A stretch of 64,000 nucleotides of DNA, taken from positions 310,001-374,000 of the forward strand of contig NZ_CP145732.1 in NCBI RefSeq assembly GCF_036884845.1, in the 5' to 3' direction. Below the pieces are notes generated by a model. The model did not search any database and was not told where the DNA came from. It was given only the letters and a program-made list of their open reading frames with translations. The DNA comes from Pseudomonas sp. MAG733B. Lineage in GTDB: Bacteria; Pseudomonadota; Gammaproteobacteria; Pseudomonadales; Pseudomonadaceae. Made by a program: the position numbers and the translations under genes. Positions 1 through 64,000 of this stretch are shown piece by piece; position 1 is the stretch's first letter, and the number at the start of each line of letters is the position of its first letter.

Positions 1-31
1 GGCAGGCGTCGGCATCGATCCAGACACGCAT
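1..31 (-). CDS. YaiI/YqxD family protein (DUF188), N-terminus only
   Basis: Only the first ten codons lie in the window. They read MRVWIDADAC, the typical N-terminus of the YaiI/YqxD (UPF0178) family, which has a PIN-like nuclease fold and no firmly known role. A strong Shine-Dalgarno (GGAGG) lies just upstream on the minus strand. The gene runs off the left edge. The call rests on a short but characteristic peptide. Confidence 0.7.
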   Translation of the reverse strand, partial: MRVWIDADAC

Positions 32-52
32 CGTGTTTTCCTCCGTTAAAAG

Positions 53-118
53 CATCGCGGGCAAGCCTTGCTCCTACAGGTTAGCGCTGAACCTGTGGGA
101 GCGGGCTTGCCCGCGAAT
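53..118. repeat. REP pair (REPIN-like inverted repeat)
   Basis: Two inverted copies of the Pseudomonas REP motif: the left arm reads ATCGCGGGCAAGCCTTGCTC and the right arm GTGGGAGCGGGCTTGCCCGC. They are separated by a short self-complementary centre and lie between two genes. Confidence 0.85.
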
Positions 119-136
119 GTGAGCGAAGCGAATGCT

Positions 137-2035
137 TTAAGAAACAGCCACCCGCCGCTTCTCAGCCACCCAGCTACGACCATACAACACAACAATCGCA
201 GCAATCGCCACCGCCTGGGCCGTCAGCGAATACGCATCCGCATGAATCCCCAGCCAGTCGAACTCAAAGAACGGCACAGGCCGCGTGCCGAAGATCCCGG
301 CTTCCTGCAACGCCTTCACGCCATGTCCGGCGAACACCACCGACAACGCGCAGAGCAGCGCGGCGTTGATGCTGAAGAACAGCGTCAGCGGCAGTTTTGC
401 CGAACCGCGCAGGATCACCCACGCCAGACCCACCAGCAACACCAGCGCCGTGGCGCCACCGGCCAGCACTGCGTCATGGCCCGCCGGGCCTGCCTGCAAC
501 CACAGGGTTTCGTAGAACAGAATCACTTCGAACAGTTCGCGATACACCGAGAAGAACGCCAGGATCGCAAAGCCGAAACGCCCACCGCCGCCCACCAGAC
601 TGCTCTTGATGTAATCCTGCCAGGCCGCGGCATGGCGACGGTCGTGCATCCACACGCCGAGCCACAGCACCATGACGCTGGCGAACAGCGCTGTCGCACC
701 TTCCAGCAATTCACGCTGTGAACCACTGACATCGATCACATACGCCGCCAGTGCCCAGGTGCCCAGACCGGCCAGCAGCGCCAGCCCCCAACCGAAGTTG
801 ACGCTGCGCACTGCCGACTGCTGGCCAGTGTTGCGCAGAAAAGCGAGGATCGCCGCCAGCACCAGAATCGCTTCCAGGCCTTCACGCAGCAAGATCAACA
901 GACCGGAGATGTAGCTCAGCGACCAGCTCAAGCCATCGCTGCCCAGCAAACCGGCAGACGTCTTCAACTTCGCCTTGGCGGCTTCCAGACACTGCTCGAC
1001 CTGATCGATCGGCAAGCCATCCTGCAGCGACTGACGATAAGCCATCAGCGACTTTTCAGTGTCCTTGCGCACGTTGGCGTCGACATTGTCCAGGGAGCTT
1101 TCGACCAGTTCGAAGCCTTCCAGGTACGCCGCTACCGACAGGTCATAGGCTTGATCGTGGTCACCGGCGCGGTAGGCCGCGACGCTCTTGTCCAGGGTTG
1201 CGGCGGTGTAGTCGAGTAACTGCGCCGGGCCACGCTTGACCTGCGGCGGCTGCGCCCGTTGCGCGCGGAACGTCGCGGCGGCTTGCGGGCCGTCAGCGGC
1301 CTGTACTTCTGCCGGGGTCTGACGGGCCAGATCGGCAATGTTGTAGACCTTGTCGCCATTGCCGGTAGCCGGATCGGCGCTGAAGCTGGCGATGTAGGTG
1401 GCCAGGTCCCAACGCTGACGATCATCCAGCTGATCGGCGAAGGCCGGCATATCCGTGCCCTCAACCCCGAGGCCCAGAGTGTTGTAGATCGCGTAGAGAC
1501 TCAGGTGATCCAGACGTGCGTTATCACGCAGATTGGCCGGCGGTGGCGTCAGGCCGACGCCTGCCGGGCCGTCGCCCGCACCGGTGTCGCCATGGCACAC
1601 CGAACAGTGCTGAGCGTACAGCGGCGCGCCACGGGTCGGGTCCGGGGTAATGATCGGCGCCTGGCTGACCTCATAGGCCACGGCCAGTTTCGCGCCGAGT
1701 TGCCGCGCCTGACGTGCGACGTCAGCGCCCTCCTGGTGCGCGGCGATCGCGCTGCGCAGCGTGCCGATGCCCTGTTCCAGCGCGGCCTTTTCCGGTTTGG
1801 CTGGCATTGCCGCCACCAATCCTTGCAAAGCCTGGGCGAACTCAAGTTGCTCGCGATATTCGGACTCGTTGACGACCTTGCCTGCCTGCACCGCTTCCGG
1901 GTAGTCCGCACCGATGTAGTCGAGTAAATGCAGGGCTTGCGGTGCGCCTTCCACCGTGTCCGCCAGCAGGTTGAAACTGCACAAGGCAAACACCGGCGCT
2001 AGCAGCCAGGCCAGGAAACGGGAGGGGGCAATCAT
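137..2035 (-). CDS. Cytochrome c / FTR1 family iron permease
   Basis: A 632-residue membrane protein. An N-terminal signal segment (about residues 1-25) is followed by a periplasmic part with a c-type heme site CSVCH near residues 144-148, and the C-terminal half is an FTR1-type permease. Two REXXE iron-binding motifs are visible in membrane segments (REGLE and RELFE). In this family ferrous iron is oxidised and passed inward through the permease; here a heme c domain fused to the permease may accept the electron, in place of the copper oxidase used in yeast or the separate EfeO/EfeB proteins of enterobacteria. It is transcribed divergently from the lipoprotein cluster. I looked for a Fur box upstream and found no convincing match. 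Confidence 0.9.
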   Translation of the reverse strand: MIAPSRFLAWLLAPVFALCSFNLLADTVEGAPQALHLLDYIGADYPEAVQAGKVVNESEYREQLEFAQALQGLVAAMPAKPEKAALEQGIGTLRSAIAAHQEGADVARQARQLGAKLAVAYEVSQAPIITPDPTRGAPLYAQHCSVCHGDTGAGDGPAGVGLTPPPANLRDNARLDHLSLYAIYNTLGLGVEGTDMPAFADQLDDRQRWDLATYIASFSADPATGNGDKVYNIADLARQTPAEVQAADGPQAAATFRAQRAQPPQVKRGPAQLLDYTAATLDKSVAAYRAGDHDQAYDLSVAAYLEGFELVESSLDNVDANVRKDTEKSLMAYRQSLQDGLPIDQVEQCLEAAKAKLKTSAGLLGSDGLSWSLSYISGLLILLREGLEAILVLAAILAFLRNTGQQSAVRSVNFGWGLALLAGLGTWALAAYVIDVSGSQRELLEGATALFASVMVLWLGVWMHDRRHAAAWQDYIKSSLVGGGGRFGFAILAFFSVYRELFEVILFYETLWLQAGPAGHDAVLAGGATALVLLVGLAWVILRGSAKLPLTLFFSINAALLCALSVVFAGHGVKALQEAGIFGTRPVPFFEFDWLGIHADAYSLTAQAVAIAAIVVLYGRSWVAEKRRVAVS

Positions 2036-2187
2036 GAATGAATCTCAATTGGAAACACGAAGTAACATATTGTTCCCTCCCAATGACTTTCACTCAAGCT
2101 TTGTTGGCATTTCCTGCGCAGCGGCGTGTACATTTGACCTCAAATTGCCACCATCCGCTGGACATGCTCAAGGAAGAATCATCGCTC

Positions 2188-3585
2188 ATGAGATCACGCG
2201 TCTTTTTCTCTCTGCTGCTATGCACTGCGCTGCAACTGAGCGGTTGTGCTGCCTACCGCAACTACGATCTCGAGCTGGAGCAAACTACCGATCAGCTTAA
2301 AACCGGTAATCCTCAAGGCGCGCTCTCTTTGCTTGAAGTGCACAATCCTGGAGAAGAAAAAGACCTGCTTTATTACTTCGAGAAGGGCGCTGTGCTGAGT
2401 GCGGCAGGGGCTCTGCCGCAAAGTCAGGTGGCCTGGCGCAGCGCCGAACAAATGGTGATCCAGCGTCAGGACACGGTAGAGTCCACCGGCACCAAACTCC
2501 TGTCCGCGATGGGTGATCACTGGGGCAGTATCATCAACGACAAGTTGCGTCGCTACGATGGCTACGACTACGAAAAAGTCATGCTGACCACACAAATGGC
2601 GCTCAACCAGTTAGCGGTCAATGACTTCGACGGCGCCAGGGCCGACATCAAAAAAACCCACGAACGCGAGGCACTGATTGCCCGACAACGGGAACAGGAA
2701 TACGGGCGGATAGAAGAGGAAGCCAAGGCCCGGGGCGTTCGCGTGCATTACAAGGATTTGCAGGGCTATCCGGTGATGACCCTTGACGCCCCCGCAGTGA
2801 TGGCTCTGAAAAACGGCTATCAAAGTGCGTTCAGCCACTATCTCGCCGGGTTTACCTATGAAGCCCTGGGCGAACGCGATCTCGCCGCACCGGGTTATCG
2901 CCATGCCATTGAATTGCGACCCGACCTGCCCTTCTTCGAACAGGCATTGCGCGATCTCGACAAGCCCCGAGCCAAGGCTGATGAAAGCGATGTCCTGATC
3001 ATCGTCCAAAGCGGACTGGCGCCGGCGCGCAGTTCGGTTCGCGTCCCGTACCCGGTGCGCCTGGAGGACAATCAGGTCATCGTCGCCAACGTATCTTTTC
3101 CGGTCATGGTGCCCGACACCTCGACCTCGGCCTTCACCCAGATGAGCATCGATGGCCGCAAACAGAAGCTGATCCCCGTAAACAGCATCACCGATATGTC
3201 ACTGCGCACGTTGCGCGATGACATGCCGGGCATCATTCAGCGCACGGCCTATCGCGCCTATCTGGCCGCGTCAGTGCAGGGCACCGACAATCGACGCGAC
3301 CCGAGCAAAGCGTCGTATGTGACTCACTATGACGGCTTCGAGCACGCAGACACCCGAACCTGGCGCACTTTGCCGAATCTCACGCTGGTGGCACGACTGC
3401 ACCTGAAAAAAGGCGACCATCTGCTCAGCCTGCCAAATGCCCCCGGCGCAGCGCCGCTAAAAATCCGCATCGACCAGAACCATCAGGTCATCGGTCTACG
3501 GGCTTTGGGTGATCGGATTTACGTCAACGGCAGTGCCTTTCAGCCTGCCCTTTCCCCTGAAAGCCGCGTGTCCAGCCTGAAATAA
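2188..3585 (+). CDS. COG3014 family lipoprotein, copy 1
   Basis: A predicted outer-membrane lipoprotein of 465 residues. I chose the ATG at 2188 because it gives a clean lipoprotein signal peptide ending in the lipobox LSGC; the longer reading from 2038 has no signal peptide. The body is rich in TPR-like helical pairs. It shares long blocks with the next gene, including YEKVMLTTQMALN, KDLQGYP, SAFSHYLAGF and ADTRTWRTLP. It differs around residues 355-385, where the second copy has a hydrophobic Gly/Ala-Leu stretch and this one a hydrophilic segment (GTDNRRDPSKASY). The exact function of COG3014 is unknown; its position beside ycfL and lpoB suggests cell-envelope or peptidoglycan work. Confidence 0.8.
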   Translation: MRSRVFFSLLLCTALQLSGCAAYRNYDLELEQTTDQLKTGNPQGALSLLEVHNPGEEKDLLYYFEKGAVLSAAGALPQSQVAWRSAEQMVIQRQDTVESTGTKLLSAMGDHWGSIINDKLRRYDGYDYEKVMLTTQMALNQLAVNDFDGARADIKKTHEREALIARQREQEYGRIEEEAKARGVRVHYKDLQGYPVMTLDAPAVMALKNGYQSAFSHYLAGFTYEALGERDLAAPGYRHAIELRPDLPFFEQALRDLDKPRAKADESDVLIIVQSGLAPARSSVRVPYPVRLEDNQVIVANVSFPVMVPDTSTSAFTQMSIDGRKQKLIPVNSITDMSLRTLRDDMPGIIQRTAYRAYLAASVQGTDNRRDPSKASYVTHYDGFEHADTRTWRTLPNLTLVARLHLKKGDHLLSLPNAPGAAPLKIRIDQNHQVIGLRALGDRIYVNGSAFQPALSPESRVSSLK

Positions 3586-3645
3586 GTAGTGGCACTAGAC
3601 GATAAAATAAAAGCAAAAAGCCACTGCTTTGCCACCATCCATGTT

Positions 3646-3731
3646 TATAATGCCGCGCCCTCGCGACCGCGAGACGGCATTTAAGCTCCTCATGTTTGAG
3701 GAACTGGCAGGACGCCAACATCCCTGTCAGT
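3646..3731 (+). promoter_or_regulatory. Candidate promoter and hairpin-rich leader of second COG3014 gene
   Basis: A perfect TATAAT lies at 3646-3651, preceded by TGTT (extended -10 look); the -35 is weak. Three stem-loops follow: TGCCG..CTCGCG-AC-CGCGAG..CGGCA (3651-3679), TCCTCA-TGTT-TGAGGA (3687-3702), and a nine-pair stem ACTGGCAGG/CCTGTCAGT (3703-3711 with 3723-3731) with one G-U pair. The coding start is at 3792. This is seen directly by base pairing; a regulatory role is inference. Confidence 0.4.
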
Positions 3732-3791
3732 GGGTCCCATCAGCCCGACCAGCACGCGTGGCTGCAAAAATTCAGGGAAGAAGTACCCGCC

Positions 3792-5189
3792 ATGGCATCC
3801 CGCGCCCTTACCGCGATCGCGCTCAGCGCTGTCACGTTGCTCTCCGGCTGTTCCGCCTTCCGTAACTACGATTCCGAACTCGCACAGACCAACCAGCAAT
3901 TGGCCACCGGCAACGTCGAGGCCGCCCTGACCCTGCTGGAAAAGAACAACACCGGCGAAGACAAGGATCTGCTCTATTACTTCGAGAAAGGCGAGCTGCT
4001 GCGCGCCAAGGGTGACCTGTCGGGTAGCCAGAATGCCTGGACCAGCGCCGATCAAGTGGTGGGCAAGTGGGAAGACTCGGTCAAGATTGATTCGGCCAAG
4101 TATCTGGCCCAGTTCGGCAGTTTCCTGGTGAACGACAAGGTTCGTCGCTACGAAGGCTACGACTACGAAAAAGTGATGTTGACCACGCAGATGGCCCTCA
4201 ACCTTCTGGCGCTGAACGACTTCGACGGCGCGCGTACCGCGATCAAGAAAACCCATGAACGCGAAGCCGTGATCGCCGATCTGCGGGACAAGGAATACCT
4301 CAAGAGTGAAGAGGAAGCCGAGAAAGAAGGCATCACCACTCAGTACAAGGATTTGCAGGGTTACCCGGTCGCCAGCCTCGATGCGCCGGAAGTGGTCGGC
4401 CTGAAAAACAGCTACCAGAGTGCGTTCAGCCATTATCTGGCCGGTTTCGTCTATGAAGCCCTGGGTGAAAAAGACCTGGCCGCACCGGGTTATCGCAAAG
4501 CCGCCGAACTGCGCCCGAACACCCCATTGCTGGAACAGGCGTTGAAGGACCTCGACAAGAAAGGCACCAAGGATGAGGACAGCGACGTCCTGATCGTCGT
4601 GCAAAGCGGTCTGGCGCCAGCCCGGGACTCGATCCGCATTCCGCTGCCGCTGCCGATCAGCGGTAGCGTGGTGATCACCCCATTGTCGTTCCCGGTCATC
4701 AAGGCTGACACCTCCACCGCCACGTTTGCCCAGATCGGCGTGGACGGTCAGCAGCTCAACCTGACGCAACTCAACAGCACCACGGCCATGTCCCAACGCG
4801 CCCTGCGCGACGATATGCCGGGCATCATCGTGCGCACTACCGTTCGCGCGGTGACCCGTGGCGTGGCGCAGAAGAAGATCAACGAAACCAACCCGCTGGC
4901 GGGTCTGGCAGTCGGCCTCACTTCAGCCGTGCTCGAAGGCGCCGATACCCGTACGTGGCGCACGCTGCCCGACAACACCCAAGTGGTGCGTCTGCGTCTG
5001 AAAAAGGGCGAACACCACGTCACGCTACCGAACGTGGTGGGTGGCTCGACGGTGAAAGTCACGGTCGATCAGCGTTATCAGGTGATCAGCCTGCGTGCCG
5101 TAGGCAACCAGGTGTTCGCCAGCGGCATCGCCGCCCATGTGATCCCGAGCGCCAGCCCGACCGCCGTGGCCAGCCTCGCCAAACCTTAA
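3792..5189 (+). CDS. COG3014 family lipoprotein, copy 2
   Basis: A 465-residue predicted lipoprotein (signal peptide with lipobox LSGC), paralogous to the gene just upstream and in the same orientation. The ATG at 3792 is preceded by AGGGAAGAAG. It keeps the hydrophobic segment NPLAGLAVGLTSAVLEGADT that copy 1 lacks, so it is probably the ancestral form. It begins a run of four genes with short gaps (ycfL, lpoB, lpoB-like). Its own candidate promoter and folded leader separate it from copy 1. Function unknown; an envelope role is inferred from neighbours. Confidence 0.82.
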   Translation: MASRALTAIALSAVTLLSGCSAFRNYDSELAQTNQQLATGNVEAALTLLEKNNTGEDKDLLYYFEKGELLRAKGDLSGSQNAWTSADQVVGKWEDSVKIDSAKYLAQFGSFLVNDKVRRYEGYDYEKVMLTTQMALNLLALNDFDGARTAIKKTHEREAVIADLRDKEYLKSEEEAEKEGITTQYKDLQGYPVASLDAPEVVGLKNSYQSAFSHYLAGFVYEALGEKDLAAPGYRKAAELRPNTPLLEQALKDLDKKGTKDEDSDVLIVVQSGLAPARDSIRIPLPLPISGSVVITPLSFPVIKADTSTATFAQIGVDGQQLNLTQLNSTTAMSQRALRDDMPGIIVRTTVRAVTRGVAQKKINETNPLAGLAVGLTSAVLEGADTRTWRTLPDNTQVVRLRLKKGEHHVTLPNVVGGSTVKVTVDQRYQVISLRAVGNQVFASGIAAHVIPSASPTAVASLAKP

Positions 5190-5204
5190 GAACGGAGTCT
5201 TTGC

Positions 5205-5576
5205 ATGCGCTTCAAATTCATCGCTGTCCTCGGCCTGGCCCTGCTGGCCGGCTGCGCCACCCCGCCACCGCCGGAGCCGGGCAGTGCCGCCAGCAAAGTC
5301 GTGGCCCAAGGCAAACTGAAGAACATCGTGGTCGGCGCCATGCGCGTGGCCCGGGAAAACGGCTTCATGACGGTCAATACGCAGCTGAGCAACACCAGCT
5401 ACAACAACAAGACCTTCTACTACCGCTTCGCCTGGCTCGGCCCTGAAGGCTTCCCGGTCGCCGAAGAGGAAACCTGGAAGAGCCAGTTGATGTACGGCGA
5501 ACAGACCAGCTTCATTCAGGCCATCGCCCCGACGGCCAAAGCCGTGGATTTCCGTCTGGAAATCAAGACGCCTTAA
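5205..5576 (+). CDS. ycfL: YcfL family lipoprotein (DUF1425)
   Basis: A 123-residue small lipoprotein. The signal peptide ends in the lipobox LAGC, followed by a proline-rich linker (TPPPPEPG) and a compact beta-rich YcfL domain. In E. coli ycfL sits directly beside lpoB (ycfM), and that pairing is kept here. The biochemical role is unknown. It lies 15 bases after the COG3014 gene with GGAG as ribosome site, so it is likely co-transcribed. Confidence 0.82.
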   Translation: MRFKFIAVLGLALLAGCATPPPPEPGSAASKVVAQGKLKNIVVGAMRVARENGFMTVNTQLSNTSYNNKTFYYRFAWLGPEGFPVAEEETWKSQLMYGEQTSFIQAIAPTAKAVDFRLEIKTP

Positions 5577-5612
5577 GCACGACACCCTATTCCTGTTTTA
5601 GAGAGCACTCCC

Positions 5613-6200
5613 ATGTTTGCACGCTTTTCTTTCATCGCTGTCATCGCCCTGCTCGCCAGTGGTTGCGCCAACACTTCGCCAACCCTGGGCAGCAAGAACA
5701 TCAACTACGGCGATACCAAAGCGGTTGAAACCGTCACCAACGAATTCGGTTCGACCGACCTGCAAATGATCGCCGAAACCATGACCCGCTCCCTGGCCCA
5801 GTCCGGCATTCTGCAGGGCCGTCCGGTGGTGCAGGTCTATGACGTGAAGAACAAGACCAGCGAGTACATCGACACCCGCGAAATCACCACCAGCATCAAG
5901 ACTCAACTGATGAAGACCGGCACCGCCCGCTTCGCCAGCGACAACACCCAAATGCAGAGCCAGGTCGATCAGCTGAAGCTGCAAAACCAGAGCGGCCTGT
6001 ACAAGAAGAGCACCGTGGCCAAGACCGGCAACATGGTCGCCGCCAAGTATCGCCTTGAAGGTTCGATCAGCTCGATCGTCAAGCGCAGCAGCGACTACAA
6101 GGACGTCTTCTACAAATTCAGCCTGCAACTGATCGACGTTGAAAGCGGTCTGGCCGAGTGGATGGACGAAAAAGAGATCCGCAAGACCACGGAGCGTTAA
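5613..6200 (+). CDS. lpoB: Penicillin-binding protein activator LpoB
   Basis: A 195-residue outer-membrane lipoprotein (lipobox LASGC). The C-terminal domain from about residue 40 matches LpoB, with an LAQSGILQGRPVV segment and REITTSIKTQL after it. In E. coli LpoB reaches through the peptidoglycan to activate PBP1b. P. aeruginosa is known to use LpoP for PBP1b, so whether this LpoB-type protein activates a PBP here is open. It follows ycfL by 36 bases and precedes an LpoB-like gene by 3 bases. Confidence 0.8.
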   Translation: MFARFSFIAVIALLASGCANTSPTLGSKNINYGDTKAVETVTNEFGSTDLQMIAETMTRSLAQSGILQGRPVVQVYDVKNKTSEYIDTREITTSIKTQLMKTGTARFASDNTQMQSQVDQLKLQNQSGLYKKSTVAKTGNMVAAKYRLEGSISSIVKRSSDYKDVFYKFSLQLIDVESGLAEWMDEKEIRKTTER

Positions 6201-6203
6201 TCA

Positions 6204-6944
6204 ATGCGTGCATGGATTGGCTTGATGGCCCTGGCCTGTGCGTTCGGCGTGCAGGCAGCGCCGAAGGTCGCGGTCACGGACCTTGCGTATCAAGAGCGGG
6301 TGGAACAGTACATCCACATCGTCTCGGCCCAGAACAACTACAACCACAGTTACTACGGTGCCAGCGGGTCGTCGAACTACAACGAGATCGAAGCCACCAC
6401 CAGCTACATCGAACAAGCCGAGCTGCGTAAATTCACCGGTGACATCAAGGGCGAGATCCTTCGTACCGGCATGTTCCAGTTGGTGCAGGGCACGCCATAC
6501 ACGGCCGCGTCCAAGGGTGACATCTACGATGTGATCAAGCGCATCAAGGCTGGTAACTTCAAAGGTGCCGATTACGTGCTGTTTGGCACGGTGTCGGACA
6601 TCGACTTCACCCGCGACGTTACCGAACTGGCCAACACCGACAGTCATTCCGCGGTGCTGGGACTGACACTGGTGGCGGATTTCAGCCTGATCAATACCCG
6701 TACCTACGAAATCACCTCGGCCTTCACGGCGATGGGCGAAGGTCAGGACACCAAGCTGGTAAACGGTCGCGACATCAAGGTCTCCCTGAACCGCCCGCGC
6801 GTCGTGCGCGATGTGTCCAAGGCGCTGGGTGAGGACGTTGCGGCGCAATTGAGCCAACAGCTCGGCGGCGGTTACGAGCAACCTGGGCAGGCCCCATTGC
6901 GAAATAACCTGCCGGCGGATACCGCACCGATCATTTTGCGCTGA
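6204..6944 (+). CDS. LpoB-like / CsgG-like secreted protein
   Basis: A 246-residue protein with a cleavable Sec signal peptide (MRAWIGLMALACAFGVQA, cut after AQA or nearby) but no lipobox cysteine, so it is probably periplasmic rather than lipid-anchored. The central part (KGDIYDVIKRIKAGNFKGADYVLFGTVSDIDF) resembles the LpoB/CsgG-type fold in which a nucleotide-binding-like core reports envelope status. It starts 3 bases after the lpoB stop, so the two are almost certainly co-translated. A partner role with LpoB is inference. Confidence 0.65.
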   Translation: MRAWIGLMALACAFGVQAAPKVAVTDLAYQERVEQYIHIVSAQNNYNHSYYGASGSSNYNEIEATTSYIEQAELRKFTGDIKGEILRTGMFQLVQGTPYTAASKGDIYDVIKRIKAGNFKGADYVLFGTVSDIDFTRDVTELANTDSHSAVLGLTLVADFSLINTRTYEITSAFTAMGEGQDTKLVNGRDIKVSLNRPRVVRDVSKALGEDVAAQLSQQLGGGYEQPGQAPLRNNLPADTAPIILR

Positions 6945-6954
6945 TGCCCGAAAT

Positions 6955-6986
6955 GAAAAAGGCGACCTGAAAAGGTCGCCTTTTTT
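6955..6986 (+). terminator. Rho-independent terminator of lipoprotein operon
   Basis: Stem GGCGACC-TGAAAA-GGTCGCC followed by six T; upstream A-run also allows use from the opposite strand for the convergent lysE-type gene. Confidence 0.85.
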
Positions 6987-6999
6987 GCGCCTGACGCTT

Positions 7000-7632
7000 T
7001 TACACCGCCGCTTTGCGCAACGTTGCCATGAACGCCGCCGCGCCGATGAACAGGCCGGCAAAAGTGCGGTTCATGCGCTTCTGCTGTTTGGGCGTGCGCA
7101 ACAGGCGCAACACCTTGGACGCCAACCCGGTGTACCCGGCCATGACGATCAGATCGACGCAGACCATGGTCACACCGATGATCACGTACTGGATCAGCAG
7201 TGGCGCGTGCGGGTCGATGAACTGCGGCAACACTGCGAGCATGAATACCAGTGCCTTGGGGTTGCTGATGTTCACCAGGAAACCACGGAACACCAGGGCC
7301 ATCGGCTTGCCGATCTGGCGCACGGCCGCGTCATCGCTCATGTCGCTGGGCAACGCGCGCCATTGCTTGATCGCGAGATAGACCAGGTACGCCACACCGA
7401 ACCATTTGATCGCGTAGAAGGCAGAGGCCGAAGCCGTAAGAATCGCGCCCACACCGGCGCCGACAATGGCGATCTGCACCGCAAGGCCCAATTGCAGGCC
7501 CAGCGCGTTCCAGTAACCGCGCCAGAACCCGTATTGCAGACCACTGGACATCGACGCAATGGCGCCGGCACCGGGAGACAGGCTGATCACCCAGCAGGCG
7601 GCAAAAAACGCCAGCCATGTTTGAAGCTCCAT
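7000..7632 (-). CDS. LysE family translocator
   Basis: A 210-residue inner-membrane protein with about six hydrophobic segments and the family N-terminal signature SLSPGAGA (residues about 17-24), typical of LysE/RhtB exporters of amino acids or related metabolites. Substrate cannot be told from sequence. It converges on the lipoprotein operon and shares its terminator region. Confidence 0.88.
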   Translation of the reverse strand: MELQTWLAFFAACWVISLSPGAGAIASMSSGLQYGFWRGYWNALGLQLGLAVQIAIVGAGVGAILTASASAFYAIKWFGVAYLVYLAIKQWRALPSDMSDDAAVRQIGKPMALVFRGFLVNISNPKALVFMLAVLPQFIDPHAPLLIQYVIIGVTMVCVDLIVMAGYTGLASKVLRLLRTPKQQKRMNRTFAGLFIGAAAFMATLRKAAV

Positions 7633-7739
7633 TGCACACCTCGACTCGGACTCGTGACAGACGTCTAAGCTAATGCGGCTTTGGGCCGATGACTACCGAT
7701 TTTTTGCAGGATATGACGAGTGCCGGGCAGCGATCGCGC

Positions 7740-8321
7740 CTACTTCTCAAAACCGCTCGACGGAAACACATCCGTCCCGCGCCAGCGCCGCACCGAACGC
7801 TGGAAGAATAAGCTATTGGGCACTTGCACCATGGCGCTGCCGGTGCCCAGCTCTTCAGCCTCGATCAATGTGGTGTAAAGCAGATTGATCGCCACCACCC
7901 GGCCTTTGACGCCGGGCTTGTCGGTGGTGTCCACCAACTCGACCACATCGCCGAGGCGAAACGGGCCGACGGTAAAAATCAGGATCGCGCACAGCAGATT
8001 GGAGAGCACGCTCCACATGGCGAAAAAGGCCACCGCCGCGACCGCGACAAACCCCGACAATGCCGTCCACAGCACCGTGGCCGAAACCCCGAGGCGCTCG
8101 AGCACGAAAATCAGCGCACTGCCCATGATCAGCCAGCGCAGCCCACCGCGCAGCGGCATCAGCAACTGTGGCGGAAACGGGTAGCGCTCACCGAGACGGG
8201 TCAGGCATTTGGCAACGAAACGCTGGGTGATGTAACCGGCCAGCAGAATCAGCAGGATTTGCACGCCGAGCCAGATCGGCTCTACCCACATGGCCGGCAG
8301 CGGCAGCTTGAAGGCGTCCAT
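7740..8321 (-). CDS. Small mechanosensitive ion channel family protein (MscS type)
   Basis: A 193-residue membrane protein. Two N-terminal membrane helices are followed by a pore-like helix rich in Ala/Val (TALSGFVAVAAVAFFAMWSV) and a short MscS beta domain (GPFRLGDVVEL). It is much shorter than E. coli MscS (286 residues) because the C-terminal cage domain is lacking. Its start codon shares bases with the stop of yheS upstream (TGATG), so it is translationally coupled to that gene. Confidence 0.82.
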   Translation of the reverse strand: MDAFKLPLPAMWVEPIWLGVQILLILLAGYITQRFVAKCLTRLGERYPFPPQLLMPLRGGLRWLIMGSALIFVLERLGVSATVLWTALSGFVAVAAVAFFAMWSVLSNLLCAILIFTVGPFRLGDVVELVDTTDKPGVKGRVVAINLLYTTLIEAEELGTGSAMVQVPNSLFFQRSVRRWRGTDVFPSSGFEK

Positions 8322-10231
8322 CAGGACAGCGCCTCCAGCTCCGCCTGCATGCTTTCCAGCAGTTCCAGCGCTTCCATCCAGGCTTCTTCCAGCTCAGCTT
8401 CACGCACCTTTAGCTTGGCCTGTTCGGCCAGCAGATCACGCAACTCGTTCTTGCGCGCTGGCTCGTAGATATCGCTGTCGCCGAGGCTGGTATCGATTTT
8501 CGCCAGTTTTTCGTGGAGCTTGCCGAGTTCGGCTTCAAGCTTGTCAGCTTCGCGCTTGTGCGGCGCCAGTTGCTGACGCAATGCAGCAGCGGCCTGACGC
8601 TGGGCTTTCTTGTCGGTCTTGTCCGGATTGACCGGGGTGTTGCTGACCGGCGCATTGCGCTGGCGATACTCCACCAGCCACCGGGTGTAGTCCTCCAGGT
8701 CGCCGTCGAATTCCTCGACTTTGCCGTCCGCCACCAGATAGAAATTGTCGGTGGTGCTCTTGAGCAGGTGACGGTCGTGGGAGACCACCAGTACCGCACC
8801 ACTGAATTCCTGCAGGGCCATGGTCAGCGCCAGGCGCATTTCCAGGTCCAGGTGGTTGGTCGGTTCGTCGAGCAGCAACAGGTTCGGACGATCCCAGGCG
8901 ATCAACGCCAAGGCCAGACGTGCTTTCTCGCCACCGGAGAAATTCAGTACCGGCTCATCGATCCGCGCACCACGGAAGTCGAAACCGCCGAGGAAGTCAC
9001 GCAGGGTCTGTTCGCGTTCGGTCGGCGCCAGACGCTGCAAGTGCAGCAACGGGCTGGCCTTGGAGTCCAGCGAGTCGAGCTGATGCTGAGCGAAGTAGCC
9101 AACCACGGTGTTCTCGCCACGGGTCAACCGGCCGGCCAGCGGCGACAGTTCGCCAGCAAGGTTTTTGATCAGGGTCGATTTACCGGCGCCATTCGGACCG
9201 AGCAAGCCGATGCGCGCACCCGGGGTCAGTTGCAGCTTGACCTTCTCCAGTACGGCTTTGTCGCCGTAACCCAGACGCGCGTCGGACAGGTCGATCAGCG
9301 GGCTGGAGATTTTCTGCGATTCGCGGAAAACGAAGTCGAACGGCGAATCGACGTGGGCGGCGGTCAGCTCTTCCATCCGCTCCAGTGCCTTGATCCGGCT
9401 CTGGGCCTGCCGGGCCTTGGTCGCCTGGGCCTTGAAGCGGGCGATGTAGCTTTCCATGTGCGCACGTTGCACCTGCTGCTTCTCGTAAGCCTGCTGTTGC
9501 TGGGCCAGACGTTCGGCACGGGCACGCTCGAAGGCGCTGTAGCCACCGCGATAGAGGTTGATTTTGCGCTGATCAACGTGCGCGACATGATCGACCACGG
9601 CATCGAGGAAATCCCGGTCGTGGGAGATCAGCATCAAGGTGCCAGGATAGCTTTTGAGCCACTCTTCGAGCCAGATGATGGCGTCGAGGTCCAAGTGGTT
9701 GGTCGGTTCGTCGAGCAGCAACAGGTCCGAAGGACACATCAAGGCCTGCGCGAGGTTCAGACGCATCCGCCAGCCGCCGGAGAAATCTCCGACCTGACGA
9801 TCCATCTGCTCGTTGGTGAAGCCCAGACCGGCCAGCAACTTGCGCGCCCGGGCGTCGGCGGTGTACCCGTCGGCGCTGTCGAGTTCGGAGTGCAGGCGGG
9901 CCTGAGCGGCACCGTCATGGGCCGCTTCGGCTGCCGCCAGGTCGTGTTGCACCTGGCGCAGGCGCAGGTCGCCATCGAGCACGTAGTCGACCGCCAGGCG
10001 TTCGAGCGTGTCGACCTCCTGGCGCATGTGGGCGATACGCCAGTCGGCCGGCAGGAAGCAATCACCCGAGTCCGGGTGCAGTTCACCCCGAAGCAAGGCG
10101 AACATGCTCGATTTGCCGGCGCCGTTGGCACCGATGAGGCCGGCTTTCTGGCCGGCGTGCAGCGTCAACTCGGCGTCTTCTAGCAGACGTTGCGGGCCAC
10201 GCTGTAAAGTCAGGTTCTGAAGTCGAATCAT
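8321..10231 (-). CDS. yheS: ABC-F family ATPase YheS
   Basis: A 636-residue soluble protein with two ABC ATPase domains and no membrane segments. Walker A motifs GANGAGKSS (residues 34-42) and GPNGAGKST, signatures FSGGWRMRL and FSGGEKARL, and two LLLDEPTNHLDL motifs are intact. Between them is the ABC-F linker, and the C-terminus is a charged coiled coil. Length and sequence match E. coli YheS (637 residues). ABC-F proteins act at the ribosomal E site to rescue stalled translation. The start is the ATG at 10231 (MIRLQNLTL), not the upstream reading. Confidence 0.93.
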   Translation of the reverse strand: MIRLQNLTLQRGPQRLLEDAELTLHAGQKAGLIGANGAGKSSMFALLRGELHPDSGDCFLPADWRIAHMRQEVDTLERLAVDYVLDGDLRLRQVQHDLAAAEAAHDGAAQARLHSELDSADGYTADARARKLLAGLGFTNEQMDRQVGDFSGGWRMRLNLAQALMCPSDLLLLDEPTNHLDLDAIIWLEEWLKSYPGTLMLISHDRDFLDAVVDHVAHVDQRKINLYRGGYSAFERARAERLAQQQQAYEKQQVQRAHMESYIARFKAQATKARQAQSRIKALERMEELTAAHVDSPFDFVFRESQKISSPLIDLSDARLGYGDKAVLEKVKLQLTPGARIGLLGPNGAGKSTLIKNLAGELSPLAGRLTRGENTVVGYFAQHQLDSLDSKASPLLHLQRLAPTEREQTLRDFLGGFDFRGARIDEPVLNFSGGEKARLALALIAWDRPNLLLLDEPTNHLDLEMRLALTMALQEFSGAVLVVSHDRHLLKSTTDNFYLVADGKVEEFDGDLEDYTRWLVEYRQRNAPVSNTPVNPDKTDKKAQRQAAAALRQQLAPHKREADKLEAELGKLHEKLAKIDTSLGDSDIYEPARKNELRDLLAEQAKLKVREAELEEAWMEALELLESMQAELEALS

Positions 10232-10281
10232 AATGGCGGCGGAGTCTACCAGCTTCGCTCGCAACTGGCGCGAGTAGCACT

Positions 10282-10746
10282 ATGTCCTCTGACCTGTGGA
10301 GCTTTTCCCTCAGCACTTACGCCAAACCGGGCGTTGAGCAGGCGTGCCTGCAATTACAGTCAATGGGGGTCAATGTGTGTCTGCTGCTGTGCGCGGCATG
10401 GCTTGGCCAACGAGGCATCGCCTGCAACGAACAACGTTTGCAGCAACTTCGCAGTGAGACCACGTCCTGGGACGCTGATGTCGTGCGACCGTTGCGGGCA
10501 TTGCGCATGCAATGGAAAGAAGCCGCGACGAAGGACGTCGAGCTGAGCAAGTTGCGAGAGCAAGTGAAGTCGTTGGAGCTGGAAGCCGAGCGGCATCTGT
10601 TACAGCGACTGGAACGATCGGCGCAGAACTGGCCGCAAGAAGAGAAGACCGATCTATCGGCCTGGCTGGAAGGTGTGGCGGCGGACGCCGCCCACCTCGA
10701 CCGCGACGCGCTGCATCAGCTGCGCGTCGCGGTAACCGGCACTTAG
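10282..10746 (+). CDS. TIGR02444 family protein
   Basis: A 154-residue cytoplasmic protein, mostly helical, with the TIGR02444 (DUF2390) opening LWSFSLSTYAKPGVEQACLQLQ. No enzymatic motif is visible; function unknown. It is divergent from yheS and convergent with algP: its TAG stop and the algP TAA stop share bases 10744-10745, an unusually tight tail-to-tail overlap with no room for a terminator between them. Confidence 0.85.
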   Translation: MSSDLWSFSLSTYAKPGVEQACLQLQSMGVNVCLLLCAAWLGQRGIACNEQRLQQLRSETTSWDADVVRPLRALRMQWKEAATKDVELSKLREQVKSLELEAERHLLQRLERSAQNWPQEEKTDLSAWLEGVAADAAHLDRDALHQLRVAVTGT

Positions 10747-11972
10747 GAAGCGCTGGTTGGGGTGGAGGTTGTTGCGCTCGGAACAGCGGCCGGCGTTGGT
10801 GCTGGCGTAGCTGTCGAGGTGGAGGCTGTCGAAGCAGGTGCTGCGGCTGGAGCCGGGGTAGCCGGCTTGGCAACAGGGGCAGTCGCTGGCTTGGCAACAA
10901 CCGGTTTTTTCACTGCCGGCTTGGCTGCTGGTTTAGCAGCAGGTTTGGCCGCTGGTTTTGCAGCAGGCTTGGCAGCAACTGGTTTGGCTGCGGGTTTGGC
11001 TGCGGCAGGTTTCGCGGCGCTGGCAGTTGCCGGTTTGGCGGCAGTGGCAGGTTTCGCGGCAGCGGTTTTAGCGGCCGGCTTGGCAGCTGGTTTAGCCGCT
11101 GTTTTCGCAGCAGGTTTTGCTGCTGGTTTTGCCGCTGGCTTGGCTGCGGTTTTGGCTGCAACAGGTTTGGCGGCTGGCTTGGCAGCAGGCTTCGCCGCAG
11201 CGGTTTTAGCAGCAGGTTTTGCAGCGGCTTTTACGGCAGGTTTTGCCGCTGGTTTGGCAGCAGTTTTTACAGCTGGTTTGGCAGCAGCTTTTACAGCTGG
11301 TTTTGCCGCTGGTTTTGCTGCAGCGGTTTTCGCCGCGGCAGGTTTGGCAGCCGCTGTTTTTGCAGCAGTCGGTTTGGCAGCAGCAGGCTTCGCAGCGGCA
11401 GTTCTAGCCGCAGGTTTTGCAGCGCTGGCCGCAGCTGGTTTTTTCGCTGCAGGTTTGGCTGCGGCTTTCACCGGTGCCTTGGCAACCGGTTTGGCGGCAG
11501 GCTTGGCCGGTGCTTTTGCAGCAGCCGGTTTGGCAGCGGCTTTCTTCGCAGGAGCCGCAGCAGGCTTGGCCGCACGCAGGGACAACGCCTTGCCGACAGC
11601 CTCTTGTACACGACCGATACCCTGGGCCAGTTTCAGGCTTTCTTGAGCGTCGCGCTTGAGTTGCAGGATGTAGCCGCGAGTGTCCGACTGACGCTCTTTG
11701 AGAGCATCCAGCAGGTCCTCAAGTTCTTTCACTCCGTCCTTGGCTTTGGCTTGTGCCTTGGCCTTGCCGGCCGCTGCAGCGTCCTGCAATTTGGTGCGGG
11801 ATTTGTGCAATTTTTCCTGCGCTTTTCCGCGCTGCTTTTCCAGCTTGGCGAGCAGTTTTTCAGCATCAGCCAAGGCTTCGGAACAAGCGGTTTCCAGATG
11901 CTCGAGCAGGCTGCTCGAGAGTTGTTGGAGCAGGTGCAACGGAGTGTTTACTGGCTTCTTGGTGGCCGACAT
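10743..11972 (-). CDS. algP: AlgP, histone H1-like DNA-binding protein
   Basis: A 409-residue protein. Residues 1-130 are a charged coiled-coil-like domain (LLEHLETACSEALADAEKLL). From about 135 to 370 there are dozens of AAKPAA/AKPAAK repeats, and the C-terminus is Pro/Ala/Thr-rich. AlgP (AlgR3) of P. aeruginosa has the same lysine-alanine-proline tail, which resembles eukaryotic histone H1 and affects transcription of the alginate gene algD. Repeat tracts like this change length by slippage, so repeat number will differ among strains. RBS AGGAGG lies 4-5 bases upstream of the ATG. Confidence 0.92.
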   Translation of the reverse strand: MSATKKPVNTPLHLLQQLSSSLLEHLETACSEALADAEKLLAKLEKQRGKAQEKLHKSRTKLQDAAAAGKAKAQAKAKDGVKELEDLLDALKERQSDTRGYILQLKRDAQESLKLAQGIGRVQEAVGKALSLRAAKPAAAPAKKAAAKPAAAKAPAKPAAKPVAKAPVKAAAKPAAKKPAAASAAKPAARTAAAKPAAAKPTAAKTAAAKPAAAKTAAAKPAAKPAVKAAAKPAVKTAAKPAAKPAVKAAAKPAAKTAAAKPAAKPAAKPVAAKTAAKPAAKPAAKPAAKTAAKPAAKPAAKTAAAKPATAAKPATASAAKPAAAKPAAKPVAAKPAAKPAAKPAAKPAAKPAVKKPVVAKPATAPVAKPATPAPAAAPASTASTSTATPAPTPAAVPSATTSTPTSAS

Positions 11973-12166
11973 GGTTTACCTCCTGGCTGAAGTGAGTTGC
12001 GGCTCATACTAGACCTCTGCTGCAACCGCCGCTAGGGCATGTTGACACTATCGAAAGCGGTGCGTTGCAAACGAACGAAAATCTTCTTCGTCGACGCAAA
12101 AAGCAGTTCACCTTTGTGAGCATTCACACTGGCATAATCGCCCGCATCTCAGGCTGGAGAGTGCCC

Positions 12167-12832
12167 ATGTCGCGCTACCTTTTTTTATCGCTGTGCGTAA
12201 TTTTTTCGGCTGCTCAGGCCGCCGAAAAAACCCAGGAAAATGACGCCCACGATCTCGCTTACAGCTTGGGTGCGAGCCTGGGTGAACGCCTGCGCCAGGA
12301 GGTTCCCGACCTGCAACTCAAGGCGCTGGTCGAAGGTTTGCAGCAAGCCTATCAAGGCAAGCCACTGGCGTTGAAAGACGAGCAGATCGAGCAGATTCTC
12401 ACCGAGCACGAAGCCCGGGTCGCCATGCAGACACCCGCACCACAAAGCGAGCGTGCGCTGGAAAACGAGCAACGTTTTCTCACCGAGGAAAAAGCCAAGC
12501 CCGGCGTTCGTGAACTGACTGATGGAATTCTGCTGACCGAGTTGGCACCCGGTACTGGCGCCAAGGCCGGACCGAATGGAAAAGTGCAGGTGCTTTACAT
12601 CGGACGCCTTCCCGACGGCACCGTGTTCGACCAGAACAGTCAGCCACAGTGGTTCAGTCTCGACAGCGTGATCAGCGGCTGGCGCAGCGCATTGCAGAAC
12701 ATGCCGGTCGGCGCGAAATGGCGTCTGGTGATTCCATCGGCACAAGCCTATGGCGCAGATGGTGCCGGCGACCTGATCGCGCCGTTCACGCCTCTGGTAT
12801 TCGAAGTCGAATTACGCGGCGCTACCAGCTGA
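12167..12832 (+). CDS. FKBP-type peptidyl-prolyl cis-trans isomerase, periplasmic
   Basis: A 221-residue FkpA/Mip-type protein. The ATG at 12167 gives a Sec signal peptide ending AQA, then a helical dimerisation domain (DAHDLAYSLGASLGERL) and a C-terminal FKBP domain (KVQVLYIGRLPDGTVFDQN, VGAKWRLVIPSAQAYG). It catalyses prolyl isomerisation and probably acts as a chaperone for exported proteins. An upstream in-frame reading exists but would bury the signal peptide. Confidence 0.9.
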   Translation: MSRYLFLSLCVIFSAAQAAEKTQENDAHDLAYSLGASLGERLRQEVPDLQLKALVEGLQQAYQGKPLALKDEQIEQILTEHEARVAMQTPAPQSERALENEQRFLTEEKAKPGVRELTDGILLTELAPGTGAKAGPNGKVQVLYIGRLPDGTVFDQNSQPQWFSLDSVISGWRSALQNMPVGAKWRLVIPSAQAYGADGAGDLIAPFTPLVFEVELRGATS

Positions 12833-12844
12833 CAGCGCAAATGA

Positions 12845-12871
12845 AAAACGGCGTGCCTTGGCACGCCGTTT
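12845..12871. terminator. Bidirectional Rho-independent terminator
   Basis: Eleven-pair stem AACGGCGTGCC-TT-GGCACGCCGTT with an A-run on the 5' side, between the convergent FKBP and algQ genes. T-run on the plus side is short (TTT). Confidence 0.75.
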
Positions 12872-12893
12872 CGGGGTCTTGCGGGAAAGCGCT

Positions 12894-13352
12894 TCAGGCC
12901 TGGACCGAATCGGTTTCCTTGTGAGCGGTGTGCAGCACTTCGATCAGGCAATCTTCCAGTTCGAAGCGTTCGTGCAACAGGCCGCCGAGTTCCTTGAACT
13001 TCTCTGCGACACACTTTCCTTCATCGCACAGGTCGTTGAACGCGAGAAGCTTCTCGGTGATGACGTCAATGCGCGGGTAGATGGTCTCGGCGAGTTCCAG
13101 GCCTCGCTTGTCGTTGAAGGCCTTGGCCTCCCCCGTCAGCTGCTCATAGATCTCGAAGTGCCCGGCGGAGACGTAATCGACCAACACGCCGCAGAATTCC
13201 TGCAAAGGCTTTCGGTTCTCGCCCAGCGTTTCAGGTGTGGCGCCGAGCTTGTCGTATGCGTCGATCAGGTCCTTGCGTTCCTGCAACCAGCGATCGATCA
13301 GAAGGTGCACTCCACCCCAGCGTTCCTGAGCATTCTGACAACTTTCGAGCAT
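12894..13352 (-). CDS. algQ: AlgQ / Rsd family anti-sigma-70 factor
   Basis: A 152-residue helical protein. I use the ATG at 13352 ([14 protein letters not shown]), with AGAGAG upstream; the upstream reading to 13436 lacks family similarity. Conserved features include [11 protein letters not shown] and the Cys-rich end of the Rsd fold. AlgQ binds the housekeeping sigma factor and shifts RNA polymerase toward alternative sigma factors; in P. aeruginosa it influences alginate and siderophore genes. Confidence 0.9.
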
Positions 13353-13522
13353 GGTGATCTCTCTTCCCTTGTGGGTCAGCTGCTCTATGCCCGCTCGCCT
13401 CTTGTATGGGCGGTCGGACAGAGCGTCATCGAGCAACAGAATTCCAATGACACGTGCGGGCCAGATTATGCCCGCGCGACTGTGGCTTCAAGGTACGCAC
13501 GCGATAAAGTTCATACAAGTGT

Positions 13523-14074
13523 TTAATCACGCACAAAGGCCCGGTGCGACGACTCGCCGCTGAGCGGTCGTTGCAAAGCGGTCCAGACAAGGCGCAGCAG
13601 CTGATAAACACACAGAATCATCATCGCGACGAAGAACAGCAGACTCCACTCCGGAATGCTCAGGTCGAACAGCGTCCAGGTGATCTGCACGCAGTCGACG
13701 GTGCCTTTGAACATCTGCTGCATGACACACGTCCACGGCGCGTTGGCGAGCGGCTCTGTCAGATGCGGCGCGCAGGCCGACAGCTGATGCACCGGGTCAC
13801 TTTGCAACAATACCTGCCGCCACGCCGTGGCCGTACCTGCCAGGCTGCAGAGCAGACCCAACAACCAATACAGCAAGGCACCGAGTTGACCAGGCCCCTG
13901 CACGGCAGCCACCAGGCAGACACCCGTCAGCAACGCCAGGCAAACCCGTTGCAACAGGCACAAGCCACACGGCGTGAGGCCGACGGCATATTCCAGATAG
14001 TAAGACGCGCCCAGGACCAGGGCGCCCGTAACGAAAACCGTGAAGAACAAGGAGCGTGAGCAGGCCAACGACAT
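13523..14074 (-). CDS. dsbH: Disulfide bond formation protein DsbB family (DsbH-like)
   Basis: A 183-residue inner-membrane protein with four hydrophobic segments. The first redox pair C36-G-L-C39 sits after the first helix and a second Cys pair (SACAPH and WTCVMQQ) in the second periplasmic loop, as in DsbB. It would reoxidise DsbA and pass electrons to quinone. Pseudomonas has more than one DsbB-type gene; this one sits at the algQ-hemY position, where P. aeruginosa has dsbH as I recall. Confidence 0.85.
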   Translation of the reverse strand: MSLACSRSLFFTVFVTGALVLGASYYLEYAVGLTPCGLCLLQRVCLALLTGVCLVAAVQGPGQLGALLYWLLGLLCSLAGTATAWRQVLLQSDPVHQLSACAPHLTEPLANAPWTCVMQQMFKGTVDCVQITWTLFDLSIPEWSLLFFVAMMILCVYQLLRLVWTALQRPLSGESSHRAFVRD

Positions 14075-14304
14075 GGCTTTTCCGTAACAATTAAGGACCG
14101 ACGGCTACGGTAGAGGAAAGCGCGCCAGCCTTTCAAGGCGGGTCGCCAGCGACACTTCAGCGGGGATGTAGGGAAATCCCGACAGAAGCTACAGGATCAG
14201 ATGTAGTCCTTTGTAGGACTTTGCTTAAGATGCGATAGGAAGACAAAAACAGGGCGAACTTCACCGCTCTGAACTGTCTTCCATGCAATGCCTTTGAATA
14301 GCTA

Positions 14305-15543
14305 TCAAGCGTGAGCCGGCACCGGCAGCGGCGCCGACAACAAGCGCTCATCCAGCAGGCCCAGGCCTTCCTGGAACAGCTGGTTGCTGCGCTCGGTATC
14401 ACCCATTTGCGCGAGCAGCCGCGCGAGTTCGGCGCAGGCTTCCGGATTGCGCTGCACGCGCAGACTGCTTTCCAGATAATCCCTGGCTTTACCCCAAAGG
14501 CTACTTTGCAAACACAGGCGACCCAAAGTCAGCAACAGGCTCGGATCGGCGGGATGATCCTTGAGCCAACCTTCGGCAAGCTGCAAATGACGAGTCGGAT
14601 CACTGCCGCGAACCAATCCGTAGAGACGCGCCAGATGACTGTCGTAGTTGCGCTTCAGAGCCGTTCGCAAGACTTCTTCGGCCTCGACCTGCGCGCCCAG
14701 TTGCCGCAGCTGTTCAGCATAGGCGAGCACCAGTTGCGGCTCTTGACGCTGAGCCGACGTCAGTTGCTGCCAGGCGCGATTGAGCGATTGCAAGCCGACG
14801 GTGCCGTCCTCTTCCTGATGCGCCGCCAGGGACAGATTCTTGCCCCAGGCGCGACGCTCCAGCTCGGCCAGTTCCGCGGGTGGCAGCACTTTGTCCTTGC
14901 GCAGTTCCGGCAGCAGGCGAATGACCGCCGACCAGTCGCCCCGCTGCTGATGCAGGCGTTGCAACTGGCGCAGGGTCTGGGCGTTATGAGGGTGACGTTC
15001 GTGCATCGCTTGCAGGGTCGACAGGGCTCCGTCGGTATCGCCGCGATCGGTCTGCAATTGTGCGTGGTTCAAGGCAATCGCCAATTCCGCCTGAGGCTGA
15101 CGCTCAAGCGCGCGCTCCAGCAGGTTGTCGCTCTCCTCGTAATGTCCTTGTTCGTTCGCCGCACGCGCTGCACCGAGGTAGTACAGCAACGGTTGACGTT
15201 CGGCTTCCGCAGCGCGATGTAAATGACGCTGCGCGCTGGCCCAGCGACCTTCGGCCAGGTCCAGTTGACCATGTTCGATCGCCACTTGAACCCGGCGACT
15301 GCGATTACGCCGCGACCAGGGATTGACCACACCTCCGGAGGTCGTCACCAGTTCGATCAATGCCTTGATGCCCCAGAACACCAGCCAGAGAACCGCCAGC
15401 AGCGCCAGAGTTGCCCACAGGCTCGATTCGAAGCGAAAGCTCTTGTAGGCGATCAGCACGTAACCGGAATGCTCGGCGATCGCCAAACCCAGCGCAGCGG
15501 CAATGGCGATGACCAGAAACACGATCACATAGAGGCGTTTCAT
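14305..15543 (-). CDS. hemY: HemY-type heme biosynthesis-associated TPR membrane protein
   Basis: A 412-residue protein with two N-terminal membrane helices (about 5-25 and 40-62) followed by TPR repeats. This is the proteobacterial HemY of the hemCDXY operon, unrelated to the Bacillus protoporphyrinogen oxidase of the same name. Its exact role in heme synthesis is uncertain. Its ATG overlaps the hemX stop (ATGA), so it is translationally coupled. Confidence 0.9.
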   Translation of the reverse strand: MKRLYVIVFLVIAIAAALGLAIAEHSGYVLIAYKSFRFESSLWATLALLAVLWLVFWGIKALIELVTTSGGVVNPWSRRNRSRRVQVAIEHGQLDLAEGRWASAQRHLHRAAEAERQPLLYYLGAARAANEQGHYEESDNLLERALERQPQAELAIALNHAQLQTDRGDTDGALSTLQAMHERHPHNAQTLRQLQRLHQQRGDWSAVIRLLPELRKDKVLPPAELAELERRAWGKNLSLAAHQEEDGTVGLQSLNRAWQQLTSAQRQEPQLVLAYAEQLRQLGAQVEAEEVLRTALKRNYDSHLARLYGLVRGSDPTRHLQLAEGWLKDHPADPSLLLTLGRLCLQSSLWGKARDYLESSLRVQRNPEACAELARLLAQMGDTERSNQLFQEGLGLLDERLLSAPLPVPAHA

Positions 15544-16691
15544 GGCGTGGCCTCCTGGGTGGCAGGTTTAGCCAGCGGTTTGATCGAGTCTTCGGCATTG
15601 ACGTTACGCCGTTCCAGATAACCCTGAACCGCGCTCAGCGTGCCGGTCAGATCCGGGGTAACCACAGTGACCGGTTGCGCGCTCAACTCGGCCACCTGCT
15701 CAAGCATCACTTTGCTCTGCGGGTTGTCCGGGTTGAAATTGCCCTTGAGCACATCTCGCGCCTCATCCAGCGACTGGCTGTAAACCGCGGCCTGACCGTT
15801 GAGCGCGGCCCATTGCGCCTGTTCCAGCGCCAGGCTCAGCGCCAGGCGCACCTGGCTCAGACTCTGCCCGGCCAACAATGGGCGGACATTTTTGTCGGCG
15901 TTGAAATCGATGCGTATGTAGCGCGAGATCTGATCCCACCATTGCGCCCAGCGGCTGGCGCCATCGCCATCGGCGGTCAGGCCCAGCAGCGATTCGCCGC
16001 GATCCTTGTACTCGGGTGCCAGCTCGGTGAGGCTGATGACTTGATCGCGCAGCGCGCCCAGTCGCAGGAACAAACCGGTGCGATCCGGCTGCTCGGTGCT
16101 GCGCAATGCCACCAGGGTCTTGGCCACTTGTTCGCGGGCGGCGAAAGAGCCGGGGTCATTCTGTTCGCGGAGAATTTCATCGGCGCCCTGCACCAGGGCC
16201 TGGGCGCTGCTGATGTCCTGCAACGCCGAAAGCCGCAGGCTGGCCAGACGCAACAGATGCTCGGCTTCAGCCAGACGCCAGTCCTTGCGGCTGGCGCCGA
16301 GGACGGTTTCCAGACGTTGATTGAGTCGCTGCTGATCACCCTGCAACTGGATCACCAGACGGCTGCGCTCTTCCAGCACATCGGCGCCGGGCAGTTGCTC
16401 AAGACGCGCGCTCAGGCGCTGTTCATTGAGCTTCAGGTTTTGCGCCTCGTCGCTCAACGCCTGCACCTGGCTCAGCTGCTGCTGGTTGGTCGCTTGCAGA
16501 TGACGCACCTGCCAGACGCCCCAACCACCCACCGCCACACCGGCGGCGCCCAGCAGCAGCGCGACGATTGCCAGCCCATTGCCTCGGCTCGGCTGTGCAG
16601 CAGGGGGAGGCGGCATTTCATTAACAGGAGCATCAACCGGTGCATCAAGCACAGGCCGCGAGTCATCTTTAGGCAAGGCTGTTTCGCTCAC
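15540..16691 (-). CDS. hemX: HemX-type membrane protein (uroporphyrinogen-III C-methyltransferase-like annotation)
   Basis: A 383-residue protein: a Pro/Asp-rich cytoplasmic N-terminus, one membrane helix (GLAIVALLLGAAGVAVGGWGV), a long periplasmic coiled coil and a helical C-terminal domain. Databases often name this family uroporphyrinogen-III methyltransferase, but it has no SAM-binding motif; it is better called HemX. It lies 16 bases after hemD and overlaps hemY. Confidence 0.9.
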   Translation of the reverse strand: MSETALPKDDSRPVLDAPVDAPVNEMPPPPAAQPSRGNGLAIVALLLGAAGVAVGGWGVWQVRHLQATNQQQLSQVQALSDEAQNLKLNEQRLSARLEQLPGADVLEERSRLVIQLQGDQQRLNQRLETVLGASRKDWRLAEAEHLLRLASLRLSALQDISSAQALVQGADEILREQNDPGSFAAREQVAKTLVALRSTEQPDRTGLFLRLGALRDQVISLTELAPEYKDRGESLLGLTADGDGASRWAQWWDQISRYIRIDFNADKNVRPLLAGQSLSQVRLALSLALEQAQWAALNGQAAVYSQSLDEARDVLKGNFNPDNPQSKVMLEQVAELSAQPVTVVTPDLTGTLSAVQGYLERRNVNAEDSIKPLAKPATQEATP

Positions 16692-16707
16692 GTATCCATC
16701 CTTTGCA

Positions 16708-17475
16708 TTAGAGAACGGGTTCGGGATGCTCCCGTAACGCCGTCAGCAAAGCCGCGGCACTCGCGCCACGACAATCCACAACTGTCAGGGCACCGGCAGC
16801 TTGTGCCAGCTCGGCAACCCTGGGGCTTGGTACAAACAACGGCAACCGCGCCAACTGCGGCCAGGCATCGCCAGCCAGTTGATGCAGGTGCTCAAAACCC
16901 TGTCCACTGCTGACCACCAGTGCGTTCAGGTGTTCCGCTTCAATCAGGTCCGGCAGCGCTGCCGGCGGGTATTGCGGCAGCTCGCGACGATACAGTTCCA
17001 GATACTCGACACTAGCACCTCGCTCGCGCAAGCGCTCGGCCAGCAGCTCGCGCCCGCCCTCACCGCGCAGGATCAACACCCGCGGATCAGGCCGGGTGAT
17101 AGCCTCGCGCAACGCTGCGAGTTCAAGCAAGGCTTCACTGTCATCGCCGCCCTCGGGGAAGCTTACGTCCAGGCCGTGACCCTCAAGGATCTGCGCCGTC
17201 GCCGCGCCGACACTGAACCACTTCACAAACGGTGCTGGCGAGCCAAACCGCTCGACCAGATCGACACAGATTCGCGCGGCGGGTTTGCTGACCACGATCG
17301 CTGCGCAGTAGCGATCCAGCGCCCGGATCACATCGCGCATTGTGTCAGAGGCAGGGATCGGCACGATGTCCAAAAGCGGCAGGGTGCTGCTGAAAATCCC
17401 CTGCCCGGCCAACAGATCGCTGAGCGCCGCCGACTCATCCGCGGGACGCGTCAGCAGCAGGCGCCAGCCTGTCAC
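16708..17475 (-). CDS. hemD: Uroporphyrinogen-III synthase
   Basis: A 255-residue two-domain enzyme that cyclises hydroxymethylbilane to uroporphyrinogen III with inversion of ring D. Visible family features are LLLTRP at the start and VSKPAARI and SSGQGFEHL in the domain cores. It starts with GTG, which overlaps the hemC TGA stop (GTGA), so HemD is made by coupled translation from hemC. Confidence 0.93.
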
Positions 17476-18413
17476 TCGTGACCTGCCTCGCCGTAAACCG
17501 CTTTGAGGATGTCGGCGGCGCCCTGACTCAAAAGGTCTTCGGCCACTTGCACACCCAAAGCTTCGGCATCGCCACGCGGCGCGCGGGCCTGGGCACTGAG
17601 CAGCAGGCCGCCGCTCGGATCGCCCACCAGGCCACGCAACCAGACCTGCTCGCCCTCAAGCACGGCGTAGCAGGCGATTGGCACCTGGCAACCGCCATTC
17701 AGATGTTTGTTGAGGGCACGTTCGGCGGTCACTCGAGTGGCGGTGTCTTGGTGATGCAACGGCGCCAGCAAAGCGTGAATTTCACTGTCGGCGGTGCGAC
17801 ATTCAATCCCCACTGCGCCCTGGCCACCGGCCGGCAGGCTGTCGTCGACGCTGATGGCCGAGGTGATGCGATCTTCAAAACCCAGCCGGATCAAACCGGC
17901 CGCGGCGAGAATAATGGCGTCGTATTCTCCGGCATCGAGCTTGGCCAGGCGCGTGTTCACATTACCGCGCAGGAAACGGATTTCCAGGTCCGGGCGACGG
18001 GTCAGCAACTGGGCCTGACGGCGCAGGCTCGACGTGCCGACGATGCTGCCTTGCGGCAACTCATCGAGGCTGGCGTAGGTATTGGAGACAAATGCGTCGC
18101 GCGGGTCTTCGCGCTCGCAGATGCAGTACAGACCGAGGCCTTCGGGGAAGTCCATCGGCACGTCTTTCATGGAGTGCACGGCGATGTCGGCTTCGTTTTC
18201 CAGCAGCGCGGTTTCCAGTTCCTTGACGAACAGGCCCTTACCGCCGATTTTCGACAGCGGTGAATCGAGCAGCTTGTCACCGCGACTGACCATGGGCACC
18301 AAGGTCACGAGCAGACCTGGGTGGGCCTCCTCCAGACGGGCTTTGACGTATTCGGCCTGCCACAGGGCGAGAGCACTTTTGCGGGTGGCGATGCGGATTT
18401 GGCGAGAGGACAT
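17472..18413 (-). CDS. hemC: Porphobilinogen deaminase (hydroxymethylbilane synthase)
   Basis: A 313-residue enzyme that joins four porphobilinogens into hydroxymethylbilane. The dipyrromethane cofactor cysteine is in [14 protein letters not shown]. Other signatures are [30 protein letters not shown] and [11 protein letters not shown]. It is the first gene of the hemCDXY string and lies 138 bases downstream of algR on the same strand. Confidence 0.96.
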
Positions 18414-18551
18414 GGATCAATCCGTACTGAATAGATACGGCGGATAATAACAGCTCAGCCAAATCCACTTTGACTTGTATCAGAAACTACTCGGCCTCCC
18501 TGGCCCCGGATGTCCGGCAATCGGGTGTGAAATTCGTCTGCGCCCAGCGAA

Positions 18552-19298
18552 TTAAAGCTGTTGCATCATCTTCCGTACGCCGGCCACATGGCGCCGACTG
18601 ACGATCAATGCATCGCCGTTCAAGCCTTTGAGGAACAGCTGAAAATGCCCCAGAGGCGTTCGTTGCAAACGTTCGATGCGCTCGCGAGCGACCAGTGCAT
18701 TGCGGTGGATGCGCACGAAACGGTCACCGAATTCGTCTTCAAGGGCCTTGAGCGGTTCATCGAGCAACACTTCGCCGGCTTCGTGGCGCAAGGTCACGTA
18801 TTTGTGGTCGGCAATGAAGTAGACCACTTGATCCAGCGGAATCAGCTCGATCCCTTTGCGGGTGCGGGCGCTGATATGGCTGCGTGGGCCACTGCCACTT
18901 TCGGCGGCCGGCCGGGTCAGGGCCGAGAGTTGAATACGATTGGGGCGCTCAGCTTTTTTTAACGCGTCATGTAAATGTTCAGTTCTCACAGGTTTCACCA
19001 GATAGCCTACGGCGCTGGCCTGTAAGGCTTCCACGGCAAATTCATCGGGCCCGGTGCAAAACACCACGGCGGGCGGGGTTTCGCGTTCGCACAATCGCGC
19101 GGCCACTTGCAGGCCATCGAGGCCTGGCATGCGGATATCGAGCAGCACGATATCCGGCTTGTGGCTGTCGATCAGTGCCAACGCTTCTTCGCCGTTCGTG
19201 GCGCTGGGCTCCAGGACACTGTATCCCTCGAGTTCGCCAACCATTCGGCTCAGGCGCTCGCGGGCAAGGGGGTCGTCATCAACGATCAGGACATTCAT
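18552..19298 (-). CDS. algR: LytTR-type response regulator AlgR
   Basis: A 248-residue regulator, same length as P. aeruginosa AlgR. The receiver domain (1-120) has the acidic pocket D7-D8-D9, phosphoacceptor D54 in LLDIRMPG and the switch lysine in VKPVR. The C-terminal LytTR DNA-binding domain runs from about 145. I use the ATG at 19298 (MNVLIVDDD); it overlaps the TGA of the algZ remnant (ATGA). AlgR controls alginate, twitching and virulence genes in P. aeruginosa. With its cognate kinase gone here, D54 may be phosphorylated by another source or AlgR may act unphosphorylated. Confidence 0.93.
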   Translation of the reverse strand: MNVLIVDDDPLARERLSRMVGELEGYSVLEPSATNGEEALALIDSHKPDIVLLDIRMPGLDGLQVAARLCERETPPAVVFCTGPDEFAVEALQASAVGYLVKPVRTEHLHDALKKAERPNRIQLSALTRPAAESGSGPRSHISARTRKGIELIPLDQVVYFIADHKYVTLRHEAGEVLLDEPLKALEDEFGDRFVRIHRNALVARERIERLQRTPLGHFQLFLKGLNGDALIVSRRHVAGVRKMMQQL

Positions 19299-19429
19299 AT
19301 TGCGCTGGATTCCTGCGTGAGTCTCGCACAAGGATAGCGTAGACAGGTGAAGTGACGTCCGTCACCGCGATCCACGCTAAGACTAGCGCGAGCGTCAAAA
19401 AGTGCCGCTGGTCGGGCAGCTAAATTTTC
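19295..19429 (-). pseudogene. algZ: C-terminal remnant of sensor kinase AlgZ (FimS)
   Basis: About 44 codons directly upstream of algR read ENLAARPAALFDARASL then SVDRGDGRHFTCLRYPC and end in a TGA that overlaps the algR ATG. This matches the last part of LytS/AlgZ-type histidine kinase ATPase domains (pattern NxRxRLxALFxxxASLxV...LRYP). No start codon, membrane domain, H-box or N-box is present upstream, and only about 320 bases remain before argH, far too little for a roughly 350-residue kinase. I read it as the scar of an algZ deletion. Confidence 0.65.
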
Positions 19430-19752
19430 ATCTGCCGGGCGATTAGCGGCCCAGGCCCGCTTTGGCGACACATCGCCACAGGGTTTGCTGATACGCAATA
19501 TGAACACCCCCTCTTCTTATAGTCAGCGGCTGCACCGAGAAGTGCACTGTTCCTACTGACCAACTGTAGACGGTTGCCGGAGCGATATTGCTCAAATGGA
19601 AAATATCATTGTGCAAAATGTTGAGACGCCGCCCTGGGTATGACGCACGCTGGAAAAACCAGTCGACCAGTGTCAGCGACAGGATTGGCAACCCTGTTAT
19701 TATCCGCGCCAGCTTTCAACGCCATTTTTCTTCAGCCGATACGAGCGAATTC
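19430..19752. other. Intergenic region between algZ scar and argH
   Basis: No supportable gene. It should contain the argH promoter on the plus strand and whatever now drives algR on the minus strand; a TTATTAT tract at about 19697-19703 could be the argH -10 region but no good -35 is seen. Base composition is more AT-rich than the flanking genes. Confidence 0.5.
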
Positions 19753-21147
19753 ATGAGCACTGACAAGACCAATCAGTCCTGGGGCGGCCGCTTCAGTGAA
19801 CCCGTCGACGCCTTCGTCGCCCGCTTCACCGCCTCCGTCACTTTCGACCAGCGCCTGTATCGCCACGACATCATGGGCTCGATCGCCCACGCCACCATGC
19901 TGGCCAAGGTCGGCGTGCTGACCGATGCCGAGCGCGACAGCATCACCGATGGCCTGAAGACCATCCAGGGTGAAATCGAGGCCGGCCAGTTCGACTGGCG
20001 CATCGATCTCGAAGACGTGCACATGAACATCGAGGCGCGCCTGACCGACCGTATCGGCGTGACCGGTAAAAAGCTGCACACCGGCCGTAGCCGTAACGAC
20101 CAGGTCGCCACCGATATTCGCCTTTGGCTGCGTGACGAGATCGACCTGATCCTGAGCGAAATCACCCGCCTGCAAAAAGGCTTGCTGGAACAGGCCGAGC
20201 GCGAAGCGGGCAGCATCATGCCCGGCTTCACTCACCTGCAAACCGCGCAGCCAGTGACCTTCGGGCACCACATGCTGGCCTGGTTCGAGATGCTCAGCCG
20301 TGACTACGAGCGTCTGGTCGACTGCCGCAAGCGCACCAACCGCATGCCATTGGGCAGCGCTGCTCTGGCGGGCACGACTTACCCGATCGACCGCGAATAC
20401 ACCGCCCAACTGCTGGGCTTCGACGCCGTCGGCGGCAACTCGCTGGACAACGTGTCCGATCGTGACTTCGCTATCGAATTCTGCTCGGCTGCCAGCATCG
20501 CGATGATGCACCTGTCGCGTTTCTCCGAAGAGCTGGTGCTGTGGACCAGCGCGCAGTTCCAGTTCATCGATCTGCCAGACCGCTTCTGCACCGGCAGCTC
20601 GATCATGCCGCAAAAGAAAAACCCGGACGTGCCGGAGCTGGTGCGTGGCAAGACCGGCCGGGTATTCGGTGCGCTGATGGGCCTGCTGACCCTGATGAAG
20701 GGCCAGCCGCTGGCCTACAACAAGGACAATCAGGAAGACAAAGAACCGCTGTTCGACGCTGCCGACACCCTGCGCGATTCGCTGCGCGCCTTCGCCGACA
20801 TGATCCCGGCGATCAAGCCCAAGCACGCGATGATGCGCGAAGCGGCTCTGCGCGGTTTCTCCACCGCCACCGATCTGGCTGACTACCTGGTGCGTCGTGG
20901 CCTGCCGTTCCGTGACTGCCACGAAATCGTTGGCCATGCCGTGAAATACGGCGTGGAAAGCGGCAAGGACCTGGCGGAAATGAGCCTGGAAGAACTGAGC
21001 AAGTTCAGCGACCAGATCGACCAGGACGTGTTCGCCGTGCTGACCCTGGAAGGCTCGGTCAATGCCCGCGACCACATCGGCGGCACTGCGCCGGCGCAGG
21101 TGAAGGCAGCCGTGGTGCGCGGTCAGGCGCTGCTCGCCGGCCGCTAA
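19753..21147 (+). CDS. argH: Argininosuccinate lyase
   Basis: A 464-residue enzyme of the fumarase/aspartase superfamily that splits argininosuccinate into arginine and fumarate, the last step of arginine synthesis. The signature loop [15 protein letters not shown] is intact, as are [12 protein letters not shown] and the catalytic His in [11 protein letters not shown]. The ATG at 19753 ([14 protein letters not shown]) fits the family N-terminus. Confidence 0.96.
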
Positions 21148-21150
21148 AAG

Positions 21151-21243
21151 CATCGCGGGCAAGCCTTGCTCCTACAGATTTGTGTCGTGCCACAAGCACA
21201 TGAACGACACAAAACCCGTAGGAGCATGGCTTGCCCGCGATGA
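21151..21243. repeat. REP pair (REPIN-like)
   Basis: Inverted REP arms ATCGCGGGCAAGCCTTGCTC and GTAGGAGCATGGCTTGCCCG around a spacer that itself pairs (TGTGTCGTGCC.. with ..GAACGACACA). Confidence 0.85.
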
Positions 21244-21265
21244 CATTCACAAGAACGCTACAAAT

Positions 21266-21925
21266 CTACTTCTTGGACGCGACCATCGCCATGAACGCCG
21301 GCATCGCCGCTTCCTTGTCCGCCGCAATCCGCTGTACGTTCGGATTCTGCTCTAAGCGCTGCAATAGCGCCTTGGCGGCCGGTAGTTCTGCGAGCAAATC
21401 GATGTCGAACAACTTCTTGGCGACCCCACAAGCCAACGGCACGCTGTACAGGAAATACAAATCCGCCACGCTCAGGCTCTCGCCCGCCACGTAAGGGCTG
21501 AATTTGCCGTGCCTGGCCAGTGACGCAATCCCCAGCAGCAATTCGGTTTTGGTCTTTTCCTTGATCGCGTCAGGCAGCGTCATGCCGAAAAACGCTTCCG
21601 GGTAGCAAGCCCGGCCCGGCAGCTCGATGTACAACTCGATCTCCTTGGCCAGCGCCAGCACTTGTGCCCGCGCCAAAGGATCAACCGGCAGCAGCGGCGT
21701 ACCTTTCTGGCTTTGCTCGATGTATTCGAGAATCACACTGGTTTCATTGATGAAACCCCGCTCAACGCCCAGCACCGGCACCTTGCCGCGCGGGCTGATG
21801 GCCAGCGCTTCCGGCGTTTGGCCGCCGTAGAACGGCACCTCTTCGAATGGCAGTCCCTTTTCGAGCAGCGCCAGTTTCACCATGTTGTAGTAGTTGCTGA
21901 CAGAAAATCCGTAAAGCTTAAGCAT
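21266..21925 (-). CDS. Glutathione S-transferase family protein
   Basis: A 219-residue cytosolic GST-type protein: N-terminal thioredoxin-like domain (KLYGFSVSNYYNMVKLALLEKGLPF, with SPRGKVPVL and NETSVILEYIE) and a helical C-terminal domain. The ATG at 21925 is preceded by GGAGG seven bases upstream; the GTG one codon earlier is too close. Substrate unknown. Confidence 0.88.
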   Translation of the reverse strand: MLKLYGFSVSNYYNMVKLALLEKGLPFEEVPFYGGQTPEALAISPRGKVPVLGVERGFINETSVILEYIEQSQKGTPLLPVDPLARAQVLALAKEIELYIELPGRACYPEAFFGMTLPDAIKEKTKTELLLGIASLARHGKFSPYVAGESLSVADLYFLYSVPLACGVAKKLFDIDLLAELPAAKALLQRLEQNPNVQRIAADKEAAMPAFMAMVASKK

Positions 21926-22049
21926 CACAAAGCCTCCAGGCCGTGCGGGGTGGGCAGTGCCTGTTTATAGAACGCTCCCGGGTTTCTTGCCAGCAGCATC
22001 ACGCGGCTGAATGCGGGTAAACTGGCCACCTTTCCTTGAGGAGCCTGCC

Positions 22050-22334
22050 ATGAGCGAGCCAAACGATATCGACGCCGACGAAGAAGAGTTCGCCGAGAAC
22101 ACGCTGATCGAAGCCATCGAGAACCAGATAGAAAGCGACAATCCTCCAGCCGCCAAAGCCACCTTCAACAAGCTGACGCTGGTGGGTTACGAGCGCGATG
22201 AGATCCTCAATCTGATGGCCCACGTCCTGGCGGTAGAAATCGACGCAATCCTCGAAGAAGACCGCGCGTTCAATACCGAATGGTACGAAGCTGCTTTGCG
22301 CGCATTGCCAGAATTGCCGCCGGAAAAGAAGTAA
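22050..22334 (+). CDS. Conserved hypothetical acidic small protein
   Basis: A 94-residue acidic, helical protein beginning MSEPNDIDADEEEFAEN. The ATG at 22050 has GAGGAG eight bases upstream. No known domain recognised; it looks like a Pseudomonas-restricted cytoplasmic protein. Confidence 0.75.
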   Translation: MSEPNDIDADEEEFAENTLIEAIENQIESDNPPAAKATFNKLTLVGYERDEILNLMAHVLAVEIDAILEEDRAFNTEWYEAALRALPELPPEKK

Positions 22335-22350
22335 ATCGAGCACCCGTACT

Positions 22351-22439
22351 GTAGGAGCAAGGCTTGCCCGCGATTGCTGCACCGCGGTCTGTCAGATGAA
22401 CCGCGTAATCGTTCATCGCGGGCAAGCCTTGCTCCTACA
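22351..22439. repeat. REP pair (REPIN)
   Basis: Near-perfect inverted copies of GTAGGAGCAAGGCTTGCCCG flanking a spacer. Confidence 0.9.
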
Positions 22440-22584
22440 AGTAACGACTACACTTCAGACCGCCCCGCTACCGGGGGAATGCCGCCCCAATCGAAAAAAC
22501 CCTGTCGCGAGCACTGGACATGCCGCACGAGTGGGATCACCTTAGGGGCGCTGTCGTCCAATTCCTAGAAAGTCTGGAGTCCTT

Positions 22585-22830
22585 ATGTCGCTTACCCCTG
22601 AGTTGGTTGCCGAACTGGAAGTCCTCGCACTCTTCAACCTGGACAGTTCCCAGGAAGGTTTGAAAATTCATCAGACCGCTGCCCCGAAACACATTGCCGC
22701 TGCCAAACGCCTGCATGAAAAAGAACTGATCGACCAGCCCGATGGCGGTTACCTGACCAGCCTGGGTCGCGATGCCGCGCAAAATGTGCAAACTGTCCTG
22801 ACCATTCTGAGCGTCCAGGAAACAGCCTGA
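22585..22830 (+). CDS. TIGR02647 family protein
   Basis: An 81-residue protein matching TIGR02647: LTPELVAELEVLALFNLDS and TAAPKHIAAAKRLHEKELID..GGYLTSLGRDAA. The shape (helices then a wing-like GGYLT) resembles a winged-helix DNA-binding protein, but function is not known. Confidence 0.82.
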   Translation: MSLTPELVAELEVLALFNLDSSQEGLKIHQTAAPKHIAAAKRLHEKELIDQPDGGYLTSLGRDAAQNVQTVLTILSVQETA

Positions 22831-23023
22831 ATTCCATCACTTCGCCCACGGGAACCCCTGCCACGGGATTTCCGCGGGCAGACTCGGTATCTGCTGTTGC
22901 CATACGGTAGAAATCTGACGCCAAAAAAACAAAATCAGCTTAAATGTCCCGGGGTCGAGGCGCTAAACTGCCACCCATTCCGAGAGCCCCACATCCGAGC
23001 CCTGCGAGCCGGTTTGAGCTGAC

Positions 23024-25870
23024 ATGACCCGCACCCATGAAATCCGCCCCGATCTGGACGAAGGAATCGACCGCAAGGTTCTCAGTCAGCTGCGCGCGCG
23101 TTTCCTGAAGCTCAACGAGGGCCGCATGGCGCGTGCCATGGAAGGCTTGTCGACCCGTCAACAGGGAGTGTTGAGCCTTCTGCCGCTGTTTTTCCACGTC
23201 AATCATCCGCTGTTGCCGGGCTACGTCTCAGGCAGCACGCCCGCCGGGCTATCGAACTACGAGCCGGATGCCAACGTCCTCGCCGAAGCCCAGCGCCTGA
23301 CTCGTTCGTTTTCCTACAAGCCACGTCACGGCAGCAATCCGCCACGACCGATTCACGGCCTGTTCCTGATGGGCAGCCTCGGCACCCTGGCCCAGGCTGA
23401 CCAGAGCGATATGGACGTGTGGGTTTGTCACGGCTCAGACCTGAGCGAAACCGAACTGGCCGAGCTGCGCAAGAAATGTCAGTTGCTTGAAGCATGGGCC
23501 GCCAGCCAAGGCGCCGAGGCACACTTTTTCCTGATTGACCCGGTCCGCTTTGTGCGGGGCGAGCGCGATAACCAGTTGAGCTCGGAAGACTGCGGCACCA
23601 CCCAGCACTATCTGTTGCTGGACGAGTTCTATCGCACCGCCATCTGGCTGGCCGGGCGCACCCCAATCTGGTGGCTGGTGCCGGTCTATGAAGAGGCAAG
23701 CTACGACCGCTATACCCACACGCTGCTATCCAAGCGCTTTATTCGCGCCGACGAAACACTCGACCTGGGGCATCTGGCCTTTATCCCGCCCGGCGAGTTC
23801 ATTGGTGCCGGGCTCTGGCAGTTGTTCAAGGGCATCGAGTCACCCTACAAGTCTGTGCTCAAGCTGCTGTTGACCGAGGTTTACGCCAGCGAACATCCCA
23901 GGGTCCAGTGCCTGAGCCTGCGCTTCAAGCAGGCAGTGTTCGCCAACCGGCTCGACCTCGATGAACTGGACCCGTACGTCGTGGTGTACCGGCGCATCGA
24001 GGAATACCTGATTGGCCGCAACGAACCTGAGCGGTTGGAGTTGGTGCGGCGTGCGCTGTACCTGAAGGTCAATCGTAAGCTCACCGGCAACAGCGGTCGC
24101 ACCCAGGGCTGGCAACGCGCGCTGCTCGAACGCCTGGCCCACGAATGGCAATGGGACCATCGCCAGTTGGCCCTGCTCGATAGTCGCAGCCAATGGAAAG
24201 TCCGCCAGGTCAGCTCCGAACGCCGAGCCTTGGTCAACGAGCTGAATTACAGCTACCGCTTCCTGACCCAGTTTGCCCGCAATGAACAAACCGTCAGCCT
24301 GATCAACAAGCGCGACCTCAGCGTGCTCGGTCGACGCCTGTATGCGGCCTTCGAACGCAAGGCGGACAAGGTCGAGTTCATCAACCCCGGCATCGCCCCG
24401 GACCTGGCCGAAGACACCCTGACGCTGGTGCACTCGGCCGACAAAAAAGAAGCGGGGCAAAGCCAATGGGGCCTGTACAACGGCAGCCTGACCGCGCTTG
24501 AGTGGGAGCACTTCGCGCCGATCAAGCGCAGCCGCCAATTGCTCGAACTGCTCACCTGGTGCCACCGCAACGGCGTGATCGACAGCAGCACCCGCCTGGC
24601 CTTGCACCCGGGCAGCAGCGACTTGAGCGAATTCGAGTTGTTCAACCTGCTCGGCAGCCTGCAACAGAGCATCCCCCTGCCTTTGCCGACCGTCGCCGAA
24701 GAACCGTTGCTGCGCGCCAGCGTGCCCAGCGAAGTGCTGATCCTGGTGAACGTCGGCGTCGACCCGCTCAAGCACCACCGCGACTTGAATATCCTGATGA
24801 CCACCGAGCGCACCGACTCCCTGAGCTACGCCGGCGTTCGGGAAAACCTGGTGTTGACCCTGGATCAGGTCACGCTCAACAGCTGGAACGAAGTGCTGGT
24901 CAACCGCTACGACGGCCCTCACGCCCTGCTCGACTGCATGCGTGATTACCTCAACAACTTGCCGGACGGCCCGCGACAACCCCGGTTGCGCGTGCGCTGC
25001 TTCTGCCACAACCGTGCGCAATTCATTGCCCAGCGAGTCGAAGACATCCTCGACACGGCGCAGAACCTGCTGCTGAGCAAACTCAATCATCGCTACGTGA
25101 TTCAGGTCCAGCAGCATTACCACGTGCTGGAATTGGTGCCCGGCAAGGTCGAACACGTCGCCGCCGCCACGCTGCCCGCGCTGTTCGATTACCTGGGTGA
25201 AGAATTGCCCCGTTACAGCCCGCTGCACCTGGACCCGATGGCGCTGGAAGATCACGACCTGGCGCTGCTCCTGCCCATGGGCCAGCCCGAGTGCATTCAG
25301 GTGTTCTACCGGATCAACGAAGATCAGGCCGACCTGTATGTACTCGATGAATTCAATGCCTTGTGGCACCAGCGTTTACCGTGGCATGACGAGCAAAGCC
25401 TGCTGGTGCCGCTGCAACGGTTCCTGCAATCGATTCAGTACCGACGCGACGCCTTGCAGCCCATGGACGCCGCCCGACCCCGCAGCCTGGACACCCTGTA
25501 TTACCAGCTGCTGCCCTCAGGCACCGGCCGCGCGCGTCGGGTCGAAGCTCGTCCGGCACCGCAAACCCCGGTCAACAAACCGTTCTACGACGTACAGGCG
25601 ATCGTCGGCAAAGCCGCACCGGGCAAGGTGCAGGTCACGCTGTATTGCAATCAGCGGGAGTTTTCAGAACTGGAGCATGGCGACCAGCTGTTCAGTGTGG
25701 TCGCCCGGGAAATCGTCGGGCAACGCCGCGAGACCGAACGCTACCGCTGCTACATCACCGACCTGGACCTGTCGGGTCTGCTCGGTGATGGTCAGGGTTC
25801 AAGCAATCTGTATCTGCGTTACAAGGCCGACCTGGAGCGCGCATTGAACGAGGCGCTCGAGCAGGTCTGA
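23024..25870 (+). CDS. cyaA: Class I adenylate cyclase
   Basis: A 948-residue cytoplasmic protein that makes cAMP from ATP. The N-terminal catalytic part has the class I signature LFLMGSLGTLAQADQSDMDVW (G-S and D-x-D nucleotidyltransferase motif); the rest is the regulatory C-terminus. It is about 100 residues longer than E. coli CyaA. The cAMP made would act through Vfr/Crp, encoded elsewhere. Confidence 0.95.
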   Translation: MTRTHEIRPDLDEGIDRKVLSQLRARFLKLNEGRMARAMEGLSTRQQGVLSLLPLFFHVNHPLLPGYVSGSTPAGLSNYEPDANVLAEAQRLTRSFSYKPRHGSNPPRPIHGLFLMGSLGTLAQADQSDMDVWVCHGSDLSETELAELRKKCQLLEAWAASQGAEAHFFLIDPVRFVRGERDNQLSSEDCGTTQHYLLLDEFYRTAIWLAGRTPIWWLVPVYEEASYDRYTHTLLSKRFIRADETLDLGHLAFIPPGEFIGAGLWQLFKGIESPYKSVLKLLLTEVYASEHPRVQCLSLRFKQAVFANRLDLDELDPYVVVYRRIEEYLIGRNEPERLELVRRALYLKVNRKLTGNSGRTQGWQRALLERLAHEWQWDHRQLALLDSRSQWKVRQVSSERRALVNELNYSYRFLTQFARNEQTVSLINKRDLSVLGRRLYAAFERKADKVEFINPGIAPDLAEDTLTLVHSADKKEAGQSQWGLYNGSLTALEWEHFAPIKRSRQLLELLTWCHRNGVIDSSTRLALHPGSSDLSEFELFNLLGSLQQSIPLPLPTVAEEPLLRASVPSEVLILVNVGVDPLKHHRDLNILMTTERTDSLSYAGVRENLVLTLDQVTLNSWNEVLVNRYDGPHALLDCMRDYLNNLPDGPRQPRLRVRCFCHNRAQFIAQRVEDILDTAQNLLLSKLNHRYVIQVQQHYHVLELVPGKVEHVAAATLPALFDYLGEELPRYSPLHLDPMALEDHDLALLLPMGQPECIQVFYRINEDQADLYVLDEFNALWHQRLPWHDEQSLLVPLQRFLQSIQYRRDALQPMDAARPRSLDTLYYQLLPSGTGRARRVEARPAPQTPVNKPFYDVQAIVGKAAPGKVQVTLYCNQREFSELEHGDQLFSVVAREIVGQRRETERYRCYITDLDLSGLLGDGQGSSNLYLRYKADLERALNEALEQV

Positions 25871-25877
25871 CGGGGAG

Positions 25878-26288
25878 TCATTCCGGGAAGTGGCCGCCCT
25901 GGGCTGGCTGCGATTCGACTTCCAGCAGGGTCAGCTTCAAGGTCTTGCCACCCGGTGCCGGCCAGTCGATGTGTTGACCGACTTTCAAGCCCAGCAACGC
26001 GCTGCCGACCGGTGCCAGAATCGAGATTTTGCCTTCGTCGGCATTGGCATCCTTCGGGTACACCAACGTCAAGTGGTAGTCCTTGCCACTGCTCTCTTCA
26101 CGGCAGTGAACGCGGGAATTCATGGTCACGACATCGGCGGGCACTTCATCGTGACCGACCAGTGTATCGGCGCGATCCAGTTCGGTTTGCAGCGCGATAA
26201 CGCCCGGCAGCGTGTCATCCAGGCTGTCGATCAGACGCTCCAGACGCTGAACGTCCAGACGGGTAAGGGTGATGGAAGGTGCGGTCAT
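25878..26288 (-). CDS. rnk: Nucleoside diphosphate kinase regulator Rnk
   Basis: A 136-residue GreA/GreB-like protein that binds RNA polymerase. A short N-terminal coiled coil (RLDVQRLERLIDSL) precedes a GreA/B C-terminal domain (ISILAPVGSALLGLKVGQHIDWP). The start is the ATG at 26288, giving the same length as E. coli Rnk. It converges on cyaA with a 7-base gap. Confidence 0.92.
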   Translation of the reverse strand: MTAPSITLTRLDVQRLERLIDSLDDTLPGVIALQTELDRADTLVGHDEVPADVVTMNSRVHCREESSGKDYHLTLVYPKDANADEGKISILAPVGSALLGLKVGQHIDWPAPGGKTLKLTLLEVESQPAQGGHFPE

Positions 26289-26325
26289 GATCAGGGCAGA
26301 CTCCTTTCTTCTGCACGAAAAAAGC

Positions 26326-26354
26326 AAAACCCCGCCAGAAAAAGGCGGGGTTTT
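26326..26354. terminator. Bidirectional Rho-independent terminator between DUF1289 gene and rnk
   Basis: Stem AAAACCCCGCC-AGAAAAA-GGCGGGGTTTT; on the minus strand a T-rich tract follows. It separates the DUF1289 gene from rnk. Confidence 0.85.
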
Positions 26355-26414
26355 CACAAGCCTCGATGGGTTGAGGCGTATCCGGACACTATCACAGCTC
26401 AAAAAATATACAAG

Positions 26415-26639
26415 TCATGGCCCGGAGCCCTGTTTTCGCTGTACAGCTTGCGCGCAAATCACCCGCCGACGCTCGTCATCCGCCGAGCGCCATTCGCGGA
26501 TGTCTTCGACATGGCGGAAACATCCGAGGCAGACTTTCTGCTCATCCAGCCGACAGACCCCACTGCACGGCGATGGCACCGTCGGGCTGACATTGCTGTA
26601 GAGCGGCTTGGGCGGACGGACGGGAGCGGGCTGGGTCAC
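26415..26639 (-). CDS. DUF1289 domain protein
   Basis: A 74-residue protein with the DUF1289 cysteine pattern SPCSGVCRLDEQKVCLGCFR, a likely metal site, then an IREW motif. I use the GTG at 26639, four bases after the cyaY stop, with GAAGG upstream; an ATG-less upstream extension would overlap cyaY. Function unknown; short cysteine-cluster proteins of this type are common in proteobacteria. Confidence 0.8.
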   Translation of the reverse strand: MTQPAPVRPPKPLYSNVSPTVPSPCSGVCRLDEQKVCLGCFRHVEDIREWRSADDERRRVICAQAVQRKQGSGP

Positions 26640-26643
26640 GACG

Positions 26644-26976
26644 TTACAGGCCTTCGAAATCGAAATCGGCACCGGCCTGCTGCTTGACGATGCGCTCAAG
26701 CATTTCGCCCAGTTGCTCTTCGCTCTTGTCGCACATCCAGCGCTCGCTTTCTTCGTCGTAATCGAAGTGGAAACCGCCGGATACCGCTGCCAGCCACAGC
26801 TGGCGCAGTGGTTCCTGACGGCTGAAGATCAACTGGCTGCCGTTCTCGAACTTGACGGTGAGCACACCGGCCGAGCTCTCCAGATCGATATCCAGGTCGC
26901 TGTCGTCAAAGATGTCCTCCAGCGTTTGCTGGGTGGCATCGACCAGATCGTGGAAACGCGCTTCGGACAAACTCAT
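26644..26976 (-). CDS. cyaY: Frataxin-like iron donor CyaY
   Basis: A 110-residue frataxin fold protein: an acidic first helix (SLSEARFHDLVDATQQTLEDIF with DDSDLDID) and a beta sheet ending in WLAAVSGGFHFDY. It binds iron and tunes Fe-S cluster assembly by IscS. Start at 26976. Confidence 0.93.
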   Translation of the reverse strand: MSLSEARFHDLVDATQQTLEDIFDDSDLDIDLESSAGVLTVKFENGSQLIFSRQEPLRQLWLAAVSGGFHFDYDEESERWMCDKSEEQLGEMLERIVKQQAGADFDFEGL

Positions 26977-27095
26977 TACGGCAACCTCAAAAAGTGTCTG
27001 ATCAGGCTCAAGCGCCGCAAGATACGACCGAGTCCTGTCGATTGCAAAGGATAACGACCAAGCGCTAACAACACTGTACCTATGGGAGTAGACCT

Positions 27096-27208
27096 GTGTG
27101 GCGAGGGAGCTTGCTCCCGCTGGGTCGCGAAGCGGCCCCAAAAGCTTTGCGTCTGCTTCGCAGCCGAGCGGGAGCAAGCTCCCTCGCCACACAAGCCCGC
27201 TCCCACAG
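27096..27208. repeat. Long imperfect inverted repeat (REP-like) between cyaY and lptM
   Basis: Arms GTGTGGCGAGGGAGCTTGCT and AGCAAGCTCCCTCGCCACAC match perfectly over 20 bases, with an inner GAAGC/GCTTC stem, followed by a half REP (GCCCGCTCCCAC). It belongs to a different REP class from the GCGGGCAAGC type. Confidence 0.85.
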
Positions 27209-27257
27209 GGTTCGATGTGCTTGCGGCCAAGGCCCGCCGGACGGGTGCCCCATCGCA

Positions 27258-27286
27258 TAGGCAAGCTGCCGGGTGGCCGGTATACT
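27258..27286 (+). promoter_or_regulatory. Candidate sigma-70 promoter of lptM-lysA-dapF
   Basis: TAGGCA at 27258-27263, 17-base spacer, TATACT at 27281-27286, 35 bases before the lptM start. Confidence 0.55.
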
Positions 27287-27320
27287 CCGGCGCAATTAAT
27301 GCATTTTCAAGGATTTCGCC

Positions 27321-27494
27321 ATGAAGCGCCTGATCTCTTCCCTTGCTGCGCTCCTTGCGGTTGCCTGTCTTGTGTCGGCCTGCGGCCAAAAAGGCCCGCT
27401 GTACCTGCCCGATGACGACCAGGACCCTGCAGAGCAGGCCCAGTCTTCACAAAAGCAGCCATCAAAAGCACACAAGCACGACGTCTTCCAATAA
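27321..27494 (+). CDS. lptM: LptM-type small lipoprotein (LppL/YifL)
   Basis: A 57-residue lipoprotein: signal peptide [20 protein letters not shown] with the lipobox VSAC, then the family signature [10 protein letters not shown] and a Lys/Gln-rich tail. LptM (YifL) helps the LptD/LptE LPS translocon mature in E. coli; the Pseudomonas gene at this spot is often called lppL. It is 9 bases before lysA, as in most gammaproteobacteria. AAGGA ribosome site upstream. Confidence 0.9.
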
Positions 27495-27503
27495 GGGATC
27501 GCC

Positions 27504-28751
27504 ATGGACGCTTTTAACTACCGTGACGGTGAACTGTTCGCGGAAGGTGTTGCCCTGTCTGCTATCGCCGATCGCTTTGGTACACCGACCTACGTTTACT
27601 CGCGCGCGCACATCGAAGCCCAGTACCTGGCTTACGCCGATGCGCTGGCCGGCATGCCGCACCTGGTGTGCTTTGCGGTCAAGGCCAACTCCAACCTGGG
27701 TGTATTGAATGTCCTGGCGCGTCTCGGCGCCGGTTTTGACATCGTCTCCCGTGGCGAACTGGAACGTGTTCTGGCCGCTGGCGGCAGCGCCGACAAGATC
27801 GTGTTCTCCGGCGTCGGCAAGACCCGTGACGACATGCGTCGCGCCCTGGAAGTCGGCGTGCACTGCTTCAACGTCGAATCCACCGACGAGCTGGAACGCC
27901 TGCAAGTGGTGGCCGCCGAGCTGGGCGTTCGCGCGCCGATCTCGCTGCGCGTGAACCCGGACGTCGATGCTGGCACCCACCCGTACATTTCCACCGGTCT
28001 CAAAGAGAACAAGTTCGGCATCGCCATCGCCGACGCCGAAGACGTGTACGTGCGCGCCGCCCAACTGCCGAACCTGGAAGTGGTCGGCGTCGATTGCCAC
28101 ATCGGTTCGCAACTGACCACCCTGCCACCCTTCATCGACGCTCTCGATCGCCTGCTGGGCCTGGTCGACCGCCTCGGCGATTGCGGCATCTACCTGCGCC
28201 ACATCGATCTCGGTGGCGGTCTGGGCGTGCGTTATCGCGATGAAGAGCCGCCACTGGCCGCTGACTACATCAAAGCCGTGCGCGAACGTCTCGACGGTCG
28301 CGATCTGGCGCTGGTGTTCGAGCCGGGCCGCTTCATCGTGGCCAACGCCGGCGTGCTGCTGACTCAGGTCGAATACCTCAAGCACACCGAACACAAAGAT
28401 TTCGCCATTGTCGACGCGGCCATGAACGACCTGATCCGCCCGGCGCTATACCAAGCCTGGATGGACGTCACCGCCGTGCGCCCGCGCACCACCGCTGCCC
28501 GCGCCTACGACATCGTCGGCCCGATCTGCGAGACCGGCGACTTCCTGGCCAAGGATCGTCAGCTGGCACTGGAAGAAGGCGACCTGCTGGCCGTGCATTC
28601 GGCTGGCGCCTACGGGTTTGTCATGAGTTCCAACTACAACACCCGCGGCCGTGCCGCCGAAGTGTTGGTGGACGGTGATCAGGCATTTGAAGTGCGTCGC
28701 CGTGAGACGGTAGCCGAGTTGTTTGCTGGCGAAAGCCTGCTGCCGGAGTAA
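27504..28751 (+). CDS. lysA: Diaminopimelate decarboxylase
   Basis: A 415-residue PLP enzyme (fold type III) that decarboxylates meso-diaminopimelate to lysine. The PLP lysine is in [23 protein letters not shown] and [11 protein letters not shown] form the phosphate and dimer-site motifs. It sits between lptM and dapF. Confidence 0.96.
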
Positions 28752-28755
28752 ACCC

Positions 28756-29586
28756 ATGCTGCTGCGTTTTACCAAGATGCACGGCCTGGGCAATGACTTC
28801 ATGGTCCTCGACCTGGTCAGCCAGCACGCGCATATTCTGCCCAAGCACGCCAAGCTGTGGGGTGATCGGCATACGGGTATCGGTTTCGACCAGTTGTTGA
28901 TCGTCGAAGCACCGAGCAACCCGGACGTGGATTTCCGCTATCGGATTTTCAACTCCGACGGCTCCGAGGTTGAACAGTGCGGCAACGGCGCACGTTGCTT
29001 CGCCCGTTTCGTGCTCGACAAGCGCCTGACCGCCAAGCGCCTGATCCGCGTCGAAACCAAGAGCGGCATCATCGAGCTGGATGTTCGCAACGATGGGCAA
29101 ATCGGCGTCAACATGGGCGCCCCGCGCCTGGTGCCGGCGGATATTCCGTTCCAGGCACCGGAGCAGGCCCTGAGCTATCAGGTCGACGTCGATGGCACGC
29201 CGGTCGAGCTGGCCGCCGTGTCCATGGGCAACCCCCATGCCGTGCTGCGAGTGAGCGATATCAACAGCGCACCGGTGCATGAACTGGGGCCGAAAATCGA
29301 ACATCACCCGCGTTTTCCAGCGCGGGTCAATGTCGGGTTTATCCAGGTCATCGACCGCAACCGCGCGCAGTTGCGCGTCTGGGAACGCGGGGCCGGGGAA
29401 ACCCAGGCGTGCGGAACCGGCGCCTGTGCCGCCGCAGTGGCCGCGATCAGCCAGGGGTGGATGGATTCGCCGCTATTGATCGACCTGCCTGGCGGGCGCC
29501 TGTCCATTGAATGGGCGGGTCCTGGCCAACCGGTGATGATGACCGGCCCGGCAGTGCGCGTATACGAAGGACAAGTGCGTCTTTGA
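28756..29586 (+). CDS. dapF: Diaminopimelate epimerase
   Basis: A 276-residue PLP-independent racemase that turns LL- into meso-diaminopimelate, for both lysine and peptidoglycan. The two catalytic cysteines are in EQCGNGARC and [10 protein letters not shown]. The ATG at 28756 ([15 protein letters not shown]) lies 4 bases after the lysA stop. Confidence 0.96.
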
Positions 29587-29599
29587 GTGAGCCAAAGCC

Positions 29600-30325
29600 A
29601 TGACCGATAAGCCTCAGGTACCCGCACGACAAGCCGACGAATCAGCGTCCGAAAGCCTCGAGGCAGCGGCAATTGCCGCGTACCTGGAGGCTCATCCGGA
29701 CTTTTTCGTCGAGCACGAAGAACTGCTGCCGGCCTTGCGCATTCCTCACCGGCGCGGCGACACCGTGTCCCTGGTCGAACGGCAGATGACCATCCTGCGC
29801 GACCGCAACATCGAGCTGCGTCATCGCCTTTCGCACTTGATGGATGTTGCCCGCGACAACGATCGCCTCTTCGACAAGACCCGCCGCCTGATTCTCGCGC
29901 TGATGGATGCCACCAGCCTGGAAGACGTGGTGATCTGCGTCGAAGACAGCCTGCGCCAGGACTTCCAGGTGCCCTTCGTCAGCCTCATCCTGCTGGGTGA
30001 TAACCCGACGCTTGTTGGCCGTTGGGTCACTCACGCCGAAGCACAAGTGGCGATTGGCGGCCTCTTGCAGGAGGACAAAAGCGTCAGTGGCAGCCTGCGC
30101 GAGCATGAGCTGGACTTCCTGTTCGGCGAAGAGCAGCGCAAGCAGATCGGCTCCACCGCCGTGGTCGCCATCAGTCATCAGGGTATCCACGGCATCCTGG
30201 CCATCGCCAGCCGTGATCCGCAGCACTACAAAAGCTCGGTGGGCACGCTGTTCCTGAGCTACATCGCCGAAGTCATGGGCCGCGTGCTGCCTCGGGTCAA
30301 CAGCTCCCTGCGCTCGGTACGCTGA
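29600..30325 (+). CDS. DUF484 family protein
   Basis: A 241-residue protein with a helical N-terminus ([19 protein letters not shown]) and a GAF-like C-terminal domain, typical of DUF484 that lies between dapF and xerC across gammaproteobacteria. Function unknown. Gap of 13 bases to dapF and 2 to xerC. Confidence 0.88.
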
Positions 30326-30327
30326 TC

Positions 30328-31227
30328 ATGGAACGGCAACTGGACGCTTACTGCGAACACCTGCGCAGTGAGCGCCAGGTGTCGCCCCACACGCTCTCGG
30401 CCTATCGCCGCGACCTCGACAAAGTGCTGGGCTGGTGCGTCAAACAGAACATCAGCAGCTGGACCGCACTGGACATCCAGCGCCTGCGCAGCCTGATTGC
30501 CCGCCTGCATGCCCAAGGCCAATCCTCGCGCAGCCTGGCGCGACTGCTATCGGCGGTGCGCGGGCTCTATCATTACCTGAACCGCGAAGGCCTTTGCGAT
30601 CACGACCCGGCCAACGGCCTGGCGCCACCCAAAGGTGAACGCCGCCTGCCGAAGACCCTCGACACCGACCGCGCGCTGCAACTGCTTGAAGGCGGGGTCG
30701 AAGATGACTTTCTGGCGCGTCGGGATCAGGCAATTCTCGAACTGTTCTATTCCTCCGGGTTGCGCCTGTCAGAGCTGACCGGACTCAATCTCGATCAACT
30801 GGACCTGGCGGACGGCATGGTCCAGGTGCTCGGCAAAGGCAGCAAGACCCGGCTGCTGCCGGTCGGCAAGAAGGCTCGCGAGGCATTGGAACAATGGCTG
30901 CCGCTGCGGGCCATGGCCAACCCGGCAGACGACGCGGTATTTATCAGCCAGCAAGGCCGACGTCTCGGCCCTCGGGCGATACAGGTGCGCGTCAAGGCTG
31001 CCGGTGAACGTGAACTGGGGCAAAACCTGCACCCGCACATGTTGCGCCATTCCTTCGCCAGTCATTTGCTGGAATCCTCGCAGGACCTGCGCGCCGTACA
31101 GGAACTGCTCGGCCACTCGGACATCAAGACCACGCAGATCTACACCCATCTGGACTTCCAGCACCTGGCCTCGGTCTACGACAGCGCCCATCCACGGGCC
31201 AAACGCATTAAGGGCGATGATTCATGA
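30328..31227 (+). CDS. xerC: Tyrosine recombinase XerC
   Basis: A 299-residue site-specific recombinase that with XerD resolves chromosome dimers at dif. An N-terminal core-binding SAM-like domain is followed by the catalytic domain with Arg in [17 protein letters not shown] (HxxR), [14 protein letters not shown] (His and the Tyr nucleophile). Known as sss in P. aeruginosa. Its stop overlaps the next start (ATGA). Confidence 0.95.
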
Positions 31228-31934
31228 GTATTCAGTTGATCACCTTTGACCTCGACGACACCCTGTGGGACACCGCCCCGGTGATCGTCAGCGCCGAAGC
31301 CGTTTTGCGTGCATGGCTGACCGAGCATGCGCCCAACCTGGGAGCGGTGCCGGTAGAACATTTGTGGGCCATCCGCGAACGCATCCTGAGCATCGAGCCG
31401 AACCTCAAGCACCGCATCAGCGCCCTGCGCCGGCGCGTGTTGTTCCAGGCCCTGGAAGAAGCCGGTTACGCCCACGCGCAAGCGTCAGACCTGGCCGACA
31501 AGAGTTTCGAAGTGTTCCTGCATGCCCGGCATCAACTGGAAATCTTCCCCGAGGTGCAACCGACCCTGGAAGCGCTGGCCAATCACTACGCCCTTGGCGT
31601 GGTCACCAACGGCAACGCTGATGTGCGGCGGTTGGGGCTGGCGGACTACTTCAAGTTTGCGTTGTGCGCCGAAGACATTGGCATCGCCAAACCTGATGCA
31701 CGCCTGTTTCATGAGGCGTTGCAGCGCGGTGGCGCGACGCCGGAGACGGCGGTGCATATCGGCGACCATCCTGGCGACGATATTGCCGGGGCGCAGCAGG
31801 CTGGATTGCGGGCGATCTGGTTCAACCCGGCGGGCAAGGTCTGGGAGGCTGAGCGCTTGCCGGATGCCGAAATCCGCAGTTTGACCGAGTTGCCAACGTT
31901 GTTGGCGGGATGGAATTCCCAACAGCGCCCCTGA
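31224..31934 (+). CDS. HAD family hydrolase (YigB-like)
   Basis: A 236-residue haloacid dehalogenase-type phosphatase. Motif I is FDLDDTLWD, motif [10 protein letters not shown], motif III lysine in GIAKPD, and motif [10 protein letters not shown]. The position after xerC corresponds to yigB in E. coli, an FMN phosphatase; that substrate is probable but not proven here. Confidence 0.88.
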
Positions 31935-31949
31935 GAACACCGCCGTCCT

Positions 31950-32041
31950 GTAGGAGCAAAGCTTGCTCGCGATAGCGGTGTGTCAGTCGATGCAAATTCA
32001 GAATGTTATGCCGTCATCGCGAGCAAGCTTTGCTCCTACAG
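31950..32041. repeat. REP pair (REPIN)
   Basis: Inverted arms GTAGGAGCAAAGCTTGCTCG and CGAGCAAGCTTTGCTCCTAC, exact complements over 20 bases. Confidence 0.9.
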
Positions 32042-32055
32042 GTATTCCAGGCATG

Positions 32056-32084
32056 AAAAAGCCCGCAGCGACGGCGGGCTTTTT
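32056..32084 (-). terminator. Rho-independent terminator of sutA
   Basis: Stem AAAAAGCCCGC-AGCGAC-GCGGGCTTTTT just downstream of sutA on the minus strand. Confidence 0.85.
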
Positions 32085-32103
32085 CAGCAAGCGCGAAGCA
32101 GGC

Positions 32104-32427
32104 TCAGATAGGCCGGCTGCCGTACTTGTTGTCAGGCTTCTTGGGAGGATCGGCGACCACATTGGCCTCCACTTCCTGCACCTTGCCGCCCTTGGCCAAA
32201 AACTCTTCCATGGCCCGCGCGAGAGCATCGCGTTCCTTGTTCTTGGCTTCGACACTCGGCAGCTCATCGACCGATACCGCTGCCTTGGCTTTGCCTTTGG
32301 CAGTCGGAACGGGCGCTTCACCGCCGTCGTCTTCAGCAACGTCTTCCGCCGCTGCTTCCAGGCCTTCTTCGGCCTCGTCTTCGTCGCCTACTTCGAGGTC
32401 GTCGTTTTCCAGATCATCGTCGCTCAT
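32104..32427 (-). CDS. sutA: Transcriptional regulator SutA
   Basis: A 107-residue protein with a long acidic, disordered N-terminus (MSDDDLENDDLEVGDEDEAE) and a short conserved helix and C-terminal tail (RDALARAMEEFLAKGGKVQ, PKKPDNKYGSRPI). This layout matches SutA of P. aeruginosa, which binds RNA polymerase and raises expression of maintenance and ribosomal genes in slow growth. It has its own terminator. Confidence 0.9.
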   Translation of the reverse strand: MSDDDLENDDLEVGDEDEAEEGLEAAAEDVAEDDGGEAPVPTAKGKAKAAVSVDELPSVEAKNKERDALARAMEEFLAKGGKVQEVEANVVADPPKKPDNKYGSRPI

Positions 32428-32528
32428 GTTCTACCTCATGACTTGCGAAAAGCAGATTAGTTATAGCCCAGCTTTGCCTCCTGTCGAAGGCTGCCGGAAA
32501 AAAATCAACAACCGCTGCTGACCAGCGG

Positions 32529-32954
32529 CTATGCCCCTTCACCGTGCACGGTGGCGAGGACTTTACGGGCACCGCCATGATCACGGTGCTCGCCCAGGTA
32601 AATGCCTTGCCAGGTCCCTAACGCCAGTCGGCCTGCCGAGATCGGCAAACTGAGCTGACAGCCAAGTACGCTGGCCTTAAAGTGCGCCGGGAGGTCGTCC
32701 AGGCCTTCGTCGTTATGCTCATAGCCGTCTGTTCCTTGTGGGATCAGACGATTGAAAAATCGTTCGAAGTCGCGACGTACCGCCGGATCGGCGTTCTCGT
32801 TGATGGTCAACGACGCCGAGGTATGTTGCAGCCACAAATGCAACAGACCAACCCGACACGCCTTGAGTTCAGGCAGGCCGGCGAGTAACTCGTCCGTTAC
32901 CAGATGAAAGCCCCGGGGCCTCGCCCGCAGGGTTATCAGAGTCTGTTGCCACAT
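32529..32954 (-). CDS. YjbQ family protein (thiamine phosphate synthase-like)
   Basis: A 141-residue protein of the YjbQ/UPF0047 family. Motifs [30 protein letters not shown] and [13 protein letters not shown] are intact; the histidines form a metal site. Some members have weak thiamine-phosphate synthase activity. I use the ATG at 32954 ([15 protein letters not shown]). Confidence 0.9.
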
Positions 32955-33126
32955 ACAGTTCTCCGCACGTTCGGGGCGCATTCTAGCGCGCTCTGGGAAA
33001 AAACAAAGGCCCTAATACTCCTTCTGTTTTGTAAGCCATCGGCGGCACAAAAACACCCGTCGTAAACGTTCATAAACCTGTAAGAAAAAACCTTTCAGCC
33101 AGCCTTTCAATGATAAATCGCGGACA

Positions 33127-33156
33127 AAAAAATGCCCGGCAAGCCGGGCAAATTTT
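33127..33156 (-). terminator. Rho-independent terminator of amtB
   Basis: Stem TGCCCGGC-TT-GCCGGGCA with T-run on the minus strand, 14 bases past the amtB stop. Confidence 0.85.
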
Positions 33157-33169
33157 TTCGTGCGCGTGC

Positions 33170-34507
33170 TTACAAGTTGTAGCCGCGTTCGTTGTGAAGC
33201 GCCAGATCGATGCCGACAGCCTCTTCTTCTTCGGTGATCCGCAGGCCCATGACAGCGTCCAGGACCTTGAGGATGATGTAAGTGACGATGGCGGTGTAAA
33301 TCACGGTGAAGCCCACGCCTTTGCACTGAATCCACACTTGTGCGGCAATGTCGGTCACGGTGCCGAAGCCACCCAGCGACGGTGCAGCGAACACACCGGT
33401 CAGGATCGCGCCGAGGATACCGCCGATACCGTGCACGCCGAAGGCGTCCAGGGAATCGTCATAGCCGAGTTTGCGTTTCAGGGTGGTGGCGCAGAAGAAG
33501 CACACCACACCAGCGGCCAGGCCGATCACCAGTGCGCCCATCGGGCCAACGGTGCCGGCAGCCGGAGTGATGGCGACCAGACCGGCAACCACACCCGAAG
33601 CAATACCCAGTGCGCTTGGCTTACCGTGGGTGATCCACTCGGCGAACATCCAGCCCAGTGCCGCAGCGGCGGTTGCGATCTGGGTCACCAGCATCGCCAT
33701 GCCGGCGGTGCCGTTGGCGGCTGCGGCGGAACCGGCGTTGAAACCGAACCAGCCGATCCACAGCATGGCCGCGCCCATCAGGGTGTAACCGAGGTTGTGC
33801 GGCGCCATCGGGGTAGTCGGGAAGCCTTTGCGCTTGCCCAGTACCAGGCAGGCAATCAGACCGGCCACACCGGCGTTGATGTGCACCACGGTGCCACCGG
33901 CGAAGTCCAGCACGCCCCAGTCCCACATCAGGCCGCCATTGCCGGACCAGACCATGTGTGCGATCGGCGCATATACCAGGGTGAACCAGATGCCCATGAA
34001 GATCAGCATCGCGGAGAACTTCATCCGCTCGGCGAAGGCGCCGACGATCAGCGCCGGGGTGATGATGGCGAAGGTCATCTGGAAGGTGATGAACACCGCT
34101 TCAGGGAACAGCGCCGCCGGGCCAGTAATGCTGGCTGGCGTGACACCGGCGAGGAAAGCCTTGCCCATGCCGCCGAAGAACGAGTTGAAGTTGACGACGC
34201 CCTGCTCCATGCCGGTGGTGTCGAACGCGATGCTGTAGCCATAAATGACCCACAGGATGCTGATCAGACCGGTAATGGCGAAGCACTGCATCATCACGGA
34301 AAGAATGTTTTTCGACCGAACCATGCCGCCGTAGAACAGCGCGAGGCCGGGAATGGTCATGAACAGCACGAGGGCTGTCGAGGTCAACATCCAGGCGGTA
34401 TCGCCGGAGTTGAGGACTGGGGCCGCCACTTCGTCTGCCGCCAAAGCAAGGCTGGGCATTACGATGGACAACAGGGCTCCTAGCCCTGCGAATTTACGCA
34501 GAGTCAT
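33170..34507 (-). CDS. amtB: Ammonium transporter AmtB
   Basis: A 445-residue protein with an N-terminal signal segment and about 11 membrane helices that carries ammonium/ammonia inward. Family signatures include DTAWMLTSTALVLFMTIPG and DFAGGTVVHINAGVAGL, the latter holding one of the pore histidines. It follows glnK by 35 bases on the same strand, the usual glnK-amtB operon in which GlnK blocks the channel when nitrogen is plentiful. Confidence 0.95.
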   Translation of the reverse strand: MTLRKFAGLGALLSIVMPSLALAADEVAAPVLNSGDTAWMLTSTALVLFMTIPGLALFYGGMVRSKNILSVMMQCFAITGLISILWVIYGYSIAFDTTGMEQGVVNFNSFFGGMGKAFLAGVTPASITGPAALFPEAVFITFQMTFAIITPALIVGAFAERMKFSAMLIFMGIWFTLVYAPIAHMVWSGNGGLMWDWGVLDFAGGTVVHINAGVAGLIACLVLGKRKGFPTTPMAPHNLGYTLMGAAMLWIGWFGFNAGSAAAANGTAGMAMLVTQIATAAAALGWMFAEWITHGKPSALGIASGVVAGLVAITPAAGTVGPMGALVIGLAAGVVCFFCATTLKRKLGYDDSLDAFGVHGIGGILGAILTGVFAAPSLGGFGTVTDIAAQVWIQCKGVGFTVIYTAIVTYIILKVLDAVMGLRITEEEEAVGIDLALHNERGYNL

Positions 34508-34542
34508 ATTGTTTTCTCCTGGGGCGTTGGGTTTGTGGCGGC

Positions 34543-34998
<456 letters not shown>

Positions 34999-35038
34999 TT
35001 AACCGCTCCTTGCGAAACTCTCCCCCGTTTCGCTCGGC

Positions 35039-35071
35039 GCACTGCATTCGTCACAGCGACTGCATCAGTGC
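35039..35071. promoter_or_regulatory. Inverted repeat upstream of glnK, possible NtrC site
   Basis: GCACTG and CAGTGC are inverted around 21 bases, about 55 bases beyond the sigma-54-like box. The halves resemble NtrC half-sites (GCACCA/TGGTGC) but the spacing differs. Confidence 0.25.
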
Positions 35072-35301
35072 ATGGGTCACTAGCGTCTAAGCAGAAAGCT
35101 TGCCATCTCCACAAAATCCTCTGTTTTCAAGCCTTTGCTTGCAGATGGCGACAACATCAGCACAACACCCGACGCGATACGCACAACAACGGTGCGATGC
35201 CGTCCGTCCGCATGCGCGAAAAGCGTGCATCCCTTGCCCGCGAAAATGACTATAGACACTGCGTGATACACTGCCCGCCATTGTTACCAGGACCTCTTCC
35301 C

Positions 35302-35562
35302 ATGCTCGCGCCCAAAGACTTCCTCGACGCCCTCACCGGCACCGCCTCCCGCCTCTTCAGCGGCGACACCCCGCTGCCGAAAGCCGAAATCGAAAGTCAG
35401 TTCAAAATGTTGCTGCAAAGCGGCTTCAGCAAACTGGATCTGGTAAGCCGGGAAGAATTCGATAGCCAGATGGTTGTGTTGGCGCGCACACGGGCACGTC
35501 TGGAAGCGCTTGAGTCGAAAGTGGCTGAACTGGAAGCAAAGCTCACCCCTCCAGCCGAGTAA
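35302..35562 (+). CDS. ubiK: Ubiquinone biosynthesis accessory factor UbiK (BMFP family)
   Basis: An 86-residue protein: an amphipathic N-terminal helix (KDFLDALTGTASRLF) and a C-terminal coiled coil (SREEFDSQMVVLARTRARLEALE), the layout of YqiC/UbiK, which helps the aerobic ubiquinone complex with UbiJ. The ATG at 35302 matches family length. It is followed by the variable spot ending at yifB. Confidence 0.9.
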   Translation: MLAPKDFLDALTGTASRLFSGDTPLPKAEIESQFKMLLQSGFSKLDLVSREEFDSQMVVLARTRARLEALESKVAELEAKLTPPAE

Positions 35563-35575
35563 CCCCGCAATCCCT

Positions 35576-35600
35576 GTAGGAGCGAGCCTGCTCGCGATTG
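35576..35600. repeat. Single REP element
   Basis: One unpaired REP, GTAGGAGCGAGCCTGCTCGC. A fragment of another repeat class (GCGGCTGCGATCTTTTGATC) follows at about 35643. Confidence 0.75.
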
Positions 35601-35774
35601 AAGGCCGGAACGACCTTGCGCTTCACCTGTGAAGGAGTTGCCGCGGCTGCGATCTTTTGATCCCACAGCCCGCAAATAACCCGGCAACGTCCTACAAAGT
35701 TCTCATCCGCCGTCCGATTGCGCCGCAAAGCCACGGTTCCTAAGCTCACCTTCTGCTGAATGTTCAGCACTGGG

Positions 35775-35964
35775 TTTGGCGACTCGGAACCAAGCAATGC
35801 AGCTCACCTCGTTCGATATCAGGTATTTCTTCCCGATTCGAATTATGGCGGCTGTGTGTGGGAGACCTTAGGGTCTGCCGGTATTCGCTTGGCCGGTTCG
35901 CCAACCCGCACGCAGCTGCCACCCTTATTGTTTGGCGACGATATGCGGCAGTCATCTACCAAGC
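35775..35964 (+). promoter_or_regulatory. Candidate structured RNA leader with cloverleaf core
   Basis: The core at 35847-35920 (74 nt) closes with a 12-pair stem, GGCGGCTGTGTG with CACGCAGCTGCC (two G-U pairs). Inside are AGACC-TTAG-GGTCT and GGTT-CGCC-AACC hairpins, plus pairable CCGG boxes. It is flanked by two modules, TTTGGCGAC..CCAAGC at 35775-35795 and again at 35931-35964. The second ends where a ribosome site would be, 13 bases before ATG 35977 and 20 before ATG 35984. From memory similar blocks precede small genes in other P. fluorescens genomes, where the second module ends CCAAGGAG. A riboswitch-like or thermosensor-like leader is inference. Confidence 0.4.
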
Positions 35965-35983
35965 GAAATTCGGGTAATGCTCG

Positions 35984-36185
35984 ATGGACGAAAACTATCT
36001 GATTCCTCACTTCACCCGCCACAAACTTCACCTCAACGCCCTACTCCAGTTTGCTGCACTGGAATAACCAGCCGTGGATTCGGTTACAGGATGTGCCGCA
36101 GATGCTGCCTGATCAGCAGAAGCCGAGACGTGCGATCAATGCGCCTTGGTGGAAAAGAGCAGCAAAGATGCTTCACGCATTCTGA
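35984..36185 (+). pseudogene. Broken small BRO-N-like gene
   Basis: ATG 35984 reads MDENYLIPHFTRHKLHLNAL.. and stops at TAA 36065. In the next frame from 36060 the reading continues WNNQPWIRLQDVPQML, then DQQKPRRAINAPWWKRAAKM to TGA 36183. Joined, the two halves resemble a shortened BRO-N/phage antirepressor-type protein (pattern F-x-RH..ALL..QPW..DV). One frameshift and an internal deletion would explain it. No good ribosome site. The family call is tentative. Confidence 0.35.
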
Positions 36186-36187
36186 AT

Positions 36188-36216
36188 AAAAAACCCCACG
36201 CTTTTGGCGTGGGGTT
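36188..36216. terminator. Bidirectional terminator at end of higA
   Basis: Stem AACCCCACGC-TTTT-GCGTGGGGTT with an A-run on the left, giving a T-run on the minus strand after higA. Confidence 0.85.
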
Positions 36217-36236
36217 CGATAGATCCCAGAAAACAA

Positions 36237-36542
36237 TCAGGCACAGTGAGCAAGCCGCTCGACCTGAACCCGAATCGCGTCCCCTCGCTCAATCTCGGCT
36301 TTACGCAAATCGTAGGTCGATTGCAGGTTCAGCCAAAATTCCGGGGTCGTGTCCAAACAGATAGATAGCCGTAGAGCCATATCAGCACTGACACCCCGAC
36401 GCTGGAGCACAATGTCGTTCACCGTAGGTGTCGACACGTTCAACGCTCTGGCAAGAGCGGCAGCCGTAAGGCTCAGAGGCTCCAGGTATTCCTCTTTGAG
36501 GATTTCGCCAGGATGCACCGGGCGCATACCATTCTTGGTCAT
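36237..36542 (-). CDS. higA: HigA family antitoxin
   Basis: A 101-residue XRE-type helix-turn-helix protein of the HigA family: RPVHPGEILKEEYLEPLSLT at the start, AAALARALNVSTPTVNDIV as the helix-turn-helix, and FWLNLQSTYDLRKAE near the end. It would bind HigB and repress its own operon. It begins 8 bases after the higB stop with GAGGTGAG upstream, the usual toxin-first order. Complete and intact. Confidence 0.92.
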   Translation of the reverse strand: MTKNGMRPVHPGEILKEEYLEPLSLTAAALARALNVSTPTVNDIVLQRRGVSADMALRLSICLDTTPEFWLNLQSTYDLRKAEIERGDAIRVQVERLAHCA

Positions 36543-36550
36543 TACTCACC

Positions 36551-36829
36551 TCAGTGATAATCGACGATTTCAACATTCTCTGGTCCGTTAAGACCCCAAA
36601 GAAAGCAAATTCGCCATTGAGCGTTGATGCGGATGCTGTGCTGACCTTTTCGATTTCCCTCCAACGCCTCCAGACGATTGCCCGGCGGAGATCGAAGGTC
36701 CTTCAGCACGACAGCATCATCAAGCATCGTCAGCTTCCGTTCCGCGACACTCAGAACGGCTGACCACAAACGGGTCTTACCGTTGCAAAACAGGTACTCG
36801 GTCTCAGAACACTTAAAGCTAACGATCTT
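36551..36829 (-). CDS. higB: HigB/RelE-family toxin with no normal start codon
   Basis: In frame from 36829 to 36551 the sequence reads KIVSFKCSETEYLF, then NGKTRLWSAVLSVAERKLTM, and ends with QHSIRINAQWRICFLW..VEIVDYH, a full HigB fold with RIxxxWRICF and the VDYH end. HigB normally begins M-I-x-S-F; here the codon where Met is expected is AAG (36827-36829), preceded by ATT and an in-frame TAA. Possible starts are the ATT at 36832 or an internal TTG at 36769, which would lose the first 20 residues. No clear ribosome site is present. Either a silenced toxin or a rare-start toxin. Confidence 0.7.
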   Translation of the reverse strand, partial: KIVSFKCSETEYLFCNGKTRLWSAVLSVAERKLTMLDDAVVLKDLRSPPGNRLEALEGNRKGQHSIRINAQWRICFLWGLNGPENVEIVDYH

Positions 36830-36840
36830 AATTTAAAGCT

Positions 36841-36848
36841 TAACGTTA
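36841..36848. promoter_or_regulatory. Candidate HigA operator
   Basis: Perfect palindrome TAACGTTA just upstream of higB in an AT-rich promoter-like tract. HigA-type antitoxins commonly bind such short palindromes. Confidence 0.35.
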
Positions 36849-37205
36849 TGCATTAAACTTGAGTGTATTAGCTGAATTCGCAAATGCAAACGCAGCATTT
36901 TGAGTATTGGCCTCCCTTTCAAAACTTTAGGAATCGGGCTACTTGCATCCTTCAGAAGACCTTCAAAATCCAGCCCCGTCCTACAAAAACAATCGGCATT
37001 TCTCATTGCATTAAAAGCCTGAAGAACCGTAGCCGATCCTGCAAAAATCGCCTGAATAGATTTTTGCTCCTCAGAACTTCCCTGCTTCATACCCGCAACA
37101 TCCAGTGAAAGTTTGCCCTCTCACCCACGCCACCAAAATCTCCGCCCGCAACTACCCTTCAAAAACCCGCAGGAAGCGGCCCCCAAGTCAGCTCAAGGAA
37201 CGACC
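36849..37205. other. Intergenic region between higB and yifB
   Basis: AT-rich compared with its surroundings. It holds the higBA promoter area and an abortive-infection-like scrap on the minus strand (36998-37120). The yifB promoter must lie at its right end. Confidence 0.5.
36998..37120 (-). pseudogene. Scrap resembling the C-terminus of an abortive-infection family protein
   Basis: Minus-strand reading gives KLSLDVAGMKQGSSEEQKSI followed by QAIFAGSATVLQAFNAMRN, after which similarity stops. The segment resembles the C-terminal helix pair of Abi-type proteins (..ILQ-hydrophobic..LRN..H..). There is no upstream gene body because yifB begins within 90 bases. Tentative. Confidence 0.35.
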
Positions 37206-38699
37206 ATGTCCCTCTCCATCGTCCACAGCCGCGCCCAGGTGGGTGTGGAAGCGCCCGCCGTTACCGTTGAAGTCCATCTGGCCAACGGTTTACCGTCGCT
37301 AACCATGGTCGGCCTGCCCGAGGCGGCGGTTAAGGAGAGCAAGGATCGGGTGCGTAGTGCGATCATCAATTCGGGGCTGCAATTTCCGGCGCGGCGGATC
37401 ACCTTGAATCTGGCGCCGGCGGATCTGCCCAAGGATGGTGGGCGGTTCGATCTGGCGATTGCGTTGGGGATTCTTTCCGCCAGTGTGCAGGTGCCGACAC
37501 TGACGCTCGATGATGTGGAATGTTTGGGTGAGTTGGCACTGTCGGGTGCGGTTCGGGCAGTACGAGGCGTTTTGCCGGCAGCACTGGCGGCGCGCAAGGC
37601 CGGGCGTTCGCTGATGGTGCCGCGGGCGAATGCCGAGGAGGCATGCCTGGCGTCGGGCTTGAAGGTGATTGCGGTGGACCATCTGCTGGAAGCCGTTGCC
37701 CATTTCAATGGGCACACGCCGGTTGAGCCGTATGTTTCCGATGGTTTGATGCATGCCAGCAAACCTTATCCCGACCTGAGTGAAGTGCAGGGCCAGCAAG
37801 CCGCCAAACGCGCATTGCTGATTGCGGCGGCGGGTGCGCATAACCTGTTGTTCAGTGGGCCGCCCGGGACGGGCAAGACGCTGCTGGCGAGTCGTCTGCC
37901 AGGGCTGTTGCCTCCGCTTGCCGAATGCGAAGCGCTGGAAGTGGCGGCAATCCAGTCGGTCGCCAGTTGCGTACCGTTGACCCATTGGCCGCAACGTCCG
38001 TTTCGCCAGCCACATCACTCCGCCTCAGGCCCGGCCTTGGTGGGGGGCAGCTCCAAGCCACAACCCGGCGAAATTACCCTGGCCCATCACGGTGTGCTGT
38101 TCCTCGATGAGCTGCCGGAATTCGATCGAAAGGTGTTGGAGGTACTCAGGGAGCCACTGGAGTCTGGGCATATCGTGATTTCCCGGGCCAAGGACCGCGT
38201 TCGGTTTCCAGCGCGTTTTCAGTTGGTCGCAGCTATGAACCCGTGCCCCTGTGGATATCTTGGCGAGCCAAGCGGCAAGTGTTCTTGCACCCCGGACATG
38301 GTGCAGCGGTACCGTAACAAGCTGTCGGGACCGTTACTGGACCGGATTGATTTGCACCTGACGGTTGCTCGGGAAGCGACGGCGTTGAACCCGACGCCGA
38401 AACCGGGTGAAGACAGCGCCAGCGCGGCCGCGTTGGTGGCCGACGCTCGTGAACGCCAACAGAAGCGCCAGGGCTGCGCGAATGCCTTCCTGGATTTACC
38501 GGGGCTACGTCGGCACTGCAAGTTATCCACAGTGGATGAGCACTGGCTGGAAACGGCGTGTGAACGATTGACCCTGTCGTTGCGTTCGGCGCACCGGCTA
38601 CTCAAGGTGGCGCGAACATTGGCGGATCTTGAGCAGGTAGACGGGATCACGCGGGAGCATCTGGCCGAGGCGTTGCAGTATCGGCCGGCGACGCAGTAA
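37206..38699 (+). CDS. yifB: YifB family Mg-chelatase-like AAA+ ATPase (ComM)
   Basis: A 497-residue protein: an N-terminal Lon protease-like domain (EVHLANGLPSLTMVGLPEAA), the AAA+ module with Walker A GPPGTGKT and Walker B LFLDELPEF, and a C-terminal Mg-chelatase-like domain with a CPCGYLG..CSC cysteine cluster. ComM, the Vibrio homologue, is a hexameric helicase for branch migration in natural transformation. Start at 37206. Confidence 0.92.
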   Translation: MSLSIVHSRAQVGVEAPAVTVEVHLANGLPSLTMVGLPEAAVKESKDRVRSAIINSGLQFPARRITLNLAPADLPKDGGRFDLAIALGILSASVQVPTLTLDDVECLGELALSGAVRAVRGVLPAALAARKAGRSLMVPRANAEEACLASGLKVIAVDHLLEAVAHFNGHTPVEPYVSDGLMHASKPYPDLSEVQGQQAAKRALLIAAAGAHNLLFSGPPGTGKTLLASRLPGLLPPLAECEALEVAAIQSVASCVPLTHWPQRPFRQPHHSASGPALVGGSSKPQPGEITLAHHGVLFLDELPEFDRKVLEVLREPLESGHIVISRAKDRVRFPARFQLVAAMNPCPCGYLGEPSGKCSCTPDMVQRYRNKLSGPLLDRIDLHLTVAREATALNPTPKPGEDSASAAALVADARERQQKRQGCANAFLDLPGLRRHCKLSTVDEHWLETACERLTLSLRSAHRLLKVARTLADLEQVDGITREHLAEALQYRPATQ

Positions 38700-38720
38700 G
38701 CCCTGAAATCGAGTTGCCCC

Positions 38721-38747
38721 CAATCGCGAGCAGGCTCGCTCCTACAG
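38721..38747. repeat. Single REP element
   Basis: Unpaired REP reading ATCGCGAGCAGGCTCGCTCC followed by TACAG. Confidence 0.75.
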
Positions 38748-38801
38748 TGGATCGGTGAACACCCGAGATCAACTGCTCGCGATGGCTATTTCAAAGGCGC
38801 C

Positions 38802-40778
38802 TCAACGAAAGCGGTCAACCTCGGAACGCAAATCCGCCGCCAGCTTCTCCAGCTCTTTAGCGGTAACCGCCAGATTGGAAACCACTTCACGCTGCTCGCT
38901 GTTTGCGAGGGCAATACTTTGCAGGTTGCTGCTGAGCAAGGTCGCGGTGCTGCTCTGTTCCTGGGTGGCGGTGGTGATTGCGGCGAATTGCTGACCGGCC
39001 GAACGGCTTTGCTCGTCGATCCGTGCCAGTGCCGATGCTACGTTGGCGTTACGCGAAAGGCCTTCCTGCATCAGCACATTGCCCTGTTCCATGGTGCTGA
39101 TGGCGTTGCCGGTTTCCTGCTGAATGCTTTGGATCATGCCGGAGATTTCGTCAGTCGCCTGACGAGTCCGAGAGGCCAGGTTACGCACTTCGTCCGCCAC
39201 CACCGCAAAACCACGACCCTGCTCACCGGCACGGGCGGCTTCGATCGCGGCGTTCAATGCCAGCAGGTTGGTCTGTTCGGCGATCGAGGTAATCACACCG
39301 ACGATGCCACCGATTTCCTGGGAGCGCTGGCCGAGGGTATTGATCACCGTCGCGGTGCTGTTCAATGCGCCGGCGATTTGCTCCAGCGACGAGGACGCTT
39401 CATCCATCGACGTACGACCGATCTGCGTTTGCTGTGCGTTTTCCTGGGCCAGACGCTGAGTGCTGCCCATGTTGTCGGCGATGTTCAGGGACGTGGCGCT
39501 GAACTCTTCCACGGCGCCGGCCATGCTGGTGATTTCGCCCGACTGCTGTTCCATGCCTTCGTAAGCGCCGCCGGACAAACCGGACAAGGCCTGGGCGCGG
39601 CTGTTGACCTCCATCGAGGCGTTGCGGATGTGCTCGACCATGGTCGACAGCGCCTGGCTCATCTGGTTGAACGCGCGGGCCAGTTGGCCGATTTCGTCGT
39701 TGCTCGACACGCTCAGGCGCACGCTCAAATCCCCGGCGCCCAAGGCTTCAGCCTGACGTACCAGATCGCCCAGTGGCGCGAGTTTGCTGCGCAACAGCCA
39801 TACCGCCGAACCCACCGCCAGCAGCATCGCCAACAGGCTGCCGATGGCCAACTGAATGCCGACGCTCCAGGTCACGGCGCTGATTTCAGTTTTCGGCATG
39901 CTCGCCACCACCGACCACGGCCCGTCCTGGAACGGCACGGCGATGCTGTAGAAATCTTCGGCCTTGTCGCTCCAGAACTCGCCCTTGCCCGGGGTTTTCG
40001 CCAGCGCGTTGATGGCCGGGACGGCCTGGTCCAGCGCCTCCACGCCAGCAATCGGCACGAGCCATTTGTTCTGCTCATCCAGCAGCGCGAGGGAACCGGT
40101 CTGGCCGATGCGGAAGCGCTTGAGGTTTTCGAACTGGGCCTTCTGCGCGTCGGTGTAATCGAAACCGACGTACAACACCGCAATGACCTTGCCACTGCTG
40201 TCGCGCACCGGGGTGTACTGGGACATGTAGAAGCGTTCAAACAGCAGCGATCGACCCACGAAGCTCTGCCCCGCCATCAGTCGGGCGTAGGCCGGGTTCG
40301 CGTGATCGAGCACAGTACCGATGGCGCGGCTGCCGTCTTGTTTGGTGACGTTTGTGCTGACTCGAATGAAGTCTTCACCGCTGCGCACGAACACCGTGGC
40401 CACACCTGCGGTCATCTGCTTGAATTCGTCCACTTCCTTGAAGTTGTTGTTGAGCACCACGTTGCCCAGGTGCAGCCCCGGCGTCTGCACGCCTGCCACG
40501 ACCACCGGCTCGTCCGCGTGCACGCTCAGCCCACTGCTGAAGCGCGTCTCGAACAACCCTGCAAGGCGCTGGGTGCTTTCACGCAACGTGCTGTGAAAGG
40601 TACTCAGCTGATCGGCCAGCAGCCGTGCTTCACTCGCCAGATGCTCTTCGCGGGTGGCGAGGTTGGCCGAGTCCAGCGAACGCAGGGCGAACAGGGTACT
40701 GCCGGTAATGACAATCGCCAGAATCACGGCGAGCGCAAGACCAAGCTGTGAGGCGATCCGGGCACGAGGTTGAGACAT
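38802..40778 (-). CDS. Methyl-accepting chemotaxis protein with Cache sensor
   Basis: A 658-residue chemoreceptor. One membrane helix (about 10-32), a periplasmic Cache_3-Cache_2-type sensor to about 310, a second helix, a HAMP domain, and the cytoplasmic signalling hairpin with [20 protein letters not shown] at its tip. The ATG at 40778 has GGAG at the right distance. The ligand cannot be read from sequence; related Cache receptors bind small organic acids. Confidence 0.93.
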
Positions 40779-40962
40779 GACAGCTCCTGGCCGAGCAATC
40801 GGATCATCCTGATCGCGACGCACACTCAGCAAATTTCTAATAATGGGGGTAGCGTCGAACCTGCACGAAGGTCCTACGTGAAGATTTTCGGCGGCGAACG
40901 GGAATACTTGAGCGGCGTGGCAGGATATGGCTCAAGGCCGCTATTGCAGCGGCTTCATCGAT

Positions 40963-41883
40963 TCAGCTCAGGTGCACGACATCTGGCAATTCCATGGCGC
41001 GGACTTCGCCTTGCAGGAAGTCGCTGAGCCGACGCATGCGCTCGCCACCGGGACGGGTTTTCGGCCACACCAGGTAATACTTTTCGCCGCTGGCGACGGC
41101 GGTCGGCCATGGCAGGCTCAAGCGCCCTTGCGCCACATCCTCCGCCACCATCAGCAGATCGCCCATGGACACGCCATAGCCCCGTGCTGCAGCGATCATG
41201 CCCAGTTCCAGCGTATCGAACACCTGTCCGCCCTTAAGCGACACCTGATCGGCCAGTCCCATGCGCTCCAGCCAGTTGCGCCAATCGCGCCGGTCCGGGG
41301 TCGGGTGCAGCAGTTCGGTATTGGCCAGGCGCGTGACGTCCCATGGCTGATCGTCGCGCAAGTTGGGCGCGCCCACCGGAATCAGTTCCTCCGGAAACAG
41401 GTAGCTCGCCTCCCAGTCCGGCGGGAAATGGCCATTGCTCAACAACACAGCACAGTCGAACGGCTCGTCGTTGAAGTCCACTGAGTCGATATCCATCCAG
41501 GCGCTGGTCAATTGCACCTCGTTGCCCGGCTGCAAATGGCGGAAGCGGCTGAGGCGCGCCAGCAACCAGCGCATGGTCAGCGTCGACGGGGCTTTCATGC
41601 GCAGGATGTCATCTTCGGCGCGCAAGGTATTGCAGGCGCGTTCCAGAGCGGTGAAGCCTTCGCGAATGCCTGGTAACAGCAAGCGCGCCGACTCGGTTAG
41701 CTGCAAGTTGCGGCCACTGCGGTGAAACAAGCGGCAGGCAAAATGCTCCTCGAGGGTACGAATATGCCGACTGACCGCACTTTGGGTGATCGACAGTTCT
41801 TCGGCGGCACGGGTGAACGAACTGTGTCGCGCCGCCGCTTCGAATGCGCGCAGGGCATACAAGGGAGGAAGACGACGTGACAT
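40963..41883 (-). CDS. LysR family transcriptional regulator (GcvA type)
   Basis: A 306-residue LysR regulator. The winged helix-turn-helix at the N-terminus reads LPPLYALRAFEAAARHSSFT and ELSITQSAVSRHIRTLEE, and the effector-binding domain follows. The PPLxxLRxFEAAARH opening is typical of GcvA/AmpR-like members. It is divergent from the MATE gene, a likely target, though unproven. Confidence 0.9.
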   Translation of the reverse strand: MSRRLPPLYALRAFEAAARHSSFTRAAEELSITQSAVSRHIRTLEEHFACRLFHRSGRNLQLTESARLLLPGIREGFTALERACNTLRAEDDILRMKAPSTLTMRWLLARLSRFRHLQPGNEVQLTSAWMDIDSVDFNDEPFDCAVLLSNGHFPPDWEASYLFPEELIPVGAPNLRDDQPWDVTRLANTELLHPTPDRRDWRNWLERMGLADQVSLKGGQVFDTLELGMIAAARGYGVSMGDLLMVAEDVAQGRLSLPWPTAVASGEKYYLVWPKTRPGGERMRRLSDFLQGEVRAMELPDVVHLS

Positions 41884-42041
41884 TCAGAAAGCTCCTATAG
41901 CGGGATCGAGTCACCCTAGCAGAAACTCCCCAGCATGAGTTTGAATCATGCCACCCATCCTTTTTATCCCTTTGTGCAAACGCACCAGAGCGCCGAGAAT
42001 CGGTGCTTTCCTGTTCTCTTTGAAAATCGAGCGTGATGATC

Positions 42042-43436
42042 ATGCAGCATCCAGCACGTATTGAACTCTGGGCCATCCTGCGGCTGTCGGGGCCGTTGAT
42101 TGCCTCGCAGTTGGCGCACATGCTGATGGTCCTCACCGACACCTTGATGATGGCGCGCCTGAGTCCCGAAGCGCTGGCCGGTGGCGGACTTGGCGCGGCG
42201 ACCTATTCGTTCGTGTCGATTTTCTGCATCGGCGTGATCGCGGCCGTCGGCACCCTGGTGGCGATCCGTCAGGGCGCGGGCGATATTCTTGGCGCGGCGC
42301 GGTTGACCCAGGCCGGGGTGTGGCTGGCATGGTTGATGGCGTTGGGTGGCGGGCTGCTGTTGTGGAACCTCAAACCGGTGCTGCTGTTGTTCGGCCAGAC
42401 GGAAAGCAACGTCCAGGCCGCCGGGCAATTCCTGATCTTCCTGCCCTTCGCCCTGCCCGGCTACCTGAGCTTCATGGCCTTGCGCGGCTTCACCAGCGCC
42501 ATTGGCCGTGCAACGCCGGTAATGGTCATCAGCCTGGGCGGCACGGTGGCTAACTTCCTGCTCAATTACGCGTTGATCACCGGCATGTTCGGCCTGCCGA
42601 AACTCGGCTTGATGGGCATCGGCCTGGTCACCGCGATCGTGGCCAACCTCATGGCGCTGGCACTGGCGTGGCACATTCGCCGGCACCCGGCCTATGACGC
42701 TTATCCGCTGCGCGCGGGGTTGCTGCGGCTCAACCGGCAGTACTTGAAAGAACTGTGGCGCCTGGGCCTGCCGATTGGTGGCACCTACGCGGTGGAAGTC
42801 GGGCTGTTTGCCTTCGCGGCGCTGTGCATGGGCACCATGGGCAGCACGCAACTGGCGGCGCACCAGATCGCCCTGCAAATCGTCTCGGTGGCGTTCATGG
42901 TCCCGGCGGGCATTTCCTACGCGATCACCATGCGCATCGGCCAGCATTACGGCGCCGGGCAACTGCTGGATGCGCGGCTGGCCGGACGGGTCGGCATCGC
43001 CTTCGGTGCGGTGGCGATGCTGTGCTTCGCGATGGTGTTCTGGTTGCTGCCGAATCAATTGATTGGCTTGTTCCTCGATCACAACGATCCGGCATTCCGC
43101 GAAGTCATCAACCTGGCCGTGAGCCTGCTGGCGGTGGCGGCATGGTTCGAGTTGTTCGACGGCACGCAAACCATCGCCATGGGCTGCATTCGCGGGCTTA
43201 AGGACGCCAAGACCACGTTCCTGGTTGGCCTGGCCTGCTATTGGCTGATCGGCGCACCGGCCGCGTGGTGGATGGCGTTCCACTTGAACTGGGGGCCGAC
43301 GGGTGTCTGGTGGGGGTTGGCGCTGGGGCTGGCGTGCTCGGCGGTGAGCCTGACGCTGGCGTTTGAGTGGAAGATGAAGCGGATGATTCGGCGGGAGCCT
43401 TCGGCACAGCGATTCGAGGCGGTTCAGGCTGAGTGA
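42042..43436 (+). CDS. MATE family multidrug efflux transporter
   Basis: A 464-residue inner-membrane protein with 12 hydrophobic segments and the MATE pattern in two pseudo-repeats (PLIASQLAHMLMVLTDTLM, GLPIGGTYAVEVGLFAFAAL). It would export cationic drugs with Na+ or H+ entry. Start chosen at ATG 42042 (MQHPARIELW); in-frame ATG 42036 and GTG 42033 are alternatives and the ribosome site is poor. Confidence 0.92.
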   Translation: MQHPARIELWAILRLSGPLIASQLAHMLMVLTDTLMMARLSPEALAGGGLGAATYSFVSIFCIGVIAAVGTLVAIRQGAGDILGAARLTQAGVWLAWLMALGGGLLLWNLKPVLLLFGQTESNVQAAGQFLIFLPFALPGYLSFMALRGFTSAIGRATPVMVISLGGTVANFLLNYALITGMFGLPKLGLMGIGLVTAIVANLMALALAWHIRRHPAYDAYPLRAGLLRLNRQYLKELWRLGLPIGGTYAVEVGLFAFAALCMGTMGSTQLAAHQIALQIVSVAFMVPAGISYAITMRIGQHYGAGQLLDARLAGRVGIAFGAVAMLCFAMVFWLLPNQLIGLFLDHNDPAFREVINLAVSLLAVAAWFELFDGTQTIAMGCIRGLKDAKTTFLVGLACYWLIGAPAAWWMAFHLNWGPTGVWWGLALGLACSAVSLTLAFEWKMKRMIRREPSAQRFEAVQAE

Positions 43437-43444
43437 TATCCCCT

Positions 43445-43533
43445 GTGGGAGCGGGCTTGCTCGCGAATGCGGAGTGTCAGTCGACGTACTTTCTGACTGA
43501 TGCACCGCTTTCGCGAGCAAGCCCGCTCCCACA
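43445..43533. repeat. REP pair (REPIN)
   Basis: Arms GTGGGAGCGGGCTTGCTCGC and GCGAGCAAGCCCGCTCCCAC are exact complements. The spacer is nearly the same as in the copy at 48145. Confidence 0.92.
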
Positions 43534-43544
43534 TTCGTCCGTGG

Positions 43545-45218
43545 TCAACTCACCACTTCCAGCGCCGGCTGCTGATTGCTGCCAAACATCAGGTAATCCA
43601 CCAGCTCCGCCAGCGGCAGCGGTTTGCTGATCAGGTAGCCCTGCACCTGATCGCAATCAAATCCGCGCAACAGGTCCATCTGCTCCGGCGTTTCCACGCC
43701 TTCAGCGACGACCTCAAGATTGAGGTTGTGCGCCAGGTTGATCATCGCGTGGACCAGTTTGCGGTTCTCTTCGCGTTGCTCCATGCCGCCGACAAAGCTC
43801 TTGTCGATTTTCAGCAAGGTGATCGGCAGGCTGTTGAGGTGCACGAACGATGAGAACCCGGTACCGAAGTCGTCGAGCGAGAAACGCACACCCAGGCGCC
43901 CGAGGGCGTCCATGGTCTGCTTGACCAGATCGCTGCGGCGCATGACTGCGGTTTCGGTCAGTTCGAATTCCAGCCACTGTGCCTCGACGCCGCGTTCGGC
44001 AATCAACCGGCTCAGGGTCGACAACAATTGGCTGTCCTGGAATTGGCGGAATGACAGGTTGATCGCCATGTGCAGCGGCGGCAAGCCGAGCTCCAGCAAC
44101 GCCTGCATATCGCGCAAGGCCCGGGAAATCACCCAGTAACCCAGCGGCACGATCAAACCGCTTTGCTCGGCCAGCGGGACGAATTCGCTCGGAGGCAGCA
44201 GGCCACGCTCGGCATGGCGCCAGCGCACCAAGGCTTCGAGGCCGACGATCTGCCCGTCTTCGAGGTTCAAGCGCGGCTGGTAATGCAGTTCCAGTTCGTC
44301 GCGACGCAACGCCCGGCGCAGCTCGGTTTCGAGGTCGGCGATGCTGCGGGCATTGCGGTTGATGCGTTCGTTGAAAATGTGAAAGGTGCAGCCCTGGGTG
44401 CTCTTGGCCTGCTGCATGGCGATGTGCGCGTGCCACATCAGCGGGTCGGCGCCGGCCTGGGCGCGGGCGTGAGCGATGCCCAGGCTGGAGCCGATCAGCA
44501 GGCTTTCGCCGTCGACCCAATAGGGCTCGGCCAGTGCTTCGGTGATGCGCTCGGCCATCCATTCGGCGCGCTGCGGGGCGCGACGGGTGTCGATGAGCAA
44601 GGCGAATTCGTCGCTGCCCAGCCGTGCCAGTTGATCACCGGCCTCCAGCTGACTCTTGAGCCGCGCGACCACTTGCAGGATCAGACGGTCACCGGCCTGG
44701 TGGCCGAGGGCATCGTTGGCGTAGCGGAAGTTGTCGAGGTCGAGATGACCGAGGGCCAGGCCGCGACCGTCGTTTTCCGCCAGTCGTGCCGTCAGCAAGG
44801 TCTGAAAACCCTGACGGTTGGCGATGCCCGTGAGCGGATCTTGCTCGGCCAGGCGTTGCAGGGTGGTTTCCAGGACGCCGCGCTCACGCACATGGCGCAG
44901 GCAACGGCGCAGCATGCCCGGGTCGAGATGATCGCGGACCAGCCAGTCGCTTACACCATCGGGCGGGGTCAGCGGCTCATGTTCGAGCAGCAACACCGTC
45001 GGCAGACAGCAACGGCCCGGCGCCGGCTGAAGGGCCGGGATCGTTAACAACACCGCGCTGCGGTTGTCATCGAACAGACTGCTGACCGACTCCCAACTCG
45101 GCGCGCTGATGAGCACGGCCGAGCTCCCCATCGGAGCCAGACACTCGCGCAACAACGCTGCCCACGCTGGCTCTTCGGCCAGTAGCAGCAAACGCAAGGG
45201 TTCGACAGGCGTAGACAA
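43545..45218 (-). CDS. GGDEF/EAL protein, probably c-di-GMP phosphodiesterase (ProE-like)
   Basis: A 557-residue cytoplasmic protein. N-terminal residues 1-115 look like a receiver fold that has lost its acidic pocket (LLLLAEEPAW). The GGDEF domain (about 125-290) is degenerate at the active site (RLGSDEF in place of GGDEF). The EAL domain (about 305-550) keeps EALVRW, NLSFRQF, LTETAVM, LDDFGTGFSS, KIDKSFV and EGVET, so it should cleave c-di-GMP. It starts with TTG, with AGGGAG six bases upstream. The same position holds PA5295/ProE in PAO1, as I recall. Confidence 0.88.
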   Translation of the reverse strand: MSTPVEPLRLLLLAEEPAWAALLRECLAPMGSSAVLISAPSWESVSSLFDDNRSAVLLTIPALQPAPGRCCLPTVLLLEHEPLTPPDGVSDWLVRDHLDPGMLRRCLRHVRERGVLETTLQRLAEQDPLTGIANRQGFQTLLTARLAENDGRGLALGHLDLDNFRYANDALGHQAGDRLILQVVARLKSQLEAGDQLARLGSDEFALLIDTRRAPQRAEWMAERITEALAEPYWVDGESLLIGSSLGIAHARAQAGADPLMWHAHIAMQQAKSTQGCTFHIFNERINRNARSIADLETELRRALRRDELELHYQPRLNLEDGQIVGLEALVRWRHAERGLLPPSEFVPLAEQSGLIVPLGYWVISRALRDMQALLELGLPPLHMAINLSFRQFQDSQLLSTLSRLIAERGVEAQWLEFELTETAVMRRSDLVKQTMDALGRLGVRFSLDDFGTGFSSFVHLNSLPITLLKIDKSFVGGMEQREENRKLVHAMINLAHNLNLEVVAEGVETPEQMDLLRGFDCDQVQGYLISKPLPLAELVDYLMFGSNQQPALEVVS

Positions 45219-45482
45219 GCTAGCTCCCTAGACTCTGCAAAGATGTAGGCGACGGGCATTATGCCGTGCTGATAACCAATGACCAATGACATCAGTTATC
45301 AAACGAGACCTTTGTATCCGGAATTACGAACATTAGACGCAAATCCGTTGCGCATCCTGCGTGAAAGTAACAAAACCGGCAATTAGAGATCGCGTTGTAC
45401 GTCACAAGTCGGAGAGAGCAGCACAAATTGCTGAGCCTGTTAAAATGCCGGCCCATTTCGTGACTGACTCCTGAATTTACCT

Positions 45483-47492
45483 ATGTCCCGACTCAATCCC
45501 CGGCAGCAAGAAGCCGTGAGCTACGTCGGCGGCCCTCTTTTGGTGCTCGCCGGTGCAGGCTCCGGCAAGACCAGCGTGATCACGCGCAAGATTGCGCACC
45601 TGATCCAGAACTGCGGCATCCGCGCCCAGTACATCGTCGCCATGACCTTCACCAACAAGGCCGCGCGCGAGATGAAGGAACGGGTCGGCACCCTGCTGCG
45701 CGCCGGTGAAGGTCGCGGCTTGACGGTGTGCACCTTCCACAACCTGGGCCTCAACATCATCCGCAAGGAACACGTGCGGCTGGGCTACAAACCGGGCTTC
45801 TCGATCTTCGACGAGACCGACGTCAAGGCCCTGATGACCGACATCATGCAGAAGGAATACTCGGGCGACGACGGCGTCGACGAGATCAAGAACATGATCG
45901 GCGCCTGGAAAAACGACCTGATCCTGCCGGCCCAGGCCCTGGAAAACGCGCGCAATCCCAAGGAACAGACTGCGGCCATCGTCTACACCCACTACCAGCG
46001 CACGCTCAAGGCGTTCAACGCGGTGGACTTCGACGATCTGATTCTGCTGCCGGTGAAGCTGTTCGAAGAGCACGCCGACATTCTGGAAAAGTGGCAGAAC
46101 AAGGTGCGCTACCTGCTGGTGGACGAATACCAGGACACCAACGCCAGCCAGTATCTGCTGGTGAAAATGCTCATCGGCAAACGCAACCAGTTCACCGTGG
46201 TAGGCGACGACGACCAATCGATCTACGCCTGGCGCGGCGCGCGGCCGGAAAACCTGATGCTGCTCAAGGACGACTACCCATCCTTGAAAGTGGTGATGCT
46301 GGAGCAGAACTACCGCTCCACCAGTCGCATCCTGCGCTGCGCCAACGTGCTGATCTCGAACAACCCGCACGAATTCGAAAAGCAGCTGTGGAGTGAAATG
46401 GGCCACGGTGATGAGATCCGCGTGATCCGTTGCCGCAATGAAGACGCCGAAGCCGAGCGCGTGGCGATGGAAATCCTCAGCCTGCACCTGCGCACCGACC
46501 GGCCTTACAGCGATTTCGCGATCCTCTATCGCGGTAACTACCAAGCCAAGCTGATCGAGCTGAAACTGCAGCACCATCAGGTGCCGTATCGCCTGTCCGG
46601 CGGCAACAGTTTCTTCGGCCGTCAGGAAGTGAAAGACCTGATGGCCTACTTCCGCCTGATCGTGAACCCGGACGACGACAACGCCTTCCTGCGGGTGATC
46701 AACGTGCCGCGCCGGGAAATCGGTTCGACCACGCTGGAAAAACTCGGCAACTATGCGACCGAGCGCAAGATCTCGATGTACGCCGCCACCGATGAAATCG
46801 GCCTTGGCGAGCATCTCGACAGCCGCTTCACCGATCGCCTGTCACGCTTCAAGCGCTTCATGGACCGGGTGCGCGAGCAGTGCGCCGGCGAAGACCCGAT
46901 CTCGGCGCTGCGTAGCATGGTCATGGACATCGACTACGAGAACTGGCTGCGCACCAACAGCTCCAGCGACAAGGCCGCCGATTACCGCATGGGTAACGTC
47001 TGGTTCCTGATCGAGGCGTTGAAAAACACCCTTGAGAAAGACGAAGAAGGCGAGATGACCGTCGAGGATGCCATCGGCAAACTCGTTCTGCGCGACATGC
47101 TGGAGCGTCAGCAGGAAGAGGAAGACGGCGCAGAAGGCGTGCAGATGATGACCTTGCACGCCTCCAAGGGCCTGGAATTCCCCTACGTGTTCATCATGGG
47201 CATGGAAGAGGAAATCCTCCCGCACCGCTCCAGCATCGAAGCCGACACCATCGAAGAAGAACGCCGCCTGGCCTACGTGGGCATTACCCGCGCACGTCAG
47301 ACCCTGGCCTTCACCTTCGCCGCCAAGCGCAAGCAATACGGCGAGATCATCGATTGCGCGCCGAGCCGCTTCCTCGATGAGCTGCCACCGGACGATCTGG
47401 CCTGGGAAGGCAACGACGACACGCCGCCCGAAGTCAAAGCCGTTCGCGGCAACACAGCATTGGCAGATATACGCGCGATGTTAAAGCGCTAG
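45483..47492 (+). CDS. rep: ATP-dependent DNA helicase Rep
   Basis: A 669-residue SF1A 3'-5' helicase. Motif I GAGSGKTS, motif II DEYQDTN, motif III GDDDQSIYAWRGA, motif V HASKGLEFPYVF and motif VI VGITRARQ are all present, with the C-terminus ending LADIRAMLKR. It helps replication forks pass bound proteins. Length matches E. coli Rep (673). Confidence 0.96.
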   Translation: MSRLNPRQQEAVSYVGGPLLVLAGAGSGKTSVITRKIAHLIQNCGIRAQYIVAMTFTNKAAREMKERVGTLLRAGEGRGLTVCTFHNLGLNIIRKEHVRLGYKPGFSIFDETDVKALMTDIMQKEYSGDDGVDEIKNMIGAWKNDLILPAQALENARNPKEQTAAIVYTHYQRTLKAFNAVDFDDLILLPVKLFEEHADILEKWQNKVRYLLVDEYQDTNASQYLLVKMLIGKRNQFTVVGDDDQSIYAWRGARPENLMLLKDDYPSLKVVMLEQNYRSTSRILRCANVLISNNPHEFEKQLWSEMGHGDEIRVIRCRNEDAEAERVAMEILSLHLRTDRPYSDFAILYRGNYQAKLIELKLQHHQVPYRLSGGNSFFGRQEVKDLMAYFRLIVNPDDDNAFLRVINVPRREIGSTTLEKLGNYATERKISMYAATDEIGLGEHLDSRFTDRLSRFKRFMDRVREQCAGEDPISALRSMVMDIDYENWLRTNSSSDKAADYRMGNVWFLIEALKNTLEKDEEGEMTVEDAIGKLVLRDMLERQQEEEDGAEGVQMMTLHASKGLEFPYVFIMGMEEEILPHRSSIEADTIEEERRLAYVGITRARQTLAFTFAAKRKQYGEIIDCAPSRFLDELPPDDLAWEGNDDTPPEVKAVRGNTALADIRAMLKR

Positions 47493-47510
47493 AATTGACC
47501 ACTTTTTTAA

Positions 47511-48122
<612 letters not shown>

Positions 48123-48144
48123 CCCGCCACACCGCAATACCAGT

Positions 48145-48232
48145 GTGGGAGCGGGCTTGCTCGCGAATGCGTAGTGTCAGTCGACATATTTTTTGACTGG
48201 TACACCGCTTTCGCGAGCAAGCCCGCTCCCAC
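48145..48232. repeat. REP pair (REPIN)
   Basis: Same arms as the 43445 copy; even the spacer (AGTGTCAGTCGACATATT) is alike, so these two are recent relatives. Confidence 0.92.
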
Positions 48233-48251
48233 ATTTGCCTTGTGTTGGCTG

Positions 48252-50174
48252 TTATTGCGAGGTGGCTTTGAGGCCTGTGAGCAGCAACCTCTGATACAAA
48301 TCCTCCTTCAGACCCTCCGGACTGGCCAGCCGCATACGCTCCAGATGCTCGGGAAACGCCGCAGGTTCCGGCGCATCCAATGCAGCCTTACCCAACTCCA
48401 GCACCTCGCTGAGCTTGAACTTGCTCTTCAACCAGTTCAGCGCCCGCAACACATCCCGCTCCACCTCAGTGAAATCACAGCCCAGCGGATACTCCGGAAA
48501 CAGCTGCGCATGCCGTGCCTGAATCGCCTGCAAACGCTGAGGACTGTTGTCCGTGAAACGCGGATCGAGACGGAAATCCTTCGGCAGCTTGCCGACCTTC
48601 TGCGCCTGCTCGATCAGCCCTGACTGAAAACGCGAGTCGCTGATATTGAGCAACGCTTCTATCACCGCCGCATCAGTCTTGCCGCGCAGATCGGCGATCC
48701 CGTACTCGGTGACCACGATGTCGCGCAGATGCCGGGGGATGGTGCAGTGGCCGTATTCCCAGACGATGTTCGAACTGACGTCGCCACCCGATTCGCGCCA
48801 GCTGCGCAGCAGCAACACCGAGCGCGCACCTTGCAGCGCATGCCCTTGAACCACGAAGTTGTACTGCCCGCCTACGCCGCTGAGCACGCGCCCGTCTTCC
48901 AGCTGATCCGCCACGGCGGCGCCCAGTAAAGTCATGGTGAACGCAGTGTTGATGAAGCGCGCATCGAGGCGCTGCAAACGCTTGAGTTCTTCCTGGCCGT
49001 ACAGTTCGTTGATGTAGCTGATGCGCGTCATGTTGAATTCGAGGCGCTTGCTTTGCGGCAACTCACGCAAGCGTTCATAGAAACTGCGCGGCCCGAGAAA
49101 GAAACCACCGTGCACCGAGATGCCGTCGGTTTGCGCCGCTTCGTCGAGGGTGCCGGCATTCGCCTGCTGCTGGGTGGGCACGTCCGGGTACACCTTGCGT
49201 CGCACGATGCCCGCATCGGCCAGCACCAGCAGGCCGTTGACGAACATTTCGCTGCAACCGTACAGGCCCTTGGCGAACGGTTCGAGGCCGCCTTCGCGCT
49301 CGATCAGTTGAGCCCATTGGCTCAGGTTCACATCCGCCAGCAAGGCCTTGTAGCCGTCGTTATCGGCCTGGCGCGCCAGCAACGCTGCCGTCAGCGCATC
49401 GCCCATCGAACCGATGCCGATCTGCAGGGTGCCGCCATCGCGCACCAGCGTACTGGCGTGCAGGCCAATGAAATGATCCTGGAAACCCACCGGCATGTTC
49501 GGCGTGGAGAACAGCGTGGTGCGGTCCTTCTCGTCGATCAGCAGGTCGAAAGTATCGATGCCGACCTCTGCGTCACCGGGCATGTACGGCAAATCGTCGT
49601 GCGCCTGGCCGACCATCAGGATCGTCTCTCCGGCAGCGCGGCGCTTGGCAATCATTGGTAGCAGATCGAGGGTGATGTCCGGGTTGCAGCTGAGGCTCAA
49701 GCGATCGGGATGATCGGCGTGGCTGGCGACCAATTGAGCGACCAGGTTCAACCCGGCGGCGTTGATGTCCCGGGCCGCGTGGCTGTAGTTGCTGCTGACG
49801 TAATCCTGCTGCGCCGATGCACTGTTGAGCAGGCTGCCGGGCTGCATGAAAAACTGCTGGATATGGATGTTGCCCGGCAGATTGTCGCGGTGCAGATCGG
49901 CGAGAAAATCCAGCTCCGGATAATCGCCAAAGACTCGCTCAATGAAGGGCTCGAGGAAGCGTTTCTGCAAGCCGTCACCCAATGGAGGACGACCTAGGCA
50001 CAACGCGGTATAGATCGTCAGCCGCCGCTCGGGCAACTGCGCGATGCGGTGATACAGCGCGTTGACGAAATGGTTGGGTTTGCCCAGGCCCAGAGGCAGC
50101 CCCATATGAATATGCGTCGGCAACCGCGCCAATACATCATCGACCGCCTGTTCGATAGAACACAGCTGAACCAT
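48252..50174 (-). CDS. Acetyl-CoA hydrolase/transferase family protein
   Basis: A 640-residue enzyme of the acetyl-CoA hydrolase/CoA-transferase family. The C-terminal transferase domain has GVGGQYNFVVQG and the TEYGIADLRGK stretch. Likely moves CoA between short-chain acids. The N-terminal domain has HIHMGLPLGLGKPNHFVNAL. Start ATG 50174 (MVQLCSIEQ) has GGGAGG upstream. I do not recall this gene at this spot in P. aeruginosa, so it may be an addition in this lineage. Confidence 0.85.
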   Translation of the reverse strand: MVQLCSIEQAVDDVLARLPTHIHMGLPLGLGKPNHFVNALYHRIAQLPERRLTIYTALCLGRPPLGDGLQKRFLEPFIERVFGDYPELDFLADLHRDNLPGNIHIQQFFMQPGSLLNSASAQQDYVSSNYSHAARDINAAGLNLVAQLVASHADHPDRLSLSCNPDITLDLLPMIAKRRAAGETILMVGQAHDDLPYMPGDAEVGIDTFDLLIDEKDRTTLFSTPNMPVGFQDHFIGLHASTLVRDGGTLQIGIGSMGDALTAALLARQADNDGYKALLADVNLSQWAQLIEREGGLEPFAKGLYGCSEMFVNGLLVLADAGIVRRKVYPDVPTQQQANAGTLDEAAQTDGISVHGGFFLGPRSFYERLRELPQSKRLEFNMTRISYINELYGQEELKRLQRLDARFINTAFTMTLLGAAVADQLEDGRVLSGVGGQYNFVVQGHALQGARSVLLLRSWRESGGDVSSNIVWEYGHCTIPRHLRDIVVTEYGIADLRGKTDAAVIEALLNISDSRFQSGLIEQAQKVGKLPKDFRLDPRFTDNSPQRLQAIQARHAQLFPEYPLGCDFTEVERDVLRALNWLKSKFKLSEVLELGKAALDAPEPAAFPEHLERMRLASPEGLKEDLYQRLLLTGLKATSQ

Positions 50175-50263
50175 CCGATCCTCCCTTGCATTCCATGGTT
50201 TGGGGTTGGACCGAGCTTGCCGGGTCTTTGCTGCAATGAACAGCCTCTGAAGATCACACTGAC

Positions 50264-50351
50264 CTGTAGGAGCTGCCGAAGGCTGCGATCTTTTGATCTT
50301 GTTTTTAACAATCAACATCAAAAGATCGCAGCCTGCGGCAGCTCCTACAGG
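50264..50351. repeat. Long inverted repeat (GGAGCTGCCGAAGGCTGCGATC class)
   Basis: Arms CTGTAGGAGCTGCCGAAGGC and GCCTGCGGCAGCTCCTACAG with GATCTTTTGAT inside. A separate REP class, of which a fragment also lies near 35643. Confidence 0.85.
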
Positions 50352-50364
50352 GAAATAACAGGCA

Positions 50365-50393
50365 CAAAAAAGCCGCTCGAAAGCGGCTTTTTC
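50365..50393. terminator. Rho-independent terminator of cytochrome c5 gene
   Basis: Stem AAAAAGCCGCT-CGA-AAGCGGCTTTTT; T-run on both strands. Confidence 0.85.
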
Positions 50394-50411
50394 GCGAAAG
50401 AGGCTGGCTGG

Positions 50412-50837
50412 TTACAGGCCGGACATCTCTTTGATGGCGCCCTTCAGCTCGTCGTCGGAGCAGTCGGCGCAGGTGCCTTTTGGTGGCATCGCATTGATAC
50501 CGGTAATGGCTTTGGCCAGGATGCCGTCGAGGCCGCCCTGGTGGTCGGCACGTTCTTTCCAGGCTGCCTTGTCGCCGATTTTCGGCGCGCCCAACAGGCC
50601 GGTGCCGTGGCAAGCGTTGCAATGTTTGGCAATAACATCTTTAGGCGCCTTGGCCCCGCCACCGCCGCCGGAAGCTGCGGCAACTTCCATGCCCTTGCAT
50701 TCTTGACCCGTTACACAAACCTGGCCGACTGGCTCAAGGCGTTTGGCAATTTCGTCGTTCGTCGCAGCTTGAGCGCTGACAGCCCAAAGGGCCAATACGG
50801 TTGCTGGTACGGCCAGCATTTTCATAATTAGGTTCAC
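50412..50837 (-). CDS. cycB: Cytochrome c5 family protein
   Basis: A 141-residue periplasmic c-type cytochrome. Signal peptide ends SAQA; one heme site CNACH with the distal Met probably in NAMPPKG; two further Cys (CADCSDDE) as in cytochrome c5. It would pass electrons in respiration. I use the GTG at 50837 because GAGG is eight bases upstream; ATG 50825 is the alternative. Confidence 0.88.
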   Translation of the reverse strand: MNLIMKMLAVPATVLALWAVSAQAATNDEIAKRLEPVGQVCVTGQECKGMEVAAASGGGGGAKAPKDVIAKHCNACHGTGLLGAPKIGDKAAWKERADHQGGLDGILAKAITGINAMPPKGTCADCSDDELKGAIKEMSGL

Positions 50838-51007
50838 GCGTTCACCCTCAATGGTGGCTAGTCACGCCTACGGCCACGGTTCGCAGGCGGGCGCAAGTAT
50901 AGCGGTAAGCCCGCGACACTGAAACAACCCCAAAGTCGAAGGGGTCTTGTTGCGCAACAGTCAAACGGCTCGGGTGCCTCGGCCATGCTGGCAGGGCGCC
51001 TCTTTTC

Positions 51008-51556
51008 TTAGAAGTTCGCCGGTGTAGCTGCGCTGATTAGTCGCGCCGGCGCATCGAACGGATTACGGAAACGATGCGGCTTGGTACTTTCAAAGTAGTA
51101 GCTATCTCCAGCTTCGAGCACAAAAGTTTCCAGCCCGACCACCAGTTCAAGTCGACCTTCCACCAGAATTCCGGTTTCCTCGCCCTCATGAGTGAGCATC
51201 TCGTCACCGGTGTCGGCGCCTGGCGGGTAGATTTCATTGAGGAACGCGATAGCCCGGCTCGGGTGCGCCCGGCCGACCAGTTTCATGGTCACTGCACCAT
51301 CGGAAATATCGATCAGCTCGTTGGCCTTGTAGACGATCTGAGTCGGTTTTTCCTGCAGGATCTCTTCGGAAAAGAACTCGACCATGGACATGGGAATCCC
51401 GCCCAACACTTTCCTCAGCGAACTGATCGAGGGGCTGACGCTGTTCTTCTCGATCATCGAAATGGTGCTGTTGGTGACGCCCGCGCGTTTGGCGAGTTCA
51501 CGCTGGGAAAGGCCTTTGAGCTTGCGGATCGATTGCAGTCGTTCACCGACGTCCAA
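51008..51556 (-). CDS. pauR: XRE-cupin regulator, PauR/PuuR-like
   Basis: A 182-residue regulator: N-terminal helix-turn-helix GLSQRELAKRAGVTNSTISMIEK (residues about 15-38) and a C-terminal cupin domain (EETGILVEGRLELVVG..PHRFRNP). E. coli PuuR and P. aeruginosa PauR (PA5301, as I recall) have this layout and repress putrescine/cadaverine catabolism, with the polyamine as inducer. It lies next to the dad genes and a few kb from pauB/pauC-like genes here. Its likely operators are described at 63637-63694. Confidence 0.82.
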   Translation of the reverse strand: MDVGERLQSIRKLKGLSQRELAKRAGVTNSTISMIEKNSVSPSISSLRKVLGGIPMSMVEFFSEEILQEKPTQIVYKANELIDISDGAVTMKLVGRAHPSRAIAFLNEIYPPGADTGDEMLTHEGEETGILVEGRLELVVGLETFVLEAGDSYYFESTKPHRFRNPFDAPARLISAATPANF

Positions 51557-51684
51557 TGCTGGAGCCTCCAGGGTTCAGGTTTGTTGGAATATTGAGCGTT
51601 ATCATGGCGACAGCGTTCAGTATTTACAACACTTTGACCTGAATCCTGTTCGGCGAAGCGACTTCCGGTTCGCACCGTCGAGTG

Positions 51685-52758
51685 TCAGCTCCCGGAATAG
51701 AGCAGTGGCACCCGGCGCAGGTTACAGAAGATCTGGTAAGGAATCGTTCCCGCCGCGATGGCCACGTCGCTGGCGAGGATGTTTTTGCCCCACAACTCGA
51801 CGGTCGAGCCGAGGCCGGCTTGCGGAATGTCGGTCAGGTCGACGCAGAGCATGTCCATCGACACCCGGCCGATCAACTGGCTGCGTTGTCCGGCCACCAA
51901 CACCGGCGTGCCGGTCGGCGCCAGACGCGGATAGCCATCGGCGTAACCCATGGCCACCACGCCAACGCGCATCGGTTTTGGGGTGATGAATTTCGCGCCG
52001 TAGCCGATCGGCTCGCCGGCCGGCAATTCACGCACGCTGATGACTTTCGATTCGAGGGTCATCACCGGTTGCAGTCGCGCGGCCACCGCGTTGGCTTCTT
52101 CAAACGGCGTGGCGCCGTAGAGCATGATGCCCGGACGCACCCAGTCACTAGGGATCTGCGGCCAACCCAGCACGGCCGGGGAATTGCGCAGGCTGACTTC
52201 GGCGGACAAACCCTGCCGCGCCGCTTCGAACACCGCGACCTGCTCGGCGCTGGCCTGACTGCTCAGTTCATCGGCCCGGGCGAAGTGGCTCATCAGCACG
52301 ATCTTCGCCACTTTGCCGCTGGCCAGCAGCCGTTGATAAGCGCTCTGATAATCCTTCGGATGCAGCCCCACGCGGTGCATGCCCGAATCGAGCTTGAGCC
52401 AGACCGTGATCGGTTTGCTCAGCGCGGCTTTCTCGATTGCTTCGAGTTGCCACAGCGAATGCACCACGCACCAAAAATCATGCTCGACGATCAGCGACAG
52501 CTCATCGGCTTCGAAAAAGCCTTCCAGCAGCAGCACCGGCGCGCGAATGCCCGCGGCGCGCAACTCCAGAGCCTCTTCGATGCAGGCCACGGCAAAGCCG
52601 TCCGCTTCAGCTTCCAGCGCCTGAGCACAACGCACCGCGCCATGGCCGTAGGCATCGGCCTTGATCACCGCGAGGGCTTTGGCTCCCGTGACTTCACGGG
52701 CGACTTGGTAGTTGTGACGCAGGGCTTGAAGGTCGATCAGGGCACGGGCAGGACGCAT
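51685..52758 (-). CDS. dadX: Catabolic alanine racemase DadX
   Basis: A 357-residue PLP racemase (fold type III) converting L-alanine to D-alanine. PLP lysine is in [11 protein letters not shown]; the catalytic Tyr is in [10 protein letters not shown]. Third gene of dadA-ridA-dadX. Start ATG 52758 ([17 protein letters not shown]). Confidence 0.94.
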
Positions 52759-52854
52759 GGCGGCAGACTTCTGGTCGGTCGTTTGGAAGAAAAACCGGCG
52801 CTGGCTGACGGCGTGAACCGCCAACAGCGCCGGAAGAGGGATCTTTATTACGGT

Positions 52855-53208
52855 TTACGGCAGCGCGGCGACGATGGAAATTTCGACCAGGATGCTTGGC
52901 TTGGCCATCTTCGCTTCGACGGTGGCGCGGGCCGGGGCGGCGCCCTTTGGCAGCCACTGGTCCCACACCGAGTTCATCCCGGCAAAGTGCGCTTCGATGT
53001 CATTCAGGTAAATCGTTGCCGAGAGCAGATGCTGCTTGTCAGTCCCGGCCAGATCGAGCAGACGCTCGATATTGGCCAGAACATCGTGGGTCTGCTGTTC
53101 AACCCCGGCGTTGAAGTCGTCACCGACCTGTCCGGCCAGATACACCGTGCCGTTATGGGTGACGATCTGACTCATGCGTTCATTGGTGAGCTGGCGCTGG
53201 ACTGACAT
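52855..53208 (-). CDS. RidA family protein of the dad operon
   Basis: A 117-residue Rid protein ([20 protein letters not shown]). RidA hydrolyses reactive enamines/imines; the substrate here is probably the 2-iminopropionate that DadA makes from D-alanine. The catalytic Arg position of RidA lies in [11 protein letters not shown]. The gene overlaps the end of dadA by 29 bases. Confidence 0.9.
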
Positions 53209-54484
53209 GTTTTGCAGACTCCTGTCGTTTGTTGCCATAGCGGGAAATATCGAGGCCTTCGGCGCTGATCTGCGGTTTTCTCTTCGCCATCAGGTCAGCC
53301 AGCAAGCGACCGGAGCCGCAGGCCATGGTCCAGCCGAGTGTGCCGTGACCGGTATTCAGGAACAGATTCTTGAACGGGGTGGCGCCAACGATTGGCGTAC
53401 CGTCCGGGGTGGTCGGACGCAGGCCGGTCCAGAAATCGGCCTGGGCCAGATTGCCGCCCTGAGGATAAAGGTCGTTGACGATCATCTCCAGGGTTTCGCG
53501 TCGACGCGGGTTCAGCGACAGGTCAAAACCGGCGATCTCCGCCATGCCGCCGACGCGGATGCGGTTGTCGAAACGGGTGATCGCGACCTTGTAGGTCTCG
53601 TCGAGAATGGTCGACGTCGGGGCCATCGCCGGGTTGGTGATCGGCACGGTCAGCGAGTAACCCTTGAGCGGGTACACCGGTGCCTTGATCCCCAGCGGCT
53701 TGAGCAGTTGTGGCGAGTAGCTGCCGAGTGCCAATACGTAGCGGTCGGCAGTTTCCAGCTTGCCGTCGATCCACACACCGTTGATGCGATCACCGGCGAA
53801 GTCGAGGCGCTGAATGTCCTGGCCGAAACGGAACTCCACACCGAGGTTCGTGCACATCTCTGCGAGCTTGGTGGTGAACATCTGGCAGTCGCCAGTCTGG
53901 TCGTTCGGCAGGCGCAGGGCACCGGCGAGGATGTCGGTAACGCTGGCCAGGGCCGGCTCGACGCGGGCAATGCCTTCGCGGTCGAGCAGTTCGAACGGCA
54001 CGCCGGACTCTTTCAGCACGGCGATGTCTTTCGCGGCGCCATCCAGTTGAGCCTGGGTGCGGAACAGTTGGGTCGTGCCGAGGCTTCGGCCTTCGTAGGC
54101 GATGCCGGTCTCCAAGCGCAGTTCGTCGAGGCAGTCACGGCTGTACTCGGACAGACGGACCATGCGCTCCTTGTTCACCGCGTAACGGCTGGCGGTGCAG
54201 TTGCGCAGCATCTGCGCCATCCACAGGTATTGATCGATGTCGGCGGTGGCCTTGATCGCCAGCGGCGCGTGGCGCTGCAACAGCCACTTGATGGCTTTGA
54301 GCGGCACGCCCGGCGCGGCCCACGGCGAGGCATAGCCCGGCGACACTTGGCCGGCGTTGGCAAAACTGGTCTCCATGGCAGCAGCTGGCTGCCGGTCGAC
54401 CACCACCACTTCAAACCCGGCACGCGCCAGATAGTAAGCACTGGTGGTACCGATGACGCCGCTACCCAAGACCATGACGCGCAT
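53180..54484 (-). CDS. dadA: D-amino acid dehydrogenase DadA
   Basis: A 434-residue FAD enzyme that oxidises D-alanine to pyruvate and ammonia and feeds electrons to the membrane. The FAD motif is [19 protein letters not shown] at the N-terminus, and [14 protein letters not shown] near the C-terminus. I use the ATG at 54484, eight bases after GAGGG; the ATG at 54490 is too close. Closely matches P. aeruginosa DadA. Confidence 0.95.
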
Positions 54485-54641
54485 TTTCATATCCCTCATC
54501 GCGGCGAACCGCTGACGTTTGTTGTTCAGAGCTTCAGATGTGCGCAGTTTAAAAAAGAATGACCAGTGATTTTCACTATATAAGCGCCTATATTTGGCGA
54601 CAATTCTCGGCAAAAACCCTTTTCACGGAGGCGCATCCCCT

Positions 54642-55130
54642 ATGCGAACCAACACTCAAACCAAACGTGAGCTGGACAAGATCGACCGCAGCATCCTGCG
54701 GATCCTGCAAGCGGACGGGCGCATCTCTTTCACCGAGCTTGGGGAAAAGGTCGGGCTCTCGACCACGCCCTGCACCGAGCGGGTCCGGCGTCTTGAGCGC
54801 GAAGGGATCATCATGGGCTACAACGCGCGGCTCAACCCGCAGCACCTCAAGGGTAGTCTGCTGGTGTTCGTCGAGATCAGCCTCGATTACAAATCCGGCG
54901 ATACCTTCGAAGAGTTCCGACGTGCGGTGCTGAAATTGCCCCATGTGCTGGAATGCCACTTGGTGTCAGGGGATTTCGACTACCTGGTGAAGGCGCGGAT
55001 TTCCGAGATGGCCTCATATCGCAAGTTGCTGGGCGACATCCTGCTCAAGCTGCCGCACGTGCGCGAATCCAAGAGCTATATCGTGATGGAAGAAGTGAAA
55101 GAGAGCTTGAGCCTGCCGATTCCGGACTGA
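54642..55130 (+). CDS. dadR: Lrp/AsnC family regulator of the dad operon
   Basis: A 162-residue Lrp-type protein: AsnC helix-turn-helix (KIDRSILRILQADGRISFTE, LGEKVGLSTTPCTERVRRLE) and a C-terminal RAM domain (LECHLVSGDFDYLVKARI). In P. aeruginosa the divergent Lrp homologue DadR activates dadAX with L-alanine. Here too it is divergent from dadA across a 157-base AT-rich gap. Confidence 0.93.
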   Translation: MRTNTQTKRELDKIDRSILRILQADGRISFTELGEKVGLSTTPCTERVRRLEREGIIMGYNARLNPQHLKGSLLVFVEISLDYKSGDTFEEFRRAVLKLPHVLECHLVSGDFDYLVKARISEMASYRKLLGDILLKLPHVRESKSYIVMEEVKESLSLPIPD

Positions 55131-55144
55131 CATTTGTGGTGCTG

Positions 55145-55237
55145 CTATCGCCAGCAGGCTGGCTCCCACAGGTTAGGTGGTGAACAAAAATCTGTGGTTC
55201 ACCTGCATTCCCTGTGGGAGCTAGCCTGCTAGCGATG
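55145..55237. repeat. REP-like pair
   Basis: Inverted arms ATCGCCAGCAGGCTGGCTCC and GTGGGAGCTAGCCTGCTAGC, diverged from the GCGAGC type. Confidence 0.75.
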
Positions 55238-55258
55238 CGGAAAACTCGGTTCGAGGAT

Positions 55259-55612
55259 CTAAACCAACACCTGCCGGTTGGAAGCCATGTATTCGAATAT
55301 CTGCTTCTCGACTCTTGGATGAATCAACTCCACCGGCCCGCGCCCATTCGGGCATGGCAGCGTCTTGGTTGTGCCGAATAACCGGCAAATCAGTGGTCGC
55401 TCGTCGTACACGGTGCAGCCGTTCGGGCCGAGATGCACACAGTTGAGTTCGTCCATGGCCGCCTCTTGCTCGGCGCGGGTCTTGCGCGGCAGGCGCGACA
55501 TTTCTTCCGGCGAGGTGGTCACCGGACCGCAGCAGTCATGGCAGCCGGGCACGCACTCGAACGAGGGAATCTGCTGGCGCAGCGTGCGGATTTTCTGACT
55601 GTTGCAGCTCAT
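55259..55612 (-). CDS. YkgJ family cysteine cluster protein
   Basis: A 117-residue protein with the CxxCxxCC pattern (CVPGCHDCCG), then CVHLGPNGCTVYDERPLICRLF, the usual YkgJ metal/Fe-S site. Function unknown. Start ATG 55612; the upstream reading adds no family sequence. Confidence 0.88.
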   Translation of the reverse strand: MSCNSQKIRTLRQQIPSFECVPGCHDCCGPVTTSPEEMSRLPRKTRAEQEAAMDELNCVHLGPNGCTVYDERPLICRLFGTTKTLPCPNGRGPVELIHPRVEKQIFEYMASNRQVLV

Positions 55613-55759
55613 CGAAGCGGTGACCGAAAGCGAAATAGAGCGCAATTGTGAGGCAAAAGCCACGATCCAGACAGCGGCAACCGACCAATGTTGCCCGCCC
55701 GCGAAGGTCCGGCTTATGCTCCGTCAAATTTTCTAAACACAAGAATCAGGATGACGCGC

Positions 55760-57052
55760 ATGAACGCCCGTGCCCAGCACACTGCCTCCTATTACGCTGA
55801 CAGCAGCCTGCCGCAGCCGGATCATCCGGTGCTCACAGGGGATCTGGTGGCCGATGTGTGCGTGGTTGGTGGCGGTTTCTCGGGGTTGAACACGGCGCTG
55901 GAACTCGCCGAGCGCGGCCTCAGCGTGGTGCTGCTCGAAGCTCACAAGATCGGTTGGGGCGCCAGCGGACGCAACGGCGGGCAGTTGATTCGCGGCGTCG
56001 GCCACGGCCTCGATCAGTTCGCCAACGTAATCGGCGCGGACGGTGTGCGTCAGATGAAACTCATGGGGCTTGAAGCCGTGGAAATCGTCCGACAGCGGGT
56101 CGAGCGTTTTCAGATTCCCTGCGACTTGACCTGGGGCTACTGCGACCTGGCCAACAAGCCCCGAGACCTTGAAGGTTTTGCCGAAGATGCCGAAGAACTG
56201 CGCAGCCTCGGTTATCGCTATGAAACCCGACTGCTGCAAGCCAGCGAAATGCATACCGTCGTCGGTTCCAAGCGCTACGTCGGCGGTTTGATCGACATGG
56301 GCTCCGGACACCTGCATCCGCTGAACCTGGCGCTGGGTGAAGCGGCTGCCGCACAGCAACTGGGCGTGCAACTGTTCGAACAATCCACCGTCACGCGCAT
56401 CGATTACGGCCCCGAGGTCAAAGTGCATACCGCTCAAGGCTCGGTTCGTGCGAATACGCTGGTACTGGGCTGCAATGCCTACCTCAACCACCTCAATCCC
56501 GAGCTGAGCGGCAAGGTTCTGCCCGCCGGCAGCTACATCATCGCCACCGAACCTTTGAGCGAAGAACTGGCGCACTGTCTTCTACCGCAGAACATGGCGG
56601 TGTGCGACCAACGGGTGGCGCTTGATTACTACCGACTCTCGGCGGACCGTCGCTTGCTGTTTGGTGGTGCCTGCCATTACTCGGGACGCGACCCGAAAGA
56701 CATCGCGGCTTACATGCGGCCGAAGATGCTGGAGGTCTTTCCACAACTGGGCGACGTGAGGATCGACTATCAATGGGGTGGCATGATCGGCATCGGCGCC
56801 AATCGTTTGCCGCAGATCGGTCGACTCAAGGATCATCCGAATGTGTATTACGCCCAGGCTTATTCAGGGCATGGCGTGAATGCCACGCACCTGGCGGGCA
56901 AGTTGCTGGCCGAGGCCATCAGCGGTCAGCACAGCGGTGGTTTCGATTTGTTTGCCAAGGTGCCTCACATTACCTTCCCGGGTGGAAAGCATCTGCGTTC
57001 GCCGTTGTTGGCGTTGGGGATGCTTTGGCATCGGCTTAAAGAGCTGACCTGA
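55760..57052 (+). CDS. Gamma-glutamylpolyamine oxidase-type FAD oxidoreductase (PauB/PuuB-like)
   Basis: A 430-residue FAD enzyme of the DAO family: DVCVVGGGFSGLNTALELAE binds FAD, then WGASGRNGGQLIRG, and SGHGVNATHLAGKLLAEA at the C-terminus. This is the PuuB/PauB type, which oxidises gamma-glutamyl-putrescine to the aldehyde. In PAO1 PauB4 (PA5309, from memory) lies at this position, just after dadR. ATG 55760 has AGGA eight bases upstream; 55751 is too close to it. Confidence 0.85.
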   Translation: MNARAQHTASYYADSSLPQPDHPVLTGDLVADVCVVGGGFSGLNTALELAERGLSVVLLEAHKIGWGASGRNGGQLIRGVGHGLDQFANVIGADGVRQMKLMGLEAVEIVRQRVERFQIPCDLTWGYCDLANKPRDLEGFAEDAEELRSLGYRYETRLLQASEMHTVVGSKRYVGGLIDMGSGHLHPLNLALGEAAAAQQLGVQLFEQSTVTRIDYGPEVKVHTAQGSVRANTLVLGCNAYLNHLNPELSGKVLPAGSYIIATEPLSEELAHCLLPQNMAVCDQRVALDYYRLSADRRLLFGGACHYSGRDPKDIAAYMRPKMLEVFPQLGDVRIDYQWGGMIGIGANRLPQIGRLKDHPNVYYAQAYSGHGVNATHLAGKLLAEAISGQHSGGFDLFAKVPHITFPGGKHLRSPLLALGMLWHRLKELT

Positions 57053-57078
57053 AAGATTGCCGCTGTTTTGGCGGGCCC

Positions 57079-57171
57079 CATCGCGGGCAAGCCCGCTCCC
57101 ACAGAATGTGGTTGTGAACACAAATACTGTGAACACCAGCAATTACTGTGGGAGCGGGCTTGCCCGCGATG
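57079..57171. repeat. REP pair (REPIN)
   Basis: Inverted arms ATCGCGGGCAAGCCCGCTCC and GTGGGAGCGGGCTTGCCCGC. Confidence 0.9.
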
Positions 57172-57195
57172 AGGCCCTAAAGAACACCGCAAAAC

Positions 57196-57441
57196 TCAGA
57201 TCCGCCAGAAAGGCTTGAGCCCCTCATCCCTCGCCTGCTCCCGCGTCAACCCGATATCCTTCAGTTGGTCTGGCGTCAGTGCCAGCAACGCCTTGCGCGT
57301 GTGCAGGCGTTGCCAGAACAGATCCCAGCGACTCAGGCCGGACGGCGCGTTGCGCATGAGCGCATGGCGTGCATTGTCCTTTTGCCCTGTCTCCAGTTCC
57401 TGACTGTGTAACGTCAGCCGCACATCGCTCAAACCGTTCAT
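57196..57441 (-). CDS. DUF1127 domain protein
   Basis: An 81-residue protein with the DUF1127 C-terminal motif LLALTPDQLKDIGLTREQA. Short DUF1127 proteins are Arg-rich and in some bacteria control phosphate and carbon metabolism by binding RNA. The gene is divergent from the MocR regulator gene. Confidence 0.85.
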   Translation of the reverse strand: MNGLSDVRLTLHSQELETGQKDNARHALMRNAPSGLSRWDLFWQRLHTRKALLALTPDQLKDIGLTREQARDEGLKPFWRI

Positions 57442-57505
57442 TTTGAATGCTCCTGTTTACTTGGGTAGCCAGAGATTCCATGATGCGCAAACAGGGAAAA
57501 GCATT

Positions 57506-57542
57506 ACAGATTCAAAGCACCTGTATTATTTCCATACAGATT
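57506..57542. promoter_or_regulatory. Candidate MocR operator
   Basis: Inverted repeat CTGTATTATTTCCATACAG at 57521-57539, overlapped by direct repeats ACAGATT at 57506-57512 and 57536-57542 spaced 30 bases. MocR regulators typically bind such direct repeats near their own gene. Confidence 0.4.
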
Positions 57543-57620
57543 TGCTGTTTTTTGCTCTGAATCTTGAATTTTTGCCTCATCTGTACTGGTTAACCGAATC
57601 ACTCAATCCGAGACTGCGCC

Positions 57621-59054
57621 ATGACCCTTTACGTCAACCTCGCCGAATTGCTCGGCACGCGTATCGAACAGGGCTTCTATCGCCCCGGTGACCGGCTACC
57701 GTCGGTGCGGGCGCTGAGCGTCGAGCATGGGGTCAGCCTGAGCACGGTGCAGCAGGCCTATCGGGTGCTGGAAGACAGCGGGCTGGCCATGCCAAGGCCC
57801 AAGTCCGGGTACTTCGTTCCGGTCAGTCGCGAACTGCCGGAGCTGCCGGCGGTTGGCCGCCCGGCGCAACGGCCTGTGGATATCTCGCAATGGGATCAAG
57901 TGCTGGAGTTGATTCGCGCCGTACCGCGCAAAGACGTGGTGCAACTGGGCCGCGGCATGCCCGACATCACCAGCCCGACCATGAAACCGCTGCTGCGCGA
58001 CCTCGCCCGGATCAGCCGTCGGCAAGACATGCCCGGCCTGTATTACGACAACATCCACGGCAACCTCGAACTGCGCGAGCAAATCGCCCGCCTGATGCTC
58101 GATTCCGGCTGTCAATTGGGCCCCGGCGATCTGGTAGTGACCACCGGTTGCCACGAAGCGCTGTCCACCAGCATCCGCGCCATCTGCGAGCCGGGCGACA
58201 TCGTGGCCGTGGATTCGCCGAGCTTTCACGGCGCCATGCAGACCCTCAAGGGGTTGGGCATGAAGGCGCTGGAAATCCCCACGGACCCGCTCACCGGAAT
58301 CAGTCTCGAAGCACTGGAGTTGGCCCTGGAACAATGGCCGATCAGGGCCATACAGTTGACGCCAAACTGCAACAACCCGCTGGGCTACATCATGCCGGAG
58401 TCGCGCAAACGCTCGTTGTTGACGCTCGCACAGCGTTTCGACGTGGCTATCATCGAAGACGATGTGTATGGCGAACTGGCCTATACCTATCCGCGCCCGC
58501 GCACGATCAAATCTTTTGACGAAGACGGCCGCGTCCTGTTGTGCAGTTCCTTTTCCAAAACCCTGGCGCCGGGCCTGCGCATCGGCTGGGTCGCACCGGG
58601 GCGATATCTGGAACGGGTGCTGCACATGAAATACATCAGCACCGGCTCCACCGCGCCGCAACCGCAGATCGCCATCGCCGAATTCCTCAAGGGTGGTCAC
58701 TTCGAACCGCATTTGCGGCGGATGCGCACGCAATACCAGCGCAATCGCGACGCAATGATCGATTGGGTCACGCGCTATTTCCCCGCCGGCACCCGCGCCA
58801 GCCGTCCGCAAGGCAGCTTCATGCTGTGGGTCGAACTGCCGGAAGGCTTCGACACCCTGAAACTGAATCGTGCCTTGCACGATCAGGGCGTACAGATTGC
58901 CGTCGGCAGCATCTTTTCCGCCTCGGGCAAATACCGCAATTGCCTGCGCATGAACTACGCTGCCAAACCAACGGCACAGATTGAAGAAGCCGTGCGCAAG
59001 GTCGGCGCCGCCGCCATCAAACTGCTGGCGGAAACCGACGGGCTGACCGACTGA
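57621..59054 (+). CDS. MocR family GntR/aminotransferase regulator
   Basis: A 477-residue protein: N-terminal GntR winged helix (ARIEQGFYRPGDRLPSVRAL-like region with STVQQAYRVLEDSGL) and a C-terminal aminotransferase fold I domain with the PLP lysine in SSFSKTLAPGLRIGW. MocR/PdxR-type regulators use PLP to sense effectors. No obvious enzyme operon follows; the divergent DUF1127 gene or the phospholipase D downstream could be targets. Confidence 0.9.
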   Translation: MTLYVNLAELLGTRIEQGFYRPGDRLPSVRALSVEHGVSLSTVQQAYRVLEDSGLAMPRPKSGYFVPVSRELPELPAVGRPAQRPVDISQWDQVLELIRAVPRKDVVQLGRGMPDITSPTMKPLLRDLARISRRQDMPGLYYDNIHGNLELREQIARLMLDSGCQLGPGDLVVTTGCHEALSTSIRAICEPGDIVAVDSPSFHGAMQTLKGLGMKALEIPTDPLTGISLEALELALEQWPIRAIQLTPNCNNPLGYIMPESRKRSLLTLAQRFDVAIIEDDVYGELAYTYPRPRTIKSFDEDGRVLLCSSFSKTLAPGLRIGWVAPGRYLERVLHMKYISTGSTAPQPQIAIAEFLKGGHFEPHLRRMRTQYQRNRDAMIDWVTRYFPAGTRASRPQGSFMLWVELPEGFDTLKLNRALHDQGVQIAVGSIFSASGKYRNCLRMNYAAKPTAQIEEAVRKVGAAAIKLLAETDGLTD

Positions 59055-59118
59055 CTGACCTTTCTGCGGATACCAGCGTCCATATGCCAACGACCGCCGC
59101 CAAACGGAACGACCCCAC

Positions 59119-60687
59119 GTGAGAGTCAGACAGCCGCTGCTTGCTCTTGTGTTACTTGCTTCGTTCCTCGGCGGCTGCGCCAGTCTCGACGTGCAGCGCG
59201 AACCGAGCCAGGCCTTGCCGGCAAGCGCCTCGGCATTCGGCCGTTCGGTCCAGGCACAGGCCGCGCCTTATGAAGGCAAATCGGGTTTCCGCCTGCTCTC
59301 AGACAGCACCGAAGCCTTCACGGCCCGCGCCGAGCTGATTCGCAACGCCCAGGCCAGCCTCGATTTGCAGTACTACATCGTGCACGACGGCATCAGCACG
59401 CGAATGCTGGTGGAAGAAATCCTCAAGGCCGCCGACCGTGGCGTGCGCGTACGCATTCTGCTCGACGACACCACCAGCGACGGTCTGGACCGCACCATCG
59501 CCACCCTCGCGGCGCATCCACAGATTCAGATTCGCGTGTTCAACCCGCTGCACCTTGGCCGCAGCACCGGCGTCACGCGCACCATAGGCCGCCTGTTCAA
59601 CCTGTCGCAGCAACACCGACGCATGCACAACAAGCTGTGGCTGGCGGACAACAGCATGGCCATCGTCGGCGGGCGCAATCTGGGGGACGAGTATTTCGAT
59701 GCCGAGGCCAACATGAACTTCACCGACATCGACATGCTCGGTGTCGGGCCGGTCGCCGAGCAGTTGGGACACAGTTTCGACCAGTACTGGAACAGCGCCC
59801 TGAGCAAACCGATCGATGCGTTTGTATCCAGCAAACCGACCGCCCAGGATCTGCAAAACACCCGAACCCGACTGGAAGAATCCCTGGAGGAATCGCGCAA
59901 ACAGAATCACGCGCTCTACCAGCAGTTGATGGCTTTCAAAACCGAGCCGCGCCTGGATATCTGGCGCAAAGAACTGATCTGGGCCTGGAACCAGGCATTA
60001 TGGGACGCGCCGAGCAAAGTGCTGGCCAAGGGCGAACCCAATCCCCAGTTGTTGCTGACCACCCAATTGGCGCCGGAGCTTGAGGGTGTCAGCAAAGAAC
60101 TGGTGATGATCTCCGCCTACTTCGTGCCCGGCCAGCCGGGGCTGGTTTACCTGACCGGGCGCGCCGATGCCGGGGTGTCGGTACGACTGCTGACCAACTC
60201 ACTGGAGGCCACTGACGTACCGGCCGTGCATGGCGGCTACGCGCCGTATCGCAAGGCGTTGCTGGAGCACGGCGTGCAGCTCTTTGAATTGCGCCGCCAG
60301 CCCGGCGATAAGAGTGGTAGCGGGCCTCGGCTGTTTTCAACCAAGTCCTATGGCGATTCCGATTCCAGCCTGCACAGTAAGGCGATCATCTTCGACCAGC
60401 AGAAATCCTTCATCGGTTCATTCAACTTCGACCCGCGCTCGGTGCTATGGAACACCGAAGTCGGGGTGCTGGTGGACAGCCCTGAGCTCGCGGCCCGCGT
60501 CCGCGAACTGGCGTTGCAGGGCATGGCGCCGACCCTGAGTTATCAGGCGAAACTGGAGAATGACCAAGTGGTATGGGTGACCGAAGACGACGGCAAAATG
60601 CACACCCTGACCAAGGAACCAGGCAGTTGGTGGCGACGCTTCAATGCCTGGCTGAGCAACACGGTTGGCTTGGAGCGGATGCTCTAG
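59119..60687 (+). CDS. Phospholipase D family lipoprotein (ClsC/YmdC-like)
   Basis: A 522-residue predicted lipoprotein: signal peptide with lipobox LGGC, two HKD motifs (MHNKLWLADNSMAIVGGRN and LHSKAIIFDQQKSFIGSFNFD). It could be a cardiolipin synthase-like or phospholipase D enzyme acting in the envelope. It starts with GTG 59119. Its stop overlaps the stop of the convergent MFS gene by 4 bases. Confidence 0.88.
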   Translation: MRVRQPLLALVLLASFLGGCASLDVQREPSQALPASASAFGRSVQAQAAPYEGKSGFRLLSDSTEAFTARAELIRNAQASLDLQYYIVHDGISTRMLVEEILKAADRGVRVRILLDDTTSDGLDRTIATLAAHPQIQIRVFNPLHLGRSTGVTRTIGRLFNLSQQHRRMHNKLWLADNSMAIVGGRNLGDEYFDAEANMNFTDIDMLGVGPVAEQLGHSFDQYWNSALSKPIDAFVSSKPTAQDLQNTRTRLEESLEESRKQNHALYQQLMAFKTEPRLDIWRKELIWAWNQALWDAPSKVLAKGEPNPQLLLTTQLAPELEGVSKELVMISAYFVPGQPGLVYLTGRADAGVSVRLLTNSLEATDVPAVHGGYAPYRKALLEHGVQLFELRRQPGDKSGSGPRLFSTKSYGDSDSSLHSKAIIFDQQKSFIGSFNFDPRSVLWNTEVGVLVDSPELAARVRELALQGMAPTLSYQAKLENDQVVWVTEDDGKMHTLTKEPGSWWRRFNAWLSNTVGLERML

Positions 60688-61829
60688 GCCGGTTCGGCCA
60701 CCACGCCGAACGCTCCCTGCCGCGACACCAGAATCACCAGACCAAACGCCCCCGCTGCCATCAACAACGGCAACGCATGCCCGCTGATCCATTGGCTGCC
60801 GGCACCGGCGATCAACGGCCCGAGCAGGCAGCCGACGCCCCACAACTGCGCGATGTGCGCGTTGGCCCGAACCAGCGCATCGTCGCGATAACGCTCGCCA
60901 ATCAGGATCAATGACAAGGTAAACAAACCGCCGGCACTGGCGCCGAACAACACCCACAACGGCCAGATCAGCAGAGTGTCGATCAGCAGCGGAATCGCCA
61001 GGCTCGACACCAGCAGGACGACCGCACAGCCTGTAAACAACGAGCGCCGCGATACGCGATCCGCCAGCGCGCCAATCGGCAATTGCAGCAAGGCATCGCC
61101 GACCACCACCGTGCTGACCATCGCCAAGGCGATTTCCGTGGTGAAGCCCTGGCGCAGGCAATACACCGGTAGCAGCGTCAGGATCATCGCTTCAAACGCC
61201 GCGAACAGCGACACCGCCCAGGCAATCGCCGGCAGGCCACGGCAGAACGTCAGCAGATCACCGAAGGTCACACTGCACGCTTCACTGCTGGGCGCACCGC
61301 TGCGACCCAGCAACAGGAACGGTGCCGCCACCAGCAAACCGACTCCGACCCAGAAACCGTAATCGTGCTCGGTGCCCAGAACGCCCAACAGGATCGGCCC
61401 GGCCAATTGGCTCAGCGCATAACTGCTGCCGTACAGCGCCACCAACCGACCACGCCACTCCTCGACCACCAGTTGGTTGATCCAGCTTTCGCCGAGGATG
61501 AACACCAGGGTCAGGATCACCCCGATCATCAAGCGCAGTACCAGCCAAATCGGATAGCTCGGCAACAGCGCCAGCAAACCAATGGACACGGCACCCGCCC
61601 ACAGGCACAGGCGCATCAGATTGGCCGTACCCAGGCGCGCTGCCAGATGGCTGGAAATCTTTGCGCCCAGCAACACGCCAATGGCCGGCATCGCCGCCAT
61701 GACGCCAATGGCAAACGAGCCGTAGCCCCAGCTTTCCAGACGAAACGACACCAGCGGCATGCTGACGCCCAGGGCCAGGCCAACACTCAAGACAGACGCC
61801 AACACGGCGAAATACGTCGCCCAACGCAT
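60684..61829 (-). CDS. MFS transporter (YcaD-like)
   Basis: A 381-residue major facilitator with about 12 hydrophobic segments (MRWATYFAVLASVLSVGLAL, LVVEEWRGRLVALYGSSYAL). YcaD/TetA-related members export varied small molecules; substrate unknown. It converges on the phospholipase gene, with a tail overlap of 4 bases. Confidence 0.85.
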   Translation of the reverse strand: MRWATYFAVLASVLSVGLALGVSMPLVSFRLESWGYGSFAIGVMAAMPAIGVLLGAKISSHLAARLGTANLMRLCLWAGAVSIGLLALLPSYPIWLVLRLMIGVILTLVFILGESWINQLVVEEWRGRLVALYGSSYALSQLAGPILLGVLGTEHDYGFWVGVGLLVAAPFLLLGRSGAPSSEACSVTFGDLLTFCRGLPAIAWAVSLFAAFEAMILTLLPVYCLRQGFTTEIALAMVSTVVVGDALLQLPIGALADRVSRRSLFTGCAVVLLVSSLAIPLLIDTLLIWPLWVLFGASAGGLFTLSLILIGERYRDDALVRANAHIAQLWGVGCLLGPLIAGAGSQWISGHALPLLMAAGAFGLVILVSRQGAFGVVAEPA

Positions 61830-61876
61830 GTTCCACGCTCCTGTGGATTGTTATTTTTTGGTTCACACAAACAAAT

Positions 61877-61964
61877 GTGGGAGCGGGCTTGCTCGCGAAG
61901 AGGCCATCACATCCAACATTAACGTTGGCTGTTACGGCGCCTTCGCGAGCAAGCCCGCTCCCAC
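61877..61964. repeat. REP pair (REPIN)
   Basis: Inverted arms GTGGGAGCGGGCTTGCTCGC and GCGAGCAAGCCCGCTCCCAC with a short AACATTAACGTT palindrome inside. Confidence 0.92.
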
Positions 61965-62017
61965 ATGGGATCTTCGTCGTTCAGGAGCCCGATTGACTAT
62001 CGGGCTCCCTCATTGAC

Positions 62018-63511
62018 TTACAACTTGATCCAGGTCGCCTTCAGCTCGGTGTACTTGTCGAACGCGTGCAGCGACTTGTCGCGACCGTTGCCGGACTGCT
62101 TGAAGCCACCGAACGGTGCCGTCATGTCGCCGCCGTCATACTGGTTGACCCACACGCTACCAGCACGCAATGCGCGGGCGGTGAGGTGGGCCTTGGAGAT
62201 GTCGGCAGTCCAGACCGCAGCGGCCAGACCGTACGGCGTGTCGTTGGCGATTGCGACCGCTTCTTCAGCATTGTCGAAGGTAATCACCGACAGTACTGGG
62301 CCGAAGATTTCTTCCTGAGCGATTTTCATCGCGTTGCTCACACCGTCGAAAATCGTCGGCTCAACATACGTGCCGCCCGTTTCCTGCAGGATGCGCTTGC
62401 CGCCAGCGACCAGTTTGGCGCCGTCGGTGTGGCCCGACTCGATGTAAGACAGCACGGTGTTCATCTGCTGGGTATCCACCAGCGCACCGACGTTGGTCGC
62501 CGGGTCCAATGGGTTGCCCGGCTTCCAGGTTTTCAGCGCCTCGATCACCAGCGGCAGGAATTTGTCCTTGATCGAACGCTCCACCAACAGGCGCGAACCG
62601 GCGGTGCAGACTTCGCCCTGGTTGAAAGCGATGGCACCGGCAGCGGCTTCGGCAGCCTCTTGCAGGTTCGGCGCATCGGCGAACACGATGTTCGGGCTCT
62701 TGCCACCGGCTTCGAGCCAGACGCGCTTCATGTTCGATTCGCCGGAGTAGATCAGCAGTTGCTTGGCGATCTTGGTCGAACCGGTGAACACCAGGGTGTC
62801 GACATCGTTATGCAGGGCCAAAGCCTTGCCGACAGTGTGACCGTAACCTGGCAGTACGTTCAGCACGCCTTTCGGGATGCCGGCTTCAACGGCCAGCGCG
62901 GCGATGCGGATGGCGGTCAGCGGCGATTTTTCCGACGGCTTGAGGATCACCGAGTTACCGGTGGACAGCGCCGGGCCGAGTTTCCAGCACGCCATCATCA
63001 GCGGGAAGTTCCACGGCACGATGGCGCCCACCACGCCGACCGGCTCGCGGGTCACCAGACCCAGCTGATCGTGCGGAGTAGCGGCTACTTCGTCGTAGAT
63101 CTTGTCGATGGCTTCGCCGCTCCAGCTCAGGGCTTGCGCCGCGCCGGGAACGTCGATGTACAGGGAGTCGCTGATCGGCTTGCCCATGTCCAGGGTTTCA
63201 AGCAGGGCCAACTCTTCGGCGTGCTGCTTGAGCAGGCCGGCGAAACGGATCATGGTGGATTTGCGTTTGGTCGGCGCCAGGCGCGACCAGACGCCGGAAT
63301 TGAAGGTGGCGCGAGCGTTTTCCACAGCGCGCTGGGCATCGGCGGCGTCACAGCTGGCAATCTTGCCCAGCAGACGGCCATCGACCGGGCTGATGCACTC
63401 GAAGGTCTCGGCGGAGACAGCGTCGGTGTATTCGCCGTTGATGTAGGCACGGCCTTCGATCTTCAGATCGCGAGCACGTTGTTCCCAGTCGGCACGAGTC
63501 AGGGTGGTCAT
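62018..63511 (-). CDS. pauC: Aldehyde dehydrogenase PauC/KauB-like
   Basis: A 497-residue NAD(P)-dependent aldehyde dehydrogenase. The general base Glu is in WLEAGGKSPNIVFAD and the catalytic Cys in NQGEVCTAGSR. It matches PuuC/KauB, which oxidises gamma-glutamyl-aminobutyraldehyde and guanidinobutyraldehyde; PAO1 has pauC (PA5312, as I recall) here. It works after the PauB-like oxidase at 55760 and should be controlled by PauR. Confidence 0.88.
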   Translation of the reverse strand: MTTLTRADWEQRARDLKIEGRAYINGEYTDAVSAETFECISPVDGRLLGKIASCDAADAQRAVENARATFNSGVWSRLAPTKRKSTMIRFAGLLKQHAEELALLETLDMGKPISDSLYIDVPGAAQALSWSGEAIDKIYDEVAATPHDQLGLVTREPVGVVGAIVPWNFPLMMACWKLGPALSTGNSVILKPSEKSPLTAIRIAALAVEAGIPKGVLNVLPGYGHTVGKALALHNDVDTLVFTGSTKIAKQLLIYSGESNMKRVWLEAGGKSPNIVFADAPNLQEAAEAAAGAIAFNQGEVCTAGSRLLVERSIKDKFLPLVIEALKTWKPGNPLDPATNVGALVDTQQMNTVLSYIESGHTDGAKLVAGGKRILQETGGTYVEPTIFDGVSNAMKIAQEEIFGPVLSVITFDNAEEAVAIANDTPYGLAAAVWTADISKAHLTARALRAGSVWVNQYDGGDMTAPFGGFKQSGNGRDKSLHAFDKYTELKATWIKL

Positions 63512-63636
63512 GCGAGTGTCCTCCTCTTATTGAATACGACACCCGCGATCTTCGCGGGCGCTGTCAGGAATTCTGCCCGGCCAGCCTGCTTTCGGCCCAA
63601 GGCAACCGTCACCCTAAACCAGCGGCAGGTGAAGTT

Positions 63637-63694
63637 TCAATATATTTGACATATCGCCGGCAAACGGCCTTGCGATGTTCATTTTAATAAACAT
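63637..63694. promoter_or_regulatory. Two candidate PuuR/PauR boxes upstream of pauC and cupin gene
   Basis: ATGTTCATTTTAATAAACAT (63675-63694) is a near-perfect palindrome; its minus strand reads AAAATGAACAT. TCAATATATTTGACA (63637-63651) is a second box. E. coli PuuR sites have consensus AAAATATAATGAACA as I recall; the two match at about 11 and 10 of 15 bases. Distance to pauC fits a repressor site. Confidence 0.45.
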
Positions 63695-63745
63695 AGACTT
63701 TGGGCTGACCAACCACTCGCGCCGTAAATACGGGAGATAAAAACA

Positions 63746-64000
63746 ATGAGCATCCAGAACGTCGTCGACTTCAGCCAAGCCACCACCGCCGCCGAGCGCT
63801 ACCGCCCGGACCCGGCCAAAGTGCTCAAGGGCGACCCGGAGCAAGCGGTCTACAACCACTACAACAGCCCGTGCGGCCAGTTGAACGCAGGTGTGTGGGA
63901 AGGCGCCGTCGGCCAGTGGACGGTGAATTTCACCGAGCATGAATATTGCGAGATCGTGCAGGGCGTTTCCGTGCTGCGTGACAGCGATGGCAACAGCAAG
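63746..64000 (+). CDS. Cupin domain protein, N-terminal part
   Basis: The first 85 codons (MSIQNVVDFSQATTAAERYR..); the gene runs off the right edge. The visible part reads GVWEGAVGQWTVNFTEHEYCEIVQG, the start of a DUF861/EutQ-type cupin, a likely metal-binding or carbohydrate-binding fold. Ribosome site GGGAGAT lies upstream. It is divergent from pauC, which suggests a link to polyamine metabolism. Confidence 0.82.
   Translation, partial: MSIQNVVDFSQATTAAERYRPDPAKVLKGDPEQAVYNHYNSPCGQLNAGVWEGAVGQWTVNFTEHEYCEIVQGVSVLRDSDGNSK

Follow-up and report, generated by a model that had tools for sequence, protein, structure and literature searches.

The DNA analysed here, a window of 64,000 nucleotides from the chromosome of Pseudomonas sp. 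MAG733B, very probably contains a solitary chromosomal C4 switch that stands ahead of a decayed, phage-antirepressor-like Bro-N gene. Judged by its Rfam match and conserved fold, the RNA is a C4 antisense RNA, and the window copy adds one more member to a family that is already described. For the genus as a whole, we lean on balance towards a wider reading, in which a battery of phage-type antisense switches, largely orthogonal to one another, occurs on Pseudomonas chromosomes throughout the genus, each switch silencing one small neighbour gene and having a pairing code that is renewed quickly under selection, sRNA-Xcc1 being a cis switch of the same kind.

The core of the element matches the Rfam C4 model (RF01695) over its full length and well above the cut-off (Table 1), which disposes of the undescribed family assumed in the original prediction and equally of a new riboswitch-like family. 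The 190-nt stretch that includes the core folds at -74.6 kcal/mol (z -3.46), only 1 of 200 shuffles being equally good. An alignment of 21 paralogs from the same genome (L022 was left out) served for the covariation and T-arm tests. The long stem comprises 16 pairs, with 97.0% of cells paired and double-sided change in 5 of the 16 pairs, and it contains the predicted 12-pair closing stem, which thereby gains covariation support. For the whole C4 structure, 97.8% of cells are paired and double-sided change occurs in 11 of 26 pairs; double-change cells number 40 against 12.6 in shuffles, none of 500 shuffles being as high, and one of five covariation measures (further pair types) is not extreme (45 of 500 shuffles). 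The two internal hairpins that had been proposed fare differently. The first shows double changes in all five of its pairs, while the second, the T-arm-like GGTT-CGCC-AACC, finds no support: its fourth pair fails in 15 of the 21 paralogs, compensatory change is seen in no pair, and all 500 shuffles reach the observed values. The second hairpin of the conserved fold is GCCGG..CCGGT, with CGCCAA single-stranded, and the T-arm-like bases are in fact the b′ pairing loop. A tRNA or tRNA-like element was rejected, as the T-arm-like hairpin is unconserved and ARAGORN detects no tRNA in the window. The idea of a cis-acting leader or small RNA thus stands in so far as the element is a structured regulatory RNA; an antisense RNA whose targets are the flanking sites is a better description of it than a tRNA-like cis leader.

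Table 1. Features of the C4 locus and two further features of the window (positions in the window)
Feature	Position	Strand	Basis or remark
Pseudomonas rnk leader (RF01772)	26318-26424	-	77.9 bits
5′ leader hairpin TGCTGA-ATGT-TCAGCA, ahead of b1	35754..35769	+	Sequence; -7.2 kcal/mol for a slightly longer piece
b1 target site TTTGGCGAC	35775..35783	+	Complementary to b′
a1 target site CCAAGC	35790..35795	+	Complementary to a′; changes with a′ in relatives
C4 antisense RNA core (Rfam RF01695)	35841..35926	+	81.3 bits, cut-off 45, model 1-87 of 87; covariation
a′ loop TATTCGCTTGG, variable loop	35882..35892	+	Loop/target matching tests
b′ loop TTCGCCAA	35897..35904	+	Loop/target matching tests
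b2 target site TTTGGCGAC	35931..35939	+	In the loop of a weak predicted hairpin, 35927-35942, -1.3 kcal/mol
a2 target site CCAAGCGAA	35959..35967	+	9-nt perfect match to a′, upstream of the start codon; duplex -13.2 kcal/mol
5′ relic of Bro-N gene, 27 codons then stop	35984..36067	+	Residues 1-22 of the G021 protein at 82%
3′ relic of Bro-N gene, other frame	36048..36185	+	Residues 129-170 match at 71%; end 36185 read from the sequence
HigBA-type toxin-antitoxin pair (HTH_3 + HigB-like)	36237-36769	-	Between relic and comM

The flanks repeat the module TTTGGCGAC..CCAAGC, as originally noted, and its two copies correspond to the b1 and a1 sites upstream and the b2 and a2 sites downstream of the core. 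The names a1b1 and a2b2 follow Rfam in part and otherwise what we take to be the usual convention. The RF01695 arrangement, in which the a′ and b′ loops are complementary to both upstream and downstream sites, is found here in the loop/target matching tests given below, and complementarity is perfect between TTCGCTTGG in a′ and CCAAGCGAA in a2, and between TCGCCAA in b′ and TTGGCGA in b2. Among the 22 copies of this genome, the window's own site ranks first for a2, second for b1, and fifth for both a1 and b2, the b2 rank being low because several copies share its b type. The a1/b1 stretch of the window, though complementary to the C4, falls short of the c4-a1b1 family (RF03163), with 14.5 bits against a cut-off of 46.7 that is passed by 8 of the 20 own-genome loci scanned. 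Simple cofolding of the C4 with the downstream leader gains only 3.5 kcal/mol, and with the upstream site nothing, kissing loops lying outside the model. A hairpin similar to that ahead of b1 (GTCGCTG..CAGCGA type) is seen by eye in most other own-genome copies. A search of 35560-36240 found no sigma-70 consensus promoter.

The disrupted gene that had been predicted downstream proves to be a relic of a Bro-N gene, with about 317 bp deleted internally. The junction lies near 36047/36048: query positions 1-288 and 289-356 are 317 bp apart in the related genome G021, and a DNA search of the region in 57 genomes finds the match resuming after an extra 317-322 bp in four of them (G021, G019, G005 and G011). 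At this site G021 and G019 have intact genes, which reach 44.3 and 47.3 bits against the Pfam Bro-N model (PF02498; cut-off 25.6); the window gene, a relic only, lacks an intact domain of this family. The best PHROG match of the G021 protein is 'anti-repressor Ant'. The window C4 is located between ubiK and comM, and a prophage remnant around it was rejected, the neighbours being ubiK/BMFP, the HigBA-type pair and ComM.

The best 30 of 121 ubiK places in 119 genomes were surveyed over 1.5 kb each, one being shortened by a contig end. A C4 stands behind ubiK in 21 of them; comM falls inside the fetched sequence in only 3 of these 21, so that 'behind ubiK' is what was seen for most. The C4 is followed in 16 of these loci by an intact Bro-N frame that starts with ATG, encodes 170-175 aa and is covered over its full length by a tblastn match, and the gene is broken or missing in the other five, the window included (L098, L100, L107, L108 and L115), the C4 of L108 having lost b′. 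The nine places without a C4 hold no full Bro-N gene: L123 keeps the gene tail, L117 stops at a contig end, and in L101 a remnant of b1 and a short tail can be made out by eye, without a tblastn match.

The genome of this strain contains 22 C4 matches, 21 of them above the cut-off, and this set is unusual in both number and self-matching. A structured regulatory RNA recurring ahead of small genes had been foreseen, and 19 of the 22 matches are indeed followed by a small gene: DUF6124 in 11 cases, DUF3077 in two (one behind a 34-codon ORF), Bro-N in one and unassigned proteins of 89-98 aa in five. The three without an intact gene are the window, L016 and L021. The original prediction had named as grounds for its refutation a stem without covariation or copies at random places without a conserved downstream gene; the stem covaries and the kinds of downstream gene recur. 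Seen from the genes, 11 of 15 DUF6124 places and 2 of 3 DUF3077 places in this genome lie directly behind a C4, the third DUF3077 place being one of the DUF6124 places. This grouping of genes leaves out two duplicates, places that occur under a second locus number (L064, L075, L083, L098, L099 and L114) and weak matches on the antisense strand, and the scan with a custom C4 model leaves out L070, which is the same place as L033.

The five unassigned proteins were grouped from three seeds and may represent more than one family; for none of them does Pfam give a match above the cut-off, and the group could not be joined to DUF6124 or DUF3077. No PDB fold match at E 0.001 was obtained for one of them (model pLDDT 90.7) or for one DUF6124 protein (pLDDT 77.2). 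Profile comparison of nine DUF6124 sequences with DUF3077 gives a probability of 2.9 and E 0.016, and one place in the genome is above the cut-off for both Pfam models. A gene matching both models, at L138 (5026240), lies just upstream of a PrrF RNA match. L059 has three C4 matches in about 1.1 kb, and L071 has three in 0.5 kb. Frames flanking the 22 loci within 1.5 kb include one reverse transcriptase, one Fic, one HicB and one RHS; among the Pfam families listed for 44 flanking open frames (19 for one half, 25 of 33 for the other), none is an integrase or virion family.

An indication of function comes from the way in which loops and targets vary together. Behind ubiK, 20 C4 loci could be parsed (L108 was left out, its loop being unparsed), and they combine constant b sites with 10 versions of a′. 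The match of a′ to a2 averages 22.4 for self pairs and 13.0 for cross pairs, and that to a1 16.2 and 11.7; the own site is best for 7 of the 10 versions in each case, with p 2e-5, which is the floor of 50,000 permutations that ignore relatedness. At one fixed place in the chromosome, loop and target thus change in step, an outcome that is difficult to account for without pairing, and the pairing of a′ with its targets seems to be under selection.

Similar matching is observed across the 22 loci of this genome, where the own target is top or tied in 17 for b′-b1, 15 for a′-a2, 9 for a′-a1 and 7 for b′-b2; the test is a restricted ungapped one, and p is 5e-5 for each site pair, the floor of a permutation that ignores relatedness. 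The b′-b2 pair alone selects its own target in only 7 of 22, several copies sharing a b type. With both downstream sites combined, the own target is best in 15 of 20 loci, and with all four sites in 17 of 20, L016 and L021 being left out as no downstream target remains there. Letter-shuffled loops average 26.0 against 37.2 observed in the 20 own-genome loci with a downstream target. A cruder duplex-energy test is much weaker, with the own target best in 2 to 9 of 22 loci, counted by row or column, and p from 5e-5 to 0.018.

In the mechanism that we propose, a single transcript would run from upstream of b1 through the C4 into the gene. It would be cut by RNase P and other nucleases to release the C4, probably as an RNA of about 77 nt, as in the C4 family. 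The b′ and a′ loops would then pair with b2 and a2 ahead of the start codon. This would prevent translation, perhaps with early termination as well, whereby the gene behind, an antirepressor gene in the Bro-N case, would be off by default. The second module had been thought able to hide the ribosome site, and it may block that site through the a2 duplex. In 46 of 54 loci this duplex overlaps a Shine-Dalgarno-like motif under a loose definition, at a median of 7 nt from the start codon; this is a raw count without a shuffled control, and the 54 loci were selected from 100 records as having a classified gene, a start codon ATG or GTG and a duplex. The window would present a switch that has outlived its gene.

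This scheme has precedents among phage RNAs. The C4 RNA of P1 and P7 is described, in the excerpts available, as pairing with mRNA leader sites through two loops, a′ and b′ (PMC5320573, PMC12197685); according to these excerpts b′ partly occludes the ribosome site and a′ provides specificity, whereas here it is the a2 duplex that usually covers the Shine-Dalgarno-like motif. The Pseudomonas element resembles the P1/P7 system in its core fold, its a′ and b′ loops, its a and b sites on both sides and the antirepressor-type gene behind it. It differs in being chromosomal and solitary, with about 20 copies in this genome that mostly have their own loop sequences, and in the genes behind, which are mostly DUF6124, DUF3077 or unassigned small proteins. 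The CI RNA of P4 is likewise a phage/satellite regulatory RNA in the leader of an early or antirepressor operon and belongs to another fold family. Gifsy-1 IsrK has such a leader position too, again with another fold, and its short form is reported in the excerpted text to activate translation in trans (PMC4825925). The closest precedent is Group 1 of A. baumannii, with 21 similar C4-motif RNAs and a variable a′ loop in one genome, where reads are consistent with RNase P processing (excerpts of Weiss et al. 2016, PMC5320573). As here, one genome has many C4-motif RNAs; their targets are left open in those excerpts (phage or host transcripts), whereas most of the Pseudomonas copies adjoin a matched target, the flanks of the A. 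baumannii RNAs lying outside this comparison.

It might also be supposed that C4 and gene form an antidote-like pair, in which the silenced protein would be harmful and the C4 could be lost only after the gene, following the logic of type I toxin-antitoxin systems. The many and dispersed C4 copies would suit this idea, as would the ubiK survey, where an intact Bro-N gene without a C4 occurs in none of the 30 stretches and a C4 without an intact gene in five. Such dependence is nevertheless unlikely, given that 4 of the 15 DUF6124 places in this genome have no C4. At one of them, L136 (1804974), the DUF6124 leader has an Rfam c4-a1b1 stretch that runs directly into the ribosome site of an intact gene, which from this layout is apparently an unsilenced copy. 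Many Bro-N genes elsewhere also stand without a C4: of 15 Bro-N loci scanned with the custom model, 12 give no match at E 0.001.

The C4 module extends beyond chromosomes. Phage vB_Pae_CF3a carries b1, a1, a C4 (69.7 bits, custom model), b2 and a2 ahead of an 88-aa ORF, and in 25 IMG/VR stretches found by the C4 pattern, some of which may include host flanks, the next frame is often a 52-aa ORF or a DUF3077-like ORF and sometimes another ORF; one stretch with an ORF of this other kind, L310, matches DUF3077 at 121.9 bits. A conserved 52-aa ORF (MHALNPSK... type) lies directly behind the C4 in many loci, among them several between L028 and L063, and phage phiAH14b, an element of 16.8 kb that has integrase, AlpA and primase, contains a 69%-identical stretch.

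In P1 and P7, C4 acts in superinfection immunity and is the textbook phage immunity RNA. The chromosomal set could be viewed as trans-acting immunity RNAs that silence incoming phages or satellites with matching a and b sites and are kept after the death of their gene, as the intact C4 and dead gene of the window and the presence of the module in Pseudomonas phages and viral contigs would allow. This possibility appears quite improbable: at least 120 viral stretches match the b2-gap-a2 pattern of the window, but the 80 that were scanned contain no C4, so that the matches look like chance, and the a′ loop of the window is identical in three relatives with an intact gene, so that retention of the C4 may mean only that the gene was lost recently. 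That the strong fold ahead of a gene marks an undescribed family of folded cis-leaders or a tRNA-like element is scarcely credible in view of the full-length Rfam C4 match, the unconserved T-arm hairpin, the lack of a tRNA and the joint change of loop and target. The preferred reading remains that of a C4 switch acting on its neighbour gene.

Bro-N genes are also preceded by other leaders. Twelve Bro-N loci of relatives have no C4 match; sRNA-Xcc1 (RF02221) lies in front of four of them, and one (L085) has a sub-threshold C4. Another leader is visible by eye in L089, L090, L091 and L096, in the form CCTAAGAAAC(A/G)CCCAACGTA .. GTTGGG .. CTCTACGT(T/C)GG .. and a site ending TAGAGG; three of the four have an ATG shortly after this site. 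The leader has no Rfam match at E 0.01.

According to the available portions of two reports, sRNA-Xcc1 entered the literature as a Xanthomonas sRNA that is highly expressed and has predicted targets in trans (PMC2996969), and a 2025 paper links it to virulence through predicted trans targets (PMC12189769). Within the genus it occurs in 32 of 149 genomes, at 36 places, and is not found in the genome studied here. A Bro-N gene lies behind it, on the same strand and within 900 nt, in all 30 places fetched of the 36 (L313-L342). Target-like sites surround the RNA, as exemplified by the loop CTCTGTGTG..TTTCTTAG and the leader CTAAGAAAG..CACACAGAGG, and this likeness to C4 is accompanied by a difference, sRNA-Xcc1 being a separate Rfam family without a clan in the release used. 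It does not belong to the C4 family, as the four Bro-N loci with an RF02221 match gave no C4 match at E 0.01. Among these 30 of 36 places, 14 loop types match their own leaders at 21.1 against 14.1 for others, the own leader being best for 10 of 14 (p 2e-5). Across the class, sRNA-Xcc1 is found in 25 of 369 genomes, 11 above the cut-off, with a Bro-N gene in none of 30 loci (custom profile). Matching is weaker there: the own site is best in 3 of 30 for a′ (p 2e-5), in 4 of 30 for b′ (p 4e-4) and in 5 of 30 for the two combined. A loop that matches its own pre-gene site better than that of another locus is thus seen in the genus and less evident class-wide, and by analogy sRNA-Xcc1 may act in cis, as an antisense switch of the C4 type, rather than in trans.

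The c4 motif was described by Weinberg et al. in 2010 from Proteobacteria and phages, and c4-a1b1 from Gammaproteobacteria and phages, as given in excerpts of that paper (PMC2864571). In the open-licence literature, in so far as its texts were accessible, neither the gene set behind C4 in Pseudomonas nor sRNA-Xcc1 as a leader antisense RNA was found described, and no paper on DUF6124 was found there. A C4 is present in 275 of 298 Pseudomonas genomes; 145 of these reach the limit of 14 candidates scored per genome, so that copy numbers are lower bounds. Among 244 genomes of the order, where up to 17 candidates were scored in each, it occurs in 36 genomes spanning 19 of 112 genera, and at least 10 copies are reached only in the window's genus and one sister genus. 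C4 thereby appears as a standing chromosomal feature of the genus, and in the genome studied here its copies, most of which match their own target best, offer natural, mostly non-cross-reacting antisense pairs for study. The DUF6124 and DUF3077 families would gain a first regulatory context, and a testable function is suggested for sRNA-Xcc1.
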